Translations under genes and position numbers: made by a program
Assembly: GCA_028284195.1 (NCBI GenBank)
Contig: JANQSE010000006.1
Coordinates: 558,001 to 622,000 of the forward strand
DNA length: 64,000 nucleotides
Source: Balneola sp.
GTDB taxonomy: Bacteria > Bacteroidota > Rhodothermia > Balneolales > Balneolaceae
Direction of reading: 5' to 3'
Shown: piece by piece, positions 1-64,000 of the stretch
How positions within the stretch are numbered: position 1 is the first letter of the stretch
Layout of the letters: every line of letters starts with the position of its first letter
Notes under the pieces: model-generated
Told to the model about the DNA's origin: nothing
The model's input: only the letters and a program-made list of their open reading frames with translations
Database searches by the model: none

Positions 1-1537
1 AGCCTATATATGCAAATTGATTAGGTTCAGCCTGGAATCGCAACCTGAATCTGCTGGCGAACTCTTCTACTTCGGTTTCACCATATTGTACATCAAAGCT
101 CTGTGTGTAATAAATGTTTGTTTCGGGGAGTCTTACATTTTCAAGATCTACATCAGCCCATTCTTCTGATCCTAATAAAATATAGTCGCTCTGTGTTGCC
201 TCAAGTGCGGTAAGCAAATTCTCCACCAATGTTGTAGCCGCTGCACCAGTAAACGGAGCATAAACAGCCTTTAACCCCGGAGCAGGCATTAGTGTATCGG
301 TTTTAGATAATTGTTCAGTGTATTCAACTATATCATACCCAGTTCCTGCCAAATCTTCTAAGAAGAAATGCTGTACATATGCTCCCAGTTGTTCTGCTTC
401 ACGGCGAAATGCGAGAGCAGAGGCTTCTCCCAGAGAATTCATTTCAGCCAAAACAGCTAGTGTATCTAAGCCAAGTGTATTCACTGCATATTGCGCCATT
501 TTAATGCCTTGTACTTCAAATGTTGGGTTTGTTTGAAATACATAATTGCTTGAGATATTGAGTTCATCAGAATTAGCTAGAGGGGGGATGATCGGTACTT
601 CATATTCTTCTGCAAGCTTAGAAAATGATTTAGTTACATCCGAAAATAAGGGCCCGATTACAACATCAACGTCATTCTTCCATACCAGTTCATTGAGTAC
701 ATCTTCAGGCTTTTTATACAGAGAATTGGTTTGAGAAAAATTGATGAAAGCCTTTTTTGAAAAATTATCAACATTAAATTCTTCTACAGCCATTTGTATT
801 CCAAAGTAAAGATGCTGAGGAATCTCATAGTTTTCTGATTCAATTTCAAAAGAGGGAAGAGCCACCCCGATCTGGTAAGCCATGCCATTGGGGGCAAATG
901 CATGCTTATTGAGTGGAAATCTTGCTCTGTAATTTGCCGAATCTGCTAAAGCCGCTTCCAGTTGGAACAGATCGATGCTTGCCGTATCGGCTAAAGAGCT
1001 TTTTAAGGTGGTTAACAAAACATTGGCCTGAGAAAAGCTCACACGCCCGAAAGCACCTGCGATTACGTCTGCCAAAACTTCTTTGTACTTACTTTGATTG
1101 AAGACCGTTTTTATCTGGTTGATGCTCAAGAAGCTTATAATCTGGTCATAAAACATAATGGACCTTTGATAAAAAACAGAACTTTTGTTTTCAATTCTCA
1201 TTTCATGAAGAAGATCCAATGCGGCGGCTAAATCATTCAGCTGAAATAAAACCAGCGCTTTTGTGTATGCAGCTTCAGAAGCTATACCATCATCTACCGC
1301 ATCAGCAATCGTTTGTTCAAGATATGTTTTGGCTTTATGGTATCTGCCCAAAGAAAAATAGCTTTTACCCAGAAACAGGTACGCTTCTAGTGTGTCGATT
1401 TGCTCAAAAGCTCTTATAGCTCTCTCATAGTCTCCATTTTGATACAAAGTTTTTCCGGCATCCAGAGATTGGCTTTTAACAGAGCCGGCCGATAAAAGAA
1501 GTAACACAAAGAGGAAAGCAGAAGAGTTTTTTTTCAT
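1..1537 (-). CDS. TPR plus periplasmic-binding-protein-like protein (partial, runs off left edge)
   Basis: The reading frame is open from an ATG at 1537 to the window edge, so the C-terminus is missing (about 512 residues seen). The N-terminus is a Sec signal peptide (MKKNSSAFLF, then a Leu-rich core) with no lipobox Cys. Residues about 25-110 look like TPR helices (GKTLYQNGDYERAI, GKSYFSLGRYHKA). From about residue 215 the protein resembles the type 1 periplasmic binding fold of LivJ/LppC-like proteins (DVVIGPLFSD, VPIIPPLANSD, and the late QFAYIG near the edge). It lies 56 bp downstream of guaA on the same strand, so it may be the last gene of the efp-guaA operon. There is no permease or ATPase here, so a role as an envelope binding or LpoA-like scaffold protein is as likely as transport. 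Family assignment is by eye. Confidence 0.75.
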   Translation of the reverse strand, partial: MKKNSSAFLFVLLLLSAGSVKSQSLDAGKTLYQNGDYERAIRAFEQIDTLEAYLFLGKSYFSLGRYHKAKTYLEQTIADAVDDGIASEAAYTKALVLFQLNDLAAALDLLHEMRIENKSSVFYQRSIMFYDQIISFLSINQIKTVFNQSKYKEVLADVIAGAFGRVSFSQANVLLTTLKSSLADTASIDLFQLEAALADSANYRARFPLNKHAFAPNGMAYQIGVALPSFEIESENYEIPQHLYFGIQMAVEEFNVDNFSKKAFINFSQTNSLYKKPEDVLNELVWKNDVDVVIGPLFSDVTKSFSKLAEEYEVPIIPPLANSDELNISSNYVFQTNPTFEVQGIKMAQYAVNTLGLDTLAVLAEMNSLGEASALAFRREAEQLGAYVQHFFLEDLAGTGYDIVEYTEQLSKTDTLMPAPGLKAVYAPFTGAAATTLVENLLTALEATQSDYILLGSEEWADVDLENVRLPETNIYYTQSFDVQYGETEVEEFASRFRLRFQAEPNQFAYIG

Positions 1538-1593
1538 AATCATTTTTGTTGATACAAACGCTTTACACTAAAGATAAGCTAATTTGTTCTCAA

Positions 1594-3141
1594 TTATTCC
1601 CATTCAATAGTTGCCGGAGGTTTTGAGCTTATGTCGTACACCACCCGGTTAATGCCTTTAACCTCGTTTATTATCCGGCTGGAAATACGGCTTAGAAATT
1701 CATGCGGTAAATGAGCCCAGTCTGCTGTCATACCATCCAAGCTGGTTACCGCCCGAATGGCCACAGTAAATTCATAGGTTCTCTCGTCGCCCATAACGCC
1801 TACGCTTTGTACAGGTAAAAGCACGGTTAGTGCCTGCCAAACATCGTTATATAAGTTTTGGGCTTTTAATTCATCAATAAAAATACGGTCGGCATCCCGG
1901 AGTAAGTCTAAACGGCCTTTGCTTAATTCGCCAATAACACGAATCCCTAACCCCGGTCCGGGAAAAGGATGCCTGGCTATAAAGTGTTCAGGAATACCCA
2001 ATGTTCTTCCTACTTCCCGAACTTCGTCTTTAAATAGCTCACGAACAGGTTCAATAAGATCCAGTTTCATCTTTTCAGGAAGCCCGCCCACATTATGATG
2101 AGACTTAATAGTGGCTGATGGCCCTTTGAAAGAAACACTTTCTATCACATCAGGGTAAAGAGTTCCCTGGGCTAAATACTTGAATTCGGATTGGCCGCCG
2201 ATCTCTTTTTCAAATACATCAATAAAAGTACGGCCAATAATCTTTCTTTTTTTCTCAGGATCAGAGACCCCATTTAATCGTGAAAGAAACAGATTGCTGG
2301 CATTAACTCCGCGAACAGGTAGTTCAAGATCTTTGATATACATATCTAACACTTCATTAAATTCATTTTTACGAAGCAAACCATTGTCAACAAACACACA
2401 TTCAAGTTGATCGCCAATCGCTTTATGAATTAATGTAGCTACAACGGTAGAATCAACGCCGCCTGATAGGGCACATAAAACCTTATCATTTCCAACTTTT
2501 TTTCGAATTGCCTCTATTTGTTCATCAATGAATGAACTTGCTGTCCAGTCTCCGCTTAATCCGCAGATATTGAAAGCGAAGTTTTTAAGAACTTGTTTGC
2601 CACATTCGGTATGAGCTACTTCCGGGTGAAACTGAACGCCATAAATTTCTTTCTCTTTATGATGTACCGCAGCTACTTTTGCATTATTGGTATGCCCAAC
2701 AATTTCGTAGGAAGAAGAAAGTTCGTGAATATGATCGCCATGGCTCATCCAGACAACGGAATCGTTCTCTATACCCTTCAAAATGCCTTCATTATTGTCC
2801 ACTATTAAATGTGCACGGCCAAATTCTCGTCTGTCTGCTTTTTCTACGCTGCCGGGTATTTCTGTATGGGCAAGTAATTGAAGGCCATAACAAACCCCCA
2901 GTATAGGTATATCCAATTTCAATATTTCGCCTTGCAATGCCGGTGCTTCATCATCATTAACACTTCTGGGGCTGCCGGAGAGAATGATACCCCCGGGTGC
3001 AGGTTGCGATACTTCGCTTAAATTGACATTAAAAGGATGGATTTCGCAGTAAATATTAAACTCCCGCAAACGCCGGGCGATGAGCTGGGTGAACTGTGAC
3101 CCGTAATCAAGGATTAAAATCCATTCGGTATGTCGGCTCAT
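1594..3141 (-). CDS. guaA: GMP synthase (glutamine-hydrolysing)
   Basis: Makes GMP from XMP, ATP and glutamine in the cytoplasm. At 515 residues the length is normal for the two-domain enzyme. The N-terminal class I amidotransferase domain has the nucleophile C84 in GVCYG and the His/Glu pair in FHPEV (H172, E174). The ATP-pyrophosphatase domain has the PP-loop SGGVDS at 226-231. The C-terminal dimerisation domain ends in the family-typical KPPATIEWE. It starts 15 bp after gcvH and is probably co-transcribed with it. Nothing is unusual in the protein itself. Confidence 0.98.
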
Positions 3142-3156
3142 TAAATTTGTATGGTA

Positions 3157-3537
3157 TTAAGCGATTATTTCTTCGTATTCATCAGCAGAAAGAAGAGATC
3201 CAAGCTGTGAAGCATCCGAGACTTTCATCTTAACCATCCAGCCTTCTCCGTAAGGGTCTTCATTTACAATCTCGGGGTTATCTTCAAGTTCTTCGTTAAT
3301 TTCGGTAATCACGCCATCAACAGGGGCATAAAGTTCAGATACTGTTTTCACTGCCTCAACGGAACCAAACGTATCTTCCGCAGAAAAATCGGAACCAACT
3401 TCTTCGATTTCTACAAAAACAATATCACCCAACTCACCCTGTGCAAAATCAGTAATGCCAATAATAATTGTACCATCGCCATTGTCTTTAATCCACTCGT
3501 GTTCTCTGGTATATTTTAGTTCATTTGGTACGCTCAT
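3157..3537 (-). CDS. gcvH: Glycine cleavage system H protein
   Basis: Lipoyl carrier of the glycine cleavage complex. At 126 residues the length is standard. The lipoylation site is K64 in [11 protein letters not shown], and the downstream [10 protein letters not shown] is the normal H-protein signature. The start codon overlaps the accC stop by 4 bp (ATGA), so translation is likely coupled to accC. No gcvT or gcvP lies in the window. The H protein therefore sits away from its partner enzymes, between the biotin carboxylase and guaA. Besides glycine cleavage, H proteins can act as lipoyl relay carriers, which would fit a stand-alone position, but that is inference. Confidence 0.96.
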
Positions 3538-4889
3538 CGTACAGCCTCCGGGTTAAATTTAAAATCTGTTTCTAAATATTTTGTGGTGAATTTACCAGCT
3601 TTGAAATTTGGATCGTCCATAAGCTGGATGTGATACGGAATAGTGGTTTTAATACCTTCAACAATAAATTCTTCTAATGATCGCTTCATTTTTTTAATAG
3701 CATCTTCTCTGTTTGGTGCAGATACAATCAATTTGGCAATCATTGAATCGTAGTGGGGAGGAATCCGATACCCGGAATAAGCATGAGTATCAAGCCGTAC
3801 GCCATGCCCCCCGGGTGGATGAAAGACAGTTATTTCTCCCGCAGAAGGGCGAAAGTTAAACTCAGGATCCTCCGCATTAATGCGGCATTCAATAGCGTGG
3901 CCTTTAATTGGAATTTCCCGCTCTTTGATTTTTACACCTGCTGCCACCCGTATTTGTTCTTCGATTAAATCATATCCGGTAACTTCTTCTGTAACCGGAT
4001 GCTCAACCTGAATCCGGGTATTCATTTCCATGAAGTAAAAATTCTCATCATCATCTACCAGATACTCAACGGTTCCGGCACCTTCATAATCCACTGCTTT
4101 TGTCGCATTAATAGATGCTTTACCCATACGTTTCCGTAATTCGGGTGTCATAAGGGGAGAAGGGGACTCTTCCAATACTTTTTGATGCCGGCGTTGCAGT
4201 GAGCAATCACGTTCGCCCAAATGTACTACGTTGCCATGTTGGTCGGCCATAATCTGAATTTCAACATGATGGGGGTTTTTGACAAATCGTTCTATATAAA
4301 CCTCTGGGTTGTTAAAAGCAGTAGACGCTTCCTGGCGACACATTTCGAAGTTCTTTTTAAGCTCATCAGCTTTTTCAACAACACGCATACCACGGCCGCC
4401 ACCGCCTGCAGAAGCTTTAATGATTACAGGGTAACCGATTTCATCACATACTTTTTTAGCGTCTTCGTAAGTATCAACCACACCATCGCTGCCCGGTACA
4501 ACAGGAACATTATTTTTGATCATGGTTGCTTTTGCCACTGCTTTATCTCCCATGGAGTTAATGGCGTGAGGAGATGGGCCTATAAACTTAATATTGTGTT
4601 CGGTACAAATCCGGGAAAACTCCGCATTCTCTGACAAGAACCCATAACCCGGATGTATAGCCTCTGCATCGGTAATCTCGGCAGCTGCAAGAATACTCTG
4701 GATTTTGAGATAGCTGTCTTTACCAGCTGGTGGGCCTATACAAACGGCTTCATCTGCAAATTTAACGTGCAGACTGTCCGCATCAGCTGTAGAGTAAACA
4801 GCAACTGTTTTGATACCCATTTCCCTGCAGGTACGGATTATACGAAGTGCAATCTCGCCTCTATTAGCGATTAGTATCTTGTTAAACAT
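3534..4889 (-). CDS. accC: Biotin carboxylase subunit of acetyl-CoA carboxylase
   Basis: Carboxylates the biotin of AccB with ATP and bicarbonate, the first half-reaction of malonyl-CoA synthesis. At 451 residues the length is normal. The N-terminal domain has IANRGEIA and [10 protein letters not shown] (about 80-89). The ATP-grasp domain has K116 and the glycine-rich loop AGGGGRG (161-167), and the [15 protein letters not shown] catalytic segment follows. It starts 9 bp after accB in the usual accBC arrangement. The carboxyltransferase subunits accA and accD are not in this window. Confidence 0.98.
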
Positions 4890-4898
4890 AGGTACTAA

Positions 4899-5381
4899 TT
4901 AATCTTTGCTGATTATAAACAAAGGCTGATCGAACTCTACCGGCTGTCCATCTTCAATCAGAATTTCCTGAACGGTTCCGCCAAATTCAGCTTCAATTTC
5001 GTTCATAATCTTCATTGCTTCTACAATGCATAGCGTATCACCTTTCGAAACTTTACTACCAACGCTGATGAATGGATCAGAATCCGGAGAAGGCGCTTTG
5101 TAGTAAGTACCAACAATTGGTGACTTAACCGTTTCTCCGTTTGCAGATGAGCTAGCTGCTGCTGATTCGGCACTAGCAGGATCTGAGCTTGCAACAGCTT
5201 GAGGTGCTGGTGGCTGGACAGGGGCCGCCGGAGCAGCAGGAAGCGGTTGAGAATATGTAACCTGACTTGCTCCCGTATTCTTTTTTACTTTGATTTTAAA
5301 ATCGCCTTCTTCTATAGCAACTTCATCAACTTCGCTTGATGAAATAAGGTTGATAATGTTTTTAATTAGTTTTAAATCCAT
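4899..5381 (-). CDS. accB: Biotin carboxyl carrier protein of acetyl-CoA carboxylase
   Basis: Carries the carboxybiotin between AccC and the carboxyltransferase. It has 160 residues: a short N-terminal helix region, an Ala/Pro/Ser-rich flexible linker at about 45-82, and a C-terminal biotinyl domain with the modified lysine K124 in EAMKIMNE. It is placed 6 bp after efp and 9 bp before accC. The efp-accB-accC order is common in many bacteria. Confidence 0.97.
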
Positions 5382-5387
5382 AATAGT

Positions 5388-5957
5388 TTATTTAGCTCGT
5401 TCTAAATAGGTTCCGGTTCTGGTATCTACTTTAATTTCTTCTCCTTCATTAATAAAAAGAGGCACGTTTACAACAGCTCCCGATTCAAGAGTAGCGGGCT
5501 TGCTTCCACCTTGCGCAGTATCCCCTTTAACTCCGGGATCGGTTTGACTCACAGTTAACACCAGGTGATCTGGCGGCTCGGCGTACAAAACCTGTTCGTC
5601 ATCAGCATTAAAAAGTACGTTGCAGATTTGCCCTTCAATCAAAAAATCTTTTCGTTCTACCTGGCTCGCATTGATGGGGATTTGCTCGTAGGTATCGTTG
5701 TTCATAAAGTGGAACATTTCTCCATCTTGATAGAGAAACTGGTAGTTTCTGTTTTCAACACGAACGGCTTCTGTATTTTCTCCGGAGCGCCAGGTTTTAT
5801 CAATGTTCTTACCATTTACAATACCCCGAAGCTTAGTTCTTACAAAAGCAGGGCCTTTTCCAGGCTTTACATGTTGAAATTCAGTAATTGAGTACAATTC
5901 GCCATCCATATTCAGAACTAACCCATTTCTGAAATCTGATGTTGAAACTTTAGCCAT
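5388..5957 (-). CDS. efp: Translation elongation factor P
   Basis: Relieves ribosome stalling at polyproline stretches. It has 189 residues in three beta-barrel domains. The loop that enters the peptidyl-transferase centre is HVKPGKGPA, with the modifiable lysine at K34. The C-terminal domain ends with the expected IKVDTRTGTYLERAK. It is the first gene of the run efp-accB-accC-gcvH-guaA. A well-formed -33/-7 promoter lies 30-60 bp upstream. Confidence 0.97.
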   Translation of the reverse strand: MAKVSTSDFRNGLVLNMDGELYSITEFQHVKPGKGPAFVRTKLRGIVNGKNIDKTWRSGENTEAVRVENRNYQFLYQDGEMFHFMNNDTYEQIPINASQVERKDFLIEGQICNVLFNADDEQVLYAEPPDHLVLTVSQTDPGVKGDTAQGGSKPATLESGAVVNVPLFINEGEEIKVDTRTGTYLERAK

Positions 5958-5988
5958 TAAATTTTGTCTCCGTTTTTAGTTTGTCAAA

Positions 5989-6019
5989 CAAAAATACTTA
6001 GAGTATGTTTTGATAACAA
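5989..6019 (-). promoter_or_regulatory. Candidate promoter of the efp-acc-gcvH-guaA operon
   Basis: On the minus strand a TATTTTTG box (5989-5996) matches the Bacteroidota -7 consensus TAnnTTTG. A TTG (6017-6019) lies exactly 20 bp upstream, as expected for the -33 element. It sits 32 bp before the efp start codon. The match is by inspection; the consensus is established for Bacteroidota and assumed here. Confidence 0.5.
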
Positions 6020-6028
6020 GATTTATTA

Positions 6029-7387
6029 TCACCCCGTTATTAAAGACCAAAGAGTTTGTAACAGTGTAAATAAGATTGCAGCAGGGCAAACTACATATAT
6101 AAAGAATGGCCATATTTTTGAAAACATAGATTGCTTAATTCCGGCGAACCCGAACTCCATTTCTGTAAGTGCTCCATCTGTTTTCCAAACATACGCTACA
6201 AAAACACAAATCAGGAAACCACCAAGCGGCAGCCCGATATTATTGAAAACAGTAACAAAATAGCCAATGAGATTAGGGAAAAAGGCAATTAGCAAAGATA
6301 CAGCAAGAATACCTAATCCAATTACCCACGCGGCTTTAGGGCGAGGCAGCTCATGTTCATCAATAGCATAAGAAACAGGAACCTCTAAAAGGGAAATAGT
6401 TGAGGTTAGTGCAGCAATACTTAGTAAGAGGAAAAAGGTAACACCAAATACCACCCCAACAGAACCCATACTATGGAACAGTTCCGGCAACACAGTAAAC
6501 ACAAGAGTGGTACTATCTGCTAGTTTTCCATCAACAAATATTTCAACTCCATTTGCTTGTGCCAGGTACATAGCCGGAATTATTAGCAGCCCGGCTAAAA
6601 ATGCTATACCTACATCAGCCAGGGTTACAAATGCAGCTGCCTGCGGGATATTTTCTTTTTTATTGAGGTACGAACCATAAGTAATTAAGGCCCCCATTCC
6701 TAAAGAAAGGGAGAAAAATGCCTGGCCCATTGCAGAGAATATCAAATCACTGTTAACCTTGCTGAAGTCGGGGAGCAGATACTCGCGGATACCCTCAGCA
6801 CTTCCAGGCTGAAACATCACATACCCGATCATTATAAGTAGAATACCAATAAGAAGAGGCATCATTGTTTTGGTAGCCTTTTCAATACCGCCGCTAACGC
6901 CGCCGGTAATAATTTTGATTGTAGCCAGCATAAAAAGTGAAGCCACTATCGCATTTTTTGGGCCATTGCCAACATCAGCAATCCAGCTTGCAACATTGTC
7001 CATACCAACGGCATAGAAAATCTCTTCAAAAGCATATCCAAAGGCCCAACCTGCAATAACTGTGTAAAAAGAGAGGATCATAACTCCACAAATCACTCCC
7101 CATAAACCAACAAGAGGAAAGAATTTATTAGAAGATAATGCTTTAAAAGCACCTACCGGATTTTTACCTGATTTTCTACCAATAGCCAGCTCGGCTACCA
7201 TTACAGGAAAACCTATCAAAAAGGAGCATAAAAGGTAAATAACTAAAAAAGCGGCTCCGCCATTATCTGCTACCTGAGTAGGAAAACCCCAAATATTACC
7301 AAGCCCTACTGCTGAACCAGCCGCTGCTAAAATAAAGCCAAGTTTTGAATTCCATGAGCCACGTTCGTTTGATGCTGTACCTGCCAA
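6029..7387 (-). CDS. Neurotransmitter:sodium symporter (NSS/SLC6 family) transporter
   Basis: Inner-membrane sodium-coupled uptake transporter, probably for an amino acid; the substrate cannot be read from sequence. It has 452 residues and about 11-12 hydrophobic segments, like the bacterial LeuT/TnaT group. The unwound TM1 motif GSAVGLGNIWGFP (24-36) carries the Na+ and substrate backbone contacts. The start is a TTG at 7387, supported by a GGAGG ribosome-binding site 7 bp upstream and by the family-typical spacing before SKLGFILAAAGSAVG. It is separated by 49 bp from the debranching enzyme upstream and by 71 bp from efp downstream. Confidence 0.93.
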   Translation of the reverse strand: MAGTASNERGSWNSKLGFILAAAGSAVGLGNIWGFPTQVADNGGAAFLVIYLLCSFLIGFPVMVAELAIGRKSGKNPVGAFKALSSNKFFPLVGLWGVICGVMILSFYTVIAGWAFGYAFEEIFYAVGMDNVASWIADVGNGPKNAIVASLFMLATIKIITGGVSGGIEKATKTMMPLLIGILLIMIGYVMFQPGSAEGIREYLLPDFSKVNSDLIFSAMGQAFFSLSLGMGALITYGSYLNKKENIPQAAAFVTLADVGIAFLAGLLIIPAMYLAQANGVEIFVDGKLADSTTLVFTVLPELFHSMGSVGVVFGVTFFLLLSIAALTSTISLLEVPVSYAIDEHELPRPKAAWVIGLGILAVSLLIAFFPNLIGYFVTVFNNIGLPLGGFLICVFVAYVWKTDGALTEMEFGFAGIKQSMFSKIWPFFIYVVCPAAILFTLLQTLWSLITG

Positions 7388-7394
7388 AAGATGT

Positions 7395-7399
7395 CCTCC
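7395..7399 (-). promoter_or_regulatory. Ribosome-binding site fixing the TTG start of the NSS transporter
   Basis: The minus strand reads GGAGG, 7 bp before the TTG codon at 7387. Strong Shine-Dalgarno sequences are rare in this window, so it helps to place this start. Confidence 0.6.
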
Positions 7400-7436
7400 A
7401 ATAAGATGTTAAGAATCGTGCTAAAATATTTTATGA

Positions 7437-9425
7437 TCACGTTATTCGCAACCTTCGAAGTATAACTCCACCGGAAGCAGAAAGAGTATAAGAATTTTCA
7501 ATACTTATTTTCTCTTTATTTAGATATGTAGATGAATTATCCACCAAAAGCTCCCAAACCCCTCTAGGCAAATCAATAGAATTTTCCTGGCGAGTGTTAC
7601 CATTTAGCGATATGAAATATTCGTAAGGGTCGGTGTCAGATTGGATTGAAAAAGTTACATGCAGAGGGTCGTGGTACACTTTAAAATGTATATCAGATGG
7701 GTTTGCTTTACGAAGGGCGGGACATTGCTTTCGGATTTCAATGAGTCCAGTGTAGTAATCAAACAAGTTCCTGTTGATTTCTATTTCGTTGAAATTGAGC
7801 CAATTCGTTTCATTGTCTTTGTTGTAACTGTCATGATCCAGCATGCCATGTTTAGCGTCTTTTCCTGAAGGATCGAGGATTACCTTAGACCGGCCCCATT
7901 CCTGACCGGCGTGGATCATAGTTACCCCCTGGCTTACAAAAAGAGATAGCACAGCCAGTTTTGCAATAGAAAGTTCCTGATCATTTAATTGTGTTATTTC
8001 GGCTTTATCATTGAACGTTTTATTAATTTTGGAGTGATCCAAAGAAATACGGATGAAATCCCCAAGTGTGAAACCATCATGGCTTTCAAGATAATTCAGC
8101 GAATGGGAAGAGGAGTGAAACAAACCTTGTTCAGCATTTCTGAGCGTACCTCTGATAAAATTTTCGAGAGCAAACCGTGAAGTTTCATGATTCCACCCTC
8201 CAAGAATGAACCCTTTATCAGAAACAGGATCAGACCCCTTAATTCCATTTCTGATTTTGTCATTCCATGATGTCCAACCATGATCAGAAAAACCTGCCGG
8301 TTTGTATTCACCGCCCCAGGGTTCAGCAATAAGGATAACATCAGGATTTATCTTTGCGGCCTCTTGCTTAATAATATCGATGGTTTCCCAATCAATAATT
8401 CCGGCCAGGTCGAACCTGAACCCATCGATATGATATTCTCTCATCCAATGTAAAACAGATTCCACAATTAGTGCTCTTGAATGTTCAGCCGAAGTATTGA
8501 TATCATTACCCGTGTGGCTGTTGTTCACATAATCTCCACTCTCGTTTAAATGGAAATAATGCTCCTTAGCTAAAATTTTCAACGGATTTTGGTCATAATG
8601 AGAAGCATGGTTATACACCACATCCATAATTACAACCATGTTCTGTTTGTGTAAGGCTTTTACAAGATGTTTAAATTCATGTATGGCAGATTCATACTTA
8701 CCAATAACAGCGTTTTCTTTAAGAACCCCATCTGAGGCATAGATTGTTTCAGGGGCAAAAAAGAAGGAAGTCATATATCCCCAGTAATTCCTAGAGTAAG
8801 GATTCCAGGTATTTTTTATTCTTTCTTGTGTTTGTTGATTAAAAGGTAGTTCGAAATAAGCGAACTTCTGCATTGGAAGAAGCTCTATGGCATTTACACC
8901 CAATCTTTTTAAATGTGTTATTCCTCCAACCTCAGCTTCCCGAAAATCATTATAAATGCCCTGCACATACGTTTTAGCCGATGGATGTGTAACCATATCT
9001 TTAATATGTGCTTCATAAATAATTAAATCTCTTGGATCATTTACCTGAATAAAAGTATCGCCTTCCCAATCAAATTCAGGAGGGCAAATGAGTTTGGTTT
9101 TTGGAAATTGTAGATAATGGTTTGTGGTGGTTACAAAAGTACTCCATGGGTCAGCGGTATATTCTTTTTTACCGTTTTGGATTACACGGTACACATACCA
9201 CTTATTAAGCAATTTCTCAGGGATAAAACAATTCCAAATGCCGGATCCGTCTTTCTCGCACGCATAATTTTTCCCTGTATCGCCTTCGTATTCATCAAAT
9301 ACAATTACTTCAACAACATCAGAAAGGGGAGAGAATACTCTAAACGCGGTTCCTTCATTAATAAAGGAAAAACCCATCTTAAGCTTGGCAAAATCGATTG
9401 GGGAAGATTCCGGTGAAGTGTGCAA
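7437..9425 (-). CDS. GH13 alpha-1,6-glucan debranching enzyme (pullulanase/isoamylase type)
   Basis: Hydrolyses alpha-1,6 branches of glycogen or related glucans. No signal peptide is evident, so it is probably cytoplasmic. It has 662 residues. A CBM48-like beta domain (about 20-110) precedes a GH13 TIM barrel. Conserved region I is DVVYNHA (268-274). The nucleophile is D339 in GFRFDLAG, the acid/base is E368 in IAEPWGG, and the third acid is D450 in ESHDG. The NYWGYMTSFFFAPE segment (213-226) is closer to isoamylase/GlgX than to the YNWGYDP of type I pullulanases, while the layout is pullulanase-like. I therefore leave the exact specificity open. It begins 2 bp after metG ends, so the two are probably co-transcribed although functionally unrelated. 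Confidence 0.88.
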   Translation of the reverse strand: MHTSPESSPIDFAKLKMGFSFINEGTAFRVFSPLSDVVEVIVFDEYEGDTGKNYACEKDGSGIWNCFIPEKLLNKWYVYRVIQNGKKEYTADPWSTFVTTTNHYLQFPKTKLICPPEFDWEGDTFIQVNDPRDLIIYEAHIKDMVTHPSAKTYVQGIYNDFREAEVGGITHLKRLGVNAIELLPMQKFAYFELPFNQQTQERIKNTWNPYSRNYWGYMTSFFFAPETIYASDGVLKENAVIGKYESAIHEFKHLVKALHKQNMVVIMDVVYNHASHYDQNPLKILAKEHYFHLNESGDYVNNSHTGNDINTSAEHSRALIVESVLHWMREYHIDGFRFDLAGIIDWETIDIIKQEAAKINPDVILIAEPWGGEYKPAGFSDHGWTSWNDKIRNGIKGSDPVSDKGFILGGWNHETSRFALENFIRGTLRNAEQGLFHSSSHSLNYLESHDGFTLGDFIRISLDHSKINKTFNDKAEITQLNDQELSIAKLAVLSLFVSQGVTMIHAGQEWGRSKVILDPSGKDAKHGMLDHDSYNKDNETNWLNFNEIEINRNLFDYYTGLIEIRKQCPALRKANPSDIHFKVYHDPLHVTFSIQSDTDPYEYFISLNGNTRQENSIDLPRGVWELLVDNSSTYLNKEKISIENSYTLSASGGVILRRLRIT

Positions 9426-9427
9426 AA

Positions 9428-11461
9428 TCAGGTAATCGTGCTTCCGGGTTCGGCGTTAGTATCCACAAACTTCAGGTTGCCCTCAGTATCTTCTGCCATC
9501 AGTATCATACCCTGGCTTTCTACTCCCATCAGCTTTTTGGGAGCGAGGTTTGCAACCACACTTACTTTTTGTCCCTTTAGATTCTTCATATCAACATGTT
9601 TGGCAATCCCGGAGACAATAGTACGCGTTTCAACTCCAATATCGACTGTGAGCTTCAAAAGTTTATCGGATTTTTTGATTGCTTCGGCTTCGAGTATTTC
9701 TCCGGTCCGTATATCCAGTTTCATGAAATCATCGAACTGGATGTCTGTTTTAAGAGGCGTGAATTTGGAAGTTGGATTGCTGGTAGCAGAACGTTCTTCT
9801 AGCTTAGAGATTTGAGATTCTATTTGTTCATCTTCAACCTTGGTGAAAAGAACCTCACCTAGATTAATTGAACTCCCTGCTATAAGCATAGAATCTGAGA
9901 CAGTATTCCAATTGGGTATTTCTTTGTAACCCAGTTGATTTCTTAATTCATTCATGGAGTCTGGTAGAATAGGCTCCATAAGAACCGAAAGAGCCGCACA
10001 AATCTGTAAACTTACATGCAGGGTGTTCATGCAGGATTGCAGATCATCATTTCTGGTTTTCCATGGTTCTGTTTCAGTAAAATATTTATTGCCAATTCTG
10101 GCAAGGTTCATCGCTTCAGTAATTGCTTCTTTAAATTTAAAGCTTTCAAAGGCATTAGTAACTTTCTCTTTTTGTGTATTAATGGATTGCAGTGCTTCAG
10201 TATCTGTCTTTTTAGGGTCAACCAGCTGAGGAATTTTACCATCAGCAAATTTTTGAGTGAACGAAACTGCCCTGAAAACGAAATTCCCCAAAACTGCTGC
10301 TAACTCGTTATTCACCCGGACCTGGAAATCTTTCCAGGAAAAATCAGAATCTTTACTTTCCGGAAGGGTAGTGCCCAGTGCATAACGTAGCAAATCGGGG
10401 GAAAAATCTTCGAGATATTCGTGTAACCAAACAGCCCACCCTCGTGAGGTCGAAAGTTTCTTCCCTTCCAGGTTCAAAAACTCGTTAGCAGGAACATTTT
10501 CAGGAAGTACATAACTGCCGTGTTCCATCAAAATAATAGGGAACATGATGCAATGAAATACAATGTTATCCTTGCCAATAAAGTGGTAGAGCTCGGTTTC
10601 TTCGTCCTGCCAGTATTTCTTCCACTCATCGGGGTTGCCGCTTAATTCAGCCCATTCTTTTGTTGCTGATATATATCCTATGGGAGCATCGAACCAGACA
10701 TAGAGCACTTTACCTTTGGCATCTTTGAGCGGAACAGGAACGCCCCATGTTAAATCCCGGGTTGCTGCACGATCTGCAAGGCCGTCATTCAGCCAGCTTT
10801 TAACCTGCCCCATAACATTAGGTTTCCAGTTTTTTCTGGTTTTAAGCCATCCTTCAAATTTTGGCTGTACATCACCTAAAGGCATATACCAATGCTCTGT
10901 TTCTTTCAACTCCGGTTTTTCTCCTGAAAGAGCAGAAACAGGATCGATTAGTTCAGCAGGAGATAAAGAAGTGCCACAATTTTCGCACTGATCACCATAA
11001 GCTTCTGTGTAACTGCAGTTTGGGCAGGTTCCCTTCACATATCGATCCGGCAAAAACATATCTGATTTTGGATCATATAATTGCTTTTCTGTTTTCTTTT
11101 TGAAGAAACCTTTTTCATATAAATGGGTAAAAATTTCCTGCGAAGTTTGATGGTGTACTTTCGAGCTGGTTCGACCATAATAGTCGAATGAAATGCCAAA
11201 ATCCTCGAATACTTTTTTGTTGATTTCATGATAGCGATCCACAATGTCTTGTGGAGAAACACCTTCTTTTTCAGCAGCGATTGTAATTGGAACACCATGT
11301 TCATCCGAACCGCAAATAAAAACGATATCAGCTCCGGTTAGCCGTTTGTATCGAACATAAAAATCTGGGGTAAGATAAGCCCCGGCGAGGTGACCTAAAT
11401 GAAGCGGCCCATTTGCATAGGGAAGTGCCGAAGTAACAAGAATTCTTTTAGAATATGACAT
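9428..11461 (-). CDS. metG: Methionyl-tRNA synthetase
   Basis: Charges tRNA-Met. It has 677 residues. The class I motif HLGH is at 21-24, and the KMSKS loop is present as KLSTS (335-339). The connective domain has a complete zinc knuckle (C146, C149, C159, C162). The C-terminal tRNA-binding OB domain (about 570-677) contains FDDFMKLDIRTG and the VANLAPKKLMG signature, which is the dimer-forming long form of MetG. No T-box or other leader is apparent in the 91 bp upstream. Confidence 0.98.
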   Translation of the reverse strand: MSYSKRILVTSALPYANGPLHLGHLAGAYLTPDFYVRYKRLTGADIVFICGSDEHGVPITIAAEKEGVSPQDIVDRYHEINKKVFEDFGISFDYYGRTSSKVHHQTSQEIFTHLYEKGFFKKKTEKQLYDPKSDMFLPDRYVKGTCPNCSYTEAYGDQCENCGTSLSPAELIDPVSALSGEKPELKETEHWYMPLGDVQPKFEGWLKTRKNWKPNVMGQVKSWLNDGLADRAATRDLTWGVPVPLKDAKGKVLYVWFDAPIGYISATKEWAELSGNPDEWKKYWQDEETELYHFIGKDNIVFHCIMFPIILMEHGSYVLPENVPANEFLNLEGKKLSTSRGWAVWLHEYLEDFSPDLLRYALGTTLPESKDSDFSWKDFQVRVNNELAAVLGNFVFRAVSFTQKFADGKIPQLVDPKKTDTEALQSINTQKEKVTNAFESFKFKEAITEAMNLARIGNKYFTETEPWKTRNDDLQSCMNTLHVSLQICAALSVLMEPILPDSMNELRNQLGYKEIPNWNTVSDSMLIAGSSINLGEVLFTKVEDEQIESQISKLEERSATSNPTSKFTPLKTDIQFDDFMKLDIRTGEILEAEAIKKSDKLLKLTVDIGVETRTIVSGIAKHVDMKNLKGQKVSVVANLAPKKLMGVESQGMILMAEDTEGNLKFVDTNAEPGSTIT

Positions 11462-11552
11462 TAATTACTGTAGAGAAAATTTAATTTGAAGCGAAGATAA
11501 AGAAAGGAATAAAGAATTATGAATGTTTGAATTTTAAATTAATCCATACCGA

Positions 11553-11939
11553 TCATATAAACTGTTCAAAATTCAAATGCGAACGCATCAATTCAAAATG
11601 CTTATCAAAAGTGAAAAGTGATAGTTTTTCTTCAATAACCTGCTGGAGAATGATCAAATCCGGTATTCCGACATTATTTATTCCTTTTTTCAGGTTAAGT
11701 ACCTGATACTCCCTTACAATTTCCCAATCTATATTTAAACGAATCAGATCCAGAGCAAAAAGCTCTTCAACTGTTTCATTTTGATTAACATGCTTTAAAA
11801 AAGGAATTAACTCGGTTAGTATAATTTCATTGGTACACACCAGATTTTCTTCAATCAAACGATCAAGATCGGGAATATTCCCACTCCTGAAGTATTCTAT
11901 CCAAACAGAGCTATCTACCAGAACTTTATACTTAGACAT
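11553..11939 (-). CDS. vapC: PIN-domain ribonuclease toxin VapC
   Basis: Probable RNA-cleaving toxin of a type II toxin-antitoxin module. It has 128 residues. The metal-binding acidic set of the PIN domain is visible: D9 in VDSSVWI, E43 in ILTELI, D94 in GIPDLII and D112 in FTFDKHF. All four are present, so it looks active. The start overlaps the vapB stop by one base (TAATG), the typical coupled arrangement with the antitoxin first. The target RNA is unknown. Confidence 0.9.
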   Translation of the reverse strand: MSKYKVLVDSSVWIEYFRSGNIPDLDRLIEENLVCTNEIILTELIPFLKHVNQNETVEELFALDLIRLNIDWEIVREYQVLNLKKGINNVGIPDLIILQQVIEEKLSLFTFDKHFELMRSHLNFEQFI

Positions 11940-12133
11940 TATTTACGATCTCTAAGCACGTCAAGATCAATGTCCAGATCTATAGTTCCTTTTCGGGTTA
12001 TAAGACGTTTTCTTTTAGCCGACCGGATTTGTTCTTTAAGTGCTAATTTAATGGCCTGACTTTTGGTTTTAGCTCCAGTTAATGTCATAGATTCTTTAAT
12101 TAGTGCCTCTGGTATATCTAAAGTAGTTCGCAT
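11939..12133 (-). CDS. vapB: VapB-type antitoxin
   Basis: A 64-residue partner of the adjacent PIN toxin. MRTTLDIPEALIKESMTLTG is the N-terminal ribbon-helix-helix-like DNA-binding sequence of the VapB/DUF2191 group. The basic middle (RSAKRKR) and acidic C-terminus (DLDIDLD) fit toxin neutralisation. It would be expected to repress its own promoter in the 150 bp upstream; no clear operator palindrome was seen there. Confidence 0.88.
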   Translation of the reverse strand: MRTTLDIPEALIKESMTLTGAKTKSQAIKLALKEQIRSAKRKRLITRKGTIDLDIDLDVLRDRK

Positions 12134-12287
12134 AATTATTTATGTTTCTGTGCATAAAAGTATATGCAAGATAACAATGAATACCCACAAATAAAATCAA
12201 CTCAATTTATTCAAAAATATACATTACGCCTCCATCATTTCGCCGAAACCAGGGCGATGGAATTCACATGGATGAGGTGAGAAATTT

Positions 12288-12836
12288 TTAGCTCAATTTC
12301 TCTAAAAGTGCATATAACATTACTGCAGCAGCCACAGAAACGTTCAAAGAGTGCTTTTGTCCAAACTGAGGAATTGCTATAAAATCTTCTATAAGGTCTA
12401 AGATTTCAAAATCAATTCCTGTGACCTCATTTCCCATCACAATACAGATATTATCATAGTCATTAATGTTCAGGCTATTCAATGGAGTACTTTGCGTTGT
12501 TTGCTCCATCCCAAGAATAGAATAACCACCAGCTTTTAATTCCTGGATGATATCCTCTGCTTTTTCAAAGTGCCTCCATTTAACAAACTCTTCGGCACCA
12601 ATGGCTGTCTTATTTATTTCCGGCCGGGGAGGAGTGGGGGTATAACCTGTTAGAATTAATTCAGAAACCCCAAATGCATCGCAGGAACGAAACACAGAGC
12701 CTACATTATGCAAGCTCCGGATGTTATGAAGTATCATTTTAACCTCAGCGAGCTTTTTCGGAGGTTTCTGAGCCAGGTTTTCTTCGAGTATTTGCTTGGT
12801 GGTAAGTTTTCGGGGCAATGCTAAGACTTTTTCCAA
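12288..12836 (-). CDS. TrmH/SpoU-family RNA 2'-O-methyltransferase
   Basis: SPOUT-class methyltransferase that methylates a ribose in tRNA or rRNA using S-adenosylmethionine. It has 182 residues with the three SpoU motifs: HNIRSLHNVGSVFRSCDA (motif 1), CIVMGNEVTGI (motif 2) and IPQFGQKHSLNVSVAAAVMLY (motif 3, the knot and cofactor site). There is no extra N-terminal RNA-binding domain of the RlmB type, so the target is not assignable. It borders the decayed tetA region at 12966. Confidence 0.92.
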   Translation of the reverse strand: MEKVLALPRKLTTKQILEENLAQKPPKKLAEVKMILHNIRSLHNVGSVFRSCDAFGVSELILTGYTPTPPRPEINKTAIGAEEFVKWRHFEKAEDIIQELKAGGYSILGMEQTTQSTPLNSLNINDYDNICIVMGNEVTGIDFEILDLIEDFIAIPQFGQKHSLNVSVAAAVMLYALLEKLS

Positions 12837-12965
12837 AAGATAGTTATTCTACCGTTACAATTTTGCAGGACTGAAGTTTTTTCAAGACTGCATTACTATA
12901 CCCAAAATCATATACGCTTCCAATTAGCTATCTAGAAATTTGTTATTGCGGCTAATTAATTTTCT

Positions 12966-13190
12966 ATAGCTAAAGAATCCCGGAAAGCAGTGTCCGGTTT
13001 CATTTTTATTACTGTATTGATAGATGTAAATAGTTTGGGGATTATCATCCCAGCTATACCTTCTCTTATTGTTGAGCTAACAGGAGAAGGTTGAGCAAAG
13101 CAGCTATTTATAGCGACTGGTTAATCTTTTGTATATCTCACTCAATTTAATTTTGCTTCTGTAATTGGTGGTTTAAGCGATTGTTTTGGC
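12966..13190 (+). pseudogene. N-terminal remnant of a TetA-type MFS drug/H+ antiporter
   Basis: Read on the plus strand from 12966 the sequence gives [12 protein letters not shown] then [19 protein letters not shown] and [10 protein letters not shown], which is the first membrane helix and loop of TetA-like efflux proteins. The expected ATG reads ATA. After GEG a one-base deletion gives a stop (TGA). Restoring one T continues [14 protein letters not shown] one-base insertion (a fourth T in ATCTTTTGTA) then shifts the frame again, and removing it continues FVYLTQFNFASVIGGLSD, matching the TM2 and GxLSDRFGRRP region. Homology fades at about 13190, inside the 3' end of the opposing DUF6326 gene. 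The 129 bp between trmH and 12966 holds nothing else I can identify. The C-terminal remnant of the same gene type lies at 15949-16260. Homology is judged from family knowledge, not an alignment. Confidence 0.8.
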
Positions 13191-13603
13191 CAATTCCAAG
13201 CTGTCCAAACTATCACAGCCAAAACAATAATTTCTACCAACTGATAAAGTCCATAAAAGGCATACCATTGATTACCTACTCTTAGTATCTGTATAATTAT
13301 CAAAAAAGACATGGTAGACCATAGAACAGCTGTAACGATGTTAAGCCATTTATTGACTATTGGCTTTAATAAAACAGATAGACAAATCATCAACGAGGGG
13401 ATAATCAATATTATGGAAAAAATGACCAGCAACTTTGGCGTTGTTGGCCCTACAGGGGTTTTTAAGTTTATAATATTCTCTATTGTTCCCGGTGTTTTAA
13501 GGTCAAAATAATCGGCATAGATGTATAGGAACATCAAGGAAGACCACAATGCTGCCAACTTTAGTTTTACATTAACTTTTATATCATTTAAAACTCTTTT
13601 CAT
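13142..13603 (-). CDS. DUF6326-like four-helix membrane protein
   Basis: A 153-residue inner-membrane protein with about four hydrophobic helices. LKLAALWSSLMFLYIYADYFDL near the start and the VIVWTAWNWP near the end match what I recall of the DUF6326 family, whose function is unknown. The last 12 or so residues (after WPKQ) are read from the antisense of the tetA remnant, so the native C-terminus has probably been replaced at an insertion junction. It is the promoter-distal member of a minus-strand set with the NTF2-like gene (10 bp gap) and, further up, the LytTR two-component pair. Confidence 0.75.
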   Translation of the reverse strand: MKRVLNDIKVNVKLKLAALWSSLMFLYIYADYFDLKTPGTIENIINLKTPVGPTTPKLLVIFSIILIIPSLMICLSVLLKPIVNKWLNIVTAVLWSTMSFLIIIQILRVGNQWYAFYGLYQLVEIIVLAVIVWTAWNWPKQSLKPPITEAKLN

Positions 13604-13613
13604 AAATCACCTT

Positions 13614-14084
13614 TTACCAATATTCTGCTATACGGGATATTTTGCCTTCCTTAAATTCAAAAAACACCAATTGTGCATGATGGGGAGTAACCACACCTTC
13701 GTCAGTGTTCATCATAAATGTTCTAGATACGGCAACCGCATTCTCACCTACAATGACTTTTTCTATCCGGATATCGGCGACACGGCTATTGTAACTTCCT
13801 TTGGCAAGGTTGTTCTCATAGCCTTTGTATAAGTCATCTTTTGAATAATTACCGCCATACTTAGGATGCGAGTAAACAAAATCGTCGCTAAAGAGTTTGA
13901 AAATATTGTCAATATCTGCCTTGGATGAGCCTTTCTGCATCATTTTGACATTGAGCTTGTAGTACTTTTTAACTATTTGCTCAAGGGAATCTGGTTCTAT
14001 AGCATTTAGTGAGAATGTAGTTTTAGCTTGTACAGGAAAACTGATTGAAACTAAAGCTATAACTGTAAATAATATCCTTTTCAT
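13614..14084 (-). CDS. Secreted SnoaL/NTF2-like protein
   Basis: 156 residues with a clear Sec signal peptide (MKRILFTVIALVSISFPVQA), so it is periplasmic or exported. The mature part is a nuclear-transport-factor-2-like cone fold. Helices cover about 31-62, then a DDFVYSHPKYGG segment, KDDLYKGYENN, and beta strands ending GKISRIAEYW, the usual C-terminal strand of SnoaL-like polyketide-cyclase proteins. Such domains act as small-ligand pockets or enzymes; no specific ligand can be inferred. It is preceded by a 104-bp gap after the response regulator, so it may be a target or partner of that regulator. Confidence 0.82.
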   Translation of the reverse strand: MKRILFTVIALVSISFPVQAKTTFSLNAIEPDSLEQIVKKYYKLNVKMMQKGSSKADIDNIFKLFSDDFVYSHPKYGGNYSKDDLYKGYENNLAKGSYNSRVADIRIEKVIVGENAVAVSRTFMMNTDEGVVTPHHAQLVFFEFKEGKISRIAEYW

Positions 14085-14188
14085 CTTTTATGGGGTTTTT
14101 AACATTTCTAAAGATGAATAAGAAATGGGTAATTATAAATTTTAATCTATGAAAGTGCTTTATTGGTCTATGAAAGTCGAGTTAAATG

Positions 14189-14872
14189 TCAACTTTTTAT
14201 GGACTGCAGCATCTGTTCTTTATGGGTTTTCCCTATAGGTATTTTTAGTTCATCGTTTAGATAAACCAGATTTCCATGTACTTTAGACACCTTATCAAGA
14301 TTGACTATGTAGGAGCGATGACATTGCAAAAAATAAAATCCTTTTAATTTTTCGTTCCAATTCTTCAAACTATCCAGGATTAGGTAATTCCTCTCTGATG
14401 TAACAATATTGATATAGTCGGCTTCGGCCTTTAGAAATAAGATGTCATTGACCTGAATATTATAGAATGCCTTATTAGCATAAACGAACACATTCTTGCT
14501 TAGGGCTCGCTGTTGCTGAATGGCTATAAGATTTCTGATTCTATCCACAGCCTTAAAAAATCGTTCATAGGGGAATGGTTTTAAAAGGTAATCAACAACT
14601 TCTTCCTCAAATGCCTCAAGGGCATAATCTGAGTAAGCCGAGGTTACAATTACTTTTGGTGGATTCTTTAGTGTCTTTAAATATGAAAGACCGCTAATTC
14701 CAGGTAATTGAATATCCAGGAACAAGAGTTCGGTATCTTGAAGTGCTTGCAAAGGAATATGCAGGCCGGATTCATAAAACCCTTGAAAATTGAGAAAAGG
14801 GGTTTGCTCAATATATTTTTTCAAAACCTCTTGCGCCGGTTTCTCGTCTTCAAGAATGATACATTTAATCAT
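14189..14872 (-). CDS. LytTR-family response regulator
   Basis: 227 residues. A receiver domain (1-118) has the acidic pocket EDE (8-10), phospho-acceptor D53 in LFLDIQLPG, the T/S switch in VTSAY, and the KPF lysine. The C-terminal LytTR DNA-binding domain (about 130-227) shows DILFLKAEADYINI and FLQCHRSYIVNLDKV. It overlaps the kinase gene upstream by 4 bp (ATGA). It probably controls genes nearby, such as the NTF2-like and DUF6326 genes. Imperfect direct repeats would be the expected operator, and none was convincing by eye. Confidence 0.95.
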   Translation of the reverse strand: MIKCIILEDEKPAQEVLKKYIEQTPFLNFQGFYESGLHIPLQALQDTELLFLDIQLPGISGLSYLKTLKNPPKVIVTSAYSDYALEAFEEEVVDYLLKPFPYERFFKAVDRIRNLIAIQQQRALSKNVFVYANKAFYNIQVNDILFLKAEADYINIVTSERNYLILDSLKNWNEKLKGFYFLQCHRSYIVNLDKVSKVHGNLVYLNDELKIPIGKTHKEQMLQSIKS

Positions 14873-15879
14873 AATTTTATTTTTAAATCAACGGTAAACC
14901 TAAAATTCTCTGCATTAATTTTTAGCTCATGACTATTCGGGAACAACAATTCAAGTCTTTTTTTAGTGTTCTGAATGCCAATACCACTTTCCTTCCATGT
15001 TACATCCATTTCCTCATTGGTCAAATCTCGGAATGAGTTTTCACAGTAAAATGTGAAATCATCATTATCAAGTACCAACTTAATATGTATCAGGTGCGAA
15101 GTACCCACCAATGTACTGCTATACTTGAAAGCATTTTCAATGAACGAAATCAGTAAAAGAGGAGGAATTTCCTTGTCGTAGTCATCAATTTCTTCTTCCC
15201 AATGAACCATCACTTTGTCTGCCAATCTTTCTTTCTGCAGATTGATATAATCTTTAAGCAGGCGCATTTCGCTGGAAAGCAACACCTTATTTTTCTGCCC
15301 CTCATGAAGTATATACCTAAAACTATCGGACAGCTTTAAAATCAAATCAGCAGTCTTACCGTCTTTTTCAAGAGCACTTGCATATATCGTATTCAAGGTA
15401 TTGAACAAAAAATGCGGATTGATTTGCCCTTTGAGTAATCTTAATTGTGCTTGCTGTTCTTTGGTTGAAATGGTTTCAATCTCCTTTTGCTGCTTGTATA
15501 ATTTTTTGATGGAGTACAAAGCAAAAAAGAATAGACAAATAGATATATGCCTTATCAAAATGGTTAAAACTACCGTCCACTCTTTGTAAATGGGTTTTAG
15601 ATGAAAAAAGTTGTCAGCATAAAGAAAGGCAATCAAATTCAGAGTAAGCATCACAATGATTGACCATGCAATTTTATTTTTAGGAACTTTTGGTAGTATG
15701 AAAAAGTAAAGTGTGTATGCCGGAATCAAATTAAAGCCCAACTCTACAAAGCAATGCGCAGCTCCCATAGTATATCCAGTTTCAACAAACTTCACCGCCT
15801 GAAGAAATAGTGTTGCCATCCAAAAAATGGCATGGAGCCAGGGCTCATACTTTATCAATCTTCTATAAGATTTATCCAT
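14869..15879 (-). CDS. LytS/YehU-type sensor histidine kinase
   Basis: 336 residues. The N-terminal half has four or so hydrophobic segments (about 15-128) and is probably the sensor. A short coiled linker leads to the His_kinase (PF06580-type) domain, with phospho-accepting H156 in INPHFLFNTLN. The HATPase domain has FIENAFKYS (N box) and GIGIQNTKKRL (G box). It pairs with the overlapping LytTR regulator. Its start is 70 bp from the tetA C-terminal remnant on the other strand, placing the right boundary of the inserted block between 15880 and about 15950. Confidence 0.94.
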   Translation of the reverse strand: MDKSYRRLIKYEPWLHAIFWMATLFLQAVKFVETGYTMGAAHCFVELGFNLIPAYTLYFFILPKVPKNKIAWSIIVMLTLNLIAFLYADNFFHLKPIYKEWTVVLTILIRHISICLFFFALYSIKKLYKQQKEIETISTKEQQAQLRLLKGQINPHFLFNTLNTIYASALEKDGKTADLILKLSDSFRYILHEGQKNKVLLSSEMRLLKDYINLQKERLADKVMVHWEEEIDDYDKEIPPLLLISFIENAFKYSSTLVGTSHLIHIKLVLDNDDFTFYCENSFRDLTNEEMDVTWKESGIGIQNTKKRLELLFPNSHELKINAENFRFTVDLKIKL

Positions 15880-15948
15880 TTATCGAAATATTATTGGAAT
15901 TTTTAACAACCTTCAAAATTATCATTAATTGTTATTGAGCCATAGAAA

Positions 15949-16260
15949 AATCATGCATTGTTAGGTCAATACGGAACGAGGGTACCTTTCTTTGTTGCTG
16001 CTGGCTTAACGCTGGTTAATGTGCTTATGCTTTTTTATTCTGCCGTAATCACTCCAAAAAGAAAACAAGCATCTTTCGACATAAAACGAACTAACCCATT
16101 TGTATTTGGTTATTTCACTTTATCAACAGCACCATTTCAATTTTCAGGAGTGGCATTTTTTATGGGATCGGTTTTAATACTCGCAGCTTTTGCAGTAGCA
16201 TTAATATTTCTCGGCAGGGCAAAGCCGATGGAAAGCAGCATTGATAACGAACCCGTTTAA
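15949..16260 (+). pseudogene. C-terminal remnant of a TetA-type MFS antiporter, internally deleted
   Basis: An open frame without a proper start (only a TTG at 15958, with an in-frame stop just upstream at 15943). Residues ALLGQYGTRVPFFVAAGL and the following loop ending FDIKRTNPF correspond to the mid-protein helix 5-6 region of TetA-like transporters. The next residues, YFTLSTAPFQFSGVAFFMG onward, correspond to the very last loop and helix. About 150 residues are therefore missing inside a continuous frame. With the N-terminal remnant at 12966-13190 this is one dead gene broken by the four-gene block between them. The small ORF may still be translatable but cannot form a transporter. Confidence 0.8.
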
Positions 16261-16280
16261 CCGTATTTTAACTTTTGAGT

Positions 16281-16314
16281 GAAGAGCAGCTGATAAAGCG
16301 AGCTCTTCTTTTTG
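16281..16314 (+). terminator. Rho-independent terminator of the dead tetA gene
   Basis: GAAGAGC (16281-16287) pairs with GCTCTTC (16302-16308), followed by a T run. It lies 21 bp after the tetA remnant stop and before greA, so it is probably the original tetA terminator left in place. Confidence 0.65.
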
Positions 16315-16344
16315 TTTCTAGAAATTGAAGATACCTACACAATT

Positions 16345-16818
16345 ATGAGCAATATCCAGTATTTATCACAAGAAGGATACGACAAACTTGATGCCGAACT
16401 CAAAGACCTTAAAACAAGAGGAAGAAAAGAAATTGCGGAAGAAATTGCAGAAGCCCGTGCAAAAGGGGATTTGAGCGAAAATGCAGAATACGATGCTGCG
16501 AAAGAAGCCCAAGGGCATATGGAAGACAGAATCACCAGGTTAGAAGATATACTGGCAAATGCACGTGTATTAGATGCCAGTGAACTTGATCTTTCTCAGG
16601 TGCGGGTGCTTACTAAAGTGACCATTCTGAATAAGAAAATGAACAAGGAAATGCAGTACACATTGGTTTCAGCAAATGAAGCTGACTTTAAAGCGAATAA
16701 AATCTCAATTGATTCGCCCATTGGGCAGGCATTAATAGGTAAATCGGTTGGGGATACTGTAGAAGTAAAAGTTCCTGCCGGTACGTTAGAGCTCGAAATC
16801 AAAAAAATCGAAATTTAA
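16345..16818 (+). CDS. greA: Transcription elongation factor GreA
   Basis: Rescues backtracked RNA polymerase by stimulating transcript cleavage. From the ATG at 16345 the protein is 157 residues, the normal GreA size. A longer frame from a TTG at 16312 would add 11 unrelated residues and begins in the terminator's T run, so I reject it. The coiled-coil tip acidic residues are in KGDLSENAEYDAAKE. The C-terminal FKBP-like domain has SPIGQALIGKSVGDTVEV. It stands alone before the Nudix gene (16 bp gap). Confidence 0.97.
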   Translation: MSNIQYLSQEGYDKLDAELKDLKTRGRKEIAEEIAEARAKGDLSENAEYDAAKEAQGHMEDRITRLEDILANARVLDASELDLSQVRVLTKVTILNKKMNKEMQYTLVSANEADFKANKISIDSPIGQALIGKSVGDTVEVKVPAGTLELEIKKIEI

Positions 16819-16834
16819 CTGCTGCATTTGGCTG

Positions 16835-17290
16835 ATGAAAAAGCTTATTGATGTATATCCGTACAGAAAAACAGTCGGATTTGTTGAATTTTTGATCTTA
16901 AAGCGTTCAACCGATAAGATATATGCTAATGAATGGCGAATGGTTGGTGGAAAGGTAGAAGAAGGAGAGACCTACTGGGAAGCTGCTTTAAGAGAGCTGG
17001 ATGAAGAACTTTCAGAAAAACCGCTGCAATTTTGGACTGTCCCCTCTGTAAACACTTTTTATGAACACAAAACGGACACCATTCATCACATTCCCGTATT
17101 TGCAGCAAGGCTTGAATCTGGTGACTACAGAATTAAGTTGAATGATGAGCATTCGGGCTATCTTTGGATAACATCAAGCCAAATTGATGAATATATCTAT
17201 TGGCCGGAACAAAAACGTTTAATGCGTTTAATAGAAAACATTTTAACTCATCAGCGAATTTCACCTGAATGGATCATCGATCTAAAATAA
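16835..17290 (+). CDS. Nudix hydrolase
   Basis: 151 residues with a full Nudix box GGKVEEGETYWEAALREL followed by DEEL, fitting Gx5Ex7REUxEE and carrying the metal-binding glutamates. It hydrolyses some nucleoside-diphosphate-linked compound. A dihydroneopterin-triphosphatase-like or housecleaning role is possible but not provable from sequence. Its 3' end overlaps the start of the outer-membrane barrel gene by 22 bp. Confidence 0.9.
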   Translation: MKKLIDVYPYRKTVGFVEFLILKRSTDKIYANEWRMVGGKVEEGETYWEAALRELDEELSEKPLQFWTVPSVNTFYEHKTDTIHHIPVFAARLESGDYRIKLNDEHSGYLWITSSQIDEYIYWPEQKRLMRLIENILTHQRISPEWIIDLK

Positions 17291-18471
17291 CGGCTTTATC
17301 TTTATTCTTTTTGATAGTTGGATTGTCTTCAGGGCGTTTGGCAGCTCAGGATAAATATGAAAAATACAGCCTGATGGTTGCCCCCGATGCATGGTATAAT
17401 GCAGAAGATGGTGCCCGCCTTGGTATAAGATTCTTAGGAGAAATGGAAGGAGCTTTTAAGGAAGGGCCGCACCGTTTGGATGCAGGATTTTGGTTTGCCA
17501 CCAAGCTTCCAGCTCCTCCTGTATCATACTATTTAAGCTTTTTAGAGCCCGTACCATTTTTGTCTGATTTTGGCGAAGAAGCAAGCATTCAGGCAATTTC
17601 AAGCATAAGAACAGGTTATTCCCGACACAAATTACAATTTAATAAACGCTGGCAGGATGGGTTCAATGAATTAAACCATACCGAAATTGTAGTTTCATTC
17701 TCTCAGGAAAAGCTAACAGATTTCAACTACCGGCCTTTTCCAATACAATGGCAAAATCAATGGAAGTCACTTATTGGAGTTAATCTATCAACTCAAAAAG
17801 CAGCAGATACTAACATTCTGGAGCTGAACGCTTCATTAATCCAAAATGTAAACAATCAAACAGGGTCATTTACAGTGGCTAAAATAGAAGGCTGGGCAGA
17901 AAAAGAGCTTAATTCAAGCTTCGCTTTAAAAACCAGGATTTTTCTTGGGGTATCTAACAATGCCGCTCCCGAATATTTGTTTAAAGCAAGCCATGCCCAA
18001 CCTATAGAATGGCTGGGTAACGGGGTTAGCAGGGCATCGGGAACCATACCGGGCAATTGGCTCGATAATGGATTAGCCCAGATAAGCGGTGGGCCAAATC
18101 TTCGTGGATTTACTGATACCCGTTTCTCTGATTTGACCACCCCCGGATATACCTCTTTTGCTTCTTTAAATGCTGAAATTGAATTTCCTAACCCGATTAA
18201 CAGCTCTTTAAGCTCAGGAATTATCGGAGACTTTGCATCTTTAAGCAGTTACCTCTTCGCGGATATCGGGAGTCCATTACATGCAGAGCCGGTGTTAGCA
18301 GATGCAGGGCTAGGGCTGCAGTTTTCCATTAATATTCCGGATTTTTTAGGAAAAGACCGCGGATTTGCTGTGCGGTATGAAGTGCCTTTTTGGATATCAG
18401 AACCGGATCCCGGCGATCCGGGTTTCGCATTTAGAAGTATAATTGGTTTTGGAGCTATAATCTCCCTGTAA
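17269..18471 (+). CDS. Outer-membrane beta-barrel protein of unknown role
   Basis: 400 residues. A signal peptide follows a short polar start (LSLFFLIVGLSSGRLAAQ), then a long series of alternating amphipathic strands. GGPNLRGFTDTRF (about 271-283) resembles the conserved LRG(Y/F) loop of BamA/Omp85-type surface-antigen barrels, and the C-terminal AFRSIIGFGAIISL is a typical final strand. There are no POTRA domains. It resembles the barrel tail found on some Bacteroidota M1-type metallopeptidases but stands here without the enzyme. It overlaps the Nudix gene by 22 bp and is 1 bp from ackA. Confidence 0.75.
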   Translation: MDHRSKITALSLFFLIVGLSSGRLAAQDKYEKYSLMVAPDAWYNAEDGARLGIRFLGEMEGAFKEGPHRLDAGFWFATKLPAPPVSYYLSFLEPVPFLSDFGEEASIQAISSIRTGYSRHKLQFNKRWQDGFNELNHTEIVVSFSQEKLTDFNYRPFPIQWQNQWKSLIGVNLSTQKAADTNILELNASLIQNVNNQTGSFTVAKIEGWAEKELNSSFALKTRIFLGVSNNAAPEYLFKASHAQPIEWLGNGVSRASGTIPGNWLDNGLAQISGGPNLRGFTDTRFSDLTTPGYTSFASLNAEIEFPNPINSSLSSGIIGDFASLSSYLFADIGSPLHAEPVLADAGLGLQFSINIPDFLGKDRGFAVRYEVPFWISEPDPGDPGFAFRSIIGFGAIISL

Positions 18472-18472
18472 G

Positions 18473-19690
18473 ATGAAAGTATTAGTAATAAACTGTGGTA
18501 GTTCATCCATAAAGTATCAGCTTATACATACTAAGGATAAGGAGACTTTGTGTAAGGGTTTGGTTGAACGGATTGGTGCGGTAACATCCATCATAAAACA
18601 AGAGTGGAAAGGAGAAAAACCTGAGAAAAAATCGCTATCGCTGGATAAACATACTACAGCTTTAAAAGCAGTAATGGAGCTTTTGGTAAGTGCAGATAAC
18701 GATTATCTCCAATCATTAGATGAAATTGAAGCCGTAGGGCATCGCGTTGTGCATGGTGGTGAGGTTTTTAAAGATTCTGTACTTATTGATGAAGATGTAG
18801 AGGAGGCTATACAAGAAGCATTCGATATCGCTCCGCTCCATAATCCTCCAAACCTTCAGGGAATCAGGGCTGCAAAACAGCATTTGCCTGATGTTCCGCA
18901 TGTAGCTGTATTTGATACTGCATTTCATCAAACGATCCCAACAGAAGCTTTTTTGTATGGAATTCCAAACCGGCTGTACCGGCGATATAAAATCAGGCGA
19001 TACGGATTCCATGGAACCTCTCACTACTACGTGAGCAGAATCTATTTTAAAATGACGGGCAAACCGAAAAAAGGCTCGAAGATCATAACCTGTCATCTAG
19101 GTAATGGGGCATCTGTTACAGCAATTAAAAATGGAAATTCGATTGATACCAGCATGGGCTTTACACCACTTGAGGGGTTAGTAATGGGTACAAGATCGGG
19201 AGATATCGATCCTTCTATACTATTCTATTTGATAGAAAAAGAAGAACTATCTTTAGCCAATGTACATGCTTTGTTAAACAAACACAGCGGGTTGCTGGGC
19301 ATAAGCGGTTATGCAGCTGATATGAGAGATTTAATCGAAGAAGCAGAAGATGGGGATACGCGATCGAAGGAAGCTATTGATGTATTCTGTTACAAGGCAA
19401 AAAAATATATTGGTGCTTACATTGCAGCGTTAGATGGTGTAGATGCAATTATATTTACCGGAGGAATTGGCGAAAATTCATCCTTGATACGATCTAAGAT
19501 TCTTTCAAATTTAAATACGCTTGGCATCAGTATTGATGAAAAGCTTAACGAGGCAATTCCTGAGAATAAGCTTATAAGTACTAAAAACTCTGAGGTAGAT
19601 ATTTTTGTAATTCCTACCAATGAGGAATTGGTAATTGCGATTGACGCAGCTAAAATTGCAACAACTTCAAAACAAACTCCCTGGGCGTAG
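18473..19690 (+). CDS. ackA: Acetate kinase
   Basis: Interconverts acetyl phosphate plus ADP and acetate plus ATP. At 405 residues the length is usual for the ASKHA-fold enzyme. Signatures are VLVINCGSSSIKYQL at the start, HRVVHGGE, FDTAFHQTIP, GFHGTSHYYVS, CHLGNGASVTAI, DTSMGFTPLEGLVMGTRSGD and the adenosine-site FTGGIGEN. It starts a compact unit with a lipoprotein, a DMT transporter and pta, each joined by a 1-base stop/start overlap. Ack and Pta should therefore be made together. Confidence 0.98.
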   Translation: MKVLVINCGSSSIKYQLIHTKDKETLCKGLVERIGAVTSIIKQEWKGEKPEKKSLSLDKHTTALKAVMELLVSADNDYLQSLDEIEAVGHRVVHGGEVFKDSVLIDEDVEEAIQEAFDIAPLHNPPNLQGIRAAKQHLPDVPHVAVFDTAFHQTIPTEAFLYGIPNRLYRRYKIRRYGFHGTSHYYVSRIYFKMTGKPKKGSKIITCHLGNGASVTAIKNGNSIDTSMGFTPLEGLVMGTRSGDIDPSILFYLIEKEELSLANVHALLNKHSGLLGISGYAADMRDLIEEAEDGDTRSKEAIDVFCYKAKKYIGAYIAALDGVDAIIFTGGIGENSSLIRSKILSNLNTLGISIDEKLNEAIPENKLISTKNSEVDIFVIPTNEELVIAIDAAKIATTSKQTPWA

Positions 19691-21408
19691 TGAAATCGTT
19701 TTCAAAAATATCATTAATAACTTTGGCATCAATACTTATAAGCTGCTCCAGTACTACATGGATTGTTGAAAGCCAGGAAGAAGTAGATAGAGGAGATTAT
19801 AAGCTTTTGGACACAAAGCTATTTATCCAAAAAAGCGGATCGGTAAGCCCGGAATTCCCAATAGTACAGTTTCAATTAAAATCTGCGAACACCATTGAAT
19901 ATGTCAGAAGAATTAAAACAGATCGGTACATTCAAAAATACAGGCCAAGGTTTGGCTATGTTGCGTTTGGGGTGGGAAGTGCTGCCCTTGCCGGTTATTC
20001 TGCTTTTGCATTTTCAGATCCTGCCAAAAAGGGCCAAAAAATTGCTTTAATAGGTGCAAGTGCTGCTCTAACAGGAATCTCCTTTCTTAACATGAAACCC
20101 ATTGGAGCTCCTCAACATACCGGTGAGAGTAGATTGCTCCGCAAAACAGGAACATATATTGAAGTAGATACTCTCGATGCGGCTGCCGGCTCTTCAGAAT
20201 CTGCATCTTACTCTATATCATATCAAAATCAGGAGCTCAGCCCTCGCACAAAGCGTGAGTTTTCCAACAATTCATTTATTATAAATCTTGGTGAAGAACT
20301 AAATCCGGATGCGTTTTCGGGAGATGAAGACATTACTATTGATTTGAGTGTTGATTACCGTGACAGTAGTTATAATTACCAGTTCCCAATTAGCTCGGTT
20401 TTTGAGCCTTTTGTTGTGGTTTCGTCAGCTGTAACTGCCCTTCGTAACGAGCCCGAAATTAATTCGAGAAATATTTTAACCGATTTAGCCCAGGGTAGTC
20501 AGCTAAAATTAGTTTCCAGGGAAGGAGATTGGTATAAAGTACTCTATGGAATTTCAGAAAATTGGGTTTCTGCCGGCGATGTAAAAACAATCTGGCGTCC
20601 TGCGGAATTCTCACAACAACTTTCTGTAGTTGCAATACCTAATGTGCCGTTTGGCAGTGTAGATGTGGAACGAGACATTCCAAGGCTGGCTGAGGACAAC
20701 CGGGATCGCTGGGGGTTTATCCTTTCCAATCAAAAATATGATGTTGCATTACCGGAAAACACATATGCCCACCGCGACGGGGAACTTGTTGAAAAGTACA
20801 TGAACTCTGCATTAGGTATTGTGCCCAATCAAACTATAAAGTTCCTGGATATGTCCGGCAATCAGACAGCACGGAACGGGTTTAATCGGTTAACTTCCCG
20901 AATAAATAACAGGCAGGTTGAGCTACTGGTTTATTTAAACGGTTATGCTGAAGTTGATCCTGAAACCAATCTTGTTTATTTCTTAGGTACATCCAGTGAT
21001 AGCTCAGCGCGCAGAATCAATTTAAATTCTATGTTCGATGGCTTTGCCAACCTGCCGGCTCGTAAGCTTTTTATAGTTGCTGATATTGACTTTGTAAATC
21101 AACCCGGCAAACAGCAGGCACTTGAAACTCTGGCTGCTGCGGTAACCACGCAGGTTCCAAATTCTGCAGTTGTATTTGCCTCCGAAACAGACCAACGCTC
21201 TTATTTATATACAGATCCAAACGGGCCTCAAAAACGGCACAGCATTTTCACTTATTACTTTGCCGATGCACTAAAGCAGCGTAATACCAAATGGGAAGAC
21301 ATAAGAACGCATCTCGAGCGTAATGTTTCTTTTACATCAAGAAGTATCTTTAATGTCCCTCAGGACATTCGTTTCTTCGGTAGTGATTCTCTAAGCATTG
21401 TAAACTAA
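19690..21408 (+). CDS. Lipoprotein with SH3 domain and catalytically dead caspase-like domain
   Basis: 572 residues from a GTG that overlaps the ackA stop (TAGTG). A lipobox LISC places the lipid-bearing cysteine at C19. Two hydrophobic stretches follow at about 90-133. A bacterial SH3-type domain spans about 241-298 (ALRNEPEI, GDWYKVLYG, NWVSAGDV). Residues about 325-530 have the layout of a peptidase C14/caspase-like domain (RWGFILSNQKY, LVYLNGYAEV, YFLGT, VVFASETDQ, HSIFTYYFADAL). The catalytic His position of SGHG is Y419 in NGYA. The catalytic Cys of DACFSG is replaced in DIDF (465-468). It is therefore likely non-catalytic, acting in the envelope as a scaffold or binding protein. Its place between ackA and pta is unexplained. 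Confidence 0.78.
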   Translation: MKSFSKISLITLASILISCSSTTWIVESQEEVDRGDYKLLDTKLFIQKSGSVSPEFPIVQFQLKSANTIEYVRRIKTDRYIQKYRPRFGYVAFGVGSAALAGYSAFAFSDPAKKGQKIALIGASAALTGISFLNMKPIGAPQHTGESRLLRKTGTYIEVDTLDAAAGSSESASYSISYQNQELSPRTKREFSNNSFIINLGEELNPDAFSGDEDITIDLSVDYRDSSYNYQFPISSVFEPFVVVSSAVTALRNEPEINSRNILTDLAQGSQLKLVSREGDWYKVLYGISENWVSAGDVKTIWRPAEFSQQLSVVAIPNVPFGSVDVERDIPRLAEDNRDRWGFILSNQKYDVALPENTYAHRDGELVEKYMNSALGIVPNQTIKFLDMSGNQTARNGFNRLTSRINNRQVELLVYLNGYAEVDPETNLVYFLGTSSDSSARRINLNSMFDGFANLPARKLFIVADIDFVNQPGKQQALETLAAAVTTQVPNSAVVFASETDQRSYLYTDPNGPQKRHSIFTYYFADALKQRNTKWEDIRTHLERNVSFTSRSIFNVPQDIRFFGSDSLSIVN

Positions 21409-22262
21409 TGGGTTTTCTGTTTCTCTGCGTTAGTGCGTTTTTTTCGCTTCTTGTGGCTCAATTTTTAAAGCTAGCCGAAATACAGCCCGTACGGGTACTT
21501 AATGTGCTGGTAATAAATTACCTTGCAGCACTTATTATAAGTTTCTTTTCTATTGATTGGGTTGGATTTGAAGAACAAAAAGGATTGATCCCTGTTCTTA
21601 TTCATGCTGCTATTCTTGGTTTTTTGTTCATCATTAATTTTATGATTTACAGCCGAAGTATCGATAAAAATGGGATGGGAGTGAGCATTGCTGCTATGCG
21701 AATGTCGCTCGTATTTCCAATCATTCTAAGTTTACTTGTATATAAAGAAGCAGCAACTACAGCATTAATAACTGGTATTGTGCTTTCTTTTGCTGCGTTG
21801 CTTTTATTGGTTCCTTCATCAAAAAAAGAGAAAAAAAAACAGCTTAAATTCGCGACTCTGCCCATAATGTTATTTATCATTTCAGGGATTACCGACTCAG
21901 GGCTTAAAATATTTGAACAGGAATTTTCTTTGTTTTTCCATGAATCAAAGTTTCTTGCCAGCCTCTTTTTCTTTGCATTTATAACCGGTTCTTTGATTCT
22001 GGTTTTCAGGAATGAATTTAACTTCAAATGGAAAGAGGTCGTCCTTGGGGTAGTACTGGGAATTGTTAACCTGTATTCCTCATACTTTTTATTGCTGGCT
22101 TTAAAAGAGCTCCCGGGTTCTATAGTATTCCCAATTGTAAACCTGAGCATTGTTTTTGCCGGTACATTAATTGGTGTTATTTTTTGGAAAGACAAACCTC
22201 AAAAACGGCAATGGGTTGGGCTGGTTCTGGCATCAATTTCAATAATGCTACTGGTTATTTAA
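21408..22262 (+). CDS. EamA/DMT-superfamily membrane transporter
   Basis: 284 residues, almost entirely hydrophobic, with about ten helices in two halves as in drug/metabolite (EamA-type) exporters. Charged breaks such as SSKKEKKKQ (about 139-147) sit between the halves. The substrate is unknown. The start ATG overlaps the previous stop (TAATG) and its own stop overlaps the pta start in the same way. It could export a metabolite linked to the acetate pathway, but position is the only support. Confidence 0.82.
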   Translation: MGFLFLCVSAFFSLLVAQFLKLAEIQPVRVLNVLVINYLAALIISFFSIDWVGFEEQKGLIPVLIHAAILGFLFIINFMIYSRSIDKNGMGVSIAAMRMSLVFPIILSLLVYKEAATTALITGIVLSFAALLLLVPSSKKEKKKQLKFATLPIMLFIISGITDSGLKIFEQEFSLFFHESKFLASLFFFAFITGSLILVFRNEFNFKWKEVVLGVVLGIVNLYSSYFLLLALKELPGSIVFPIVNLSIVFAGTLIGVIFWKDKPQKRQWVGLVLASISIMLLVI

Positions 22263-23215
22263 TGAATTTCATAGATCAAATAACAGAAAAAGCAGCAAAA
22301 AAGAAGCGGAGAATTGTACTGCCTCGTTCATCTGATGAAAGAGTAATAAAAGCAGCAGAATTTCTCAGAGATGAGCAATTAGCGAAAGTTGTTCTGATAA
22401 AAAATAAAGGAGCTGAAATTTCTGCCAAAGGAATCGAAGTCATCGATCCGGAAACCAGTTCTGAATTAAGCTCTTATGCGGAGTTTTTTTATCAGAAAAG
22501 AAAACATAAAGGAATTACGAAAGAGCAAGCTCTGGAAATAGTAAAAGATCCTTTATTCTTTGGCGCATCTATGGTTGCTGCCGAAGATGCCGATGGTTGC
22601 GTGGCCGGATCAATTTCTAAAACAGGGGATGTATTAAAAGCCGCCATACAAACAATCGGTTTAAAAAAAGGCTCCAATGTGGTTTCAAGCATATTCCTGA
22701 TGAGCTTTGATGATGGTAAGGTATTTTCTTTTGGAGATTGTGCTGTGGTACCATATCCAACAACAGATCAGCTTGCAACTATTGCACAGGATTCGGCCGC
22801 TTCGCATTATGCAATTACCGGAGAAAAGCCAAAAGTGGCCATGCTTTCATTCAGTACAAAAGGGAGCGCTGATCATGAAAGAGTAGAGTTAGTCAGAGAG
22901 GCTTTTGAAAAGGTTAAAGAACGTAATCCTGATTTTCAGATAGACGGTGAGCTTCAGCTTGATGCGGCTTTGATAGAATCAATAGGTAAAAGAAAAGCCC
23001 CTAGATCTGAGGTAGCTGGAAAAGCAAATGTATTTGTATTTCCCAACTTAGATGCCGGAAATATAGCTTATAAAATTACGGAACGACTTGGTAAAGCCAT
23101 AGCTACAGGACCTATTATTCAAGGATTAGCAAAACCAATGATGGATTTATCAAGAGGATGTAGCTGGCAGGATATTGTAAACACAGCTTGTGTTTGTAGC
23201 TTATTATCAAAATAG
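22262..23215 (+). CDS. pta: Phosphate acetyltransferase
   Basis: Converts acetyl-CoA and phosphate to acetyl phosphate, the partner step of AckA. I place the start at the ATG overlapping the DMT stop (22262), giving 317 residues, the size of the short single-domain Pta. An upstream in-frame codon at 22184 would put 26 residues inside the transporter gene. Signatures: RIVLPRSSDERVIKAA, DADGCVAGSISKTGDVLKAA, FSTKGSADHERVE, KANVFVFPNLDAGNIAYK and the C-terminal GPIIQGLAKPMMDLSRGCS. Confidence 0.95.
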   Translation: MNFIDQITEKAAKKKRRIVLPRSSDERVIKAAEFLRDEQLAKVVLIKNKGAEISAKGIEVIDPETSSELSSYAEFFYQKRKHKGITKEQALEIVKDPLFFGASMVAAEDADGCVAGSISKTGDVLKAAIQTIGLKKGSNVVSSIFLMSFDDGKVFSFGDCAVVPYPTTDQLATIAQDSAASHYAITGEKPKVAMLSFSTKGSADHERVELVREAFEKVKERNPDFQIDGELQLDAALIESIGKRKAPRSEVAGKANVFVFPNLDAGNIAYKITERLGKAIATGPIIQGLAKPMMDLSRGCSWQDIVNTACVCSLLSK

Positions 23216-23228
23216 TTTACTTTTAATC

Positions 23229-23462
23229 ATGAAAAAAATACATGACAGACAATACGAGCACAGAGATGTATTAATTAACTTGACAAAGGTTGATGATGTT
23301 GACAATCAAGAGATTTTTAATTTTGATTCTAAAATTGAACCTGACCATCCAGAACTGAAGTTTTCCAAAACTCATGGCATATCACTTCTATGTTATACCT
23401 TTGAAAGAGGAATAGAGTTGATGGAGTATTTGATCGATAATAGTTTAGATTCCAATCAATAG
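23229..23462 (+). CDS. Small protein of unknown function
   Basis: 77 residues from the ATG at 23229; an earlier in-frame start at 23190 lies inside pta and is less likely. It is acidic with no membrane segment, signal peptide or motif I recognise. Its position 13 bp after pta and its smooth codon use suggest a real gene at the end of the ackA-pta unit. It could still be a chance frame. Confidence 0.45.
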   Translation: MKKIHDRQYEHRDVLINLTKVDDVDNQEIFNFDSKIEPDHPELKFSKTHGISLLCYTFERGIELMEYLIDNSLDSNQ

Positions 23463-23554
23463 TTTTTTTAAAAATTCAGCTCATATCGGCAAATTCTTAA
23501 CCTGTTATAGAGATTCTCAATCAGAAGAAATTTAGTTCTGAAGAGGAGATTTCT

Positions 23555-23562
23555 TATCTTTG
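23555..23562 (+). promoter_or_regulatory. Candidate -7 box of the suf operon promoter
   Basis: TATCTTTG matches TAnnTTTG and lies 91 bp before the sufB start in the 191-bp gap after pta's small neighbour. No clear TTG is found 19-20 bp upstream, so support is partial. Confidence 0.4.
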
Positions 23563-23653
23563 GAACGAATCTAAATAAGTAGATAAAGCGTTGAATGAAG
23601 GCAATATTCTTAGAGTTAATTCAACGTAATAAGAAGATCAAATTAAGACGTAA

Positions 23654-25111
23654 ATGAGCGAAGAATTAAGTGATGGTATAAAAGAACTCGAATCAATGAT
23701 TGGTGAAGAATATAAGTATGGTTTCACCACCGATGTTGAATACGAAGATTTTCCCAAAGGAATCAGTGAAGAAATTGTCAGAGAGCTTTCGGCTCGTAAG
23801 GAAGAACCGGAATGGATGACAGAGTTCCGTGTGAAAGCGTACCATGCCTGGAAAGAGATGGAAGAACCAACCTGGTTTAACGCTACCTATAAAAGTCCTG
23901 ATTTCGAAAATCTGCTGTACTATTCTGCACCAAAGAACCGCCCAAAGCTGGATAGTATGGACGAGGTTGATCCGAACATCCGTGAGACCTATGAAAAACT
24001 TGGCATTCCACTTGAAGAACAGAAAATGCTTGCCGGTGTAGCTGTCGATGCAGTCTTTGATAGTGTCTCTATTTTTACCTCATTCAAAGAAAAGCTTGCA
24101 GAAGCAGGTGTCATTTTTTGCTCAATGTCTGAGGCAATTAAAGAGCATCCGGAATTGGTTAAGAAGTATTTGGCTTCTGTAGTACCTGTAAGAGATAACT
24201 TTTATTCTGCTTTAAATTCAGCAGTATTCTCTGATGGCTCATTTTGTTATATCCCAAAGAATACAAAGTGTCCAATGGAGCTTTCAACCTATTTCCGGAT
24301 CAACAATATGGAATCCGGTCAGTTTGAAAGAACACTTATTATAGCTGAGGAAGGAGCAAGCGTGAGCTACCTAGAAGGCTGTACGGCACCTATGTATGAT
24401 GAAAATCAATTACACGCAGCTGTTGTAGAACTAGTAGCACTTGACAATGCTGATATTAAGTACTCAACCATTCAAAACTGGTACTCTGGTGATGAGAATG
24501 GAAAAGGCGGTATTTACAACTTTGTAACTAAGCGAGGTATTTGTAAAGGAAAGAATTCACACATTTCCTGGACTCAGCTCGAAACAGGTTCCGCTGTAAC
24601 ATTGAAATATCCATCGGTGATTCTGCAAGGTGATAATTCTGTAGGTGAATTTTATTCAGTAGCTGTAACAACCAAAAAACAACAAGCTGATACCGGTACA
24701 AAAATGATCCACCTTGGAAAGAATACCAAGAGTACAATCATCTCTAAAGGCATTTCTGCCGGACGATCAAACAACAGTTATCGCGGTGAAGTTAAGATTT
24801 CTAAGAAAGCAACAGGATCTAAGAACTATTCGGTGTGCGATTCTATGTTAATTGGGCAGGAGTGCGGAGCTCATACATTCCCATACATTTCATCAGAAAA
24901 TGCTTCAAGTAGTGTAGAACATGAAGCAACTACTTCACGAGTGGGCGAAGAGCAGATTTTTTACCTGATGCAACGTGGAATTAGTGAACAGGATGCCATC
25001 TCCATGATTATTAATGGATTTGTGAAAGATGTATTGAAAGAGCTGCCATTGGAATTTGCAGTGGAAGCGAATAAGCTTCTGGATGTAAAACTGGAAGGTA
25101 GTGTTGGATAG
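23654..25111 (+). CDS. sufB: Fe-S cluster assembly protein SufB
   Basis: Scaffold subunit of the SufBCD complex on which new iron-sulphur clusters form. At 485 residues the length is normal. Characteristic stretches are [66 protein letters not shown], and near the end [35 protein letters not shown]. It is the first gene of sufB-C-D-S-nfu-sufA-DUF2480. A palindromic repeat separates it from sufC. Confidence 0.97.
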
Positions 25112-25114
25112 CTC

Positions 25115-25184
25115 GTCATTGTGAGCAAAGCGAAGCAATCTCCTTGTTATGGAGATGACCTCGTCTTAAGCAGCTCAGAATGAC
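25115..25184. repeat. Intergenic palindromic repeat A (between sufB and sufC)
   Basis: GTCATTGTGAGC (25115-25126) is answered by GCTCAGAATGAC (25173-25184), an inverted match at 11 of 12 positions. A second inner hairpin is ATCTCC/GGAGAT. The outer sequence, with GAGCAAAGCGAAGCAATCTC inside, resembles short dispersed intergenic palindromes known from many bacterial genomes. It fills almost the whole sufB-sufC gap. Confidence 0.75.
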
Positions 25185-25228
25185 CATTGAAAAAGAAATC
25201 AAAACAAACAAAAGTAAAACGAAGACAA

Positions 25229-26002
25229 GTGTTAGAAATTAAAAACCTACATGCCAAAGTTGAAGGCGAAGATATTCATATTCTGAAAGGCGTTAACCTG
25301 AACGTTAGTGCCGGTGAAATTCATGCTATTATGGGTCCCAATGGAAGTGGCAAAAGTACACTCTCAAAAGTAGTATCAGGCCATCCTGAATATGAAGTAA
25401 CAAAAGGTGAAATACTTTTTAACGGAGAAGATATTACTGAGCTTGATGCAGACGAAAGGGCGCATCTGGGCTTATTTTTGGCATTCCAATATCCGGTTGA
25501 AGTTCCGGGAATCACCAACAAAACACTTCTTCGTGAAGCTTACAATACAATCGCTCGCGCTAACGACCGGGAAGAACTAGACCCTATTGAGTTCGAAGAT
25601 TATATCGAAAGTAAACTGGAAGTCATCGAAATGAAAGATGAATTCCTGAGCCGCTCTATCAATACCGGTTTTTCGGGTGGTGAGAAGAAGAAGAATGAGA
25701 TCTTCCAGATGGCAGTACTGAATCCGGTACTTTCTTTCCTTGACGAAACAGATTCAGGGCTTGATATCGACGCGTTGAAAGTGGTTTCTGATGGCGTAAA
25801 TAAAATTGCAAGCAATGAGAATGCGATTGTAATGATCACTCACTATCAAAGGCTTTTAAATTACATAAAACCAGGTTTTGTACATGTGATGATGGATGGA
25901 AAAATCATCAAATCAGGCGGTCCGGAGTTGGCAGAACAGTTGGAAGCCAATGGTTATGATGCCCTGGAAAAAGAAATGGTACTAAATGGCGAGGCTCAAT
26001 AA
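25229..26002 (+). CDS. sufC: Fe-S assembly ATPase SufC
   Basis: ABC-type ATPase of the SufBCD complex. I choose the GTG at 25229, giving 257 residues starting [13 protein letters not shown], which aligns with the usual SufC N-terminus. A TTG at 25187 would add 14 Lys/Gln/Arg-rich residues directly after repeat A. Walker A is GPNGSGKS, the Q-loop is [10 protein letters not shown], the signature is [10 protein letters not shown], and Walker B is [12 protein letters not shown] followed by the switch His in MITHYQR. Its stop overlaps the sufD start (TAATG). Confidence 0.96.
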
Positions 26003-27312
26003 TGAGTGAAGTAATTCAAAAAGATACCATGCTGTCATACATTTCCGGCTCTGTGGAGAGTGATGCGAAAAGTGTGGCCATTCGTGCAATTAATGAGCGC
26101 GGCATTGTAGCTCTTGAAAACACAGCATTTCCAACCAAAAAAGATGAGGATTGGAGATTCATCGATCTCAAATCAATTACAAGAAACCAATTTGTAACTG
26201 CCGAAGAAGCAAACGCAATCGAATCAGGTGACATTTCTGAGCATTATTTGCCGGAGGCTTTAAACAGCCGGTTGGTATTTGTAAATGGTGAATACAATAG
26301 GGGGTTATCTTCGGTGGAAGGATTGCCCAACCACGTGATTGTTGGAAACCTTAGTGAGCATGCAGACAACCCTCATGTAAAAGAATACCTGGGTACTATT
26401 ACCAATTACGATGACGATGTGTTTGCTCCATTCAATGATGCGGCATTCAAAAATGGTTCATTCATCTATGTTCCGGAAGAAACTGTAGTGGAAGCTCCAA
26501 TTCACATTCTCAATGTGTTTACCAATGCTGAAAAACCATTTTATGCAACACCTCGCTTATTGTATATCGGAGAGATGTTCTCCAAATCAACAATCATTGA
26601 GGAGCACATCGGCCTGGCAGACAATGAGTATTTGAATGTTCCTGTTACTGAATTCAAAATGTTTACAGGTTCAAATGTACACCACGCCAGAATTCAGCGA
26701 GACAGTAAAAAAGCATCTCATGTATCACGTCCGATTGCAATGTTGGATAAGAATGCAGAGTATCATTCTTACACAATCTGTTTGGGTGCAAAGCTGTTCA
26801 GAAACGACCCAAGAGTGATCCAGAATGCAGAAGAAGTGGATTTCACTGTAGATGGACTGGTGTTAATTGACGGCGACCAGATTGCGGATACGCATTCAAT
26901 CATGGACCACCGTTTTGCACACGGTAACAGCCATCAGTTGCATAAAGTGGTAGTGAATGACAATGCGCATTCTATTTTTAACGGAAAGATATTTGTAGCA
27001 AAAGATGCTCAGAAAATCGATTCCTTCCAGGAAAACAGAAACCTGTTGATTTCTGATAATGGTAAAGTGAACACCAAGCCGCAGCTTGAGATCTTTGCGG
27101 ATGACGTACTTTGCTCGCATGGCGCAACTATCGGTCAGCTACAGGATGAGGAAGTATTCTATTTGCAAAGCCGCGGATTAACAGAGCAGAAGTCTCGTGA
27201 GTTATTGGTGTATGCTTTTGCTTTAGAAAGCGTGGAAAGTATGGAAGTGGAATCTGTAGAGAAGCTATTGTTGAATGAAGTTATTAAATACACAAACAGG
27301 GATGAGAAATAA
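26002..27312 (+). CDS. sufD: Fe-S cluster assembly protein SufD
   Basis: Partner of SufB in the SufBC2D scaffold. It has 436 residues. The C-terminal beta-helix core shows DGDQIADTHSIMDH, HKVVVNDNAHSIFNGKIFVAKDAQKIDSFQ, LLISDNGKVNTKPQLEIFADDVLCSHGATIGQLQ and the ending SRGLTEQKSRELL, all standard for SufD. Its start overlaps sufC. Its stop is followed directly by an ATG that leads through repeat B into sufS. Confidence 0.96.
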   Translation: MSEVIQKDTMLSYISGSVESDAKSVAIRAINERGIVALENTAFPTKKDEDWRFIDLKSITRNQFVTAEEANAIESGDISEHYLPEALNSRLVFVNGEYNRGLSSVEGLPNHVIVGNLSEHADNPHVKEYLGTITNYDDDVFAPFNDAAFKNGSFIYVPEETVVEAPIHILNVFTNAEKPFYATPRLLYIGEMFSKSTIIEEHIGLADNEYLNVPVTEFKMFTGSNVHHARIQRDSKKASHVSRPIAMLDKNAEYHSYTICLGAKLFRNDPRVIQNAEEVDFTVDGLVLIDGDQIADTHSIMDHRFAHGNSHQLHKVVVNDNAHSIFNGKIFVAKDAQKIDSFQENRNLLISDNGKVNTKPQLEIFADDVLCSHGATIGQLQDEEVFYLQSRGLTEQKSRELLVYAFALESVESMEVESVEKLLLNEVIKYTNRDEK

Positions 27313-27319
27313 ATGCTTC

Positions 27320-27381
27320 GTCACCCTGAACTCGATTCAGAGTCTGTAGCGGTAAAGATGCTGAATCAAGTTCAGCATGAC
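27320..27381. repeat. Intergenic palindromic repeat B (between sufD and sufS)
   Basis: A 62-bp element whose first 26 bases (GTCACCCTGAACTCGATTCA and on) and last 26 bases are inverted copies with about five mismatches. It is nearly the same element as repeat C at 29556. It is open in the sufS frame from an ATG at 27313, so it could be translated as a 27-residue leader on SufS. Confidence 0.8.
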
Positions 27382-27393
27382 CTAATTAACGAA

Positions 27394-28641
27394 ATGAACC
27401 AAACAACCACTGACATAACAGCCAAAACCAACTGGGCAAAAATCCGGGCTGATTTTCCCGTTCTTGAGCAGCAAATGAACGGTAAGCCACTGGTATATCT
27501 GGATAATGGAGCATCCAGCCAGATGCCGAAGTCGGTGAGTGATCGTATGGATGCTTATCACAAGCACGAACACGCAAATGTTCATCGTGGAATTCATTCG
27601 TTGAGCCAGCATGCTACAGATGCCTATGAATCAGCACGAACAAAGGTTAAAGAGCTGATCAATGCGGGGAGTTTAGAGGAAATTATTTACACTACCGGAA
27701 CTACCGATTCCATCAACCTGGTGGCTCAAAGCTATGGCAGAAGCAATTTCAAAGCAGGTGATGAAATCCTTGTTTCTGAAATGGAACACCACGCCAATAT
27801 TGTACCGTGGCAAATGATCGCTGAGGAGACAGGCGCTGCGCTGAAAGTGATTCCCATGAATGATAAAGGTGAGTTGTTGATGGATGAATTCCATGCATTG
27901 CTTTCTGATAAGACTAAAATGGTGGCCGTGGTTCATGTTTCCAACGCTCTGGGAACCATCAATCCGGTAAAAGAAATTATTGAAACTGCTCACCAACGGG
28001 ATATTCCGGTATTGATTGATGGAGCGCAAGCCGTACCGCATTCCAAAGTAGATGTTCAGGCATTAGGTGCTGATTTCTATACGTTTTCAGCACACAAAAT
28101 GTGTGGCCCAACGGGTTTTGGTATTTTATATGGTAAGAAAAAGTTACTGGAAGCAATGCCACCGTACAGAGGCGGAGGCGATATGATTGACAAGGTTACC
28201 TTCGAAAAAACCACCTGGAACGATCTCCCTCATAAATTCGAAGCTGGTACACCACCCATTGCTGCCGGAGTCGGTTTTAGCACCGCAATTGATTACCTGA
28301 ATGAAATCGGAATAGAAGCTATTGCAGAAAGGGAACACGAATTACTGGAATATGCTGCTGAAAAGCTTAATCAAATAGAAAAGCTTACCATTGTGGGAAC
28401 TGCAGATAAAAAAGCTTCTGTGATTTCATTCCTGTTAGATGGAATTCACCCAACCGATGCAGGAACCATTTTAGATCAGCATGGAATCGCGGTTCGCACC
28501 GGGCATCACTGTGCACAACCTATTATGCAGCATTTTGATATTCCCGGCACACTAAGAGCATCCATTTCATTTTATAATAATGAGGAAGACATTGAGCGGT
28601 TAGTGGAAGGAATTGAGCTCGTAAAAAAATTTTTCGGATAA
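27394..28641 (+). CDS. sufS: Cysteine desulfurase SufS
   Basis: PLP enzyme that takes sulphur from cysteine for Fe-S cluster assembly. I place the start at the ATG at 27394 (415 residues, MNQTTTDITA), close to the usual size. The same frame is open from 27313, but those residues are encoded by repeat B. PLP lysine is K235 in FSAHKMCGPTG, the PLP-holding His is in EMEHHANIVPW, and the sulphur-accepting cysteine is C373 in VRTGHHCAQP. The short loop around C373 is the group II form, which needs a SufE or SufU partner. None is present in this window. Confidence 0.96.
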   Translation: MNQTTTDITAKTNWAKIRADFPVLEQQMNGKPLVYLDNGASSQMPKSVSDRMDAYHKHEHANVHRGIHSLSQHATDAYESARTKVKELINAGSLEEIIYTTGTTDSINLVAQSYGRSNFKAGDEILVSEMEHHANIVPWQMIAEETGAALKVIPMNDKGELLMDEFHALLSDKTKMVAVVHVSNALGTINPVKEIIETAHQRDIPVLIDGAQAVPHSKVDVQALGADFYTFSAHKMCGPTGFGILYGKKKLLEAMPPYRGGGDMIDKVTFEKTTWNDLPHKFEAGTPPIAAGVGFSTAIDYLNEIGIEAIAEREHELLEYAAEKLNQIEKLTIVGTADKKASVISFLLDGIHPTDAGTILDQHGIAVRTGHHCAQPIMQHFDIPGTLRASISFYNNEEDIERLVEGIELVKKFFG

Positions 28642-28656
28642 AAAAGGAGAACAGAC

Positions 28657-29208
28657 ATGGCAAAAATCAAAGAAATTGAAAGAACCCCGAATCCTGATGC
28701 AATGCGTTTTGTACTGGATGAGCCTCTCACCAATGGTGTAACTCGTTCGTTCGAAAACAGCATGGAAGCAGAAGGGGACGAATTGGCCAGTACGTTATTT
28801 GCAATCGATAATGTGATTAATGTGTACTATGTGGACAAATACGTTACGGTAACACAGGATGGTAAAGCGGTTTGGTCAGAATTACTTCGCAAACTGGCTC
28901 CTCCGATCCGTGAAGCACAGCCGCTTGCCGGAATTGAAGAGGATTCTGAAGTACATGTAAGTAAAGAAGCTCAGGAATCGGATGATCCTCGCCTCATTGA
29001 GATCAATAAGATGCTGGACGAGCAGGTTCGCCCGTATTTGCTGGCTGATGGCGGTGGATTAAAAGTATTGAGCCTGGAAAACAACCGATTGAAGGTTCAC
29101 TACCAGGGTGCTTGTGGAACATGCCCAACTGCAACTACAGGAACTTTGTACGCCATCGAAAGCATGGTAAAGCGTGTGGATCCTGAAATTCAGGTTATCT
29201 CGGTTTAG
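28657..29208 (+). CDS. Nfu-type Fe-S scaffold/carrier protein
   Basis: 183 residues in two parts. The N-terminal Nfu_N domain (about 1-90) begins with the family motif RTPNPDAMRFVLD. The C-terminal NifU-like domain (about 112-183) has RPYLLADGGGLKV and the cluster-binding pair C153/C156 in GACGTCP. It delivers assembled clusters to target enzymes. A purine-rich AAAAAGGAGA lies before the ATG and could serve as a ribosome-binding site. It is followed by the A-type carrier with no gap. Confidence 0.93.
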   Translation: MAKIKEIERTPNPDAMRFVLDEPLTNGVTRSFENSMEAEGDELASTLFAIDNVINVYYVDKYVTVTQDGKAVWSELLRKLAPPIREAQPLAGIEEDSEVHVSKEAQESDDPRLIEINKMLDEQVRPYLLADGGGLKVLSLENNRLKVHYQGACGTCPTATTGTLYAIESMVKRVDPEIQVISV

Positions 29209-29212
29209 AATC

Positions 29213-29548
29213 ATGGAAATCACCATTAGCGACAGAGCTGCTCAACGAATCGAAGAGATTCGAACCGAACAAAACGTAGCAAAAAACACGTTTTTAAAGA
29301 TCGGTGTGGTTAGTGGTGGTTGCTCAGGCCTGACTTACGACCTTGATTTTGCCGGCGAGGTGAACCCCGAACCCAATGATAAAGTATTTGAGCTGAACGG
29401 AATGAAGGTATTCGTGGATATGCGAAGCTTTTTGTACCTGGCCGGAACCGAACTGGATTATACAGACGGACTGGAGGGGCAGGGCTTTCACTTTCATAAC
29501 CCGAATGCATCCAGAACCTGCTCCTGTGGGGAAAGTTTTTCTGTTTAA
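29213..29548 (+). CDS. A-type Fe-S carrier protein (SufA/IscA family)
   Basis: 111 residues from the ATG at 29213; a start at 29174 would overlap nfu by 35 bp and is not needed. The three cluster-ligand cysteines of the family are present: C37 in GGCSGL and C103/C105 in RTCSCGESF. It probably passes clusters from SufBCD to apoproteins. Only 4 bp separates it from nfu; repeat C follows. Confidence 0.94.
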   Translation: MEITISDRAAQRIEEIRTEQNVAKNTFLKIGVVSGGCSGLTYDLDFAGEVNPEPNDKVFELNGMKVFVDMRSFLYLAGTELDYTDGLEGQGFHFHNPNASRTCSCGESFSV

Positions 29549-29555
29549 TGGCATT

Positions 29556-29617
29556 GTCATGCTGAACTTGATTCAGCATCTGAAATGGTAAAGATCCTGA
29601 ATCAAGTTCAGGATGAT
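29556..29617. repeat. Intergenic palindromic repeat C (between sufA-like gene and DUF2480)
   Basis: 62 bp, the same element as repeat B: GTCATGCTGAACTTGATTCA at the left and its inverted copy TGAATCAAGTTCAGGATGAT at the right, around a short GAAATGGTA centre. A second in-frame start for the next gene (29585) lies inside it. Confidence 0.8.
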
Positions 29618-29629
29618 ATCAACGAGAAT

Positions 29630-30139
29630 ATGCAAAAACCAATCATCAATAAAGTAAAAGCGAATACCAAGCTGGTCACCATAGACTTGGCCAAGCTATT
29701 CCATGATGACACTCCGGTTGCAGAGCTGGATATCAAAGACTTTCTGCATATGGAGCTTTTGCTGAAAGAAAAAGATTTTCGCGAACATTTGAAGAATCAT
29801 GATTGGTCGCAGTACGAAGAGAAATATCTATCTGTGTTTTGCTCAACCGATGCCATTATTGCTCCCTGGGCATGGATGTTAATCACATCTCATGCCAGCT
29901 CATTCGCCAAAGAAGTATTTCATTTAACTCCGAAAGAAGTAACTCACGAAGTGTACCGAAGAAAAGTAGAAGCCTACGACTGGAGCCAGTACCAGGATAA
30001 GTTTATACTCCTGAAAGGGTGCGGAGAGTTACACGTTCCCGATTCCATTTATTTACTGGCTACCAATAAGTTAATGGGAACAGCAAAGAAGATTATGTAT
30101 GGGGAAGCTTGTAGTTTCGTGCCTGTTTGGAAGGGATAA
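29630..30139 (+). CDS. DUF2480 family protein, last gene of the suf operon
   Basis: 169 residues from the ATG at 29630 (MQKPIINKVK); the longer frame from 29585 is encoded by repeat C. It matches what I know of DUF2480, a cytoplasmic family common beside suf genes in Bacteroidota, function unknown. There are three cysteines: C71, C131 and C161. Two segments are internal copies: DWSQYEEKYLSVFC (58-71) and DWSQYQDKFILLKGC (117-131), each followed by a Pro and a hydrophobic helix. The paired cysteines suggest a metal, cluster or sulphur-handling site, possibly an aid to SufS. This is inference only. Confidence 0.8.
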   Translation: MQKPIINKVKANTKLVTIDLAKLFHDDTPVAELDIKDFLHMELLLKEKDFREHLKNHDWSQYEEKYLSVFCSTDAIIAPWAWMLITSHASSFAKEVFHLTPKEVTHEVYRRKVEAYDWSQYQDKFILLKGCGELHVPDSIYLLATNKLMGTAKKIMYGEACSFVPVWKG

Positions 30140-30287
30140 GTCATTCCGGGCTTGGCCCAGAATCTGTGTTAGCTTAGGAATGTAATCGCTACAGATACTA
30201 CCCAAAGAACTCCTTCGAAGAATCAAGCCTGTGCTGAACTTGAAAGTAGCGAAGTTTGTCCTTTTGTACCGGTTTAGAAAGGTTAAA
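30140..30287. repeat. Degenerate intergenic repeat region D
   Basis: The region after DUF2480 starts GTCATTCCGGGCTTGGCCCA followed by GAATCTG, which has the same GTCAT...AATCT outline as the other repeats. The right part contains GCTGAACTTGAAAGTAGCGA. No clean inverted ends can be traced, so it looks like one or two decayed copies. No gene is seen in it. Confidence 0.45.
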
Positions 30288-30563
30288 CTACTTTGAAATT
30301 AAAGGATAATCTTCTGGATTCGTAATCGAATCTAAATTCAAATCTATATCTAAATCCGGCCAGTAAAAGTGATTCTCTGAAGGTATTTCAAGATTTAAGA
30401 TATGTTGGACTTTTGCTTCTTTGAACCACGGAAAATCACTATATGGTAAAAAATATTCCTTCTGATTGTGAAACAGCCATATCCCATGTAAGGAAATATT
30501 TGTAATCTCGGCTTTATGGTTTGTAGAAGTGATCATTCCAGCTTTTTCTAATTTCAATTTCAT
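30288..30563 (-). CDS. DUF2442 domain protein
   Basis: 91 residues from the ATG at 30563; a second ATG at 30536 would give 82. The core KAEITNISLHGIWLF, EYFLPYSDFPWFKEA and FYWPDLDIDLNLDSI is a clear DUF2442 sequence. This family is usually found directly after DUF4160 genes, as here, and the pair has been listed among putative toxin-antitoxin-like modules. It overlaps the DUF4160 gene by 50 bp (23 bp with the later start). Confidence 0.82.
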   Translation of the reverse strand: MKLKLEKAGMITSTNHKAEITNISLHGIWLFHNQKEYFLPYSDFPWFKEAKVQHILNLEIPSENHFYWPDLDIDLNLDSITNPEDYPLISK

Positions 30564-30756
30564 GTTCTTTAATTTGTTCTAAAATCTCACTAATCTGTTT
30601 TGAACTCAAACCAACAGATTTGTGTAATTCAATATTTGGCTCAATCCAAATTTTAGCTTCACCTTCAGCATGAATAACGTGAATATGCATTCTTTCTTCT
30701 TCTCTGGAAAAGAAAAAGAACCGATATCCTTTGTATCTGAATATTGTTGGGCTCAT
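30514..30756 (-). CDS. DUF4160 domain protein
   Basis: 80 residues from the ATG at 30756 (MSPTIFRYKGYRFFFFS); an in-frame codon at 30795 would cross into the divergent SDR gene. RMHIHVIHAEGEAKIWIEP is the typical DUF4160 core. It forms an overlapping pair with the DUF2442 gene and is transcribed away from the SDR gene with only 29 bp between start codons, so the two promoters must interleave. Biochemical function is unknown. Confidence 0.82.
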   Translation of the reverse strand: MSPTIFRYKGYRFFFFSREEERMHIHVIHAEGEAKIWIEPNIELHKSVGLSSKQISEILEQIKEHEIEIRKSWNDHFYKP

Positions 30757-30785
30757 TGCAAGAATTTCATCAAAAATACAAAATA

Positions 30786-31505
30786 ATGAAAACACTACTT
30801 ACAGGCTCTTCCCGCGGAATAGGCAAATCTATTGGTGAATTGTTATTGGCTAATGGCTACAATGTGATTGGCGTATCGACATCTCTCGATAACCAGTACA
30901 CCAGTAACCAATACCGCCATACGGTTTGTGATTTATCAAAAGAACAGGAAGTCAATAAACTAAAGGAAATCCTTCAGGAAGCCCCAATTCCAGAAGTACT
31001 CATCAACAACGCAGGTATTTTCCTGGAAGCACAAATGGAGGATGAAGATGATGTGTGGATGGAGAAATGGGAGAAAACTCAGCAGGTGAACCTTAAATCA
31101 ACTGCTTTGTTAAGTAAATGGGCCATTAATGCCTGGAAGGAAAGGGAAATAAAAGGCAGAATCATCAATATTGCCAGCAGGGCCGGGGTTCGCGGAGATA
31201 CCGGGGAATATGCAGCTTACGCAGCCAGTAAAGCCGGAATGATCGCTTTCACCAAAAGTATCGCCCGTAGTTTTGGCAAGAATGGGATAACCGCATATTC
31301 CATAGCTCCTGGATTTGTGGAAACAGACATGGCAAGAGGCTCTATCGAAGTGTATGGAGAAGAATATCTCACTAAAGATCTGGCGTTGGATTCTATTGCT
31401 CCACCCGAGCAAATAGCGGAATTGGTGTTATTGCTAGCCTCCGGTAAACTTACACATGCCACGGGACAGACTTTCCATATCAATTCAGGAAGTTATCTGG
31501 TTTAA
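30786..31505 (+). CDS. Short-chain dehydrogenase/reductase
   Basis: 239 residues from the ATG at 30786; an earlier in-frame codon at 30744 lies across the divergent DUF4160 start. The Rossmann glycine motif is TGSSRGIGKS, the NNAG motif is present, the catalytic Ser is in IINIASRAG, and the YxxxK is YAASK. The C-terminus PGFVETDM and ATGQTFHINSGSYLV is like FabG-type 3-oxoacyl reductases, but the substrate cannot be assigned. Confidence 0.92.
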   Translation: MKTLLTGSSRGIGKSIGELLLANGYNVIGVSTSLDNQYTSNQYRHTVCDLSKEQEVNKLKEILQEAPIPEVLINNAGIFLEAQMEDEDDVWMEKWEKTQQVNLKSTALLSKWAINAWKEREIKGRIINIASRAGVRGDTGEYAAYAASKAGMIAFTKSIARSFGKNGITAYSIAPGFVETDMARGSIEVYGEEYLTKDLALDSIAPPEQIAELVLLLASGKLTHATGQTFHINSGSYLV

Positions 31506-31514
31506 GAGTCTATA

Positions 31515-31616
31515 GTCATTCTGAGGCTACTGCCTGCCAAAGGCACCCCTTTGGGAGAAGGATCTTCACAAATGAGTAACTTAGTGTGTAGATTCTTCGC
31601 TTTCGCTCAGGATGAC
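31515..31616. repeat. Intergenic repeat E (between SDR and fni)
   Basis: Starts GTCATTCTGAGG and ends AGATTCTTCGCTTTCGCTCA followed by GGATGAC, so the outer ends are inverted copies of GTCAT(T/C)CTGAG. Inside are a smaller hairpin (TGCCTGCCAAAGGCA) and GAAGGATCTTC. The same class as repeat A by outline. Confidence 0.7.
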
Positions 31617-31662
31617 CTATTATTCTAGTTGTGTTTTCGATTAATACTCCTAATCTTCATTC

Positions 31663-32688
31663 ATGAACAACATCCAGGATCGCAAAAAAGACCATGTAGA
31701 GCTAACAATAGATGAAGGTACACAATACCATCAATCTGCCGGTTTCGATCGGTACCGGTTCATTCATAATGCCTTACCCGAAGTAAACTTTGATGAAGTA
31801 TCTACAGAAGCGAAATTGCTGGGTAGAACCTTTTCGTTTCCATTGTTTATCTCCTCTATGACAGGGGGGTACGCTGGTGCCGGGCCCGTAAATGCGATCA
31901 TTGCTGAATTCTGTGAAGCTGAAAACCTTCCGTTCGGGATTGGAAGTCAGCGCGCAATGTTGGAAGATGGTTCTTTAACCGAAACCTTTTCCGTGGTTCG
32001 AGAAAAAGCTCCAAGCGCGTTCATTTGCTCCAATATAGGTGGAGTTCAACTTATTAATGGCTTCTCAAGCGATAAGGTCAACCACCTGATAGACAGTATA
32101 GAGGCAAATGCGGTGATCGTACATTTAAATCCTTTGCAGGAACTGATGCAGCCGGAAGGAGATCGGAATTTTAAAGGGGTTTTAGATGGAATAGAGCAGT
32201 TGGCCAAGGATTCTAAACTCCCGGTTATAGTAAAAGAAACGGGAGCTGGAATTTCTCAATACGCGGCAAAGCGTTTGCTGAATGTGGGAGTTTCTGTGAT
32301 CGATGTAGCCGGAGCGGGAGGTACAAGCTGGGCCAAAGTAGAAAATGAACGAGAAAGTAACCTTAGGGCAAACCCTGATTTTAATGAATGGGGAATATCT
32401 ACGGTGGATTGCCTGAACGATCTGGCGGGTTTACAATGGGAGAGAAGTTTCGAAGTAATAGCTTCAGGTGGAATACGTTCCTCATTTGATATAGCCAAAT
32501 CACTGTGCCTGGGAGCAAACTTCACTGCTACTGCCCAACCGGTAATAAAAGCGGTGGTTCAGGATGGAATAGAAGGATTAGAATCTCTCTTTGGTAAGTG
32601 GGAACAAGACTTTAAAACTATTTTGGCACTTCTTGGCTGTACTTCAATAGCTGAACTCAACAAATCACACCTCAGAGAAAACAGATAA
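31663..32688 (+). CDS. fni: Type 2 isopentenyl-diphosphate delta-isomerase
   Basis: FMN-dependent isomerase of IPP and DMAPP. It has 341 residues. It begins DRKKDHVEL, a type 2 signature, with FISSMTGG, GIGSQRAML, the substrate-site HLNPLQELMQPEGDRNF, VKETGAGIS and DVAGAGGTSWAKVE. It stands directly before the polyprenyl synthase, which uses its product. It is preceded by repeat E and a 46-bp leader. Confidence 0.96.
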   Translation: MNNIQDRKKDHVELTIDEGTQYHQSAGFDRYRFIHNALPEVNFDEVSTEAKLLGRTFSFPLFISSMTGGYAGAGPVNAIIAEFCEAENLPFGIGSQRAMLEDGSLTETFSVVREKAPSAFICSNIGGVQLINGFSSDKVNHLIDSIEANAVIVHLNPLQELMQPEGDRNFKGVLDGIEQLAKDSKLPVIVKETGAGISQYAAKRLLNVGVSVIDVAGAGGTSWAKVENERESNLRANPDFNEWGISTVDCLNDLAGLQWERSFEVIASGGIRSSFDIAKSLCLGANFTATAQPVIKAVVQDGIEGLESLFGKWEQDFKTILALLGCTSIAELNKSHLRENR

Positions 32689-32711
32689 CAGTAAGGGAGT
32701 ATCAGATTCCT

Positions 32712-32719
32712 TATATTTG
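32712..32719 (+). promoter_or_regulatory. Candidate -7 box before the polyprenyl synthase
   Basis: TATATTTG fits TAnnTTTG. Transcription would begin about 10-17 bp before the TTG start at 32743, consistent with a very short leader. No clear -33 TTG is seen. Confidence 0.4.
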
Positions 32720-32742
32720 CCCGAACTATTCATCCGGACGAC

Positions 32743-33738
32743 TTGACGAAAACCAGTTTACACACCTACTTATACAGTATCATTAACAAGGGTCTTTCAG
32801 GGCTTTCTATCCCGGAAGTTCCTGCTACATTGTACAAGCCTTACCAATATGCGTTAGAAGTAGGGGGGAAACGCATTCGCCCGTTGTTAACCTTATTGGC
32901 TTGTGGATTATGCGGCGGAAAAGATGAAAATGGATTACCCGCTGCTTTAGCCATAGAAATACTCCACAACTTTACATTGGTGCATGATGATATTATGGAT
33001 AGTGCGGACACCAGAAGAGGAAAATCCAGTGTTTTTAAAAAATGGGGCCTGAATACCGCAATACTTTCCGGCGATGCTATGTTCGCTGACGCTTTGCGGC
33101 AATTGGAGTTTTATGGACGAAATAATGAATATTCCAAAGAAGAGTATTTTCAAGTACAGCAGGCATTTACACAGGCTACTATAACCGTGTGCGAAGGTCA
33201 GGCTTTAGACATGGAGTTTGTAGATCGGGATAATGTTACTCATGAAGAGTACATCAAAATGATAGAAGGTAAAACAGCTGCGTTGTTAGCAGGTTCTTTG
33301 AAAATGGGAGCTATAGCCGGACATGGAACTTCAGAACAAATAGAGGCTCTTTTTAATTTCGGGATGGAAATGGGCGTGGCTTTTCAAATACAGGATGATC
33401 TTCTGGATGCCACAGCCGATCCTGATAAGTTTGGCAAGAGATTGGGTGGAGATATTTATGAAGGAAAGAAAACATATCTCACTATACTTGCGTTAGAGCG
33501 TGCAGATGAAAAACAAAAAAAGACTATCCAATCCGTTTTATCTAATTCAAAATCAACGAAGGAAGATGTTATGCAGATTTTAGCAATAATGGATCAACTG
33601 GAAGTTACTTCAGATATATCAGATGAAGTGAATAACCACTATGAAAATGCAATAAAATCATTGAGCATATTTAAAGACTCTGAATACAAACATGAGCTTA
33701 AAAATCTTCTTATCTTCCTCCAAAATCGTGATCACTAA
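32743..33738 (+). CDS. Polyprenyl diphosphate synthase (trans-prenyltransferase)
   Basis: Head-to-tail condensation of IPP onto allylic diphosphates for quinone, carotenoid or carrier-lipid synthesis. It has 331 residues from a TTG start; no ATG occurs before the conserved EVGGKRIRPLL. The first aspartate-rich motif is LVHDDIMDSAD and the second is IQDDLLDATAD. Residues before the first motif, which set chain length, do not let me choose between C15, C20 and longer products. It is paired with fni upstream. Confidence 0.94.
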   Translation: MTKTSLHTYLYSIINKGLSGLSIPEVPATLYKPYQYALEVGGKRIRPLLTLLACGLCGGKDENGLPAALAIEILHNFTLVHDDIMDSADTRRGKSSVFKKWGLNTAILSGDAMFADALRQLEFYGRNNEYSKEEYFQVQQAFTQATITVCEGQALDMEFVDRDNVTHEEYIKMIEGKTAALLAGSLKMGAIAGHGTSEQIEALFNFGMEMGVAFQIQDDLLDATADPDKFGKRLGGDIYEGKKTYLTILALERADEKQKKTIQSVLSNSKSTKEDVMQILAIMDQLEVTSDISDEVNNHYENAIKSLSIFKDSEYKHELKNLLIFLQNRDH

Positions 33739-33757
33739 AAACATTTAATAAAACTTC

Positions 33758-34588
33758 ATGTACAAACTTTCATATCCGCTTGTTCTCTTCTTATTCACTT
33801 TTTTTGCCTGTAGGAACACTGGTTTTGTAAAACCCGGAGAGTCGATAAATATTAGCTATCAAAAAGGGATTGATAAGTTTGAAGTCGAAAAATACGGTGA
33901 TGCAGCAGAAATATTCGAGATCGTTACACGCTCAGGCCGGGGAACCAATTTTGCTCAGAACGCTCAATATTATTTAGCTGAAAGTTATTACAGAAGTGGA
34001 CGTTATATTCTTTCTGCGGCCGAATATGAACGCTTTATTTCTTTATATCCCCGGGACGAACGAAGAGAAGAAGTAGATTACAAACGGGCACTTAGTGTAT
34101 ATCAACAAAGCCCAAGGTATAGATTAGATCAGTCATCAACACTTAAAGCTATTGAGCTTTTTCAGTTATTCAATAGTAATTATCCTAATTCTGAATATGT
34201 AATAGAATCGGCAGAAAGAATTAATGAATTACGCAATAAGCTGGCCAGAAAATATTTCGAATCTGCTGAATTTTATGCAAGAACCGATCAATATAATGCG
34301 GCAACTATTTATTACGATTTGGTAATCGATAAATATCCTGAATCTGATTATGCTGAGGCCGCTTTAATAAGCCAGATCGAAGTATATAACCTGTACGCTG
34401 CTAATAGCATTATTACCAAACAAGCTGACCGATACGAGCTGGCCATCCAAAACTATGAAAAATTTATACAGCTGTTTCCTGAAAGTAATGAAAGAGGAAA
34501 AGCTGAATCTCTAAAAAACAAAGCTGAAAAAGGCTTGCGGGAAGCCCGTAAAGCCGAACGGAATTTGGAATCCTTCCAAAACAATTAA
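33758..34588 (+). CDS. bamD: Outer membrane assembly lipoprotein BamD
   Basis: Lipoprotein of the BAM complex that inserts beta-barrels into the outer membrane. It has 276 residues. The signal peptide ends FFACRN with the lipidated cysteine at C18. Five TPR-like units follow, e.g. YQKGIDKFEVEKYGDAAEIFE, AQYYLAESYYRSGRY and AIQNYEKFIQLFPES. The C-terminus is Lys/Glu/Arg-rich. It is placed before nadD with a 6-bp gap. Confidence 0.92.
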   Translation: MYKLSYPLVLFLFTFFACRNTGFVKPGESINISYQKGIDKFEVEKYGDAAEIFEIVTRSGRGTNFAQNAQYYLAESYYRSGRYILSAAEYERFISLYPRDERREEVDYKRALSVYQQSPRYRLDQSSTLKAIELFQLFNSNYPNSEYVIESAERINELRNKLARKYFESAEFYARTDQYNAATIYYDLVIDKYPESDYAEAALISQIEVYNLYAANSIITKQADRYELAIQNYEKFIQLFPESNERGKAESLKNKAEKGLREARKAERNLESFQNN

Positions 34589-34594
34589 ATCACC

Positions 34595-35173
34595 TTGAAA
34601 AAGATCGGCTTGCTCGGCGGCACTTTCGATCCCGTTCATAACGGGCATATAGAAATTGCCAATTCTTTTATTGGCTCTGGCATTATTGACGAGCTTTGGG
34701 TTCTTTTAACCCCTTTTCCTCCACACAAAAATCAAGAAAAACATATTTCTTATGAAAAGAGACTTCAGATGCTGCGAGCAGGCTTTCAATCCTTAAACTG
34801 CCGGATTTTAACCGTCGAGAAAGACCTTCCAAAACCTTCTTATACATACAGAACCATACAATATCTGAAAAAGGAGTATCCATCTACTGATTTCTACTTT
34901 TGTATGGGAGAGGATAGCCTATCTAACTTTAATACATGGAAATTTTACCGGAATATTCTTGAAGAGGCCAATTTATTGGTAGCCCGGCGGCCCAATTCAA
35001 ATCATGATGATGTTTTACCTGCCATTTTAAAACAAACCTCCTTTGTAGATCATACACCGGTTGAAATATCTTCATCCCAGATAAGAGAAAGAATAAATGA
35101 GCCAGAGTTCATAAGGCAAAACATTCCTAAAAAAGTGGCTTCTATCATTGAAAAAGAAGAATTATATCGCTAA
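34595..35173 (+). CDS. nadD: Nicotinate-nucleotide adenylyltransferase
   Basis: Forms deamido-NAD from NaMN and ATP. It has 192 residues from a TTG start 6 bp after bamD. The nucleotidyltransferase motif GGTFDPVHNGHI is followed by TPFPPHKNQ, FYFCMGEDSLSNFNTW and the C-terminal ISSSQIRERI. Both motif ends are intact and the length is typical. Confidence 0.95.
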   Translation: MKKIGLLGGTFDPVHNGHIEIANSFIGSGIIDELWVLLTPFPPHKNQEKHISYEKRLQMLRAGFQSLNCRILTVEKDLPKPSYTYRTIQYLKKEYPSTDFYFCMGEDSLSNFNTWKFYRNILEEANLLVARRPNSNHDDVLPAILKQTSFVDHTPVEISSSQIRERINEPEFIRQNIPKKVASIIEKEELYR

Positions 35174-35193
35174 TTACAGCGTAAAAGTTTTCA

Positions 35194-36216
35194 ATGCCTC
35201 AGTCCAGAAAAGATTTTCTCAAAGCCACAAGCTTAGCCACTTTAGCTTTAACCGGGTTTCATAGGACAAAATGTGAAGAAACGGTTATTCAGCAATCCGA
35301 TCTGATTTTGCCTCAGGGAATTTCATGGAATTCCAGGATTGGATTGATTGCCCCCGCCAGCCCAATTTATGACACGACCCAGTTTGATGAAATGTTGGTT
35401 ACTCTTAAAGAACTTGGGTTCCGTTTAAAGTTAGGAAAACACGTAAGGGACAGAAATGGGTACCTGGCGGGCAAGGATGAAGATAGAGCCAACGATTTGC
35501 ATTCGATGTTCAAAGACGATAAGATTGAAGCTGTTTTATGTATCCGGGGTGGCTGGGGATGTAACCGTATTCTCCCTTTGTTGGATTATGAGCTTATCAA
35601 AAACAACCCAAAACCTCTGATTGGGTTCAGTGATATTACATCGCTGCATAACGCACTGCTTACAAAGTGCGGCTTGGTTAGTTTTCATGGCCCGGTTGGC
35701 AAATCGGATTGGAATGAGTTTACAAAAGATAGTTTTAATAAAATTCTTATTGACAAAGAGATTCAAACCTATTCAATTCCTGAAGAAGAAACAGATGGTT
35801 TTGTAATCCAAGAAGGAAAAGCAGAAGGGAGGTTAGTAGGAGGGAATCTGTCTGTTTTAACTGCTATGATCGGTTCTGAATACTTACCTGATTTCAAGGA
35901 TTCAATTTTATTTCTGGAAGATATTGGCGAAGACGTTTACCGGATAGACCGTATGCTAACCCATCTAAAACTAAGCGGCATCCTTGACAAAATCGCGGGA
36001 TTTATTTTTGGCAAATGCACAAATTGCGATGCAGGAAGCAATAGCTTAACCTTGAAGCAGGTTTTTGATGATCATATCAAGCCTCTAAAAATCCCGGCAT
36101 TTTATGGAGCTATGATTAGCCACGAAAACCAAAACGTTACTATTTCTGTTGGAATCCGTGCCAGCCTTGATGCCAAAAAAATGGAATTCGTTACACTTTC
36201 AGCCGGAGTAACATAG
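35194..36216 (+). CDS. LD-carboxypeptidase (peptidase family S66)
   Basis: Cuts the terminal D-Ala from murein tetrapeptides in peptidoglycan recycling, or a related microcin-immunity-type activity. It has 340 residues. The N-terminus SRKDFLKATSLATLALTG resembles a Tat signal with an RK in place of RR, so export is possible. The nucleophile Ser is in GFSDIT, the GGNLSVL and LFLEDIGEDVYRIDRML segments provide the Glu region, and the His is in ISHENQNVTISVG. All three catalytic positions of S66 are visible. Confidence 0.9.
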   Translation: MPQSRKDFLKATSLATLALTGFHRTKCEETVIQQSDLILPQGISWNSRIGLIAPASPIYDTTQFDEMLVTLKELGFRLKLGKHVRDRNGYLAGKDEDRANDLHSMFKDDKIEAVLCIRGGWGCNRILPLLDYELIKNNPKPLIGFSDITSLHNALLTKCGLVSFHGPVGKSDWNEFTKDSFNKILIDKEIQTYSIPEEETDGFVIQEGKAEGRLVGGNLSVLTAMIGSEYLPDFKDSILFLEDIGEDVYRIDRMLTHLKLSGILDKIAGFIFGKCTNCDAGSNSLTLKQVFDDHIKPLKIPAFYGAMISHENQNVTISVGIRASLDAKKMEFVTLSAGVT

Positions 36217-36291
36217 AGATACAATATTTTATTCACATTTAACTACAGAATTGGTTTAATTCCAAAGCCATTAATCACAAACTACACAACT

Positions 36292-39200
36292 ATGAGTAAA
36301 CCTTTGAGCCGGAAGATTCTAACGAGCTGTATTGGAGTATTGATTATGGGATTTATGTCTGCTTCAATAGTCGCTCAAAAGTCCAATCTTCAGAATTTTT
36401 ATACCATTAAATCTGATACTACGGATACAAATAAAATTGCAAAGAAATCAAAAAACCTTCCCCTTGATCCCGGAAGATTGATTGAAATAGAATCGAGTGA
36501 AGCTACCTGGATGTCTCTGGATGTGAGCCCTGACGGTTCAAAAATTGCCTTCGACTTTATGGGCGATATTTATGAAATACCATTTTCAGGAGGTGAAGCA
36601 ACTCAGATAACTGATGGAATGGCTTTCGATTCTCACCCAAGATACAGCCCGGATGGTAAGCACCTCTTGTATGTTTCAGATGCTCATGGAGCTGATAACC
36701 TGTATTACATCAACCTTGAAGATACTTCCGAAGTTACCCAGGTTACGAAAGGTAAATCCAGTGGATATGCTTCCGGGGAATGGACTCCTGATGGTAAGTA
36801 TATTATAGGCGCTAAAGGAAAAGGAACCCCTAAGCTTTGGATATATCATAAAGACGGAGGAAGAGGTACGGCATTAATTTCATCTCCGAATGGATTAAAA
36901 ACTACTGATCCGGCTGTTGGACATGAAGGACGTTATATCTATTTCTCACAAAGAAATGGTTCTTGGAACTACAATGCTCAATTTCCTCAGTACCAGATTG
37001 GAAGATATGACCGTGAAACAGGGGAGAGAACTTCAGTTACTTCCAGATATGGCTCTGCATTTACACCTGTTCTTTCAAGCGATGGAAAGTGGATGGTATA
37101 TGGTAGCCGGTTTGAAGACAAAACAGGTTTGGTTTTAAGAGACATAAATACCGGAACGGAAAAATGGTTGGCATATCCCGTTCAAAGAGATGATATGGAG
37201 TCTCAGGCTACTCTGGGTGTTCTTCCAGCCATGTCATTTACACCTGATAACAATAACCTGATTGTCTCTTATGGAGGTAAGATCCATAACATTCCTGTCA
37301 ACGGTGGAAGTGCTGCAGAAATTCCATTCACTGTTAAAACAGAACTTGAAATGGGGCCTGAAGTTCTTTTTAAATATCCGATCAGTGATGATAAGGAAAT
37401 GATAGCAACACAGATCAGAGATGCAGTACCTTCGCCTGATGGAAAGTGGCTGGCCTTTACTGTATTAAATGACTTGTATATTCAGGAACTTCCTGATGGC
37501 GAGCCAAAACGCTTAACCAGTTCCGGCGCTACCGAAGCACAACCCGCCTGGTCTCCTGATGGGAAAAAGCTAGCTTATGTTACATGGAATGCAAAAGATG
37601 GAGGAGCTATCCATTCTGTTGATCCGTTTGCAAGGCGATTCCGTCCGGCAAAGCTAACCAACAAAACCGGAATCTATACAAGCCCTGCTTATTCTACAGA
37701 TGGAAGCAGAATCGTAGCTTACCGTAATGACAAACAAGTTTATGATGATGCATTTGGCCCGGGTTTTTCAGGAGCATTAACAGATATCATTTGGATTCCG
37801 ACAAAAGGAGGAGACATCACTGTTATAGACAGGGCTAAAGGCCGCTCAAATCCACATTTTATTAATTCCGATGACCGGATCTATTTAAACAGATTTGGAA
37901 CCTTAGTATCAATAAGGTGGGATGGAACAAATGAAAAGCAGCATGTAACAGTTACCGGAATTACAACTTATTCTCCCTTTAACCTGGAAACAGCCTTAAA
38001 AGAAGCAGAAATATGGAAATCTCCTGCTGAAATCCTTCATCCCGATGAAGATCATGCAAGAGAAAATAACCCGCCATCCAGAGCGGCTTTAATTCAAATG
38101 GCTCCAGAAGGTGATCAGGCTATGGCGCAGGTAAACAACGATATATATGTTGTAACTGTACCGAAAACAGGCGGGAGTACACCCTCTATTTCAGTTGCAA
38201 ATGCCAAAACTTCACCCTTCCCGGCCAGAAAACTAACTACCATTGGCGGGCAGTTTCCTGTCTGGAGCGCTGATGCTAAAAAAGTACACTGGTCGATAGG
38301 ACATGGGTATTTCATATATGATTTGGATGATGCAAAAGCTTTTGAAGACAGTGTAAAAGCTGCTAAGAAATTGGAAGAAGACAAAAAGAAAGAAGAAGTT
38401 AAAAAGGAGAAAGAAGGAAAAGAGGATGAAGATCCAGAAAAAGGTGAAGAGGAAAAATCCGATAAAGACAAAGAAAAATCTAACGACAAAAAGGAAGAAA
38501 AAAAGAAAAAGGATAAATATGAACCTGTTGAGTTTTCGATAAATGTTACAATTGAACGCGACATTCCCAACAGTTCAATACTTCTTAAAAACGCCCGAAT
38601 AATTACCGCTAATGGAAATGAAGTAATAGAAGGCGGCGATATTTTAATAGAGAATAACAGAATTGTACAGGTAGGGAAGAACCTTTCTGCAAATGGTGCT
38701 CAGGAAATGGATATGACTGGTAAAACCATTGTTCCTGGCTTTGTTGATACTCATGCCCATATGTGGCCGAATTGGGGAATCCATAAAGAGCAGATATATA
38801 ATTATGCTGCTAATCTTGCATATGGCGTTACAACAACACGTGATCCGCAAACAGCAACGACTGATGTTCTTACTTATGCTGATATGGTTGAGTCAGGCAG
38901 AATGTTGGGCCCCAGAGTTTATTCTACAGGCCCTGGTTTCGGGTTTTGGGCATATAACATAAAAAGTTTAAAAGAAGCTCAAAATGTAATGAAGCAGTAC
39001 AGTAAGTACTACAACACGAAAACGATCAAAATGTACTTAGCTGGTAACCGGGAGCAGCGCCAATGGATTATTCAGGCAGCTCGCGAGCAGAACATTATGC
39101 CTACAACAGAAGGTGCTCTGGATTGGAAACTCAACATGACCCAGCTAATCGATGGTTACCCGGGACATGAGCACTCTCTTCCAATTTATCCAATCTACAA

Positions 39201-39825
39201 TGATGTAGTAGATGTAATTGCCAAATCTAAAATGGCAGTAACGCCTACTCTGCTAGTTTCCTATGGCGGACCCTGGGCTGAGAATTATTTTTATTCCCGG
39301 GAAAATCCGTATAACGATCCAAAGTTAGCCAAGTACACTCCATATTCTGTATTGGCAAGTAAGACCCGCAGGCGACCAGGCTGGTTTAGAGATGATGAAC
39401 ATGTTTTCCAGAAACATGCCGAAACAATGACAAAAATTGTGGAAGCAGGCGGGCTTGCCGGAGTGGGCAGCCATGGACAATTAGAAGGTTTAGGATACCA
39501 TTGGGAGTTATGGTCGGTTGCAGCAGGAGGGATGAGTAACCTTGATGCAATTCGTGTAGCTACTATTATTGGTGCGGAGGCCATTGGGTTGGATGGTGAT
39601 GTTGGTTCTATAGAAGAGGGTAAGCTTGCAGACCTTGTAATTCTATCCGGCAATCCACTTGATGATTTAAGAAATACAAACACGGTAACTCATGTAATGA
39701 AAAATGGGCGTTTGTATGATGCCAATAACCTGAATGAAGTATATCCACGCAAAGTGAAAGCTAAACCGTTTGAATGGCAAATGGCAAAACCGCAATCACT
39801 GGGATTACCGGGTGCAAATAAATAA
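36292..39825 (+). CDS. Secreted PD40 beta-propeller plus amidohydrolase protein
   Basis: 1177 residues with an N-terminal signal (about 10-29, ending SIVAQ). Residues about 60-560 contain TolB-type PD40 propeller repeats (PDGSKIAFD, YSPDGKHLLYVSD, WTPDGKYIIGA, PSPDGKWLAFTV, WSPDGKKLAYVT). A Lys/Glu-rich linker of some 60 residues (about 683-743) leads to an amidohydrolase domain. Its metal motif is HAH (about 819-821), with the candidate bridging lysine in KMYLAG and later histidines in GHEHS and GSHGQ. The conserved late GTD aspartate of many amidohydrolases is not seen at GVGSHGQ. Probably a periplasmic hydrolase of unknown substrate. A strong terminator follows. Confidence 0.9.
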   Translation: MSKPLSRKILTSCIGVLIMGFMSASIVAQKSNLQNFYTIKSDTTDTNKIAKKSKNLPLDPGRLIEIESSEATWMSLDVSPDGSKIAFDFMGDIYEIPFSGGEATQITDGMAFDSHPRYSPDGKHLLYVSDAHGADNLYYINLEDTSEVTQVTKGKSSGYASGEWTPDGKYIIGAKGKGTPKLWIYHKDGGRGTALISSPNGLKTTDPAVGHEGRYIYFSQRNGSWNYNAQFPQYQIGRYDRETGERTSVTSRYGSAFTPVLSSDGKWMVYGSRFEDKTGLVLRDINTGTEKWLAYPVQRDDMESQATLGVLPAMSFTPDNNNLIVSYGGKIHNIPVNGGSAAEIPFTVKTELEMGPEVLFKYPISDDKEMIATQIRDAVPSPDGKWLAFTVLNDLYIQELPDGEPKRLTSSGATEAQPAWSPDGKKLAYVTWNAKDGGAIHSVDPFARRFRPAKLTNKTGIYTSPAYSTDGSRIVAYRNDKQVYDDAFGPGFSGALTDIIWIPTKGGDITVIDRAKGRSNPHFINSDDRIYLNRFGTLVSIRWDGTNEKQHVTVTGITTYSPFNLETALKEAEIWKSPAEILHPDEDHARENNPPSRAALIQMAPEGDQAMAQVNNDIYVVTVPKTGGSTPSISVANAKTSPFPARKLTTIGGQFPVWSADAKKVHWSIGHGYFIYDLDDAKAFEDSVKAAKKLEEDKKKEEVKKEKEGKEDEDPEKGEEEKSDKDKEKSNDKKEEKKKKDKYEPVEFSINVTIERDIPNSSILLKNARIITANGNEVIEGGDILIENNRIVQVGKNLSANGAQEMDMTGKTIVPGFVDTHAHMWPNWGIHKEQIYNYAANLAYGVTTTRDPQTATTDVLTYADMVESGRMLGPRVYSTGPGFGFWAYNIKSLKEAQNVMKQYSKYYNTKTIKMYLAGNREQRQWIIQAAREQNIMPTTEGALDWKLNMTQLIDGYPGHEHSLPIYPIYNDVVDVIAKSKMAVTPTLLVSYGGPWAENYFYSRENPYNDPKLAKYTPYSVLASKTRRRPGWFRDDEHVFQKHAETMTKIVEAGGLAGVGSHGQLEGLGYHWELWSVAAGGMSNLDAIRVATIIGAEAIGLDGDVGSIEEGKLADLVILSGNPLDDLRNTNTVTHVMKNGRLYDANNLNEVYPRKVKAKPFEWQMAKPQSLGLPGANK

Positions 39826-39830
39826 TAGGT

Positions 39831-39866
39831 AAATAAAGAAGGCTCTGAAAGGAGCCTTCTTTATTT
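39831..39866. terminator. Bidirectional terminator between converging genes
   Basis: A perfect 15-bp stem (39831-39845 with 39852-39866; core GAAGGCTC/GAGCCTTC) around the loop TGAAAG, with A-rich and T-rich outer arms so it can work on both strands. The TAA stop of the minus-strand neighbour (39861-39863) lies inside the right arm. Confidence 0.88.
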
Positions 39867-40955
39867 ATAATTTTTTGAGAGATGATCGATCTTGTTACCG
39901 GCATCCGTAGTATATCCACCCATAAGGTCTGCTGTTAAGCAAGAATGAATGGGCAAAATAGTGATGGTATCACCAATATCAGTTTGGGCAAAAAAACTTT
40001 TAGAACAGGCAACAATTCCATGCTCCTGAGAAACAGACTTTAACACACACCCTGATACAGGTGAGCTCCATCCACTTTTTAATTTCTCTACAACCGTACC
40101 AAAATACTTGTTGCCTTTATTATCTAATTCATAGTCTTTTGAGAAATGAACGGCACCTCCGTGAATAAGTAATTCGTTTCTGGCGGGGTATTTTGCAACA
40201 ACAGGACATTTCATAGCTATTGCTATTTGATCTGGAATACATGAACCTATCTGAGTTTGATTCCAATCATAAAACACAAAATTTCCCGGACTGATTTCAT
40301 CAATGGTTCCAAAATCCTCTAAAACAGAACAAGAAGGGGTATCGCCAAAACAAACCGGGTAATTAAATTCGCTTTTTAGTTTACTTAATTTTTGAATAAC
40401 GGAAGAGGAGAGGGTGCGTATTTCTTGCATTGATCTGCACCTATATGAATGCCCTGCATGGCTGTAAAACCCTTTAAAGCACAACCAGGATGATTTTTCT
40501 ATCGATGCGATTAACTGCTCGATGGTTATATAATCATCAAAAGGAACCCCGCTTCTTCCATATCCCGGATCAATCTCAATATAAATACCAAGGTTTGATG
40601 AAAGCTGCTTGTCTAGTTTGCTAAGTGTATCAGCATTTACTGCTAACACTCTGAGGTCAATATCGGAAGCTAATTTACTTAACTCATTGACTTCCAAAAT
40701 GTTCGCAGGAAATGCTATCGTGATACTCCTCCATCCATCTTCAACAAAATACTCTGCCATTTTAAGAGAAGAGACCGTAATCCCGTCAATTTTATATTCT
40801 CTGAACCAGTTACCAATTTCTTTTGATTGATGGGTTTTAAAATGAGGCCGGAACTTTAATCTCATATTAGCAGCCTTTTCAGCCATCGTGCTGATATTAG
40901 CTTTGGCTTTTACAGAGTCTAAAAGAAGAGTAGGGGTTGTTATTATATTCGGCAT
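39861..40955 (-). CDS. D-threonine aldolase / D-serine dehydratase-like PLP enzyme
   Basis: 364 residues, alanine-racemase-like barrel plus a D-serine-dehydratase-like C-terminal domain. The PLP lysine is K40 in RPHFKTHQS. IEIDPGYGRSG, YSHAGHSYR, GDTPSCS and EISPGNFVFYD follow, and the C-terminal metal site is the HSC of ILPIHSCLTADL. These fit metal-activated D-threonine aldolase or D-serine dehydratase. Which reaction cannot be told. A TATTTTTG box lies 23 bp upstream. Confidence 0.88.
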   Translation of the reverse strand: MPNIITTPTLLLDSVKAKANISTMAEKAANMRLKFRPHFKTHQSKEIGNWFREYKIDGITVSSLKMAEYFVEDGWRSITIAFPANILEVNELSKLASDIDLRVLAVNADTLSKLDKQLSSNLGIYIEIDPGYGRSGVPFDDYITIEQLIASIEKSSWLCFKGFYSHAGHSYRCRSMQEIRTLSSSVIQKLSKLKSEFNYPVCFGDTPSCSVLEDFGTIDEISPGNFVFYDWNQTQIGSCIPDQIAIAMKCPVVAKYPARNELLIHGGAVHFSKDYELDNKGNKYFGTVVEKLKSGWSSPVSGCVLKSVSQEHGIVACSKSFFAQTDIGDTITILPIHSCLTADLMGGYTTDAGNKIDHLSKNYK

Positions 40956-40978
40956 TAACAGTGATTTTTAAATTGGGA

Positions 40979-40986
40979 CAAAAATA
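40979..40986 (-). promoter_or_regulatory. Candidate -7 box before the D-threonine-aldolase-like gene
   Basis: Minus-strand TATTTTTG fits TAnnTTTG, 23 bp before the start codon. No TTG is seen at the -33 spacing. Confidence 0.35.
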
Positions 40987-41121
40987 AACTTACTTAATAA
41001 GGAATCATATAAAAATTGCTCTGACAAATGAAGATCAGACAATTAAATCTTACCTTATTGTGCTCATCCACCAAGATGGGCTTTAATTAGGTTTAAGAAT
41101 TATTCTGCATATACAATTAAT

Positions 41122-41469
41122 ATGGACTACGATTTACTATTTACTGTAATAAAAAAAGAGGATTGGAAAGCGTTTACCAGTTCCGGAAAATTTGAACCAG
41201 ACACCATCAAAGAATTCGGTCATATTATTTGTATAGATGAAAAAAACCTGGAAGAATATGTAAACCAAAAGGCCTTAGCGGAATATCAGCTAATGTTAAT
41301 TATTATTGATCCTTTAAGAGTGCAGGATTTCATAAAATCAGAAACCAAAGAAGGGGTCAGGTATATTTATATTGCTGGTTCATTAAATCTGGATGCAATA
41401 ATTGATAAAATAGATTTGAATAAAAACAAGAAAAACAGGTATAAAGTCAGCATTAAACACTACGATTAG
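41122..41469 (+). CDS. DUF952-like protein
   Basis: 115 residues. The order YDLLFTVIKKEDWKAF, GHIICI, LMLIIIDPLRV and RYIYIAGSLNLDAII follows the DUF952 pattern (a small fold related to glutathione S-transferase kappa-like or ADP-ribosyl-type domains; function unknown). The His-containing GFIHC of the family reads GHIIC here. It is a single gene with 166 bp upstream in which no other feature was found. Confidence 0.68.
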   Translation: MDYDLLFTVIKKEDWKAFTSSGKFEPDTIKEFGHIICIDEKNLEEYVNQKALAEYQLMLIIIDPLRVQDFIKSETKEGVRYIYIAGSLNLDAIIDKIDLNKNKKNRYKVSIKHYD

Positions 41470-41548
41470 AATAAGAGCAAGCCTCTTTACATAAATCTTC
41501 ATCAAAACTTCATTTAAAAAAGTTAAAATCTGACACAGATTAATAAAG

Positions 41549-41555
41549 AAGGAGG
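41549..41555 (+). promoter_or_regulatory. Strong ribosome-binding site of the TonB gene
   Basis: AAGGAGG lies 5 bp before the ATG at 41561. It is the best Shine-Dalgarno match in the window, where most genes lack one. Confidence 0.6.
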
Positions 41556-41560
41556 TTTAC

Positions 41561-42229
41561 ATGAAAAGATTTAACCAAAGAAAGCTCCATATAAACTATC
41601 GCATCTCTTTTCAAACTGGCCTTATTCTTTCAATCTCAATATTCCTAATCCTGTTTAAACTCGAAATCAGGCCTGAAAAAAGCCAAACCGATTTTAAAAT
41701 AACCCAGCAGGAAGTTTTTGTTGCGGAAGAGGTAATACAAACAAAACAAGAAGCTAAAGCGGTAATTCCTAAAAAACCGTTAATACCGATAGAAGTACCT
41801 AACGATGAAATTCTAGAGGATGAAATTGTTTTTATAGACTCTGAACTTGATCTTAGCGACTCTAATATTCTGCCACCACCACCAAAATCTGAAGTAATAG
41901 AAGAGGCTGAAGAACAAATATTTATAGTTGTAGAGCAGCAACCAGTTCTTATTGGTGGAATAGCCGGATTGCAAAGCCAGGTTAAATATCCCAAAATTGC
42001 AATAGAAGCGAATATACAAGGACGGGTTATTGTACAAATGGTAATTGATAAACAAGGAAACGTAAGAGATCCTTTTATAGTAAGAGGGATTGGAGGCGGC
42101 TGTGATGAAGAGGCTTTAAGAGTTATAAAATCTGCTAAATTTAAACCAGCCCACCAAAGGGGAAAACCCGTACTAGTTCAATATACATTGCCTATACTTT
42201 TTAAGATAAGATCGGATCAGGCACTTTGA
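41561..42229 (+). CDS. TonB-family energy transducer
   Basis: 222 residues. One N-terminal membrane anchor (about 18-36), then an acidic and Pro-containing periplasmic linker (LPPPPKSE), then a C-terminal TonB domain from about residue 130. The latter contains GGIAGLQSQVKYPKIAIEANIQGRV, VIDKQGNVRDPFIVRGIGGGCDEEALR and KFKPAHQRGKPV, the Bacteroidota form of the TonB fold. It couples proton-motive force to outer-membrane receptors. No exbB/exbD or receptor gene is adjacent, so it may be an accessory TonB. Confidence 0.93.
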   Translation: MKRFNQRKLHINYRISFQTGLILSISIFLILFKLEIRPEKSQTDFKITQQEVFVAEEVIQTKQEAKAVIPKKPLIPIEVPNDEILEDEIVFIDSELDLSDSNILPPPPKSEVIEEAEEQIFIVVEQQPVLIGGIAGLQSQVKYPKIAIEANIQGRVIVQMVIDKQGNVRDPFIVRGIGGGCDEEALRVIKSAKFKPAHQRGKPVLVQYTLPILFKIRSDQAL

Positions 42230-42239
42230 TACTTGGTTA

Positions 42240-42605
42240 TCACAAACTGGGGTCAATTTTTTTCAAAGCTTGTTTCAAATTATCCAATCGGACAGGTTTG
42301 ACTAGAAAATCGACATAATCTGTTTCAGCGGCGCGCCCACGATTATAAGCATCTGAATTCCCGGTTACATAAATAATTTTAACCTTCTTATCGTTTTTTT
42401 GAATGGCCTTAACTGCTTCAATGCCATCCATTGTATCTTCAAGCATTATATCCATCAGAACAACGTCAGGTGAGAGTTCTTCCGTTTTAGTAATTGCTTC
42501 AGATCCTTTGGTACATAAACCCAAAACGTTATAATTTAACGTTTCAACCATCTTTGAAAGTAATAAAGAAAGAACCTTGTCGTCTTCGACGATAAGCACA
42601 TTCAT
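42240..42605 (-). CDS. Single-domain response regulator
   Basis: 121 residues, a receiver domain only. Acidic pocket EDD (7-9), phospho-acceptor D52 in VLMDIMLED, switch Thr in IYVTGNSD and the Lys in LVKPVRL. There is no output domain, so it acts by protein contact or as a phosphorelay element. No kinase is near; convergent with the TonB gene (10 bp apart). Confidence 0.94.
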   Translation of the reverse strand: MNVLIVEDDKVLSLLLSKMVETLNYNVLGLCTKGSEAITKTEELSPDVVLMDIMLEDTMDGIEAVKAIQKNDKKVKIIYVTGNSDAYNRGRAAETDYVDFLVKPVRLDNLKQALKKIDPSL

Positions 42606-42738
42606 AATAAACCCCGATTTTTAAAGGCATAATAGCATAATAAGTTTTTGGAAACAATGTGTTAAGCATACTTAAAACTAACAACATAATACCTAGATAA
42701 TAGATTATGTCGTATAATATATATTATGTAAAGTAAAA

Positions 42739-43209
42739 TCAGTTAAGCTTTATCAACTCTTCTTGTATCCTATTCAAATCTGGAAGCAAACCAGCATCTT
42801 CTAACACTTCCTGATAAACTATAACCCCCTCCTTATTAATTATAAATACAGATCGTTTAGCAACTCCCATCATGCCATAGAAGTCATCATAAAGAACATC
42901 GTACTGTTTTGATGTTGTTTTATTAAAATCACTAAGTAACGTGAAATTTAAATTCTGAGACTGCTTGTATTCTTTCAGTGTAAAAAAAGTATCGATACTT
43001 ATAGCTAATATTTTTGCATTCAGCGATTCATATATTTTAAGATTGTCTCTGGTATGGCAAAGCTCCTCTGTACAAGTACTGGTGAAAGCCAATGGAAAAA
43101 AAAGCAACACAACATTATGAGTTCCTTTGAAATCACTAAGTGTTACATCCTCCCCATTGGTATTTTTTAAAGTAAAATCGGAGGCTTGTGTGTGTGTTAA
43201 ATCAGTCAT
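42739..43209 (-). CDS. Peroxiredoxin (AhpC/TSA family)
   Basis: 156 residues, thiol peroxidase. The peroxidatic cysteine is the first Cys of FTSTCTEELC in a PxxxTxxC context, and the second Cys four residues on could resolve it in the manner of BCP/PrxQ or AhpE-like enzymes. It starts inside the 3' end of the upstream membrane protein gene (8-bp overlap), so it is probably co-transcribed with 43202-46386. Confidence 0.93.
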   Translation of the reverse strand: MTDLTHTQASDFTLKNTNGEDVTLSDFKGTHNVVLLFFPLAFTSTCTEELCHTRDNLKIYESLNAKILAISIDTFFTLKEYKQSQNLNFTLLSDFNKTTSKQYDVLYDDFYGMMGVAKRSVFIINKEGVIVYQEVLEDAGLLPDLNRIQEELIKLN

Positions 43210-43798
43210 CGTTAGAATTAGAATATTGGGATTTTAAACCGAAAGAAATTAGCAAAATACTTATTGAGATTAATATTTCTGCTATTGCAGTTTCATCATA
43301 TGATTCCAGAGAAATAAACCAATGGAATGTAAAAGCAAGTATCAATATCACACAACCCAAAATTTGTTTTCCACGGTTTCCCAGCTTCATTTGACCGGCA
43401 ACACTCATAATCAAGTAAACAAATAGCGCCCCACCCTGGAATGTAGCAATCAATAGATCCGAAATTACTTTGTCATTCATGATTAAAGAGAAAAAAAGCG
43501 GAATAAGAAAAGGAATAAATACCAAATAAAGTGGAAACCGAGCAAAAACAGGCTTTGATTCTCTGATAAGAGAAAAAAGCCCACTTAGTGCACAAATAGT
43601 AGTAAAAAGATTGAACCAGATACCTGTAGCTTCAAAACTGAATAAAAAAGACAAATGATAACCTAGTAACATCATCAAGGAAGCTGAGAAAAAACCAGTT
43701 GTTAGAGATTTTTGTTTAAAAGCTATAGGTAGCAACCAGAATAAACTAACAGAACCCGAAAGCAGAACAAAAATGCTTAACCACTCAAATATTTCCAC
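43202..43798 (-). CDS. Polytopic membrane protein of unknown function
   Basis: 198 residues with six or seven hydrophobic helices separated by very short loops and no conserved charged motif I recognise. It overlaps the next upstream gene by one base and the peroxiredoxin by 8 bp, so it belongs to the same operon. It could be a small integral protein linked to the NuoI-like ferredoxin or to redox stress, judged only from position. Confidence 0.7.
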   Translation of the reverse strand: MEIFEWLSIFVLLSGSVSLFWLLPIAFKQKSLTTGFFSASLMMLLGYHLSFLFSFEATGIWFNLFTTICALSGLFSLIRESKPVFARFPLYLVFIPFLIPLFFSLIMNDKVISDLLIATFQGGALFVYLIMSVAGQMKLGNRGKQILGCVILILAFTFHWFISLESYDETAIAEILISISILLISFGLKSQYSNSNDD

Positions 43799-44289
43799 TA
43801 GTTTCTATTCCCTGCTCTTAATTGACGTTGAAACATACGATCTGTTTGATAAGCAAGTACAAGATCTGCTATTCTCCTTAATGCTTTTCTTTCCTCTTTT
43901 ACCATACCGGTAAGAAATTCATAAACTGTTAGTTCCTGATCTGAATTTTGAATATTTATCTCAAAGTATCCGAGCTTTTTATCTTTCAAAAAAGTTTCCA
44001 ATTCTTTTCTTTTGGAAGCTAACAATGATAGTAATTGCATTATGTTTCCTGGATCTTTGATAAAATTCGAAGCTTGAATCTCTTTGCCTGATTTTGGTAG
44101 TTCGTTAAGTACCTGCAAACAAGCTGATTGTTTCTCATTAATATCATATAAAAGATCCATAATGGAATCCCCATCTAAAGGTTTTTCTTGGTAAGGGATT
44201 TCAGTTATTACTTTTTTTAGAGCGTTAACCTCGTCCTTGAGGTATGCAATATCCTCAATTAAACCTGATATTGCTTTGGTAGTGATCAA
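43798..44289 (-). CDS. Helical cytoplasmic protein of unknown function
   Basis: 163 residues, mostly helix by composition, with heptad-like stretches (IEDIAYLKDEVNALKKVI; LLSLLASKRKELETFLKD) and no signal peptide. The layout faintly recalls DinB-like four-helix proteins, but the metal-binding histidines are not seen. It lies between the NuoI-like gene (15 bp) and the membrane protein (1-bp overlap). Confidence 0.65.
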   Translation of the reverse strand: MITTKAISGLIEDIAYLKDEVNALKKVITEIPYQEKPLDGDSIMDLLYDINEKQSACLQVLNELPKSGKEIQASNFIKDPGNIMQLLSLLASKRKELETFLKDKKLGYFEINIQNSDQELTVYEFLTGMVKEERKALRRIADLVLAYQTDRMFQRQLRAGNRN

Positions 44290-44304
44290 TTTAACTTAAA
44301 TAAC

Positions 44305-44991
44305 TTACTTCCAGGTTTTTGATGCAGGAGTAGCATCGTTTTTATCCTGGGTCTGGATCATATCTACCAGAGAAAGCCCCGTATTCCAGCCTTCATCTCT
44401 ATCCCGGACTGAATGTATATTGTTCTCTTCCTGAAAATCCCAAAAATTTCCAAACTGGGTATTTTTATAAGTTTTCAAATACTCTAACCGGTCCTCAAGA
44501 TCTTCTTTTGGAACCAGTAACCGTTCTTTATCATATATTGCATCTTCTCTTGACTCGAATACAATATCATAATCTTTACTCATTACTATAGCCTCCTCAG
44601 GGCAAACTTCCTCGCAGTAGCCACAATAAATACATCGAAGCATATTTATTTCAAAAAAGTCAGGAAACCGTTCCTTTTCATCCTCTGTCTCAGAGGCTTG
44701 CATACTAATTGCCAATGGAGGGCACGCTCTGGCACATAAACCGCAAGCTACACAGCGTTCTTTTCCGTTATCCTCAACTAAAACCGGCCGCCCTCTGAAA
44801 ATAGCCGGCGGGGTCCATTTTTCTTCCGGATAATTCATTGTGAATTTAGGCCGGAACATTTGCTTGAAAGTGTACCAAAGGCCTTTAAAAATTTCAGGAA
44901 GGTAAATTTTTTCCAGGAAGTTCAGCTTCCGCTCATTTTTATAATTGCTGCTCAGAGCATTTAGAACTGGTTTTTCAAGGTTCTTAGCCAT
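44305..44991 (-). CDS. nuoI: NuoI-like 2[4Fe-4S] ferredoxin subunit
   Basis: 228 residues. Two full cluster motifs, [12 protein letters not shown] and [12 protein letters not shown], are spaced as in complex I subunit NuoI, with the usual N-terminal helix ([14 protein letters not shown]) that docks on the membrane arm. The C-terminal 80 or so residues after the second cluster are longer than in E. coli NuoI. No other nuo gene is in the window, so this copy stands apart from its expected operon beside der. It may be the genome's only nuoI or a paralogue for another complex. Confidence 0.85.
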
Positions 44992-45078
44992 CAGTTTGAT
45001 TGGGAATACAATTCGAATTAACGGTTAAAAATAAACCTTTGCAGCATCAGCATCAAAGTTTATTCTGGTATTTATGTA

Positions 45079-46386
45079 TTATTTTTGGCGAAATATCATA
45101 GTTATCGGAACACCTTTAAACTTGTAGCGTTCGCGCAGCTGGTTTTCAATAAACCGCCGGTAGTTTGGAGGCAGATCCTGAGGGCTGTTCATAAAAAATT
45201 TAAATACAGGTGGGTTTGATTTAACCTGAGTTGCATATTGAATTTTTAGCTGACGGCCTCTTTTCATTGGTAAGGGTCGCAAAGACAAAACCTCTTCAAC
45301 AAAATTATTAAGCTCGGAAGTACCTATCTCCTTCTTTCTTTCCTGAATTACCTCTTCTGCCAAATCCATAACCTTATGAACTCTTTTCTTATTAAGGGCC
45401 GAGATCGTCAAGATTGGCACATAATTCAGCATTGGAGTAGCTTGATAGATGTATTGTTCAAATTCTTTTACTGTATTAGTGTCTTTATCAGTAACCAAAT
45501 CCCATTTATTCAGCAGAATAATTAGGCCCTTGTTGTATTTTTCTGCCTCACGTAACACTCTTTTGTCCTGATCTTCAAATCCTCTTATTGCATCCAGCAT
45601 CAAAACAGCTACATCACATTCTTGTATGGCTTTTGCGGTACGAACCGTGCTATAAAATTCGATATTCTCTTTAACCTTTGCTCTTTTTCTCAGGCCAGCG
45701 GTATCAACAAGAATGTAATCTCTGTCATTGTAGATCAATTTACTGTTAATAGAATCCCTTGTCGTTCCAGCAATATCAGTAACGATTGAACGCTCATCAT
45801 TAAGTAGTGCATTAACAAGGCTGCTCTTGCCAACATTAGGCCGGCCTATAAATGCAATTTTTGGGGAAGAATCTTCAACTTCGGGTTCAATTTCAGGCAG
45901 TAACTCAGCGACTTTATCCATTAACTCGCCCGTTCCCGTACCGCTTATAGCCGAAATTGGAAATATCTCATCGAACCCTAGTTCATAAAATTCAGTGGCG
46001 TTTAAGCGTCTGGTTTCATTGTCGGCCTTATTTGCTACAAGCAAAACAGGTTTTTCCTGCTGGCGAAGCAATTGAGAAACCGATTTATCGAGTGTATTTA
46101 TACCATATTCTGTATCAACCACTAAAAGAATTATATCAGATTCTTCCAGAGCTATATGTACTTGCTCCCTGATACCAACTACCATAACGTCCGTATCGTC
46201 AGGTAAATAGCCTCCCGTATCAATTACATTAAAATCTTTCCCATTCCAATATGATTTACCATAATGCCGATCTCTGGTTACGCCATATTCATCATGAACG
46301 ATCGCTTTTCTTTGCCCAATTAATCTGTTAAATATGGTTGACTTGCCTACATTAGGCCTTCCTACAATGGAAACTACTGGAAGCAT
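45079..46386 (-). CDS. der: Ribosome assembly GTPase Der
   Basis: Double GTPase needed for 50S ribosomal subunit assembly. It has 435 residues. The first G domain has GRPNVGKST, DTGGY and NKAD. The second has GRPNVGKSS, DTAGLRKR and NKWD. A KH-like domain follows, ending PITMIFRQK. A TATCTTTG box is 33 bp upstream. An 87-bp gap separates it from the NuoI-like gene. Confidence 0.98.
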   Translation of the reverse strand: MLPVVSIVGRPNVGKSTIFNRLIGQRKAIVHDEYGVTRDRHYGKSYWNGKDFNVIDTGGYLPDDTDVMVVGIREQVHIALEESDIILLVVDTEYGINTLDKSVSQLLRQQEKPVLLVANKADNETRRLNATEFYELGFDEIFPISAISGTGTGELMDKVAELLPEIEPEVEDSSPKIAFIGRPNVGKSSLVNALLNDERSIVTDIAGTTRDSINSKLIYNDRDYILVDTAGLRKRAKVKENIEFYSTVRTAKAIQECDVAVLMLDAIRGFEDQDKRVLREAEKYNKGLIILLNKWDLVTDKDTNTVKEFEQYIYQATPMLNYVPILTISALNKKRVHKVMDLAEEVIQERKKEIGTSELNNFVEEVLSLRPLPMKRGRQLKIQYATQVKSNPPVFKFFMNSPQDLPPNYRRFIENQLRERYKFKGVPITMIFRQK

Positions 46387-46418
46387 TTATGAATTCGTAT
46401 TTATAAATTAGAAGCGGA

Positions 46419-46426
46419 CAAAGATA
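46419..46426 (-). promoter_or_regulatory. Candidate -7 box before der
   Basis: Minus-strand TATCTTTG, the same octamer as before sufB, 32 bp upstream of the der start codon. No TTG at the -33 spacing was found. Confidence 0.35.
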
Positions 46427-46448
46427 CAATTAATATCGTTCAACTATT

Positions 46449-46706
46449 ATGCTAAAAACCTTCTATGAAAACCTTGGATTTTTTGGAGCTCTTATCCTGG
46501 CGTTAGGCTTGTTTGTGTTTTTTATTCTTTGGGTGGCTGGTTTAGCAGGCATTACTTTGCCAGTTGATGGCGGTAAACCCCGAGGTTCTAAACTGCAAAT
46601 ATTAATAGCTATATTGATCCCTTTTTATCCCGTATTCTGGATATTTTATGAGATGTACCGGCAGCGGAAGTTTATTAACCAAAAAAATAACGATCTGGCT
46701 ACTTAG
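46449..46706 (+). CDS. Small two-helix membrane protein
   Basis: 85 residues with two hydrophobic helices (about 10-34 and 49-66) joined by a Gly/Pro/Lys loop, and a basic, Asn-rich tail. Function is not recognised. It is divergent from der, with 62 bp between the starts, and is followed by a short GC-rich hairpin with T run. Confidence 0.7.
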   Translation: MLKTFYENLGFFGALILALGLFVFFILWVAGLAGITLPVDGGKPRGSKLQILIAILIPFYPVFWIFYEMYRQRKFINQKNNDLAT

Positions 46707-46721
46707 TAAATGATTGGCTTT

Positions 46722-46739
46722 GGGGCCACCGCCCCTTTT
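46722..46739 (+). terminator. Possible terminator after the small membrane protein
   Basis: GGGGC, loop CACC, GCCCC, then TTTT. The stem is only 5 bp but all G-C, and it is well placed between convergent genes. Confidence 0.5.
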
Positions 46740-46772
46740 ACTAATGCTTAATTATTTTGTTTTGGATTGTCA

Positions 46773-48050
46773 TTAAAACGTTGGATTTAATCTAATCCAA
46801 AACGTTGTGAACCCTTCGGAGCCTTCTAAAGGCGTTGCAATTTCTAAGCGTAAGAAACTAAGCCCAACCCCTCCTCCAATGTTATGCGTGAGCCGGTCGA
46901 AGTTAAAGTTATTAAACCCAGAGAATGGATCTTTAGAATTGTTATTCACAAAATCAGTCCAGCCGGAATCCATAAACACAGAAAGGTAAAGTCCATCAAG
47001 ATCTAGATGCCCACCATGAAAATGAAAAATATCACCAAATATCAATTCTGCATTACTCATTAGCATTTTGTTGCCTCTATAAAACTTATAGCCTGATGCT
47101 CTTAATGATCCAATACCACCTAAAGCAAAGCTCTTGAAGTCAGGAGCCTGCCCGGTAATTGAACCTCCCATCAATCTAATCTTAAGAAGGGTACTCCTAT
47201 CCAGTTTAAGATAACTTAGAGAAGTGACCTCATATTTATTGTAAGCGAAATCGTTCTTCATCCCCTTTGCATCGGAGAGTTCTGCACTAGCAGCCAGCTT
47301 ACTTGTAAATGAACGATTTCTCGTTAAACTATTTTTATTAAGTGTAAGCTTTAGGCCAATACTTTCCTGATAAATCTTATCTGTTCTGGCATCAATCGCA
47401 GGATTTATTCTTTCAATGTTTCCGTGTCCAAAAAGAGCATAATCTGTATTATTTAGCACACTTGAATACGTAGTGTAATTATAGCTCGCGGCCAAAGCCA
47501 TAAACCTTCCCAGCTCTAATTCTGAATAAAAACCATACCCTTCGGCTTTATAGTAATCATGGTAATCATAACCTGCAGTAAGCGAAGTAAGAGTATTTTC
47601 TGTTAAACTTGTTCTCCAAAAATCATCAGTAGTAGTCGTGTTAAGTATTTCTGCTCCAAATAAAAATGCCCGTCCAATGTGTTTGCTTACTCCGGCCCTA
47701 TATTGCCATTCTTCCTGCCCGATAGAATATCCTGCATAACCATCAATGGAAACCCCATCTATATCGAACAATCCAAAACCGTGGTTGTCAAAGTCAGAGC
47801 CAATACCCAAAAACAAAGCATCTACCCTGTTATACCGTATTGATTGATTTGAAGGAAGCAAACGGTAATTACCAAATTGATTGTCGTTCTCATAATCATT
47901 AAAAAACTCATAGCTTATTCCGTTTGATTGATGAAAATGATAGTAATGTGATTTTTTATGTTTGTGTTTGTAATAGTGATAATGCTGAGCAGAAGACGAA
48001 ACTGAAAAGAAAAACACAAAAAAAAGAGAAGTACAAACTATTTTTTTCAT
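46773..48050 (-). CDS. Omp85-like outer-membrane barrel with His/Tyr-rich head
   Basis: 425 residues. The signal peptide ends SSSAQ and is directly followed by a cluster of His, Tyr and Lys (HYHYYKHKHKKSHYYHFHQ, about 23-41). The rest is a beta-barrel of the surface-antigen type: GGIGSLRASGYKFYRGN holds the LRG-like loop, with late strands HNIGGGVGLSFLRLEIATPLEGS and the ending FTTFWIRLNPTF. No POTRA domains are seen. The head could bind Cu, Zn or Ni, which is inference. It stands alone on its strand with 98 bp upstream. Confidence 0.8.
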   Translation of the reverse strand: MKKIVCTSLFFVFFFSVSSSAQHYHYYKHKHKKSHYYHFHQSNGISYEFFNDYENDNQFGNYRLLPSNQSIRYNRVDALFLGIGSDFDNHGFGLFDIDGVSIDGYAGYSIGQEEWQYRAGVSKHIGRAFLFGAEILNTTTTDDFWRTSLTENTLTSLTAGYDYHDYYKAEGYGFYSELELGRFMALAASYNYTTYSSVLNNTDYALFGHGNIERINPAIDARTDKIYQESIGLKLTLNKNSLTRNRSFTSKLAASAELSDAKGMKNDFAYNKYEVTSLSYLKLDRSTLLKIRLMGGSITGQAPDFKSFALGGIGSLRASGYKFYRGNKMLMSNAELIFGDIFHFHGGHLDLDGLYLSVFMDSGWTDFVNNNSKDPFSGFNNFNFDRLTHNIGGGVGLSFLRLEIATPLEGSEGFTTFWIRLNPTF

Positions 48051-48148
48051 AACTATGATGATTTGATTAACGGAAAGAAGTTATATGAATAAAGCGAGCA
48101 TTACAACGTAAACAAACACGAATAAGATTCAACAAAGTTACAGTGTAC

Positions 48149-48685
48149 TCAGCTAAACACTTGTATCAAAAATTGGATGTGTCCACTCAGGTCTTTACCT
48201 ATTAGCTCGGCTCCTTTTCGAATATCTTCTCTGGGCACGCTTTCCGCAAACTTTAATGTCTTTAGCTTTTTATTCACCGATCTAACCTTCATTCCTTCAA
48301 AACCTGTTGGGCGCATTAATGAAACCGCATGCATAAAACCTGAAAGTTCATCACAGGCAAACAAATAGCGTTCAATTTCTGTTTCAGGATATTTCCTGGT
48401 TCGTTCAGGAGCATGTGCTTTAATTGCATCGAGTACAACATCCGGATATCCTGCTTGCGGTAATATTTCATTCACCGCTTTATTTGGATGTTCATCTGGA
48501 AATTTTTCCCAATCTAAGTCATGAAGCAGGCCGGCTACCCACCATTCCTCTATCTGTCCATCATTTTTACCTAGTTCATTAGCATAAGCTTCCATAGCTT
48601 TTGCAACCATTTTTGAATGATGTAAAAGGCTTTCACCAGTAATATAAGAGTGTAATAGTTTGAGCGATTCTTTTCTTGTAATCAT
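48149..48685 (-). CDS. HD-domain hydrolase
   Basis: 178 residues from the ATG at 48685 (MITRKESLKL); an in-frame start at 48739 would add 18 residues and is less likely. H41 in LLHHSKMV, HD in LLHDLDWEKFPDEHP and the later HAPERTRKYP and CDELSGF supply the metal ligands of the HD superfamily. These proteins are usually phosphohydrolases on nucleotides. The neighbouring thymidine kinase makes a nucleotide role plausible but unproven. Confidence 0.85.
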   Translation of the reverse strand: MITRKESLKLLHSYITGESLLHHSKMVAKAMEAYANELGKNDGQIEEWWVAGLLHDLDWEKFPDEHPNKAVNEILPQAGYPDVVLDAIKAHAPERTRKYPETEIERYLFACDELSGFMHAVSLMRPTGFEGMKVRSVNKKLKTLKFAESVPREDIRKGAELIGKDLSGHIQFLIQVFS

Positions 48686-48827
48686 AGTTACTACAGTTTT
48701 TTTTGAAAGAGAGGATAATATGCCAAGATGAATTTTCAAAAATATGATGAAATGCTGCCTTTCCTTTTGTTACTTCCCCTGATATATTCCTTATGATTAG
48801 CAATAGCTCAAATAAATAAATTTTTGA

Positions 48828-49484
48828 ATGATAAATGAACCCTCGTTTGCTCCAAGAGAATTTGGTTGGATAGAAGTTGTTTGTGGAGGAATGTTTAGTG
48901 GAAAAACGGAAGAACTTATACGAAGAGCTAAACGAGCCCACATAGCCGGGCAGGAAATAGTTGTAGTAAAACCTGCATTAGACAAACGGTACAGCGACAC
49001 AGAAGTAGTGTCTCATAATGAAACAGCATTGCCAAGTATTTTAGTAGATACAGCAGATCAGATTGTACTCTTAACCTCTTCAGCACAGGTGGTTTGCATT
49101 GATGAAGCTCAGTTCTTTGACGATCGTATTGTGGACATTGCTAATGTGCTTGCTAACGAAGGCAAGCGGGTTATTATCGCAGGTTTAGATATGGATTTTG
49201 AAGGTAAACCATTCGGGCCTATGCCCAACTTATTGGCAATTGCCGAATATGTTACAAAATTACATGCTGTTTGTGCCGAAAGTGGAATGATGGCAAATTT
49301 CTCGCAACGGGTTATAGAAGATACCAATAAAGTACTGGTAGGTGAATATGATGCTTATGAACCCAGAGCCCGGCATTGCTTCCGCCCTTCTATCGACAGA
49401 AGGCGGGGCCGTCCTATTCGCCCTTTCATACAACCCGACACGGAATCTCTTGGAAAGGAAAACATCAACATAGAAAACTCTTAA
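48828..49484 (+). CDS. tdk: Thymidine kinase (type II)
   Basis: Phosphorylates thymidine with ATP in the salvage pathway. It has 218 residues. Walker A is GGMFSGKTEEL (20-30). The catalytic region is CIDEAQFF, followed by GLDMDFEGKPFG. The lasso region that normally holds zinc through two Cys pairs reads CAESGMMANFSQR and YEPRARHCF, so only one Cys of each pair is kept. The stop overlaps the nupC start (TAATG), which links thymidine uptake and phosphorylation. Confidence 0.95.
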   Translation: MINEPSFAPREFGWIEVVCGGMFSGKTEELIRRAKRAHIAGQEIVVVKPALDKRYSDTEVVSHNETALPSILVDTADQIVLLTSSAQVVCIDEAQFFDDRIVDIANVLANEGKRVIIAGLDMDFEGKPFGPMPNLLAIAEYVTKLHAVCAESGMMANFSQRVIEDTNKVLVGEYDAYEPRARHCFRPSIDRRRGRPIRPFIQPDTESLGKENINIENS

Positions 49485-50815
49485 TGGAAAATATACTTCG
49501 GGGACTATTGGGAATGGCAGCTATTATTGGTATTGCTTTTGCCCTTTCAAATAATAAAAAAGAAGTTAACTGGAGATTAGTTGGTACTGGATTAGCTATC
49601 CAGTTTGTACTTGCTATCTTCATACTTAAATCAAATCAGCTTGAAGCATTCTTCTCCCCTCTTGGCTGGCCAAAACTTCTGTTTAAATACGTTGCAAGCT
49701 TTTTTGTAATAGTTTTGCAATATACTACAGAAGGTGCCTCATTCTTATTCAGCATGCTTGGCAAAGGCCCGGAATATGAAGAAAGTTTTGGGGTAATTTT
49801 TGCTTTCCAGGTGCTTCCTACCATTATATTCTTTGCCTCTTTAACAGCTCTTTTATATCACTATGGGGTACTTCAGTTCATAGTAAAAGTACTTTCGAAA
49901 GGGATGCAAAAGCTGTTAGGTACATCTGGGGCAGAAACTCTTTCAGTTATTTCAAACATATTTGTAGGACAAACCGAAGCACCGCTGGTTATTAAACCAT
50001 TCATCGAGAAAATGACAAAGTCAGAATTGCTTGCGGTAATGACAGGTGGGATGGCAACCATCGCCGGTGGTGTAATGGCTGCCTATGTAGCAATGTTGGG
50101 AACTTCTTTTGCGGCAGCTAATGGATTAGAAATTCAAGTTGCTCAACAATTATTTGCAGAGCGGCTGCTTGGTGCAAGCTTGATGGCGGCGCCGGCTGCG
50201 TTAGTGATTGCTAAGATCTTGTACCCAGAGACAGAAGAAGCTGCTACAGCAGGTGATGTTACTATCGCCGTTGAAAAAGTAGATGCCAATGGAATTGATG
50301 CGGCTGCATCTGGGGCAAGTGTAGGATTAAAACTTGCTTTAAATGTGGGAGCTATGTTGTTGGCATTCATTGCATTACTAGCAATGTTTAATGGTCTTTT
50401 TGGATGGATAAGTGACTTAACAGGACTAACCGGCCTTATCGGGTCACAGCTAAGCATTGAAATGGTGTTGGGATGGCTGCTGGCTCCTGTTGCATGGATC
50501 ATAGGAGTTCCTTGGTCTGATGCCACAACTATGGGCAGTTTGATCGGTACTAAAATTGTTCTTAATGAGTTTGTAGCTTATTTGAAACTGGCAGACGAAG
50601 TTGCAGGATCAACGATCTCAGCCAAAACTATTGCTATGGCAACATTTGCTTTGTGCGGGTTTGCTAATTTTTCTTCTATTGCCATTCAAATAGGCGGTAT
50701 TGGCGGATTAGCCCCCAACCGTAAATCAGATTTGGCAAAATTTGGGCTTAAAGCTGTTTTTGCTGGTACAATGGCAACAATGATGACTGCGACCATAGCA
50801 GGAATGCTTTTTTAG
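49484..50815 (+). CDS. nupC: Concentrative nucleoside transporter (NupC/CNT family)
   Basis: Ion-coupled nucleoside importer of the inner membrane. It has 443 residues from the ATG overlapping the tdk stop; a frame from 49376 would add 36 residues inside tdk. Typical CNT stretches are VFAFQVLPTIIFFASL (preceded by SFG), GQTEAPLVIKPFI, MTGGMATIAGGVMAAYV, SLMAAPAALVIAKI and the final CGFANFSSIAIQIGGIGGLAP. Some 170 residues in the middle carry an inserted acidic loop (ETEEAATAGDVTIAVEKVDANG), as in many bacterial CNTs. Confidence 0.94.
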   Translation: MENILRGLLGMAAIIGIAFALSNNKKEVNWRLVGTGLAIQFVLAIFILKSNQLEAFFSPLGWPKLLFKYVASFFVIVLQYTTEGASFLFSMLGKGPEYEESFGVIFAFQVLPTIIFFASLTALLYHYGVLQFIVKVLSKGMQKLLGTSGAETLSVISNIFVGQTEAPLVIKPFIEKMTKSELLAVMTGGMATIAGGVMAAYVAMLGTSFAAANGLEIQVAQQLFAERLLGASLMAAPAALVIAKILYPETEEAATAGDVTIAVEKVDANGIDAAASGASVGLKLALNVGAMLLAFIALLAMFNGLFGWISDLTGLTGLIGSQLSIEMVLGWLLAPVAWIIGVPWSDATTMGSLIGTKIVLNEFVAYLKLADEVAGSTISAKTIAMATFALCGFANFSSIAIQIGGIGGLAPNRKSDLAKFGLKAVFAGTMATMMTATIAGMLF

Positions 50816-50859
50816 ATAAACAACAAGAAAGACCAACAAAATTAGATCCATCACAAAAA

Positions 50860-52794
50860 ATGAGAACATACAGTAAAGCGCTTGGTTTGTGCGCATTTAT
50901 CTTAACACTTTGTTCATCGTTTATTTTAGCACAGACAAAAAACGATAAAACTACAGTAGGCACTGTTGGTAAACAGAAAATTACCTACGGAGAATTAAAG
51001 AAGAACATTAATCAATCAAGTACTTCAACCTACTCTCTCTCTGAATTGGAAGAGTTTTTACCTATTTACCTTGACTATATAGCCAAAATACAATTTGCCA
51101 AAAATGAAGGTATTTTCAACAACGAAACCCTGAACGCCGAACTGGATGTGTATTCCAAACAAGCAGCTTACTCCTATTGGCTGGATAACAAGATTAAACC
51201 AACCGAGTTTCAGAAATACTATAATCGTGCAACAACCGAGATCAAAAGCCAGCATTTATTAATATCCATTCCCAAAAACGCACCCCCTGAAGATACCCTT
51301 GCTGCTTATAAAAAGCTTATTGAGGCCCGCAATAAGTTCCTTAGCGGATCAACAATTGCGAAGCTTGATCCTGAATACTCAAGCAAACAAAATGGTCGGT
51401 CTATGGGTGGAGATTTACCTTGGTTTAGTGTTGGGACCACGGTAAAAGAATTTGAAGATGTTATTTATACATTAAAAGCTGGTGACATCTCTATGCCCTT
51501 TAGAACTCAATTTGGATACCATATCGTTTATGTTCAGGATATCAGAGAAAGAACTCCGGCCCGAAATGTATCGCATATATTTACTCGAGCTAATGTAAAT
51601 GGTTCGAAAGAAAAAATAGACTCAGCTTTTGATGCACTTAAGCAAGGCCGCCCTTGGTATGAGGTTGTAACAGAATTTTCTGATGATAATCTTTCTGTTC
51701 AAAAAGGAGGAAATATTGGCTGGGTAAGCTATGGCCGGTTTAATTCAGATTTTGTTGACAAAATTATGCAGTTAGATCCTGATTCAAAGTACTCAGAACC
51801 TATTGCAACAGTATATGGATATCACATATTTAAACTTGATTCTGTTCAAAGCTTTAAATCCGCGCAGCAAAAAGAAGAGTTTTATACGAAGCAGTTTTTA
51901 GACTCACCAAATTATAAGAAGAGTAACACCTTTGTAACGAATTGGTTTAAAAAAGAATACAAAAGCTCTGTTAATAAAGAAGTACTAGCTTTGTACGAAG
52001 ACTTTATAGAATCAAAGGGAACAATAACTATAAACGAGATAGCCGAACCTACCTTCTCCAACAAAATCATTTATCAATTCAACAACTATTCTTTCAGTGT
52101 TTCAGATTTTCATAAATATCTTATAAAAGCTCATACAACCGTAGAAGCAAAAAATTACCAGAATAATTGGATCGATGAATTCATAACAGCTTCCATTGAT
52201 AGCAAGATCACTGAAATGGCAGTACAAGAGTTTGATGGCTTTCAATCAGAAATTGATAATTACAGAAAAGGTCTGGCCGTGTTTCAGGTAAATGACCAAC
52301 ACCTGTGGAACGCAGAGACTGTTGATTCCACACTGTTGATGAAAAGGTTTAATTCAAACAGAGATCAATACACCTACCCTACCCGTTATTATTACCACCT
52401 CATTAGTGCCCGGCAGGACACAAACCTGCAAAAAGCTGTTGATTTTATACAGGAAGGCAATCATCCGGATAGCATACGAACTTTATACAAAAGTATAGCT
52501 GTTACCCACGATTCGACAGGCATATTTACCGATAAACCATTCAATAAGCTTCAGACAATGCAGGAAAAAAGCTTCTCAGAAGTATTTAACTACAAAAATA
52601 GAAATACCCGATTTTACCTAAACAAAATATTACCTGCACGCAGAATGACTTTTGAAGAAGCATTTGCAAAGCTCTTAACCGAATACCAACCTGAACGAGA
52701 GAAAAAATGGATGGACAAACTTAGAAAAAGATATAAAGTAAAAGCCGATTTTAAGAAATTGAAAAAAGCTTATAACAAAGATACCGGTTTATAA
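50860..52794 (+). CDS. Periplasmic PpiC/SurA-type peptidyl-prolyl isomerase (two parvulin domains)
   Basis: 644 residues with a Sec signal peptide (about 8-25, ending ILAQ). A SurA-like N-terminal helical part has the VGTVGKQKITYGELKK motif. Two parvulin domains follow: about 128-232 (SQHLLISIPKNAP, MGGDLPWFSVG, FGYHIVYVQ) and about 237-335 (VSHIFTRA, GGNIGWVSYGRF, YGYHIFKLD). The 300-residue C-terminal extension is unassigned. It is the first of three foldase-type genes in a row, so it probably assists outer-membrane protein folding. Confidence 0.88.
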   Translation: MRTYSKALGLCAFILTLCSSFILAQTKNDKTTVGTVGKQKITYGELKKNINQSSTSTYSLSELEEFLPIYLDYIAKIQFAKNEGIFNNETLNAELDVYSKQAAYSYWLDNKIKPTEFQKYYNRATTEIKSQHLLISIPKNAPPEDTLAAYKKLIEARNKFLSGSTIAKLDPEYSSKQNGRSMGGDLPWFSVGTTVKEFEDVIYTLKAGDISMPFRTQFGYHIVYVQDIRERTPARNVSHIFTRANVNGSKEKIDSAFDALKQGRPWYEVVTEFSDDNLSVQKGGNIGWVSYGRFNSDFVDKIMQLDPDSKYSEPIATVYGYHIFKLDSVQSFKSAQQKEEFYTKQFLDSPNYKKSNTFVTNWFKKEYKSSVNKEVLALYEDFIESKGTITINEIAEPTFSNKIIYQFNNYSFSVSDFHKYLIKAHTTVEAKNYQNNWIDEFITASIDSKITEMAVQEFDGFQSEIDNYRKGLAVFQVNDQHLWNAETVDSTLLMKRFNSNRDQYTYPTRYYYHLISARQDTNLQKAVDFIQEGNHPDSIRTLYKSIAVTHDSTGIFTDKPFNKLQTMQEKSFSEVFNYKNRNTRFYLNKILPARRMTFEEAFAKLLTEYQPEREKKWMDKLRKRYKVKADFKKLKKAYNKDTGL

Positions 52795-52795
52795 C

Positions 52796-53692
52796 ATGGC
52801 CAGATTTTTATTTATCGCTCTAGGCATGCTGTTTTTTATGCAATGCTCACCAAAAGCAGTAGATAAGGAAACTGTATATGCACAAGTTGGTTCTGAAACA
52901 CTTAGCCTTCAAGAAGCTAAGGCGCAAATACCGGCTACCATATTTCAACGAGATAGTATTGCTGCTTACGAAACGTTTAAAGAAGATTGGATTCAGAACC
53001 AGCTAATACTCCGGGAAATCGAGCGGCTTGATATCGAAAATCTAACCGAGGTACAACAAAAGTTAAAGCGAGTAAAAACGGAGATGCTGCTTGCCAGTTT
53101 CCAGGATGCTATCATGAGTTCATTGTCAAACGAGAGCGAAGTAACCACCGAAGAAGCACGCAATTATTATCAGAAGAACAAAGAAAAATTTTTACTGGAT
53201 GAAAGGTTTATTCGTTTCAGGCATCTGGTTGCCACTACCCGTCAAAATGCAGAACTGGCAAAACGTGATTTAATGAGAGGATTAAGTTGGGAAAATGTAG
53301 CAAACAAATATTCATTAAATCCTGAATTAAGGATCAGAGATGCTTCACGATTTTGGCCTGCCTCTATCGCTTTGAGTGATTATGGAGTGTTAAACAGATA
53401 TTTGCAGGTCATTGGGGTTTCAGAAATTTCCATCATTGAAAATATAAATGGGCAATTTCACTTCGTTCAACTTCTCGAAGAAAAAACGGAAGGTGAACAT
53501 CCTGAATTAGAATGGCTTATTGAACAGGTTAGGCAATGGTTAATCCTTGAAAAAAAACGAATTGCTTACAATACCTACGTAAAGAATCTTTATCTTGCGG
53601 CACAAGCCAATAATGAAATACAGATTTATAACGTTCTTCCTGAACAATCAAATCAGATAAATATTCCTGATTCATCGAACTCAAATAAATAA
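52796..53692 (+). CDS. SurA-like periplasmic lipoprotein
   Basis: 298 residues. The lipobox FMQC gives a lipidated C17. YAQVGSETLSLQEAKAQIPA is a SurA N-terminal-type start, followed by helices and a degenerate parvulin-like segment (EERFIRFRHLVATTR-like, FHFVQLLEE). No clean rotamase active site is visible, so it is more likely a chaperone than an isomerase. It sits 1 bp after the previous foldase and overlaps surA by one base. Confidence 0.78.
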   Translation: MARFLFIALGMLFFMQCSPKAVDKETVYAQVGSETLSLQEAKAQIPATIFQRDSIAAYETFKEDWIQNQLILREIERLDIENLTEVQQKLKRVKTEMLLASFQDAIMSSLSNESEVTTEEARNYYQKNKEKFLLDERFIRFRHLVATTRQNAELAKRDLMRGLSWENVANKYSLNPELRIRDASRFWPASIALSDYGVLNRYLQVIGVSEISIIENINGQFHFVQLLEEKTEGEHPELEWLIEQVRQWLILEKKRIAYNTYVKNLYLAAQANNEIQIYNVLPEQSNQINIPDSSNSNK

Positions 53693-55056
53693 TGAAGAAA
53701 ATTACACTTTTAATCCTGCTCTTTTTTATCGCAGTCCCGTCTCTTTTTGCACAATCTAAACCTGCCCCAGCCGACAGAATAGTAGTTTTGGTTAACAACC
53801 AGGCAATATTAAAATCAGATATCGATCAAAACGTTGCTGATTACATACGCCAAGCCCAATTTAACAGGCAGAATATTCCATTCACCAAAGAACTGTGGTA
53901 CACTTTTCTTGAAGCTGAGATCGATAACAAAATTCTGTTAGAGAAGGCTAAGATAGATTCTGTAATTATCTCGGATGAACAGGTTAATCTGGCAATGGAT
54001 AGTCGTATTAGCCAAATAATACAGCAAGCTGGAAGCGAAAAAGCTGTAGAAGAAGCATTTGGAAAATCTATTATACAATTAAAAGCAGATTTCAGAGAAA
54101 ATTTCCGGGAGCAAATGACTGCAAGCGAAGTGCAATCACAAAAAATGCGCTCTATAACTATTAGCAGGCCAGAAGTTCAAGAGTTTTTTGACTCTATTCC
54201 TAAAGATTCGCTTCCAACCATTCCCGAACAGGTGGCATTATCTCATATTGTAAAACTTCCTAAACCGAAAACAGATGCTAAAGACGATGCTTTTCAACTT
54301 GCTTCTTCATTGCGTGATTCTATTATCAACAAACAAGCAACATTTGAAGAATTAGCAAGACGCCATGGAATGGACAATACAGCTCAAAGAGGTGGTAAGC
54401 TTCCTAAGATGGGGTTAAATGAATTAGTAGCTGAATATTCTGCCGCTGCTGCTGCCTTACAAGAAAATCAAATCTCAGAAGTAGTAGAAACAGAATTTGG
54501 ATTTCATGTGATTCGGCTGGATAAACGTGTTGGTGATCAAATTGAGACCAGCCATATTCTAATTCGGGTTGATTCCGAACAGCTGGATACTGATGCATCT
54601 ATTTTTGAGCTAAATGCAATTCGTGATAGTCTTTTGAACGACCCCTCCCTTCTGTTTTTAACTATGGCCAGGCGTCACAGCGATGATCCTTCAACTGCCA
54701 GTTCCGGTGGTAAAATTGTAGACCCACAAACACAAGAGCGATTAATTCCACTTACCCGATTAGATCCAGCCCTATATAGAATCGCTTTGCTAATGGATGA
54801 AGTAGGGCAAATTTCAGAACCAAAGCCATTTAATCCAAATGGAGCAAATGCCGGAAAAGCCTACCGAATCGTTCGTTTGGATGAACAAATTCCCGAGCAC
54901 ACAGCAAGTATGGAAATGGACTATGAACGGTTAAAATCTATAGCCTTGCAGCAAAAACAAAACCTGGAATACCAGAAATGGCTAAAAGAGCTGCGAAATG
55001 ATATTTATATAGAATACAGAATTCCAAAAATGGATTTGGGAGTAGCCCAGAAATGA
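53692..55056 (+). CDS. surA: Periplasmic chaperone SurA
   Basis: 454 residues. Signal peptide ends SLFAQ. The N-terminal chaperone domain starts DRIVVLVNNQAILKSDIDQ, the SurA signature. Two parvulin domains follow: VALSHIVKLPKP through FGFHVIRLDKR, and ETSHILIRVD through YRIVRLDEQ. A C-terminal helix returns to the core. The length matches the SurA of Bacteroidota. It overlaps the previous gene by one base and moxR by four, so the five genes from 50860 to 58131 are probably one operon. Confidence 0.9.
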   Translation: MKKITLLILLFFIAVPSLFAQSKPAPADRIVVLVNNQAILKSDIDQNVADYIRQAQFNRQNIPFTKELWYTFLEAEIDNKILLEKAKIDSVIISDEQVNLAMDSRISQIIQQAGSEKAVEEAFGKSIIQLKADFRENFREQMTASEVQSQKMRSITISRPEVQEFFDSIPKDSLPTIPEQVALSHIVKLPKPKTDAKDDAFQLASSLRDSIINKQATFEELARRHGMDNTAQRGGKLPKMGLNELVAEYSAAAAALQENQISEVVETEFGFHVIRLDKRVGDQIETSHILIRVDSEQLDTDASIFELNAIRDSLLNDPSLLFLTMARRHSDDPSTASSGGKIVDPQTQERLIPLTRLDPALYRIALLMDEVGQISEPKPFNPNGANAGKAYRIVRLDEQIPEHTASMEMDYERLKSIALQQKQNLEYQKWLKELRNDIYIEYRIPKMDLGVAQK

Positions 55057-56045
55057 CAGAAAATAACAACGCAGTAGAACTTGCAAACGAGTTTACTGAA
55101 TCATTCAATGCTATAAAAGCAGAGATACATAAAGTTGTAATTGGTCAGGAAGATATTATTGACCTTCTTTTAATCTCACTCTTTTCGCGCGGTCATTGTG
55201 TTTTGGTAGGTGTTCCAGGTCTTGCAAAAACCCTGCTAATCAGAACACTGGCAGATACTCTTGGGCTTTCTTTCAACAGAATTCAATTTACTCCTGATTT
55301 AATGCCTGGCGATATAACAGGTACAGAGATTATTGAAGAAGAAAAAGAAACAGGGAAAAAAGCATTCAAGTTTATAAAAGGCCCTATTTTCGCCAATATT
55401 GTACTTGCGGATGAAATAAACAGAACACCACCTAAAACACAAGCTGCCTTACTAGAAGGCATGCAAGAATATCACGTAACTACAGCCGGGCAAACATATA
55501 ATTTAGATACTCCCTTTTTTGTACTGGCAACGCAAAACCCTATTGAACAGGAAGGAACCTACCCTCTTCCGGAAGCTCAGCTAGACCGTTTTATGTTTAA
55601 CGTTTGGGTTGATTATCCTTCTTTTGAAGAAGAAAAGCAGATCGTTAGTAAAACTACTTCTACACAGGATGTAAGTACTTCGGCTGTATTGGATAAAGTT
55701 AAAATTGAACAGCTTCAAGATTTGGTTCGAAAAGTACCTGTTCCTGAAACCGTTCTTGATTATGCAGTAAAAGTTGTTGGAGCTACTCGTCCGGATTCTG
55801 AAACAGCTCCTGATTTCATTAAAAAGTATTTGAGTTGGGGTGCTGGGCCAAGAGCTTCTCAATACCTTATATTAGGCGGCAAAGCCAGGGCTTTATCCCA
55901 GGGGCGATTCAATGTTACTATTGAGGATATCAATTCCCTTGCAGTTCCGGTTCTTCGCCACCGTATCGTAAATAATTATGCTGCTGAAGCCGAATGTTAT
56001 ACTACTGTGAAATTAATCGAAATGATTATCGAAAGCCTGGGTTAA
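55053..56045 (+). CDS. MoxR-family AAA+ ATPase
   Basis: 330 residues. Walker A GVPGLAKTLL, Walker B VLADEINRTPPKTQAALLEGMQE, sensor 1 ATQNPIEQEGTYPLPEAQLDRFM. It acts as a chaperone-like ATPase, usually with a VWA protein. The VWA gene follows 1 bp downstream, while the DUF58 gene that often completes the set is absent from this window. Confidence 0.95.
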   Translation: MTENNNAVELANEFTESFNAIKAEIHKVVIGQEDIIDLLLISLFSRGHCVLVGVPGLAKTLLIRTLADTLGLSFNRIQFTPDLMPGDITGTEIIEEEKETGKKAFKFIKGPIFANIVLADEINRTPPKTQAALLEGMQEYHVTTAGQTYNLDTPFFVLATQNPIEQEGTYPLPEAQLDRFMFNVWVDYPSFEEEKQIVSKTTSTQDVSTSAVLDKVKIEQLQDLVRKVPVPETVLDYAVKVVGATRPDSETAPDFIKKYLSWGAGPRASQYLILGGKARALSQGRFNVTIEDINSLAVPVLRHRIVNNYAAEAECYTTVKLIEMIIESLG

Positions 56046-56046
56046 G

Positions 56047-58131
56047 GTGGAATTTCAAGGGCTACAAAACAGTCTGCCGGTTTTAGTTGTAGCAATTACC
56101 TGCATTCTGGTTTGTATTCTGTCTTGGTTTTCATACAAAAGATATACTTCTATCTCCGGCGTTTGGAAGCTGGTACTTTCTTCTTTCCGTGGACTAGCTT
56201 TTATTATTCTGATCTTATTATTTATGAACCCTTTCTTCCGTTCAGAAACCGAAGTTCAGATAAAGCCTAAAATTGCTGTTCTCTTAGATGGTTCTGAAAG
56301 CACTACCATTTCAAAAAATACCTACCGTGGAATGGAAGATTATAGAACGGTGATTGCCCGGATCAGAGATAACCCTGAAAATACTGAGCTTGAATTCCTT
56401 AGTTTTGGAAATAGCGTTCAAGTTGAAGATCCCGGTACATTTTCTCCTGCTTCATCATCAACAAATCTTTATGATGCTATTGAATACATAGTAACTTCGG
56501 ATGGAGAGTATGAATCAGCGATTTTAATAAGTGATGGAATCATATCATTAGGAAAAAATCCTGTTGTCGAAGCTTCCAATTCTCCCATCCCTATTCATGT
56601 AATTTCTATTGGCGACACTAGCAAAGTTAAAGATATTGCCATAAAAAATATTTATGCTAATGGAACAGGGTTTACTAACACAAAGCATAACGTTACAGTA
56701 GAACTATCTCATTTCGGATTTAGTGATAAAAACGTCAGAGTACTTATAAAATCAGGAACTTCAATACTGGAAGCCAAAAGCATCTCTCTCCAAAAACACA
56801 AAGAGATTGAAAGTATAGAGTTTGAGATAGAACTATCTGAAGAAGGCTTAAAACAATACGAAATTGAAGTAGAATCCATTGCTGGAGAGTGGGTTACCAA
56901 AAATAACTCCAGTTCTTTTTCAATTGATGTTTTGGATAGCAAAACTAAAATATTACACATAGCAGCAGGTGTTCATCCTGATGTAAAAGCTATCCGTTCT
57001 TTGCTGGCCCGTGATCAAAATATTGAATTGAGTACCTATACCTACCTGGGTTCATTACCTGCTTTAAAAAATATTCGGGAACATAGTTCTTTCGATCTGG
57101 TTATCCTGCATGGTGCTATTCTTAGTTCAGTTTTAACCGAACTTGGCATTACCATTTCTGATACTCCTACCCTGTTTATTACATTACCTGACAGACAATC
57201 TATGTTATCAGCAGAGCCTTATTCGGTGATTGATAATGACACTCCTGATTTGTTTGATGTAACACTCCAATTAAACGAAGAACAAGCTAATCATCCAATC
57301 TTGGAGGTTGATGAAATCAATCTTTCTACATTAGCCCCCATTCAATCATCTATTCAGGCATTAAACACGTATCCCAATGCTCTAACACTCTATTACTCTA
57401 ATTTTCAGAATATACCAACAGCTTCGCCTGTAGTATCCATTTTGGAGCAAGGCAGCCTGCGTAAAAGCCAATTGAATGCTTCGGGATGGTATAAAATGTA
57501 TTTAAGCCCAAACACTCCGGAAAGAAATTTCATTATACAGCTGCTTTCGAACCTGGCAGACTGGACTTCTTCTGACCCGGATAACAGATTGCTTAAAATA
57601 AGGCCAATTAGTAATTCATTTTCATCCGGCGAGCAACCCGTGATCAATGCCGGCCTTATAAACGAGAATGGAGTTGTAGAATCTGAAGCAGTGATAGAGC
57701 TTACTATTTCGGGTGAAAGCTTTAGTTCTGATTTTACAATGAACAATCTTGGAAGTGGAAACTATTCTTTACAAGTTCCCGAACTTCCGAAAGGAAGGTA
57801 TAGCTTTTCTGCGACCGCACGGAAAGGAAACAGAGATATAGACAGTCAATCCGGAGAATTTATAGTAACAGAGTCGAACGTAGAACTTTCTAACACAGTA
57901 AGAAATGATGATCTATTGAGTAGTATTGCTGCGAATTCAGGGGGTACATTCTTTAATTTTACATCTGTTGGTGAGTTCTGGTCTTCGCAGAAAGTAATTA
58001 AGAATCTTGAATCATATACAGAAACCAAGGAAAGCTTCTTCTTCCCTGTCCGCAGTATATTCTGGTTTGTAATAGTACTTTTATTGCTAGGTTCGGAATG
58101 GCTTGTACGAAAACGATTTGCCCTTCCTTAG
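56047..58131 (+). CDS. VWA-domain membrane protein, MoxR partner
   Basis: 694 residues from a GTG start 1 bp after moxR. Two N-terminal membrane helices (about 11-28 and 44-61) are followed by a von Willebrand A-like domain with the metal site D81-G-S-E-S85 in LLDGSEST. A long periplasmic region follows with Ig-like and GATase-like stretches. One C-terminal helix (about 667-685) ends next to VRKRFALP. This is the Bacteroidota layout of BatA/B-like regulators. It converges on the histidine phosphatase gene with 3 bp between stops. Confidence 0.82.
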   Translation: MEFQGLQNSLPVLVVAITCILVCILSWFSYKRYTSISGVWKLVLSSFRGLAFIILILLFMNPFFRSETEVQIKPKIAVLLDGSESTTISKNTYRGMEDYRTVIARIRDNPENTELEFLSFGNSVQVEDPGTFSPASSSTNLYDAIEYIVTSDGEYESAILISDGIISLGKNPVVEASNSPIPIHVISIGDTSKVKDIAIKNIYANGTGFTNTKHNVTVELSHFGFSDKNVRVLIKSGTSILEAKSISLQKHKEIESIEFEIELSEEGLKQYEIEVESIAGEWVTKNNSSSFSIDVLDSKTKILHIAAGVHPDVKAIRSLLARDQNIELSTYTYLGSLPALKNIREHSSFDLVILHGAILSSVLTELGITISDTPTLFITLPDRQSMLSAEPYSVIDNDTPDLFDVTLQLNEEQANHPILEVDEINLSTLAPIQSSIQALNTYPNALTLYYSNFQNIPTASPVVSILEQGSLRKSQLNASGWYKMYLSPNTPERNFIIQLLSNLADWTSSDPDNRLLKIRPISNSFSSGEQPVINAGLINENGVVESEAVIELTISGESFSSDFTMNNLGSGNYSLQVPELPKGRYSFSATARKGNRDIDSQSGEFIVTESNVELSNTVRNDDLLSSIAANSGGTFFNFTSVGEFWSSQKVIKNLESYTETKESFFFPVRSIFWFVIVLLLLGSEWLVRKRFALP

Positions 58132-58134
58132 TTG

Positions 58135-58662
58135 TCATTTAGCAGATGATTCTATTTCCACTGTTCCTTTGCCTACTTCATTAGCAGTTACTATAAAAAT
58201 TTCGTCATAGGCTTTTTCATCGAGTTGTTGAAATTTATCCTCCCCAATCATTTTGTTAACTAAAAAAGGGGTTGTGTTTGAGTGTCCTACTATTAATACA
58301 ATCTCTCCCAAATGACTGGCAATCAATGAATTAATGAAGTTGATAGGATCTCTCGGATCGTACTCATTTAACTCAATATCAAATTCGTTTAAGGTTGGCT
58401 GAGCAGTTAATTGTGTTCGCTTATATGGTGTAGAATAAACCGCATCAACTTTTGAATAAGTTTTTTTAAGCCAGTTAACAATCCTTTTGGCTCTTTCTTC
58501 TCCCACTTTTGATAGTGGAGGATTTCTGGTACCGTCATCTGCTTTTTCAGCGTGGCGAATAAATATTAACGTAGCTTTTTTTTGTGTATCATCAGCATTT
58601 TGTGCGCTTGCTGTTGGTACTGCACATAAAACCAGTAGGGAAAGAAGAATTATTTTTTTCAT
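58135..58662 (-). CDS. Exported histidine phosphatase (SixA/PGM-like)
   Basis: 175 residues with a Sec signal peptide (ending TASAQ), so it is periplasmic or exported. The catalytic His is in IRHAEKA and the second His in LIVGHSNTTP, with arginines in RNPPLSKVGEERA and YKRTQLTA. It belongs to the branch-1/SixA-like histidine phosphatases; its substrate is unknown. Confidence 0.9.
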   Translation of the reverse strand: MKKIILLSLLVLCAVPTASAQNADDTQKKATLIFIRHAEKADDGTRNPPLSKVGEERAKRIVNWLKKTYSKVDAVYSTPYKRTQLTAQPTLNEFDIELNEYDPRDPINFINSLIASHLGEIVLIVGHSNTTPFLVNKMIGEDKFQQLDEKAYDEIFIVTANEVGKGTVEIESSAK

Positions 58663-58690
58663 GGTATTGCTATTATTGAGTTACGATAAT

Positions 58691-58721
58691 AAAAAAAGGC
58701 CAGCCGATTGGCTAACCTTTT
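58691..58721 (-). terminator. Terminator of the coiled-coil gene
   Basis: On the minus strand AAAAGGTTAGCC, loop AATC, GGCTGGCCTTTT with two G-U pairs, followed by a run of T. It lies 20 bp after the stop of the 58741-59964 gene. Confidence 0.75.
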
Positions 58722-58740
58722 CTTTCTCATCCATAATGTT

Positions 58741-59964
58741 TTACTTCATAATTAAAGCAACGATTAAAACTATAAAGGCTAGGATCCCAAATCCGATAAG
58801 AAAAACAATACCAAGCGAAAGTGGTTTTGAAGCATCGCCCCAAGCATCTATTTTTGAATCGATAGAGGCTATTTGAGAAGTTGTTAATACATCTGCTTCC
58901 ACGATATACTCGTTCCAATCATCCAGCACTTTTGTGGTCCAGAATTCGCTAAATGTTTTAAAATCTTCGTACGTGTTGTTTCCCAATATTGCTCCGTTAC
59001 TTCCTTTAGTTGCTTCTGTAACAAAATTATCAAGAGCGGTAAAAAAGCTGGAATTGTTATCAAAAGCTCCAATATCAACATTTTTTATTTCCAGAAAAGA
59101 ATCCAAAGAATTCCACATTGATAATGATGCACTTGCTTTCCAATCTCTAAGATTTGAACTAATCTGTTGGTTCCATCTCGATTTGTCATTTCCTCCATAA
59201 ATAGCAAGCAGTTTATCACCAATGTTATTCCAAACGTTCTGCACTTTATGCTGCAAGGCATAGATTCTTAGATAATCTTCGGTAGTGAGAACATTTGATT
59301 TTGCTTTTGCAGATTCAATGTTCTCTGTTAACATTGAATTGATAATTACCAAGGGATTTTCTTCAGAACTAACCGTTTTAGCCCGATTTTTAGCAAGTTC
59401 GTTGATACTTCCCGGAACTATTGAATCATAGGTTATCAATAAAGAATCAATCATATCAAAAATAAACTGATCTCTTTGTTCTACGCTTTTTCTATACCGG
59501 GTTACCAACTCAGAAAGCTTTCTTTCACTTTCTTCGGACATAGCTATGGCCTTTCTTAAAGAGTCACTTTTTAAGTTTAGTTTAGCTAGCTCTGATTTGA
59601 ATCTTGTAACCTCATCAGAAAGCAAGCTTAGCCGTTCTGCCTGGTTTTCTATAATCAGCAGTTTATGCTCGGTACTTCTTGCATTACTCTTAAGCGTTGC
59701 AATTTTGGAATCGAAAGATTCTGGATATAAGGCATAGTCGAGCATTTTATAATGGTTTATAAACCTGGACCTAAATCGCTCAATCCCACCGATCAAACTA
59801 TCAATATCTGCAATTGAGCTGGAAGCTTCTATTCCCTGTATGATGGCAGCATAGCTTGCCTCAAATTCTTCTTTTATTTGGTAGTCAGATTGTTGGGCTG
59901 ATCCAGCTTGAACACTCAAAAAAGCAATTAATAAGGCTGCGATGTACTTTATTGAATTTTTCAT
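58741..59964 (-). CDS. Secreted coiled-coil protein with C-terminal membrane anchor
   Basis: 407 residues. The signal peptide ends VQAGSAQ. The central part is helical with a clear coiled coil at about 85-150 (RSTEHKLLIIENQAERLSLL, ELAKLNLKSDSLRKAI). One C-terminal helix (about 382-406, LGIVFLIGFGILAFIVLIVA) anchors it in a membrane with the bulk outside the cytoplasm. No known domain was recognised. It overlaps the upstream lipoprotein gene by 4 bp (ATGA), so the two are translationally coupled. Confidence 0.75.
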   Translation of the reverse strand: MKNSIKYIAALLIAFLSVQAGSAQQSDYQIKEEFEASYAAIIQGIEASSSIADIDSLIGGIERFRSRFINHYKMLDYALYPESFDSKIATLKSNARSTEHKLLIIENQAERLSLLSDEVTRFKSELAKLNLKSDSLRKAIAMSEESERKLSELVTRYRKSVEQRDQFIFDMIDSLLITYDSIVPGSINELAKNRAKTVSSEENPLVIINSMLTENIESAKAKSNVLTTEDYLRIYALQHKVQNVWNNIGDKLLAIYGGNDKSRWNQQISSNLRDWKASASLSMWNSLDSFLEIKNVDIGAFDNNSSFFTALDNFVTEATKGSNGAILGNNTYEDFKTFSEFWTTKVLDDWNEYIVEADVLTTSQIASIDSKIDAWGDASKPLSLGIVFLIGFGILAFIVLIVALIMK

Positions 59965-60434
59965 GACTCTCTCTCCTCTTTTTTATTGATTCCTTTTTCA
60001 TTTAATGAGATAATTTTAGATGTCTTTGTATCTATCAGCTGTATATATGGATGCCTTAGATTAAATGCAGGTGCTTCCAAGCCTGTTTCTGAAACTGCAA
60101 TTCTTTCCTTCAATCTTAATCCGCTATCAATAGGCTCCATCACATATACATTAGAAAACCCGTTTGCGGTAATAAAGTAGTAACCACGTTGATTTCGGAT
60201 CAACCTTACCTTCTCTACTTTAACCGAAGAGCTATCTTTCATTTCCTGGTATTGAAATGGAAGTATATTAAATGAAATAGCATACCTCGCATCGGTTACT
60301 GTTCCGTCATAGGTTGGAACAAGCACACTCTCGACCTGTTGTGCGTAATTTACATTCTCTACTTTAAATGTTTTACAAGCGGAAGTAAATACAAATGCCG
60401 CTAAAACCAGAAAAAACCATCTTGATGTTTTCAT
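59961..60434 (-). CDS. Lipoprotein of unknown function
   Basis: 157 residues. A lipobox TSAC gives the lipidated C20. The remainder is beta-rich (VRLIRNQRGYYFITANGFSNVYVMEP), like a small beta-propeller blade or lipocalin-like piece, with a basic C-terminus. A purine-rich AAAAGGAGAGGG lies before the ATG. It overlaps the coiled-coil gene and probably forms an envelope complex with it. Confidence 0.72.
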   Translation of the reverse strand: MKTSRWFFLVLAAFVFTSACKTFKVENVNYAQQVESVLVPTYDGTVTDARYAISFNILPFQYQEMKDSSSVKVEKVRLIRNQRGYYFITANGFSNVYVMEPIDSGLRLKERIAVSETGLEAPAFNLRHPYIQLIDTKTSKIISLNEKGINKKEERES

Positions 60435-60508
60435 CGCCCTCTCCTTTTGATATTAATATTGACTGTATTGTTATCAATTCTAGCACAGAAGACGAAATAT
60501 GTTCCTGG

Positions 60509-61048
60509 TTAAATGATTAGAAGTGATTCAACTTTTTTATGATCTAGCTTTTTTCTCCCATTCAAAAAACCAAGCTCCATAATAAAAGAATAACCAATGA
60601 TAGTACCCCCTAAACGCTTTACCAATTTAGAAGCAGCACAGGCTGTACCACCAGTTGCAATCAGGTCATCATGAATTATTACTTTATCCCCTTTTTTAAT
60701 TGAATCCGCATGGATTTCAACAGAATCGGTACCATACTCTAATTCATAATTTTCACTAATAGTTTCTGCCGGAAGCTTACCGGGCTTTCTAACGGGCACA
60801 AATGAAGCATTCAAAACTTCAGCAATATTAGTCCCAAAAAGAAACCCACGAGACTCTAAACCTACTATAACATCTGCTTCTGAATCCAAAAAAGGTTTTG
60901 AGAGTTCTTGTGTAGTCAAAGCCAAAGCCTTTTTGTCGGCGAGCAATGTAGTAATATCCTTAAACTGTATTCCTTGTTTTGGAAAATCGGGAACTGTTCT
61001 AATTGCCGAAAGTAAATATTTCTTGATGTTTTCCTTTTCGTGGAGCAT
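60509..61048 (-). CDS. apt: Adenine phosphoribosyltransferase
   Basis: Makes AMP from adenine and PRPP. It has 179 residues. Adenine-site IRTVPDFPKQGIQFKDIT, GLESRGFLFG, VRKPGKLPAET and the PRPP loop VIIHDDLIATGGTACAA. It is divergent from tadA with 45 bp between starts. Confidence 0.97.
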   Translation of the reverse strand: MLHEKENIKKYLLSAIRTVPDFPKQGIQFKDITTLLADKKALALTTQELSKPFLDSEADVIVGLESRGFLFGTNIAEVLNASFVPVRKPGKLPAETISENYELEYGTDSVEIHADSIKKGDKVIIHDDLIATGGTACAASKLVKRLGGTIIGYSFIMELGFLNGRKKLDHKKVESLLII

Positions 61049-61093
61049 TATTTTAAATTCGTTGAATTGAAACTAAGATTTTTTCGGCTTAGC

Positions 61094-61567
61094 ATGAAAG
61101 AAAATAACCCTGTTCTCTGGAATACACATCAGCAGTTTATGGCAAAAGCATTACTGCTGGCAGAACAAGCCGGCGAACATGAAGAAATCCCCATCGGAGC
61201 TATTATTGTTAAAGACAATGTCATTATCGGAAAGGGTTATAATCAGGTTGAGCAGCTTAACGACCCAACAGCACATGCAGAAATGATTGCAATATCAGCA
61301 GCATGTGAAACTCTCGGTAATAAATATTTGAACGATTGTACAATATATATAACCCTGGAACCTTGCCCAATGTGTGCCGGTGCGCTGGTTTGGAGTAAAA
61401 TCGGAACAATCGTTTTTGGTGCATCTGATCTAAAATCCGGAGGATGCGGATCGTTATTCAATATTTCCAGTAACAAAGACCTGAATCATCAGATTAAAGT
61501 TGTACAGGGAATTTTGGAAGCTGATTGTGAATATTTATTGAAAGAATTTTTTAAGCAAAGGCGATGA
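61094..61567 (+). CDS. tadA: tRNA-specific adenosine deaminase TadA
   Basis: Converts A34 to inosine in tRNA-Arg. It has 157 residues from the ATG at 61094; the in-frame codon at 61040 lies inside the divergent gap. The zinc site is H61-A-E63 in PTAHAEM and C91-P-M-C94 in EPCPMCAGALVW. The C-terminal FKQRR is typical. The stop directly abuts the stop of the fusion gene on the other strand. Confidence 0.96.
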   Translation: MKENNPVLWNTHQQFMAKALLLAEQAGEHEEIPIGAIIVKDNVIIGKGYNQVEQLNDPTAHAEMIAISAACETLGNKYLNDCTIYITLEPCPMCAGALVWSKIGTIVFGASDLKSGGCGSLFNISSNKDLNHQIKVVQGILEADCEYLLKEFFKQRR

Positions 61568-64000
61568 TTACTTACTAAAAATAAGTTTCATCATGTAACT
61601 AAATGAAGGAATCTCCGCACCATTTTTATAATTAACCGCTCCAATTTCGAAAGCAATCTTCCATTGCCTTAAAAGAGTTTTTACTGCAAATAGCAAACCA
61701 TGTTTTGGATCATAAATATTGGTTGATTCTGAGGTAACTCCGTTAACTTCCAATACTTTTATATCCTCACCTTTTCTTAATGCTTCTTCGGAAGGAACTT
61801 TTATATCATACCGCCCGAAATAAAATCCTTCAAAGCGTTTGCTAATCCTATCCATTTTTTCCACCAATGCTTTGGTGATAAGGTGAGAACCATCTAAGAA
61901 TAAAGAACCTCTAGAATGTGTGCCCAATTCTACAAGTTCTATTTTTTTTCCTGATTCCGGTATCTCAAAAAGATCGTGGGCATGCTTATCAAAATGAACT
62001 TGTGCCATATATACCGCTCTGGGATCTTTTAATATCAATTGCTCTAAAGTATGCTTTCCATCTCCTGTAACAACGATACCTTCCTTTTTTGTGATAGAGA
62101 AAATTTGACCTTTAACCTGATTGGGATATCGGTAATAAAAAATTCCATACTCTTCACCTGGTACAAATTCTTGAAGAATATGGTGTTCATTAATATTTGT
62201 TAGTCCATTTATTAATTGGTTTTGCGAACGAATAATTTGAACTCCTTTCCCCCTTTCCCCTTTATCAGGTTTTAAGACTATCGGGAATTCAAGGCTAAAG
62301 CGTTCCATAAATCTCTCCGCTTCTGAAGCAAGTTCTTTGTAACTTTTTTTAGAATCGATGAGATAAAACCGAGGTAAAAATTCCCGGGATTTAAACTGCT
62401 CAAGTATATTGTATTTCGATTCCCCAATGAAGCCTCCTTCTTCTATAGCCGGATTTGCTGCCGTAACTACTGTGATTTTTTTGAAACGAACCCACAAATA
62501 CAAAGAATAGAATACAACCGGTATATAAAGAATTTTTGGGGGCCAAAACTCCCATTTCATAAAACGCTGAAATTTACCGTAGAGTAAACGCCTCCCTTTA
62601 AAAGTAAAAAGCGGAATCACTACTTTAAGAACCATAAAGGCCAAAAAAACTACAACGATTAACACCAACAACGCATATTCCTGATAGATTGAGAAATAGT
62701 AGATTAACTCCTTCCCCAAAAACATAGCCGCACTTACCAGCATTGGAGTCCACAGTAAAGAAGCTATTCCAAAATATGCGATAAACATGGTAAAGCTGGC
62801 TCCTATTACCCCCGCACTGAAATAGGTAGGAAATCGAGTACCAGGTATAAAACGACTGATTAATATGATTACCGGGCCTTTCACTTTAAACCATTCATTA
62901 GACCTTTCAATATCTTTTTCGTTCATAAACCATTTAATAGGTGCTTTATGTGCTGCATTTTCTCCCAACCATCGGCCTGCCAGATAAATCAGAATGTCTC
63001 CAATAAAAATACCTAAAAAACTAGCTGTTACAGCAGGCAGAAATCCCAACAAGCCCCGGGCAGCCATCAAACCGGCCCCAATACAAGCAAGGTCTTCGGA
63101 AATAAACGTACTAAAAATAATAAGGAGCATAAGGCCGATAAGCAGCCAGCCTTCTGCCTCAATTATCCTTGAGTTAGAAAACGGTAATAAGGATTTGATT
63201 TTAGCTAACACTGTAGTTTTTTGAGCTTGAGAAGGCGTTAGTAAAAACTCAATATTCGATGCTAAATAAGCTTCATTGTTATCAAATTTTTGGTAATTGC
63301 TGTATGCGATCAATCTGTGTATCTCAATAGCAGCATTTAATTGGTTTTTAGTGCTGTTTGAAAAGTTATTGATCAAAGTGGATATTTCTAACTTTCTTAA
63401 TTCGTTTCTAAGAAGTCTTTTGTCAGTGTCCAAGTGTGCCCGGAAAATCTTATACCCAAAGCCAGAGTTTGCAACTGCTCCAAAATCCGGAGTAAAGTTC
63501 TCTAAAACCCATGCTGTTATTGAAGCCGCTCCATAAACACCTTTGTTCAATTGGTATCCACCTAAAAGCTCATATTCTATAATACCGCCCGGATCGTTTA
63601 GTATTAATGATCTGGTGCTCAATTTTTTCTGGTTTATTAACCACGTTGCTATTACACTACCAAAACCTTCGGCAACAATATGAACAGAATCTATCCCTGC
63701 TACCTCTAATTCTTTGAGTATAGCCTCGGCCTGCGCCCTTGCCGAATATATGTTACTATCAGGTTTAAAGTGCTTAAAATTGACTGTATACACCTTAAAA
63801 TGATCAAAAAGAGCACCCAATAATTCTTTTTGATTTACTTCGGAGTTAAGATCTCCCAAAAAAAGAATTACCTGACCTGACGTTAAGCTATCGGAATGCC
63901 TACTTAATAGTGGTTTTTCTTTGTCAATTTGTAGCTCAAATACAAAAGAAATGAAAAGCAAAATCAAGTAGAGCAGAAAAACTAACCTCCACCCTTTCAT
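61568..64000 (-). CDS. Fusion: dead alpha/beta-hydrolase, DedA-type membrane domain, ATP-grasp domain
   Basis: 810 residues; the ATG is the last codon in the window, so the true start could lie beyond. After one N-terminal helix (about 6-21), residues 40-210 look like an alpha/beta-hydrolase: VILFLGDLNSE and the elbow VAEGFGS, where Gly112 stands at the nucleophile serine position. About five membrane helices follow (285-470), with the VTT/DedA signature SRFIPGTRFP (382-391). A further helix lies at about 490-505. The C-terminal 300 residues are an ATP-grasp enzyme: VLKPDKGERGKG with K577, LQEFVPGEEYG and the metal site E751/N753 in LEVNGVTSEST. It probably ligates an amino acid or carboxylate to a membrane-bound acceptor. 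The function is inferred, not known. Confidence 0.85.
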   Translation of the reverse strand: MKGWRLVFLLYLILLFISFVFELQIDKEKPLLSRHSDSLTSGQVILFLGDLNSEVNQKELLGALFDHFKVYTVNFKHFKPDSNIYSARAQAEAILKELEVAGIDSVHIVAEGFGSVIATWLINQKKLSTRSLILNDPGGIIEYELLGGYQLNKGVYGAASITAWVLENFTPDFGAVANSGFGYKIFRAHLDTDKRLLRNELRKLEISTLINNFSNSTKNQLNAAIEIHRLIAYSNYQKFDNNEAYLASNIEFLLTPSQAQKTTVLAKIKSLLPFSNSRIIEAEGWLLIGLMLLIIFSTFISEDLACIGAGLMAARGLLGFLPAVTASFLGIFIGDILIYLAGRWLGENAAHKAPIKWFMNEKDIERSNEWFKVKGPVIILISRFIPGTRFPTYFSAGVIGASFTMFIAYFGIASLLWTPMLVSAAMFLGKELIYYFSIYQEYALLVLIVVVFLAFMVLKVVIPLFTFKGRRLLYGKFQRFMKWEFWPPKILYIPVVFYSLYLWVRFKKITVVTAANPAIEEGGFIGESKYNILEQFKSREFLPRFYLIDSKKSYKELASEAERFMERFSLEFPIVLKPDKGERGKGVQIIRSQNQLINGLTNINEHHILQEFVPGEEYGIFYYRYPNQVKGQIFSITKKEGIVVTGDGKHTLEQLILKDPRAVYMAQVHFDKHAHDLFEIPESGKKIELVELGTHSRGSLFLDGSHLITKALVEKMDRISKRFEGFYFGRYDIKVPSEEALRKGEDIKVLEVNGVTSESTNIYDPKHGLLFAVKTLLRQWKIAFEIGAVNYKNGAEIPSFSYMMKLIFSK

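Follow-up and report, generated by a model that had tools for sequence, protein, structure and literature searches.

A LytTR two-component cassette within the remains of a TetA-like transporter gene in Balneola sp.

The broken transporter gene between trmH and greA

We analysed a stretch of 64,000 nucleotides from a Balneola sp. genome (hereafter, the window), in which a TetA-like MFS gene has very probably been broken by a horizontally acquired, self-contained LytTR two-component unit (hereafter, the cassette) after this species diverged from the sequenced congeners, the ancestral interval being trmH-tetA-greA. An earlier note on this DNA had proposed that a tetA-like gene was split and its middle replaced by a four-gene cassette, and had suggested a comparison with the trmH-greA interval of relatives. 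The comparison agrees with the proposal, as three collinear remnants are present in the window (Table 1) and all seven congener genomes have an intact TetA-like MFS gene between trmH and greA with no cassette at that place. The congener gene order is trmH, the intact MFS gene (about 408 aa, with a range of 408-417 aa), greA, nudix, surface protein and ackA. The insertion, described in the note as dated, can be placed only in relative terms, after the split from these congeners.

Table 1 Features of the trmH-greA interval, with positions in the window.
Feature	Position	Strand	Details
trmH/SpoU rRNA methylase gene, left flank	12288..12836	-	Pfam PF00588; 68-83% identity in congeners, kept in 7/7
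Left tetA remnant, codons 1-77	12966..13193	+	61-65% identity, E 1e-20 to 1e-22
DUF6326 membrane protein gene	13142..13603	-	Pfam PF19851
Left junction, TTTTGGCC common to tetA (..FG..) and the DUF6326 3' end (..WPK)	13184..13191	.	Candidate microhomology joint
NTF2-like (SnoaL_2/DUF4440) protein gene	13614..14084	-	Pfam PF12680; apparent signal peptide
Putative LytTR operator, ACTTTCATAGA-N10-ACTTTCATAGA, 21-bp period	14146..14177	-	Perfect repeat, in the lytR-NTF2 gap
lytR, receiver + LytTR DNA-binding response regulator	14189..14872	-	Pfam PF00072, PF04397; intact
lytS-like histidine kinase gene	14869..15879	-	Pfam His_kinase PF06580, HATPase
Upstream/promoter region of lytS, right cassette edge	15880..15954	-	tetA homology starts only at about 15955
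Right tetA remnant A, codons 158-205	15958..16098	+	50-62% identity, E about 1e-9 to 1e-12
Right tetA remnant B, codon 364 to stop	16102..16260	+	Codons 364-408 matched at 16102-16236, 30-51% identity
Stem-loop + T-run terminator of the former tetA	16281..16314	+	Aligns with the congener terminator
greA, right flank	16345..16818	+	Pfam PF03449/PF01272; 87-92% identity, kept in all congeners

The congener orthologue of the remnants shows strong similarity to MFS efflux transporters of the Tet(A)/(B)/(C) kind over nearly the entire NCBIfam model NF012174, but its score of 336 bits lies below the curated cut-off of the Tet(A/B/C/D) family (475 bits), and we therefore refer to a TetA-like chromosomal gene, not a proven tetracycline resistance gene. 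A search of the whole genome to which the window belongs detected no second tetA orthologue, and the next best MFS match stood at 29%.

The remnants were located by tblastn of the seven congener TetA-like proteins against positions 12837-16340. Three collinear plus-strand pieces were obtained, the same three as in a whole-genome search, so that sequence on both sides of the cassette matches TetA-like MFS proteins, as the earlier note had expected, and is collinear with the orthologue that stands intact at this place in 7/7 congeners. Codons 78-157 have been replaced by the 2.76-kb minus-strand cassette. In the left remnant, ATA replaces the ATG start, a change proposed earlier and confirmed by DNA alignment with the congeners, and the whole-genome search revealed two in-frame stops (one TGA and one TAA). 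Two opposite single-base frameshifts had also been proposed for this remnant; instead, it has 76 codons for 77 residues, and being 3 nt short of the intact gene it fits three single-base losses. The right remnant ends, as previously described, in the original tetA terminator shared with the congeners. It reads as one open frame, yet this frame is decayed as well: losses of 2 bp and 1 bp scramble codons ~177-193, and a second deletion has removed codons 206-363 (158 codons) and fused remnants A and B in frame.

The differences between remnant and congeners fall mostly at third codon positions (e.g., 7/5/27 in codons 1-42, where second-position changes number 5-6 in the remnant vs 1 among the congeners). 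From this distribution we infer that selection acted on tetA over the greater part of its existence and that the gene died once the lineage had separated from the sequenced congeners. The gene may also have decayed before the cassette arrived, through lack of selection and the large internal deletion, in which case the insertion would be a neutral scar in a dead gene and not the cause of the transporter loss. All three pieces are decayed, the deletion of codons 206-363 lies outside the insertion, and the genome is small (2.68 Mb vs 2.9-3.6 Mb in the congeners), which fits general gene loss; the third-position pattern, on the other side, speaks for long selection on tetA, though it does not bear on the order of events. 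We consider this order somewhat unlikely and prefer the reading that the cassette broke the gene, the rest of which would have decayed after the insertion.

The left tetA remnant and the DUF6326 gene overlap at the 3' end of the latter, and the junction of cassette and tetA lies at about 13184-13191, not at the DUF6326 stop. Relatives of DUF6326 stop a few residues past a conserved W-x-W-P-K/R motif, and in the window this motif coincides with the tetA codons for F-G; the last ~13 DUF6326 codons (13142-13183) are antisense tetA, and the native 3' end has been lost. The sequence shared by the two genes at this point suggests a microhomology joint. The right cassette edge lies near 15955. We detected no transposase, integrase or other recombinase gene among the ORFs and no terminal repeats or target duplication at the cassette flanks, as would mark a transposon or integron, and the proposed insertion mechanism is thus based on the 8-bp match: the DNA would have entered by illegitimate (microhomology) joining with no transposase, and about 240 bp of tetA would have been replaced. 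Separately, a 10-bp inverted repeat spans the left junction.

Gene content and ancestry of the cassette

Pfam searches returned all four cassette genes as named in the earlier note, apart from the type of the kinase. Its transmitter is clear (PF06580 at 87.9 bits, with an NPHFLFNTLN motif), HATPase_c_5 is sub-threshold (18.5 vs a cut-off of 22 bits), and about four long helices are predicted at the N-terminus in a low-confidence model. The 5TMR-LYT sensor domain (PF07694), which defines LytS-type kinases (PMC10653868), had no Pfam match in this protein at E<=0.1, and the kinase is therefore LytS-like only. Its Pfam match to 7TM_GPCR_Srh was below the cut-off and was disregarded. In LytR, a LytTR domain on a receiver is well supported, with PF04397 (77.8 bits) and PF00072 (52.4 bits) both passing their cut-offs. 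The NTF2-like protein was modelled with AlphaFold2 (pLDDT 81) and has a ketosteroid-isomerase fold. The cassette shows a mild shift in composition, with a G+C content of 34.5% vs 38.8% for the window, and 3% of windows of the same size are equally low.

The LytS and LytR phylogenies placed both window sequences inside a Flavobacteriaceae clade with support of 1.0 (0.98-0.995 for the inner four-member clade), apart from all kinases and regulators of their own family. Among 92 genomes of that family, no LytS elsewhere exceeded 42% identity. Close LytR relatives (E<=1e-60) were absent from 294 of 296 genomes of the phylum, with only one other genome having one, and the congeners have no NTF2 match. 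These results show a Flavobacteriaceae ancestry of lytS and lytR, which were probably acquired horizontally.

The closest relative is found in Leptobacterium flavescens (LytS 60%, LytR 79% identical), a member of the same phylum and a different class. Its locus (L069, NZ_JAABOO010000004.1; identical in G426) has the same lytS-lytR-NTF2 order and orientation, with an NTF2 orthologue (52% identical) 3' of lytR and a repeat with a period of 21 bp in the same lytR-NTF2 gap. It differs from the window in that DUF6326 is absent, a PF00756 esterase gene follows NTF2, the genomic site is another one, and the repeat has diverged.

The nearest relative of DUF6326 belongs to the window's own family (58% identical), and none of 16 relatives examined, with 1.5 kb read per side, lies beside lytSR or NTF2, indicating that the cassette is composite; it may have been assembled in more than one step. 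The NTF2-DUF6326 pairing was likewise not found elsewhere: relatives of NTF2 (in G169 and G748) and of DUF6326 (in 16 genomes) have other neighbours, DUF4386 among them.

The putative operator and related modules in Flavobacteriaceae

The perfect repeat in the lytR-NTF2 gap can also be written with a unit of 10 bp, CTTTCATAGA, and a spacer of 11 bp, which gives the same period of 21 bp. LytTR sites in general comprise two repeats of 9-11 nt with spacers of 11-13 nt (PMC4847170), and the putative operator has this geometry and lies upstream of its presumed target gene. With up to 3 mismatches allowed, the pattern occurs once in the 2.68-Mb genome, at this very place, and read backwards it has no match in the whole genome.

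The same pattern was found directly after lytR in two Flavobacteriaceae genomes, perfect in one (G181) and with one mismatch in the other (G451), and in both the next gene encodes an esterase, not NTF2. Across 397 genomes of this family, eight have a close lytR, and the two with an operator within 1 mismatch are both among these eight (P=3.6e-4). The version in the L. flavescens gap is weaker, with the same period, and was equalled by shuffles in 14% of trials; its LytR is closer to that of the window (79% vs 72% identity for G181), yet its repeat is more diverged and, taken by itself, not significant. A 3-mismatch match in one further genome (G006) was considered no better than chance, and matches in two viral contigs were chance occurrences inside repetitive coding sequence.

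A 2945-bp block of lytS, lytR, operator and esterase is 96.4% identical between G181 and G451, and the similarity collapses on both sides. The two genomes are from different genera with ftsZ genes only 76% identical, and the excess of the block over ftsZ indicates that such modules move. The pair shows recent transfer of a module of this kind, although not of the window's own cassette. In terms of genes behind lytR, the payload is NTF2 and DUF6326 in the window, the esterase in G181 and G451, and NTF2 and the esterase in L. flavescens. The LytS and LytR relatives in Flavobacteriaceae stand in other genomic contexts with other neighbours, and no second instance of the four-gene set was seen. 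The suggestion in the earlier note that the cassette may be mobile is supported for the lytS-lytR-operator-payload type and not for the exact set of four genes.

A broader proposal is that the cassette is one case of a family of mobile modules, each with lytS, lytR, an operator and an exchangeable payload, spread by a dedicated mobile element. The transfer between genera and the varying payload would suit it, as would the IS110, DDE, IS91, integrase and group II intron genes that adjoin the G181 block. No common ends or recombinase were found, however, and ordinary homologous or illegitimate transfer is sufficient to explain the spread. Searches of plasmids and a phage collection returned only distant kinases and regulators (<60% identity), and viral contigs had no LytR or DUF6326 relatives. 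Spread by a dedicated element is considered improbable.

A proposed local switch and its relation to known LytTR systems

The best reading of the cassette is a one-operator LytTR switch that appears to have been horizontally acquired. The membrane kinase would sense an envelope or extracellular signal and phosphorylate LytR, dimers of which would then occupy the two repeats at their 21-bp spacing and activate a single local operon, with genes for the NTF2-like protein (secreted) and for DUF6326 (in the membrane). It is unlikely that the repeat is no LytR operator, with LytR controlling unlinked genes and NTF2 and DUF6326 transcribed as parts of the lytSR operon. In favour of this reading, the 104-bp gap behind lytR could be read through and the L. 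flavescens repeat is weak; against it, the window repeat is perfect, unique in the genome and found at the same place before unrelated genes in genomes of another class.

The proposed switch resembles YpdA/YpdB and BtsS/BtsR of E. coli, which likewise pair a membrane histidine kinase with a LytTR regulator (PMC5552118, PMC4847170) and in which BtsR and YpdB each regulate a single gene (PMC5552118). The YpdB site has GGCATTTCAT twice, and these direct repeats match those of the window in number and in length, about 10 bp (PMC4847170, PMC5552118). In contrast to the window, the YpdB and BtsR targets are transporter genes and are not described as part of a moving cassette, and BtsS has 5TMR-LYT and GAF domains (PMC10653868), both of which are missing from the window kinase.

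New beyond the earlier note are the antisense tail of DUF6326 and its joint, the finding that the right remnant is decayed as well, the Flavobacteriaceae ancestry, the putative operator with its conservation, and the transfer of a sister module between genera. As a tentative generalization, held with less than even confidence, lytS-lytR with one adjacent operator of 21-bp period may be a portable Bacteroidota switch, in which sensor, regulator and promoter travel as a unit and the envelope genes behind them are exchanged; the window would then show such a switch that had passed from one class to another and settled where an efflux gene had been. With the site empty in all seven outgroups, the locus clearly documents the gain of a signalling cassette at a transporter's expense, and it offers a specific predicted operator for LytTR regulators of a little-studied group. 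A further implication is that sensor, regulator and DNA site may move together in these bacteria, and the genes they control change.

Shared module in two Flavobacteriaceae genera

The lytS-lytR-esterase block, with its putative operator, is 96.4% identical between G181 and G451, two genomes whose genera share 76% ftsZ identity. ORFs of IS110, IS91, DDE, integrase and group II intron types adjoin the G181 copy. In G451 the two genes that lie upstream of the module possibly form a defence system.

Coordinates of the features discussed
Feature	Location
Module, G181	L072:8060-11004
Module, G451	L082:7251-10184
AAA_15/AAA_21 ATPase + HNH-like pair, G451	L082:11735-13639
VapB-type antitoxin + PIN-domain pair	window 11553-12133
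Perfect inverted repeat, 10 bp, TTGTTTTGGC/GCCAAAACAA	window 13181-13190 and 13218-13227

Left junction and the metG-trmH interval

The inverted repeat spans the left junction, where the DUF6326 end of the cassette meets the left tetA remnant; it could hint at template switching, or else be due to chance. The antitoxin/PIN pair is flanked by metG and trmH, and among the congener loci read, only G003 has a PIN relative (75%).

Genome size

The Balneola sp. genome (2.68 Mb, 98.5% complete) is smaller than all seven other genomes of its genus, which measure 2.9-3.6 Mb. This suggests more extensive gene loss.

Follow-up and report, generated by a model that had tools for sequence, protein, structure and literature searches.

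The gene at the end of the 64,000-nucleotide stretch of Balneola sp. DNA analysed here (the window) codes for a single polypeptide in which a decayed alpha/beta-hydrolase-fold domain, a DedA/VTT membrane region and an intact ATP-grasp ligase follow one another. With a probability of roughly 0.45, this fusion is proposed to combine a ligase with a lipid translocator and to act in the metabolism of acyloxyacyl aminolipids (ornithine-lipid type). Domain order, residue conservation, operon, co-occurrence and fold class were observed directly. The parts of the gene locate as follows:

61568–64000, minus strand: part of the fusion gene inside the window, an open frame that continues to a start codon 24 bases outside the window end
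63926–63982, minus strand: N-terminal transmembrane anchor, window residues 7–25 (hydropathy 2.46 over 19 residues)
63227–63925, minus strand: alpha/beta-hydrolase-fold domain, residues 26–258, catalytically decayed (fold match; triad missing)
63665–63667, minus strand: Gly codon at the nucleophile-elbow position, residue 112 (alignment with L004, GxSxG)
62591–63157, minus strand: DedA/VTT membrane region, residues 282–470 (VTT_dom profile and invariant columns)
62729–63070, minus strand: Pfam VTT_dom match, residues 311–424 (63.3 bits)
62483–62554, minus strand: WEFW hydrophobic helix ahead of the ATP-grasp, residues 483–506 (stand-alone ligases have it too)
62405–62455, minus strand: NPxIxxGGFxGESK motif, residues 516–532 (peculiar to this ATP-grasp ligase family)
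61622–62404, minus strand: ATP-grasp catalytic domain, residues 533–793, intact (model, fold match, invariant residues)

The complete gene codes for 818 aa (L002:9569-12025), the window omitting its first 8 codons, and the starts of homologues align with this extended start position. Four Lys/Arg residues precede the anchor helix, which is placed at 3–25 in a full-length model of moderate quality (pLDDT 74, pTM 0.48). A three-part polypeptide of hydrolase, VTT/DedA and ATP-grasp, as read in the first-pass annotation, was confirmed by fold, Pfam and residue evidence. The fusion is intact as a single frame of 806–906 aa in 24 other Balneolaceae genomes (43–57 % identity), and comparable fusions occur in other phyla. 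Chance or an assembly artefact as origin of the fusion is ruled out by these intact copies in many genomes and phyla. The same annotation knew of no described system with this domain order; likewise, the literature searched on ornithine lipids or aminolipids with ATP-grasp or DedA proteins yielded no description of the fusion.

The membrane region belongs to the DedA/VTT family (VTT_dom 63.3 bits versus a Pfam cut-off of 33.9). The RFIPGTR signature noted at first reading is present, both of its Arg residues being invariant across 21 relatives, in which E302, D303, D335, R383 and R389 are all conserved without exception. None of the solved structures compared by sequence matched this region. 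Some short relatives within the family (L031-L038 and other two-domain proteins) consist of hydrolase-VTT or of VTT alone and adjoin an OlsA-like gene; mostly they are found without OlsB or ligase, the DedA part thus retaining a PlsC-type partner.

The ATP-grasp domain, likewise described as intact beforehand, proved to be so. K577, E617, D732, E751 and N753 are invariant among relatives (we take K577 to be the ATP-binding Lys and D732, E751 and N753 to bind Mg), and the Pfam RimK profile, the only curated family model to reach its cut-off for this part, scores 22.2 bits versus 21 over residues 556–614. Modelled alone (pLDDT 86, pTM 0.85), the domain matches best the cyanophycin synthetase CphA (Z 16.5, rmsd 5.0, 268 residues aligned), followed by GshF (Z 15.0), carbamoyl-phosphate synthetase (14.5), LysX/ArgX (14.0), RimK (13.5) and Ddl (about 13). 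Apart from carbamoyl-phosphate synthetase, every one of these nearest folds is an amide-forming amino-acid ligase. The ligase shares the ATP-grasp catalytic residues with CphA, GshF, LysX/ArgX, RimK and Ddl; it differs from them by an identity of only 16–18 % to the best match and by its own membrane helix and NPxIxxGGxxxESK motif ahead of the domain, and it stays far below the NCBIfam equivalog cut-off for cyanophycin synthetase (37.4 bits versus 850).

On sequence grounds, the ATP-grasp is assigned to a distinct, membrane-anchored ligase family, which is characterized by the motifs NPxIxxGG/ESK, KPD, GDG, FGRxD and ExNG (with small variations) and by a hydrophobic stretch that forms a helix ahead of the ligase even in the stand-alone form. 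Members occur as hydrolase-VTT-ligase, as VTT-ligase or as ligase alone, and the stand-alone and plasmid-borne proteins are 31–40 % identical to the ligase of the window. They were detected in 33 of 147 genomes of an Acidobacterial class, 21 of 195 of a Verrucomicrobial phylum sample and 63 of 344 of a Bacteroidota phylum sample (Balneolaceae included). With 1 of 297 genomes positive, Desulfobacterota were not accepted as a host group: the isolated case, L004, is a 7 kb Desulfobacterales MAG contig for which transfer or mis-binning is possible. Plasmid-borne copies were found in Azospirillum, Paracoccus, Salinivibrio, Vibrio, Photobacterium, Variovorax and Komagataeibacter. Ligase, alpha/beta hydrolase and VTT protein are encoded by three separate adjacent genes in Paracoccus. 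The family may have gone unnoticed because a stand-alone Bacteroidota ligase, the one protein tested, has no Pfam match whatever. The ligases of the Salinivibrio and Komagataeibacter plasmids (L168, L170) are labelled D-alanine--D-alanine ligase, probably a misannotation.

Such labels, together with the Ddl fold matches and with UptA as the best NCBIfam match of the DedA part (E 2.4e-14), would fit a cell-wall precursor enzyme, in which a UptA-like undecaprenyl-phosphate translocase is joined to a D-Ala-D-Ala-like ligase. This function, one of two considered in the first-pass annotation, is very improbable. Both equivalog models remain far below their cut-offs (UptA 53.9 bits versus 250, Ddl 14.8 versus 404), and the recurrent neighbours mapped include no cell-wall gene, while Ols genes are constant partners of the fused form. 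The DedA part thus resembles UptA in its above-cut-off VTT profile and in its invariant acidic and Arg signature residues; it differs from UptA in its low equivalog score, in being fused on both sides and in its tie to aminolipid genes.

The fusion is the last gene of a same-strand operon comprising, in this order, an olsB-like (262 aa), an olsA-like (285 aa) and a DinB-like gene (185 aa), all three located upstream and outside the window; the genes overlap or stand 6 bases apart. The olsB-like product, a GNAT protein with an Acetyltransf_5 domain, most resembles OlsB (E 8e-41, versus 8e-7 for GlsB), and the olsA-like product is closest to OlsA (E 4.5e-35), though the model scores (OlsB 140.5 versus 350, GlsB 28.4, OlsA 121.1 versus 300) lie below cut-off and do not fix the amino acid. 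The order OlsB-OlsA-DinB-fusion recurs outside Balneolaceae (L080-L082, L159, L161-L165), and in L004 (Desulfobacterales) and L011 (Verrucomicrobia) an OlsF-type PlsC+GNAT synthase replaces OlsBA as neighbour. Since OlsB-like and OlsA-like genes share the operon and this is conserved in several phyla, the lipid part of the earlier idea, an enzyme modifying a lipid head group or a cell-wall precursor, received strong but circumstantial support, and its cell-wall part none. Adjacency to Ols genes changes at least 11 times on the 78-row ligase tree, on which an independent-pair test had too few pairs.

Further genes were noted in these surroundings. In an Acidobacterial genome (L083), DinB and the fusion are separated by two extra same-strand genes of 298 and 430 aa. 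Adjoining the ols operon and divergent from it is a gene for a separate, soluble alpha/beta hydrolase (L002:14248-15036, plus strand), which keeps this place in several relatives, including OlsB-less ones (L003, L031-L037). Within the window, three successive genes for secreted peptidyl-prolyl isomerase-like proteins (SurA/PpiC type, judged by eye; 50860–55056, plus strand) precede a MoxR-type AAA gene at 55053.

Co-occurrence points in the same direction as the operon. In Balneolaceae, the ligase is present in 26 of 92 genomes, with OlsB in 26 of 26 carriers versus 29 of 66 non-carriers (Fisher 1.2e-7, phylogeny ignored). Three genomes from carrier genera (G005, G062, G066) have neither ligase nor OlsB, and shared descent alone therefore does not explain the link. 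OlsB lies near a VTT gene with the ligase absent in three others (G019, G070, G076), which makes the ligase look like an add-on downstream of OlsB. PF13444 was found in 10 of 10 Acidobacterial ligase carriers sampled versus 3 of 10 non-carriers, and in 7 of 7 Verrucomicrobial carriers sampled versus 2 of 6. The lipid context of the fused clade is well supported.

Stand-alone ligases of Bacteroidota are embedded differently: none of 20 loci lies beside Ols genes, the neighbours being DinB (14 loci), NRDE (13) and DoxX (9). Of all observations, this weighs most against the proposed function. A recurrent cluster of DoxX, DinB, NRDE/TANGO2 and stand-alone ATP-grasp (L127-L142), frequently accompanied by a YHS-domain or DM13-domain protein, was encountered in this phylum, and no paper naming it was found. 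It is conceivable, if somewhat unlikely, that the ligase serves another, older pathway together with DinB, NRDE (TANGO2) and DoxX, whose product would be a different N-acyl amino acid or lipid, or a small molecule; the proximity of fused ligases to Ols genes would then be secondary. The set of VTT, ligase, DinB and NRDE genes in Salinivibrio and the presence of DinB in the operon of the window's fusion agree with such a pathway, as does the detection of GH3 proteins in all 25 stand-alone carriers sampled; PF13444 is wholly absent from 13 of 37 genomes with a stand-alone ligase, and the eight PF13444-negative carriers tested all possess GH3. GH3 is the OlsH family, and its proteins can make N-acyl amino acids (PMC12493201). 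On the other hand, the fused clade is repeatedly tied to OlsB, OlsA or OlsF, DinB and NRDE may contribute accessory steps to the same lipid pathway, and PF13444 is also overrepresented in genomes with stand-alone ligases (24 of 37 carriers versus 91 of 281 ligase-free Bacteroidota genomes, p 2e-4, a value confounded by phylogeny). Across an 80-genome panel, PF13444 or GH3 occurs in 42 of 42 carriers versus 16 of 38 non-carriers. Overall, the fused clade is firmly linked to aminolipids, the other ligases only statistically.

For the hydrolase part, residues 26–258 have no Pfam match; their model nonetheless matches alpha/beta hydrolases (Z up to 17.8, 190 residues aligned, rmsd 3.7), and the corresponding region of the relative L004 matches Abhydrolase_1 at 96 bits. 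At the nucleophile position of the window protein stands a Gly (window residue 112, VAEGFGSV), as the first-pass annotation had observed; of the triad, Asp and His are missing as well. Ser-Asp-His is kept in 23 of 39 aligned proteins, namely two separate Paracoccus hydrolases and 21 fusions (Acidobacteria, L004, L009, L159-L165 and some Verrucomicrobia). None of the Balneolaceae members examined has the nucleophile Ser; genus g7 of this family retains Asp and His, and the window's genus no triad residue. The Verrucomicrobial L152, L154 and L155 also carry Gly, probably through the same loss, because their ligases group with those of Balneolaceae in the tree, whereas in L157 and L158 the nucleophile was lost separately. 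Since most fusions outside Balneolaceae keep the triad, the alignment indicates that Gly at the elbow is a derived, lineage-specific decay and not the defining state of the family. An OlsI-type O-acyltransferase role for the hydrolase found no support: OlsA is present, and OlsI is merely a weak match to a different neighbour gene.

From these data we infer topology, substrate, reaction, direction and transport. Positive charges ahead of the first helix and behind the last DedA helix suggest that the hydrolase lies outside and the ATP-grasp inside. The OlsB-like and OlsA-like enzymes would produce an amino-acid lipid that is acylated on both N and O and keeps its carboxylate free, a natural partner of an amide-forming amino-acid ligase. 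On the cytoplasmic side, the membrane-anchored ATP-grasp would turn this carboxylate into an acyl phosphate and couple an amine to it. The lipid would be the carboxylate donor, by analogy with CphA, GshF, RimK and LysX, where the larger substrate supplies the carboxylate, and attachment of a small amine (amino acid or taurine) would create a two-unit head group. The DedA domain may then carry the product to the outer leaflet. In fusions that keep the triad, the external hydrolase may trim this product or turn it over; in the genus of the window protein, the hydrolase would be a non-catalytic remnant.

The same olsB-olsA-DinB-fusion operon is also compatible with the opposite polarity, in which the ATP-grasp would activate a free amino acid at its carboxylate and attach it to the side-chain amine of an ornithine-type lipid. 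Ornithine lipid carries a free delta-amine, and ATP-grasp ligases can in principle activate either partner. This polarity is nevertheless improbable in view of the carboxylate source in the four ligases named above, and a lipid built on glycine, or on any other residue lacking a side-chain amine, would make it impossible.

The closest analogue in layout is MprF/LpiA plus AcvB: head-group modification inside, movement out and a hydrolase outside. MprF modifies inner-leaflet lipids and moves them out (PMC11980842), and the LpiA-AcvB operon encodes a periplasmic alpha/beta hydrolase controlling the product (PMC13197417). The domains are unrelated, since MprF uses aminoacyl-tRNA and phosphatidylglycerol, as opposed to ATP-grasp, DedA and an Ols lipid in the fusion, and a Pfam scan of the fusion to E 1 gave VTT and ATP-grasp families alone, with no MprF-type synthase or flippase domain. 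The fusion may hence be viewed as a tRNA-independent counterpart of MprF/LpiA plus AcvB, by analogy in layout and not by homology. With the OlsBA, OlsF and OlsH-OlsI pathways it shares its operon partners (OlsB-like and OlsA-like, or OlsF-like); no described one of them has a ligase-DedA fusion.

In this lipid class, Ser-Gly and taurine-ornithine are among the known head groups (PMC12493201). A published domain search for the Ser-adding enzyme of glycine lipids, which covered the ATP-grasp Pfam PF02222, reportedly left that enzyme unidentified (PMC12746155), and no enzyme named for the taurine step was found in the literature searched. As a general answer to the missing Ser ligase of Bacteroides, the present family was rejected (of 17 genomes whose PF13444 match is weak and GlsB-like, only 1 carries the ligase); since genomes with GlsB-like matches rarely carry the ligase, the Bacteroides case is probably not solved by it. 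Komagataeibacter, with a plasmid-borne ligase, and Gluconobacter belong to one family, and the ornithine lipid of the latter is cited for taurine transfer, which serves as a lead only.

New in the present analysis are the position of the fusion at the operon end, its co-occurrence with OlsB, the distinct ligase family, the intact triad elsewhere and the amino-acid-ligase folds. Tentatively, and short of even odds, the NPxIxxGGxxxESK ATP-grasps may represent undescribed, widespread membrane-anchored amide ligases building two-unit (peptide-like or tauro-) aminolipid head groups, the fused form being the first combined maker and DedA-type exporter. The ligase family provides a concrete gene candidate for two-part head-group ligation in OlsB or OlsF lineages. 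If the proposal is true, a DedA protein would gain a specific cargo, physically joined to the maker of that cargo, and the fusion would be an independent solution to the task of MprF.
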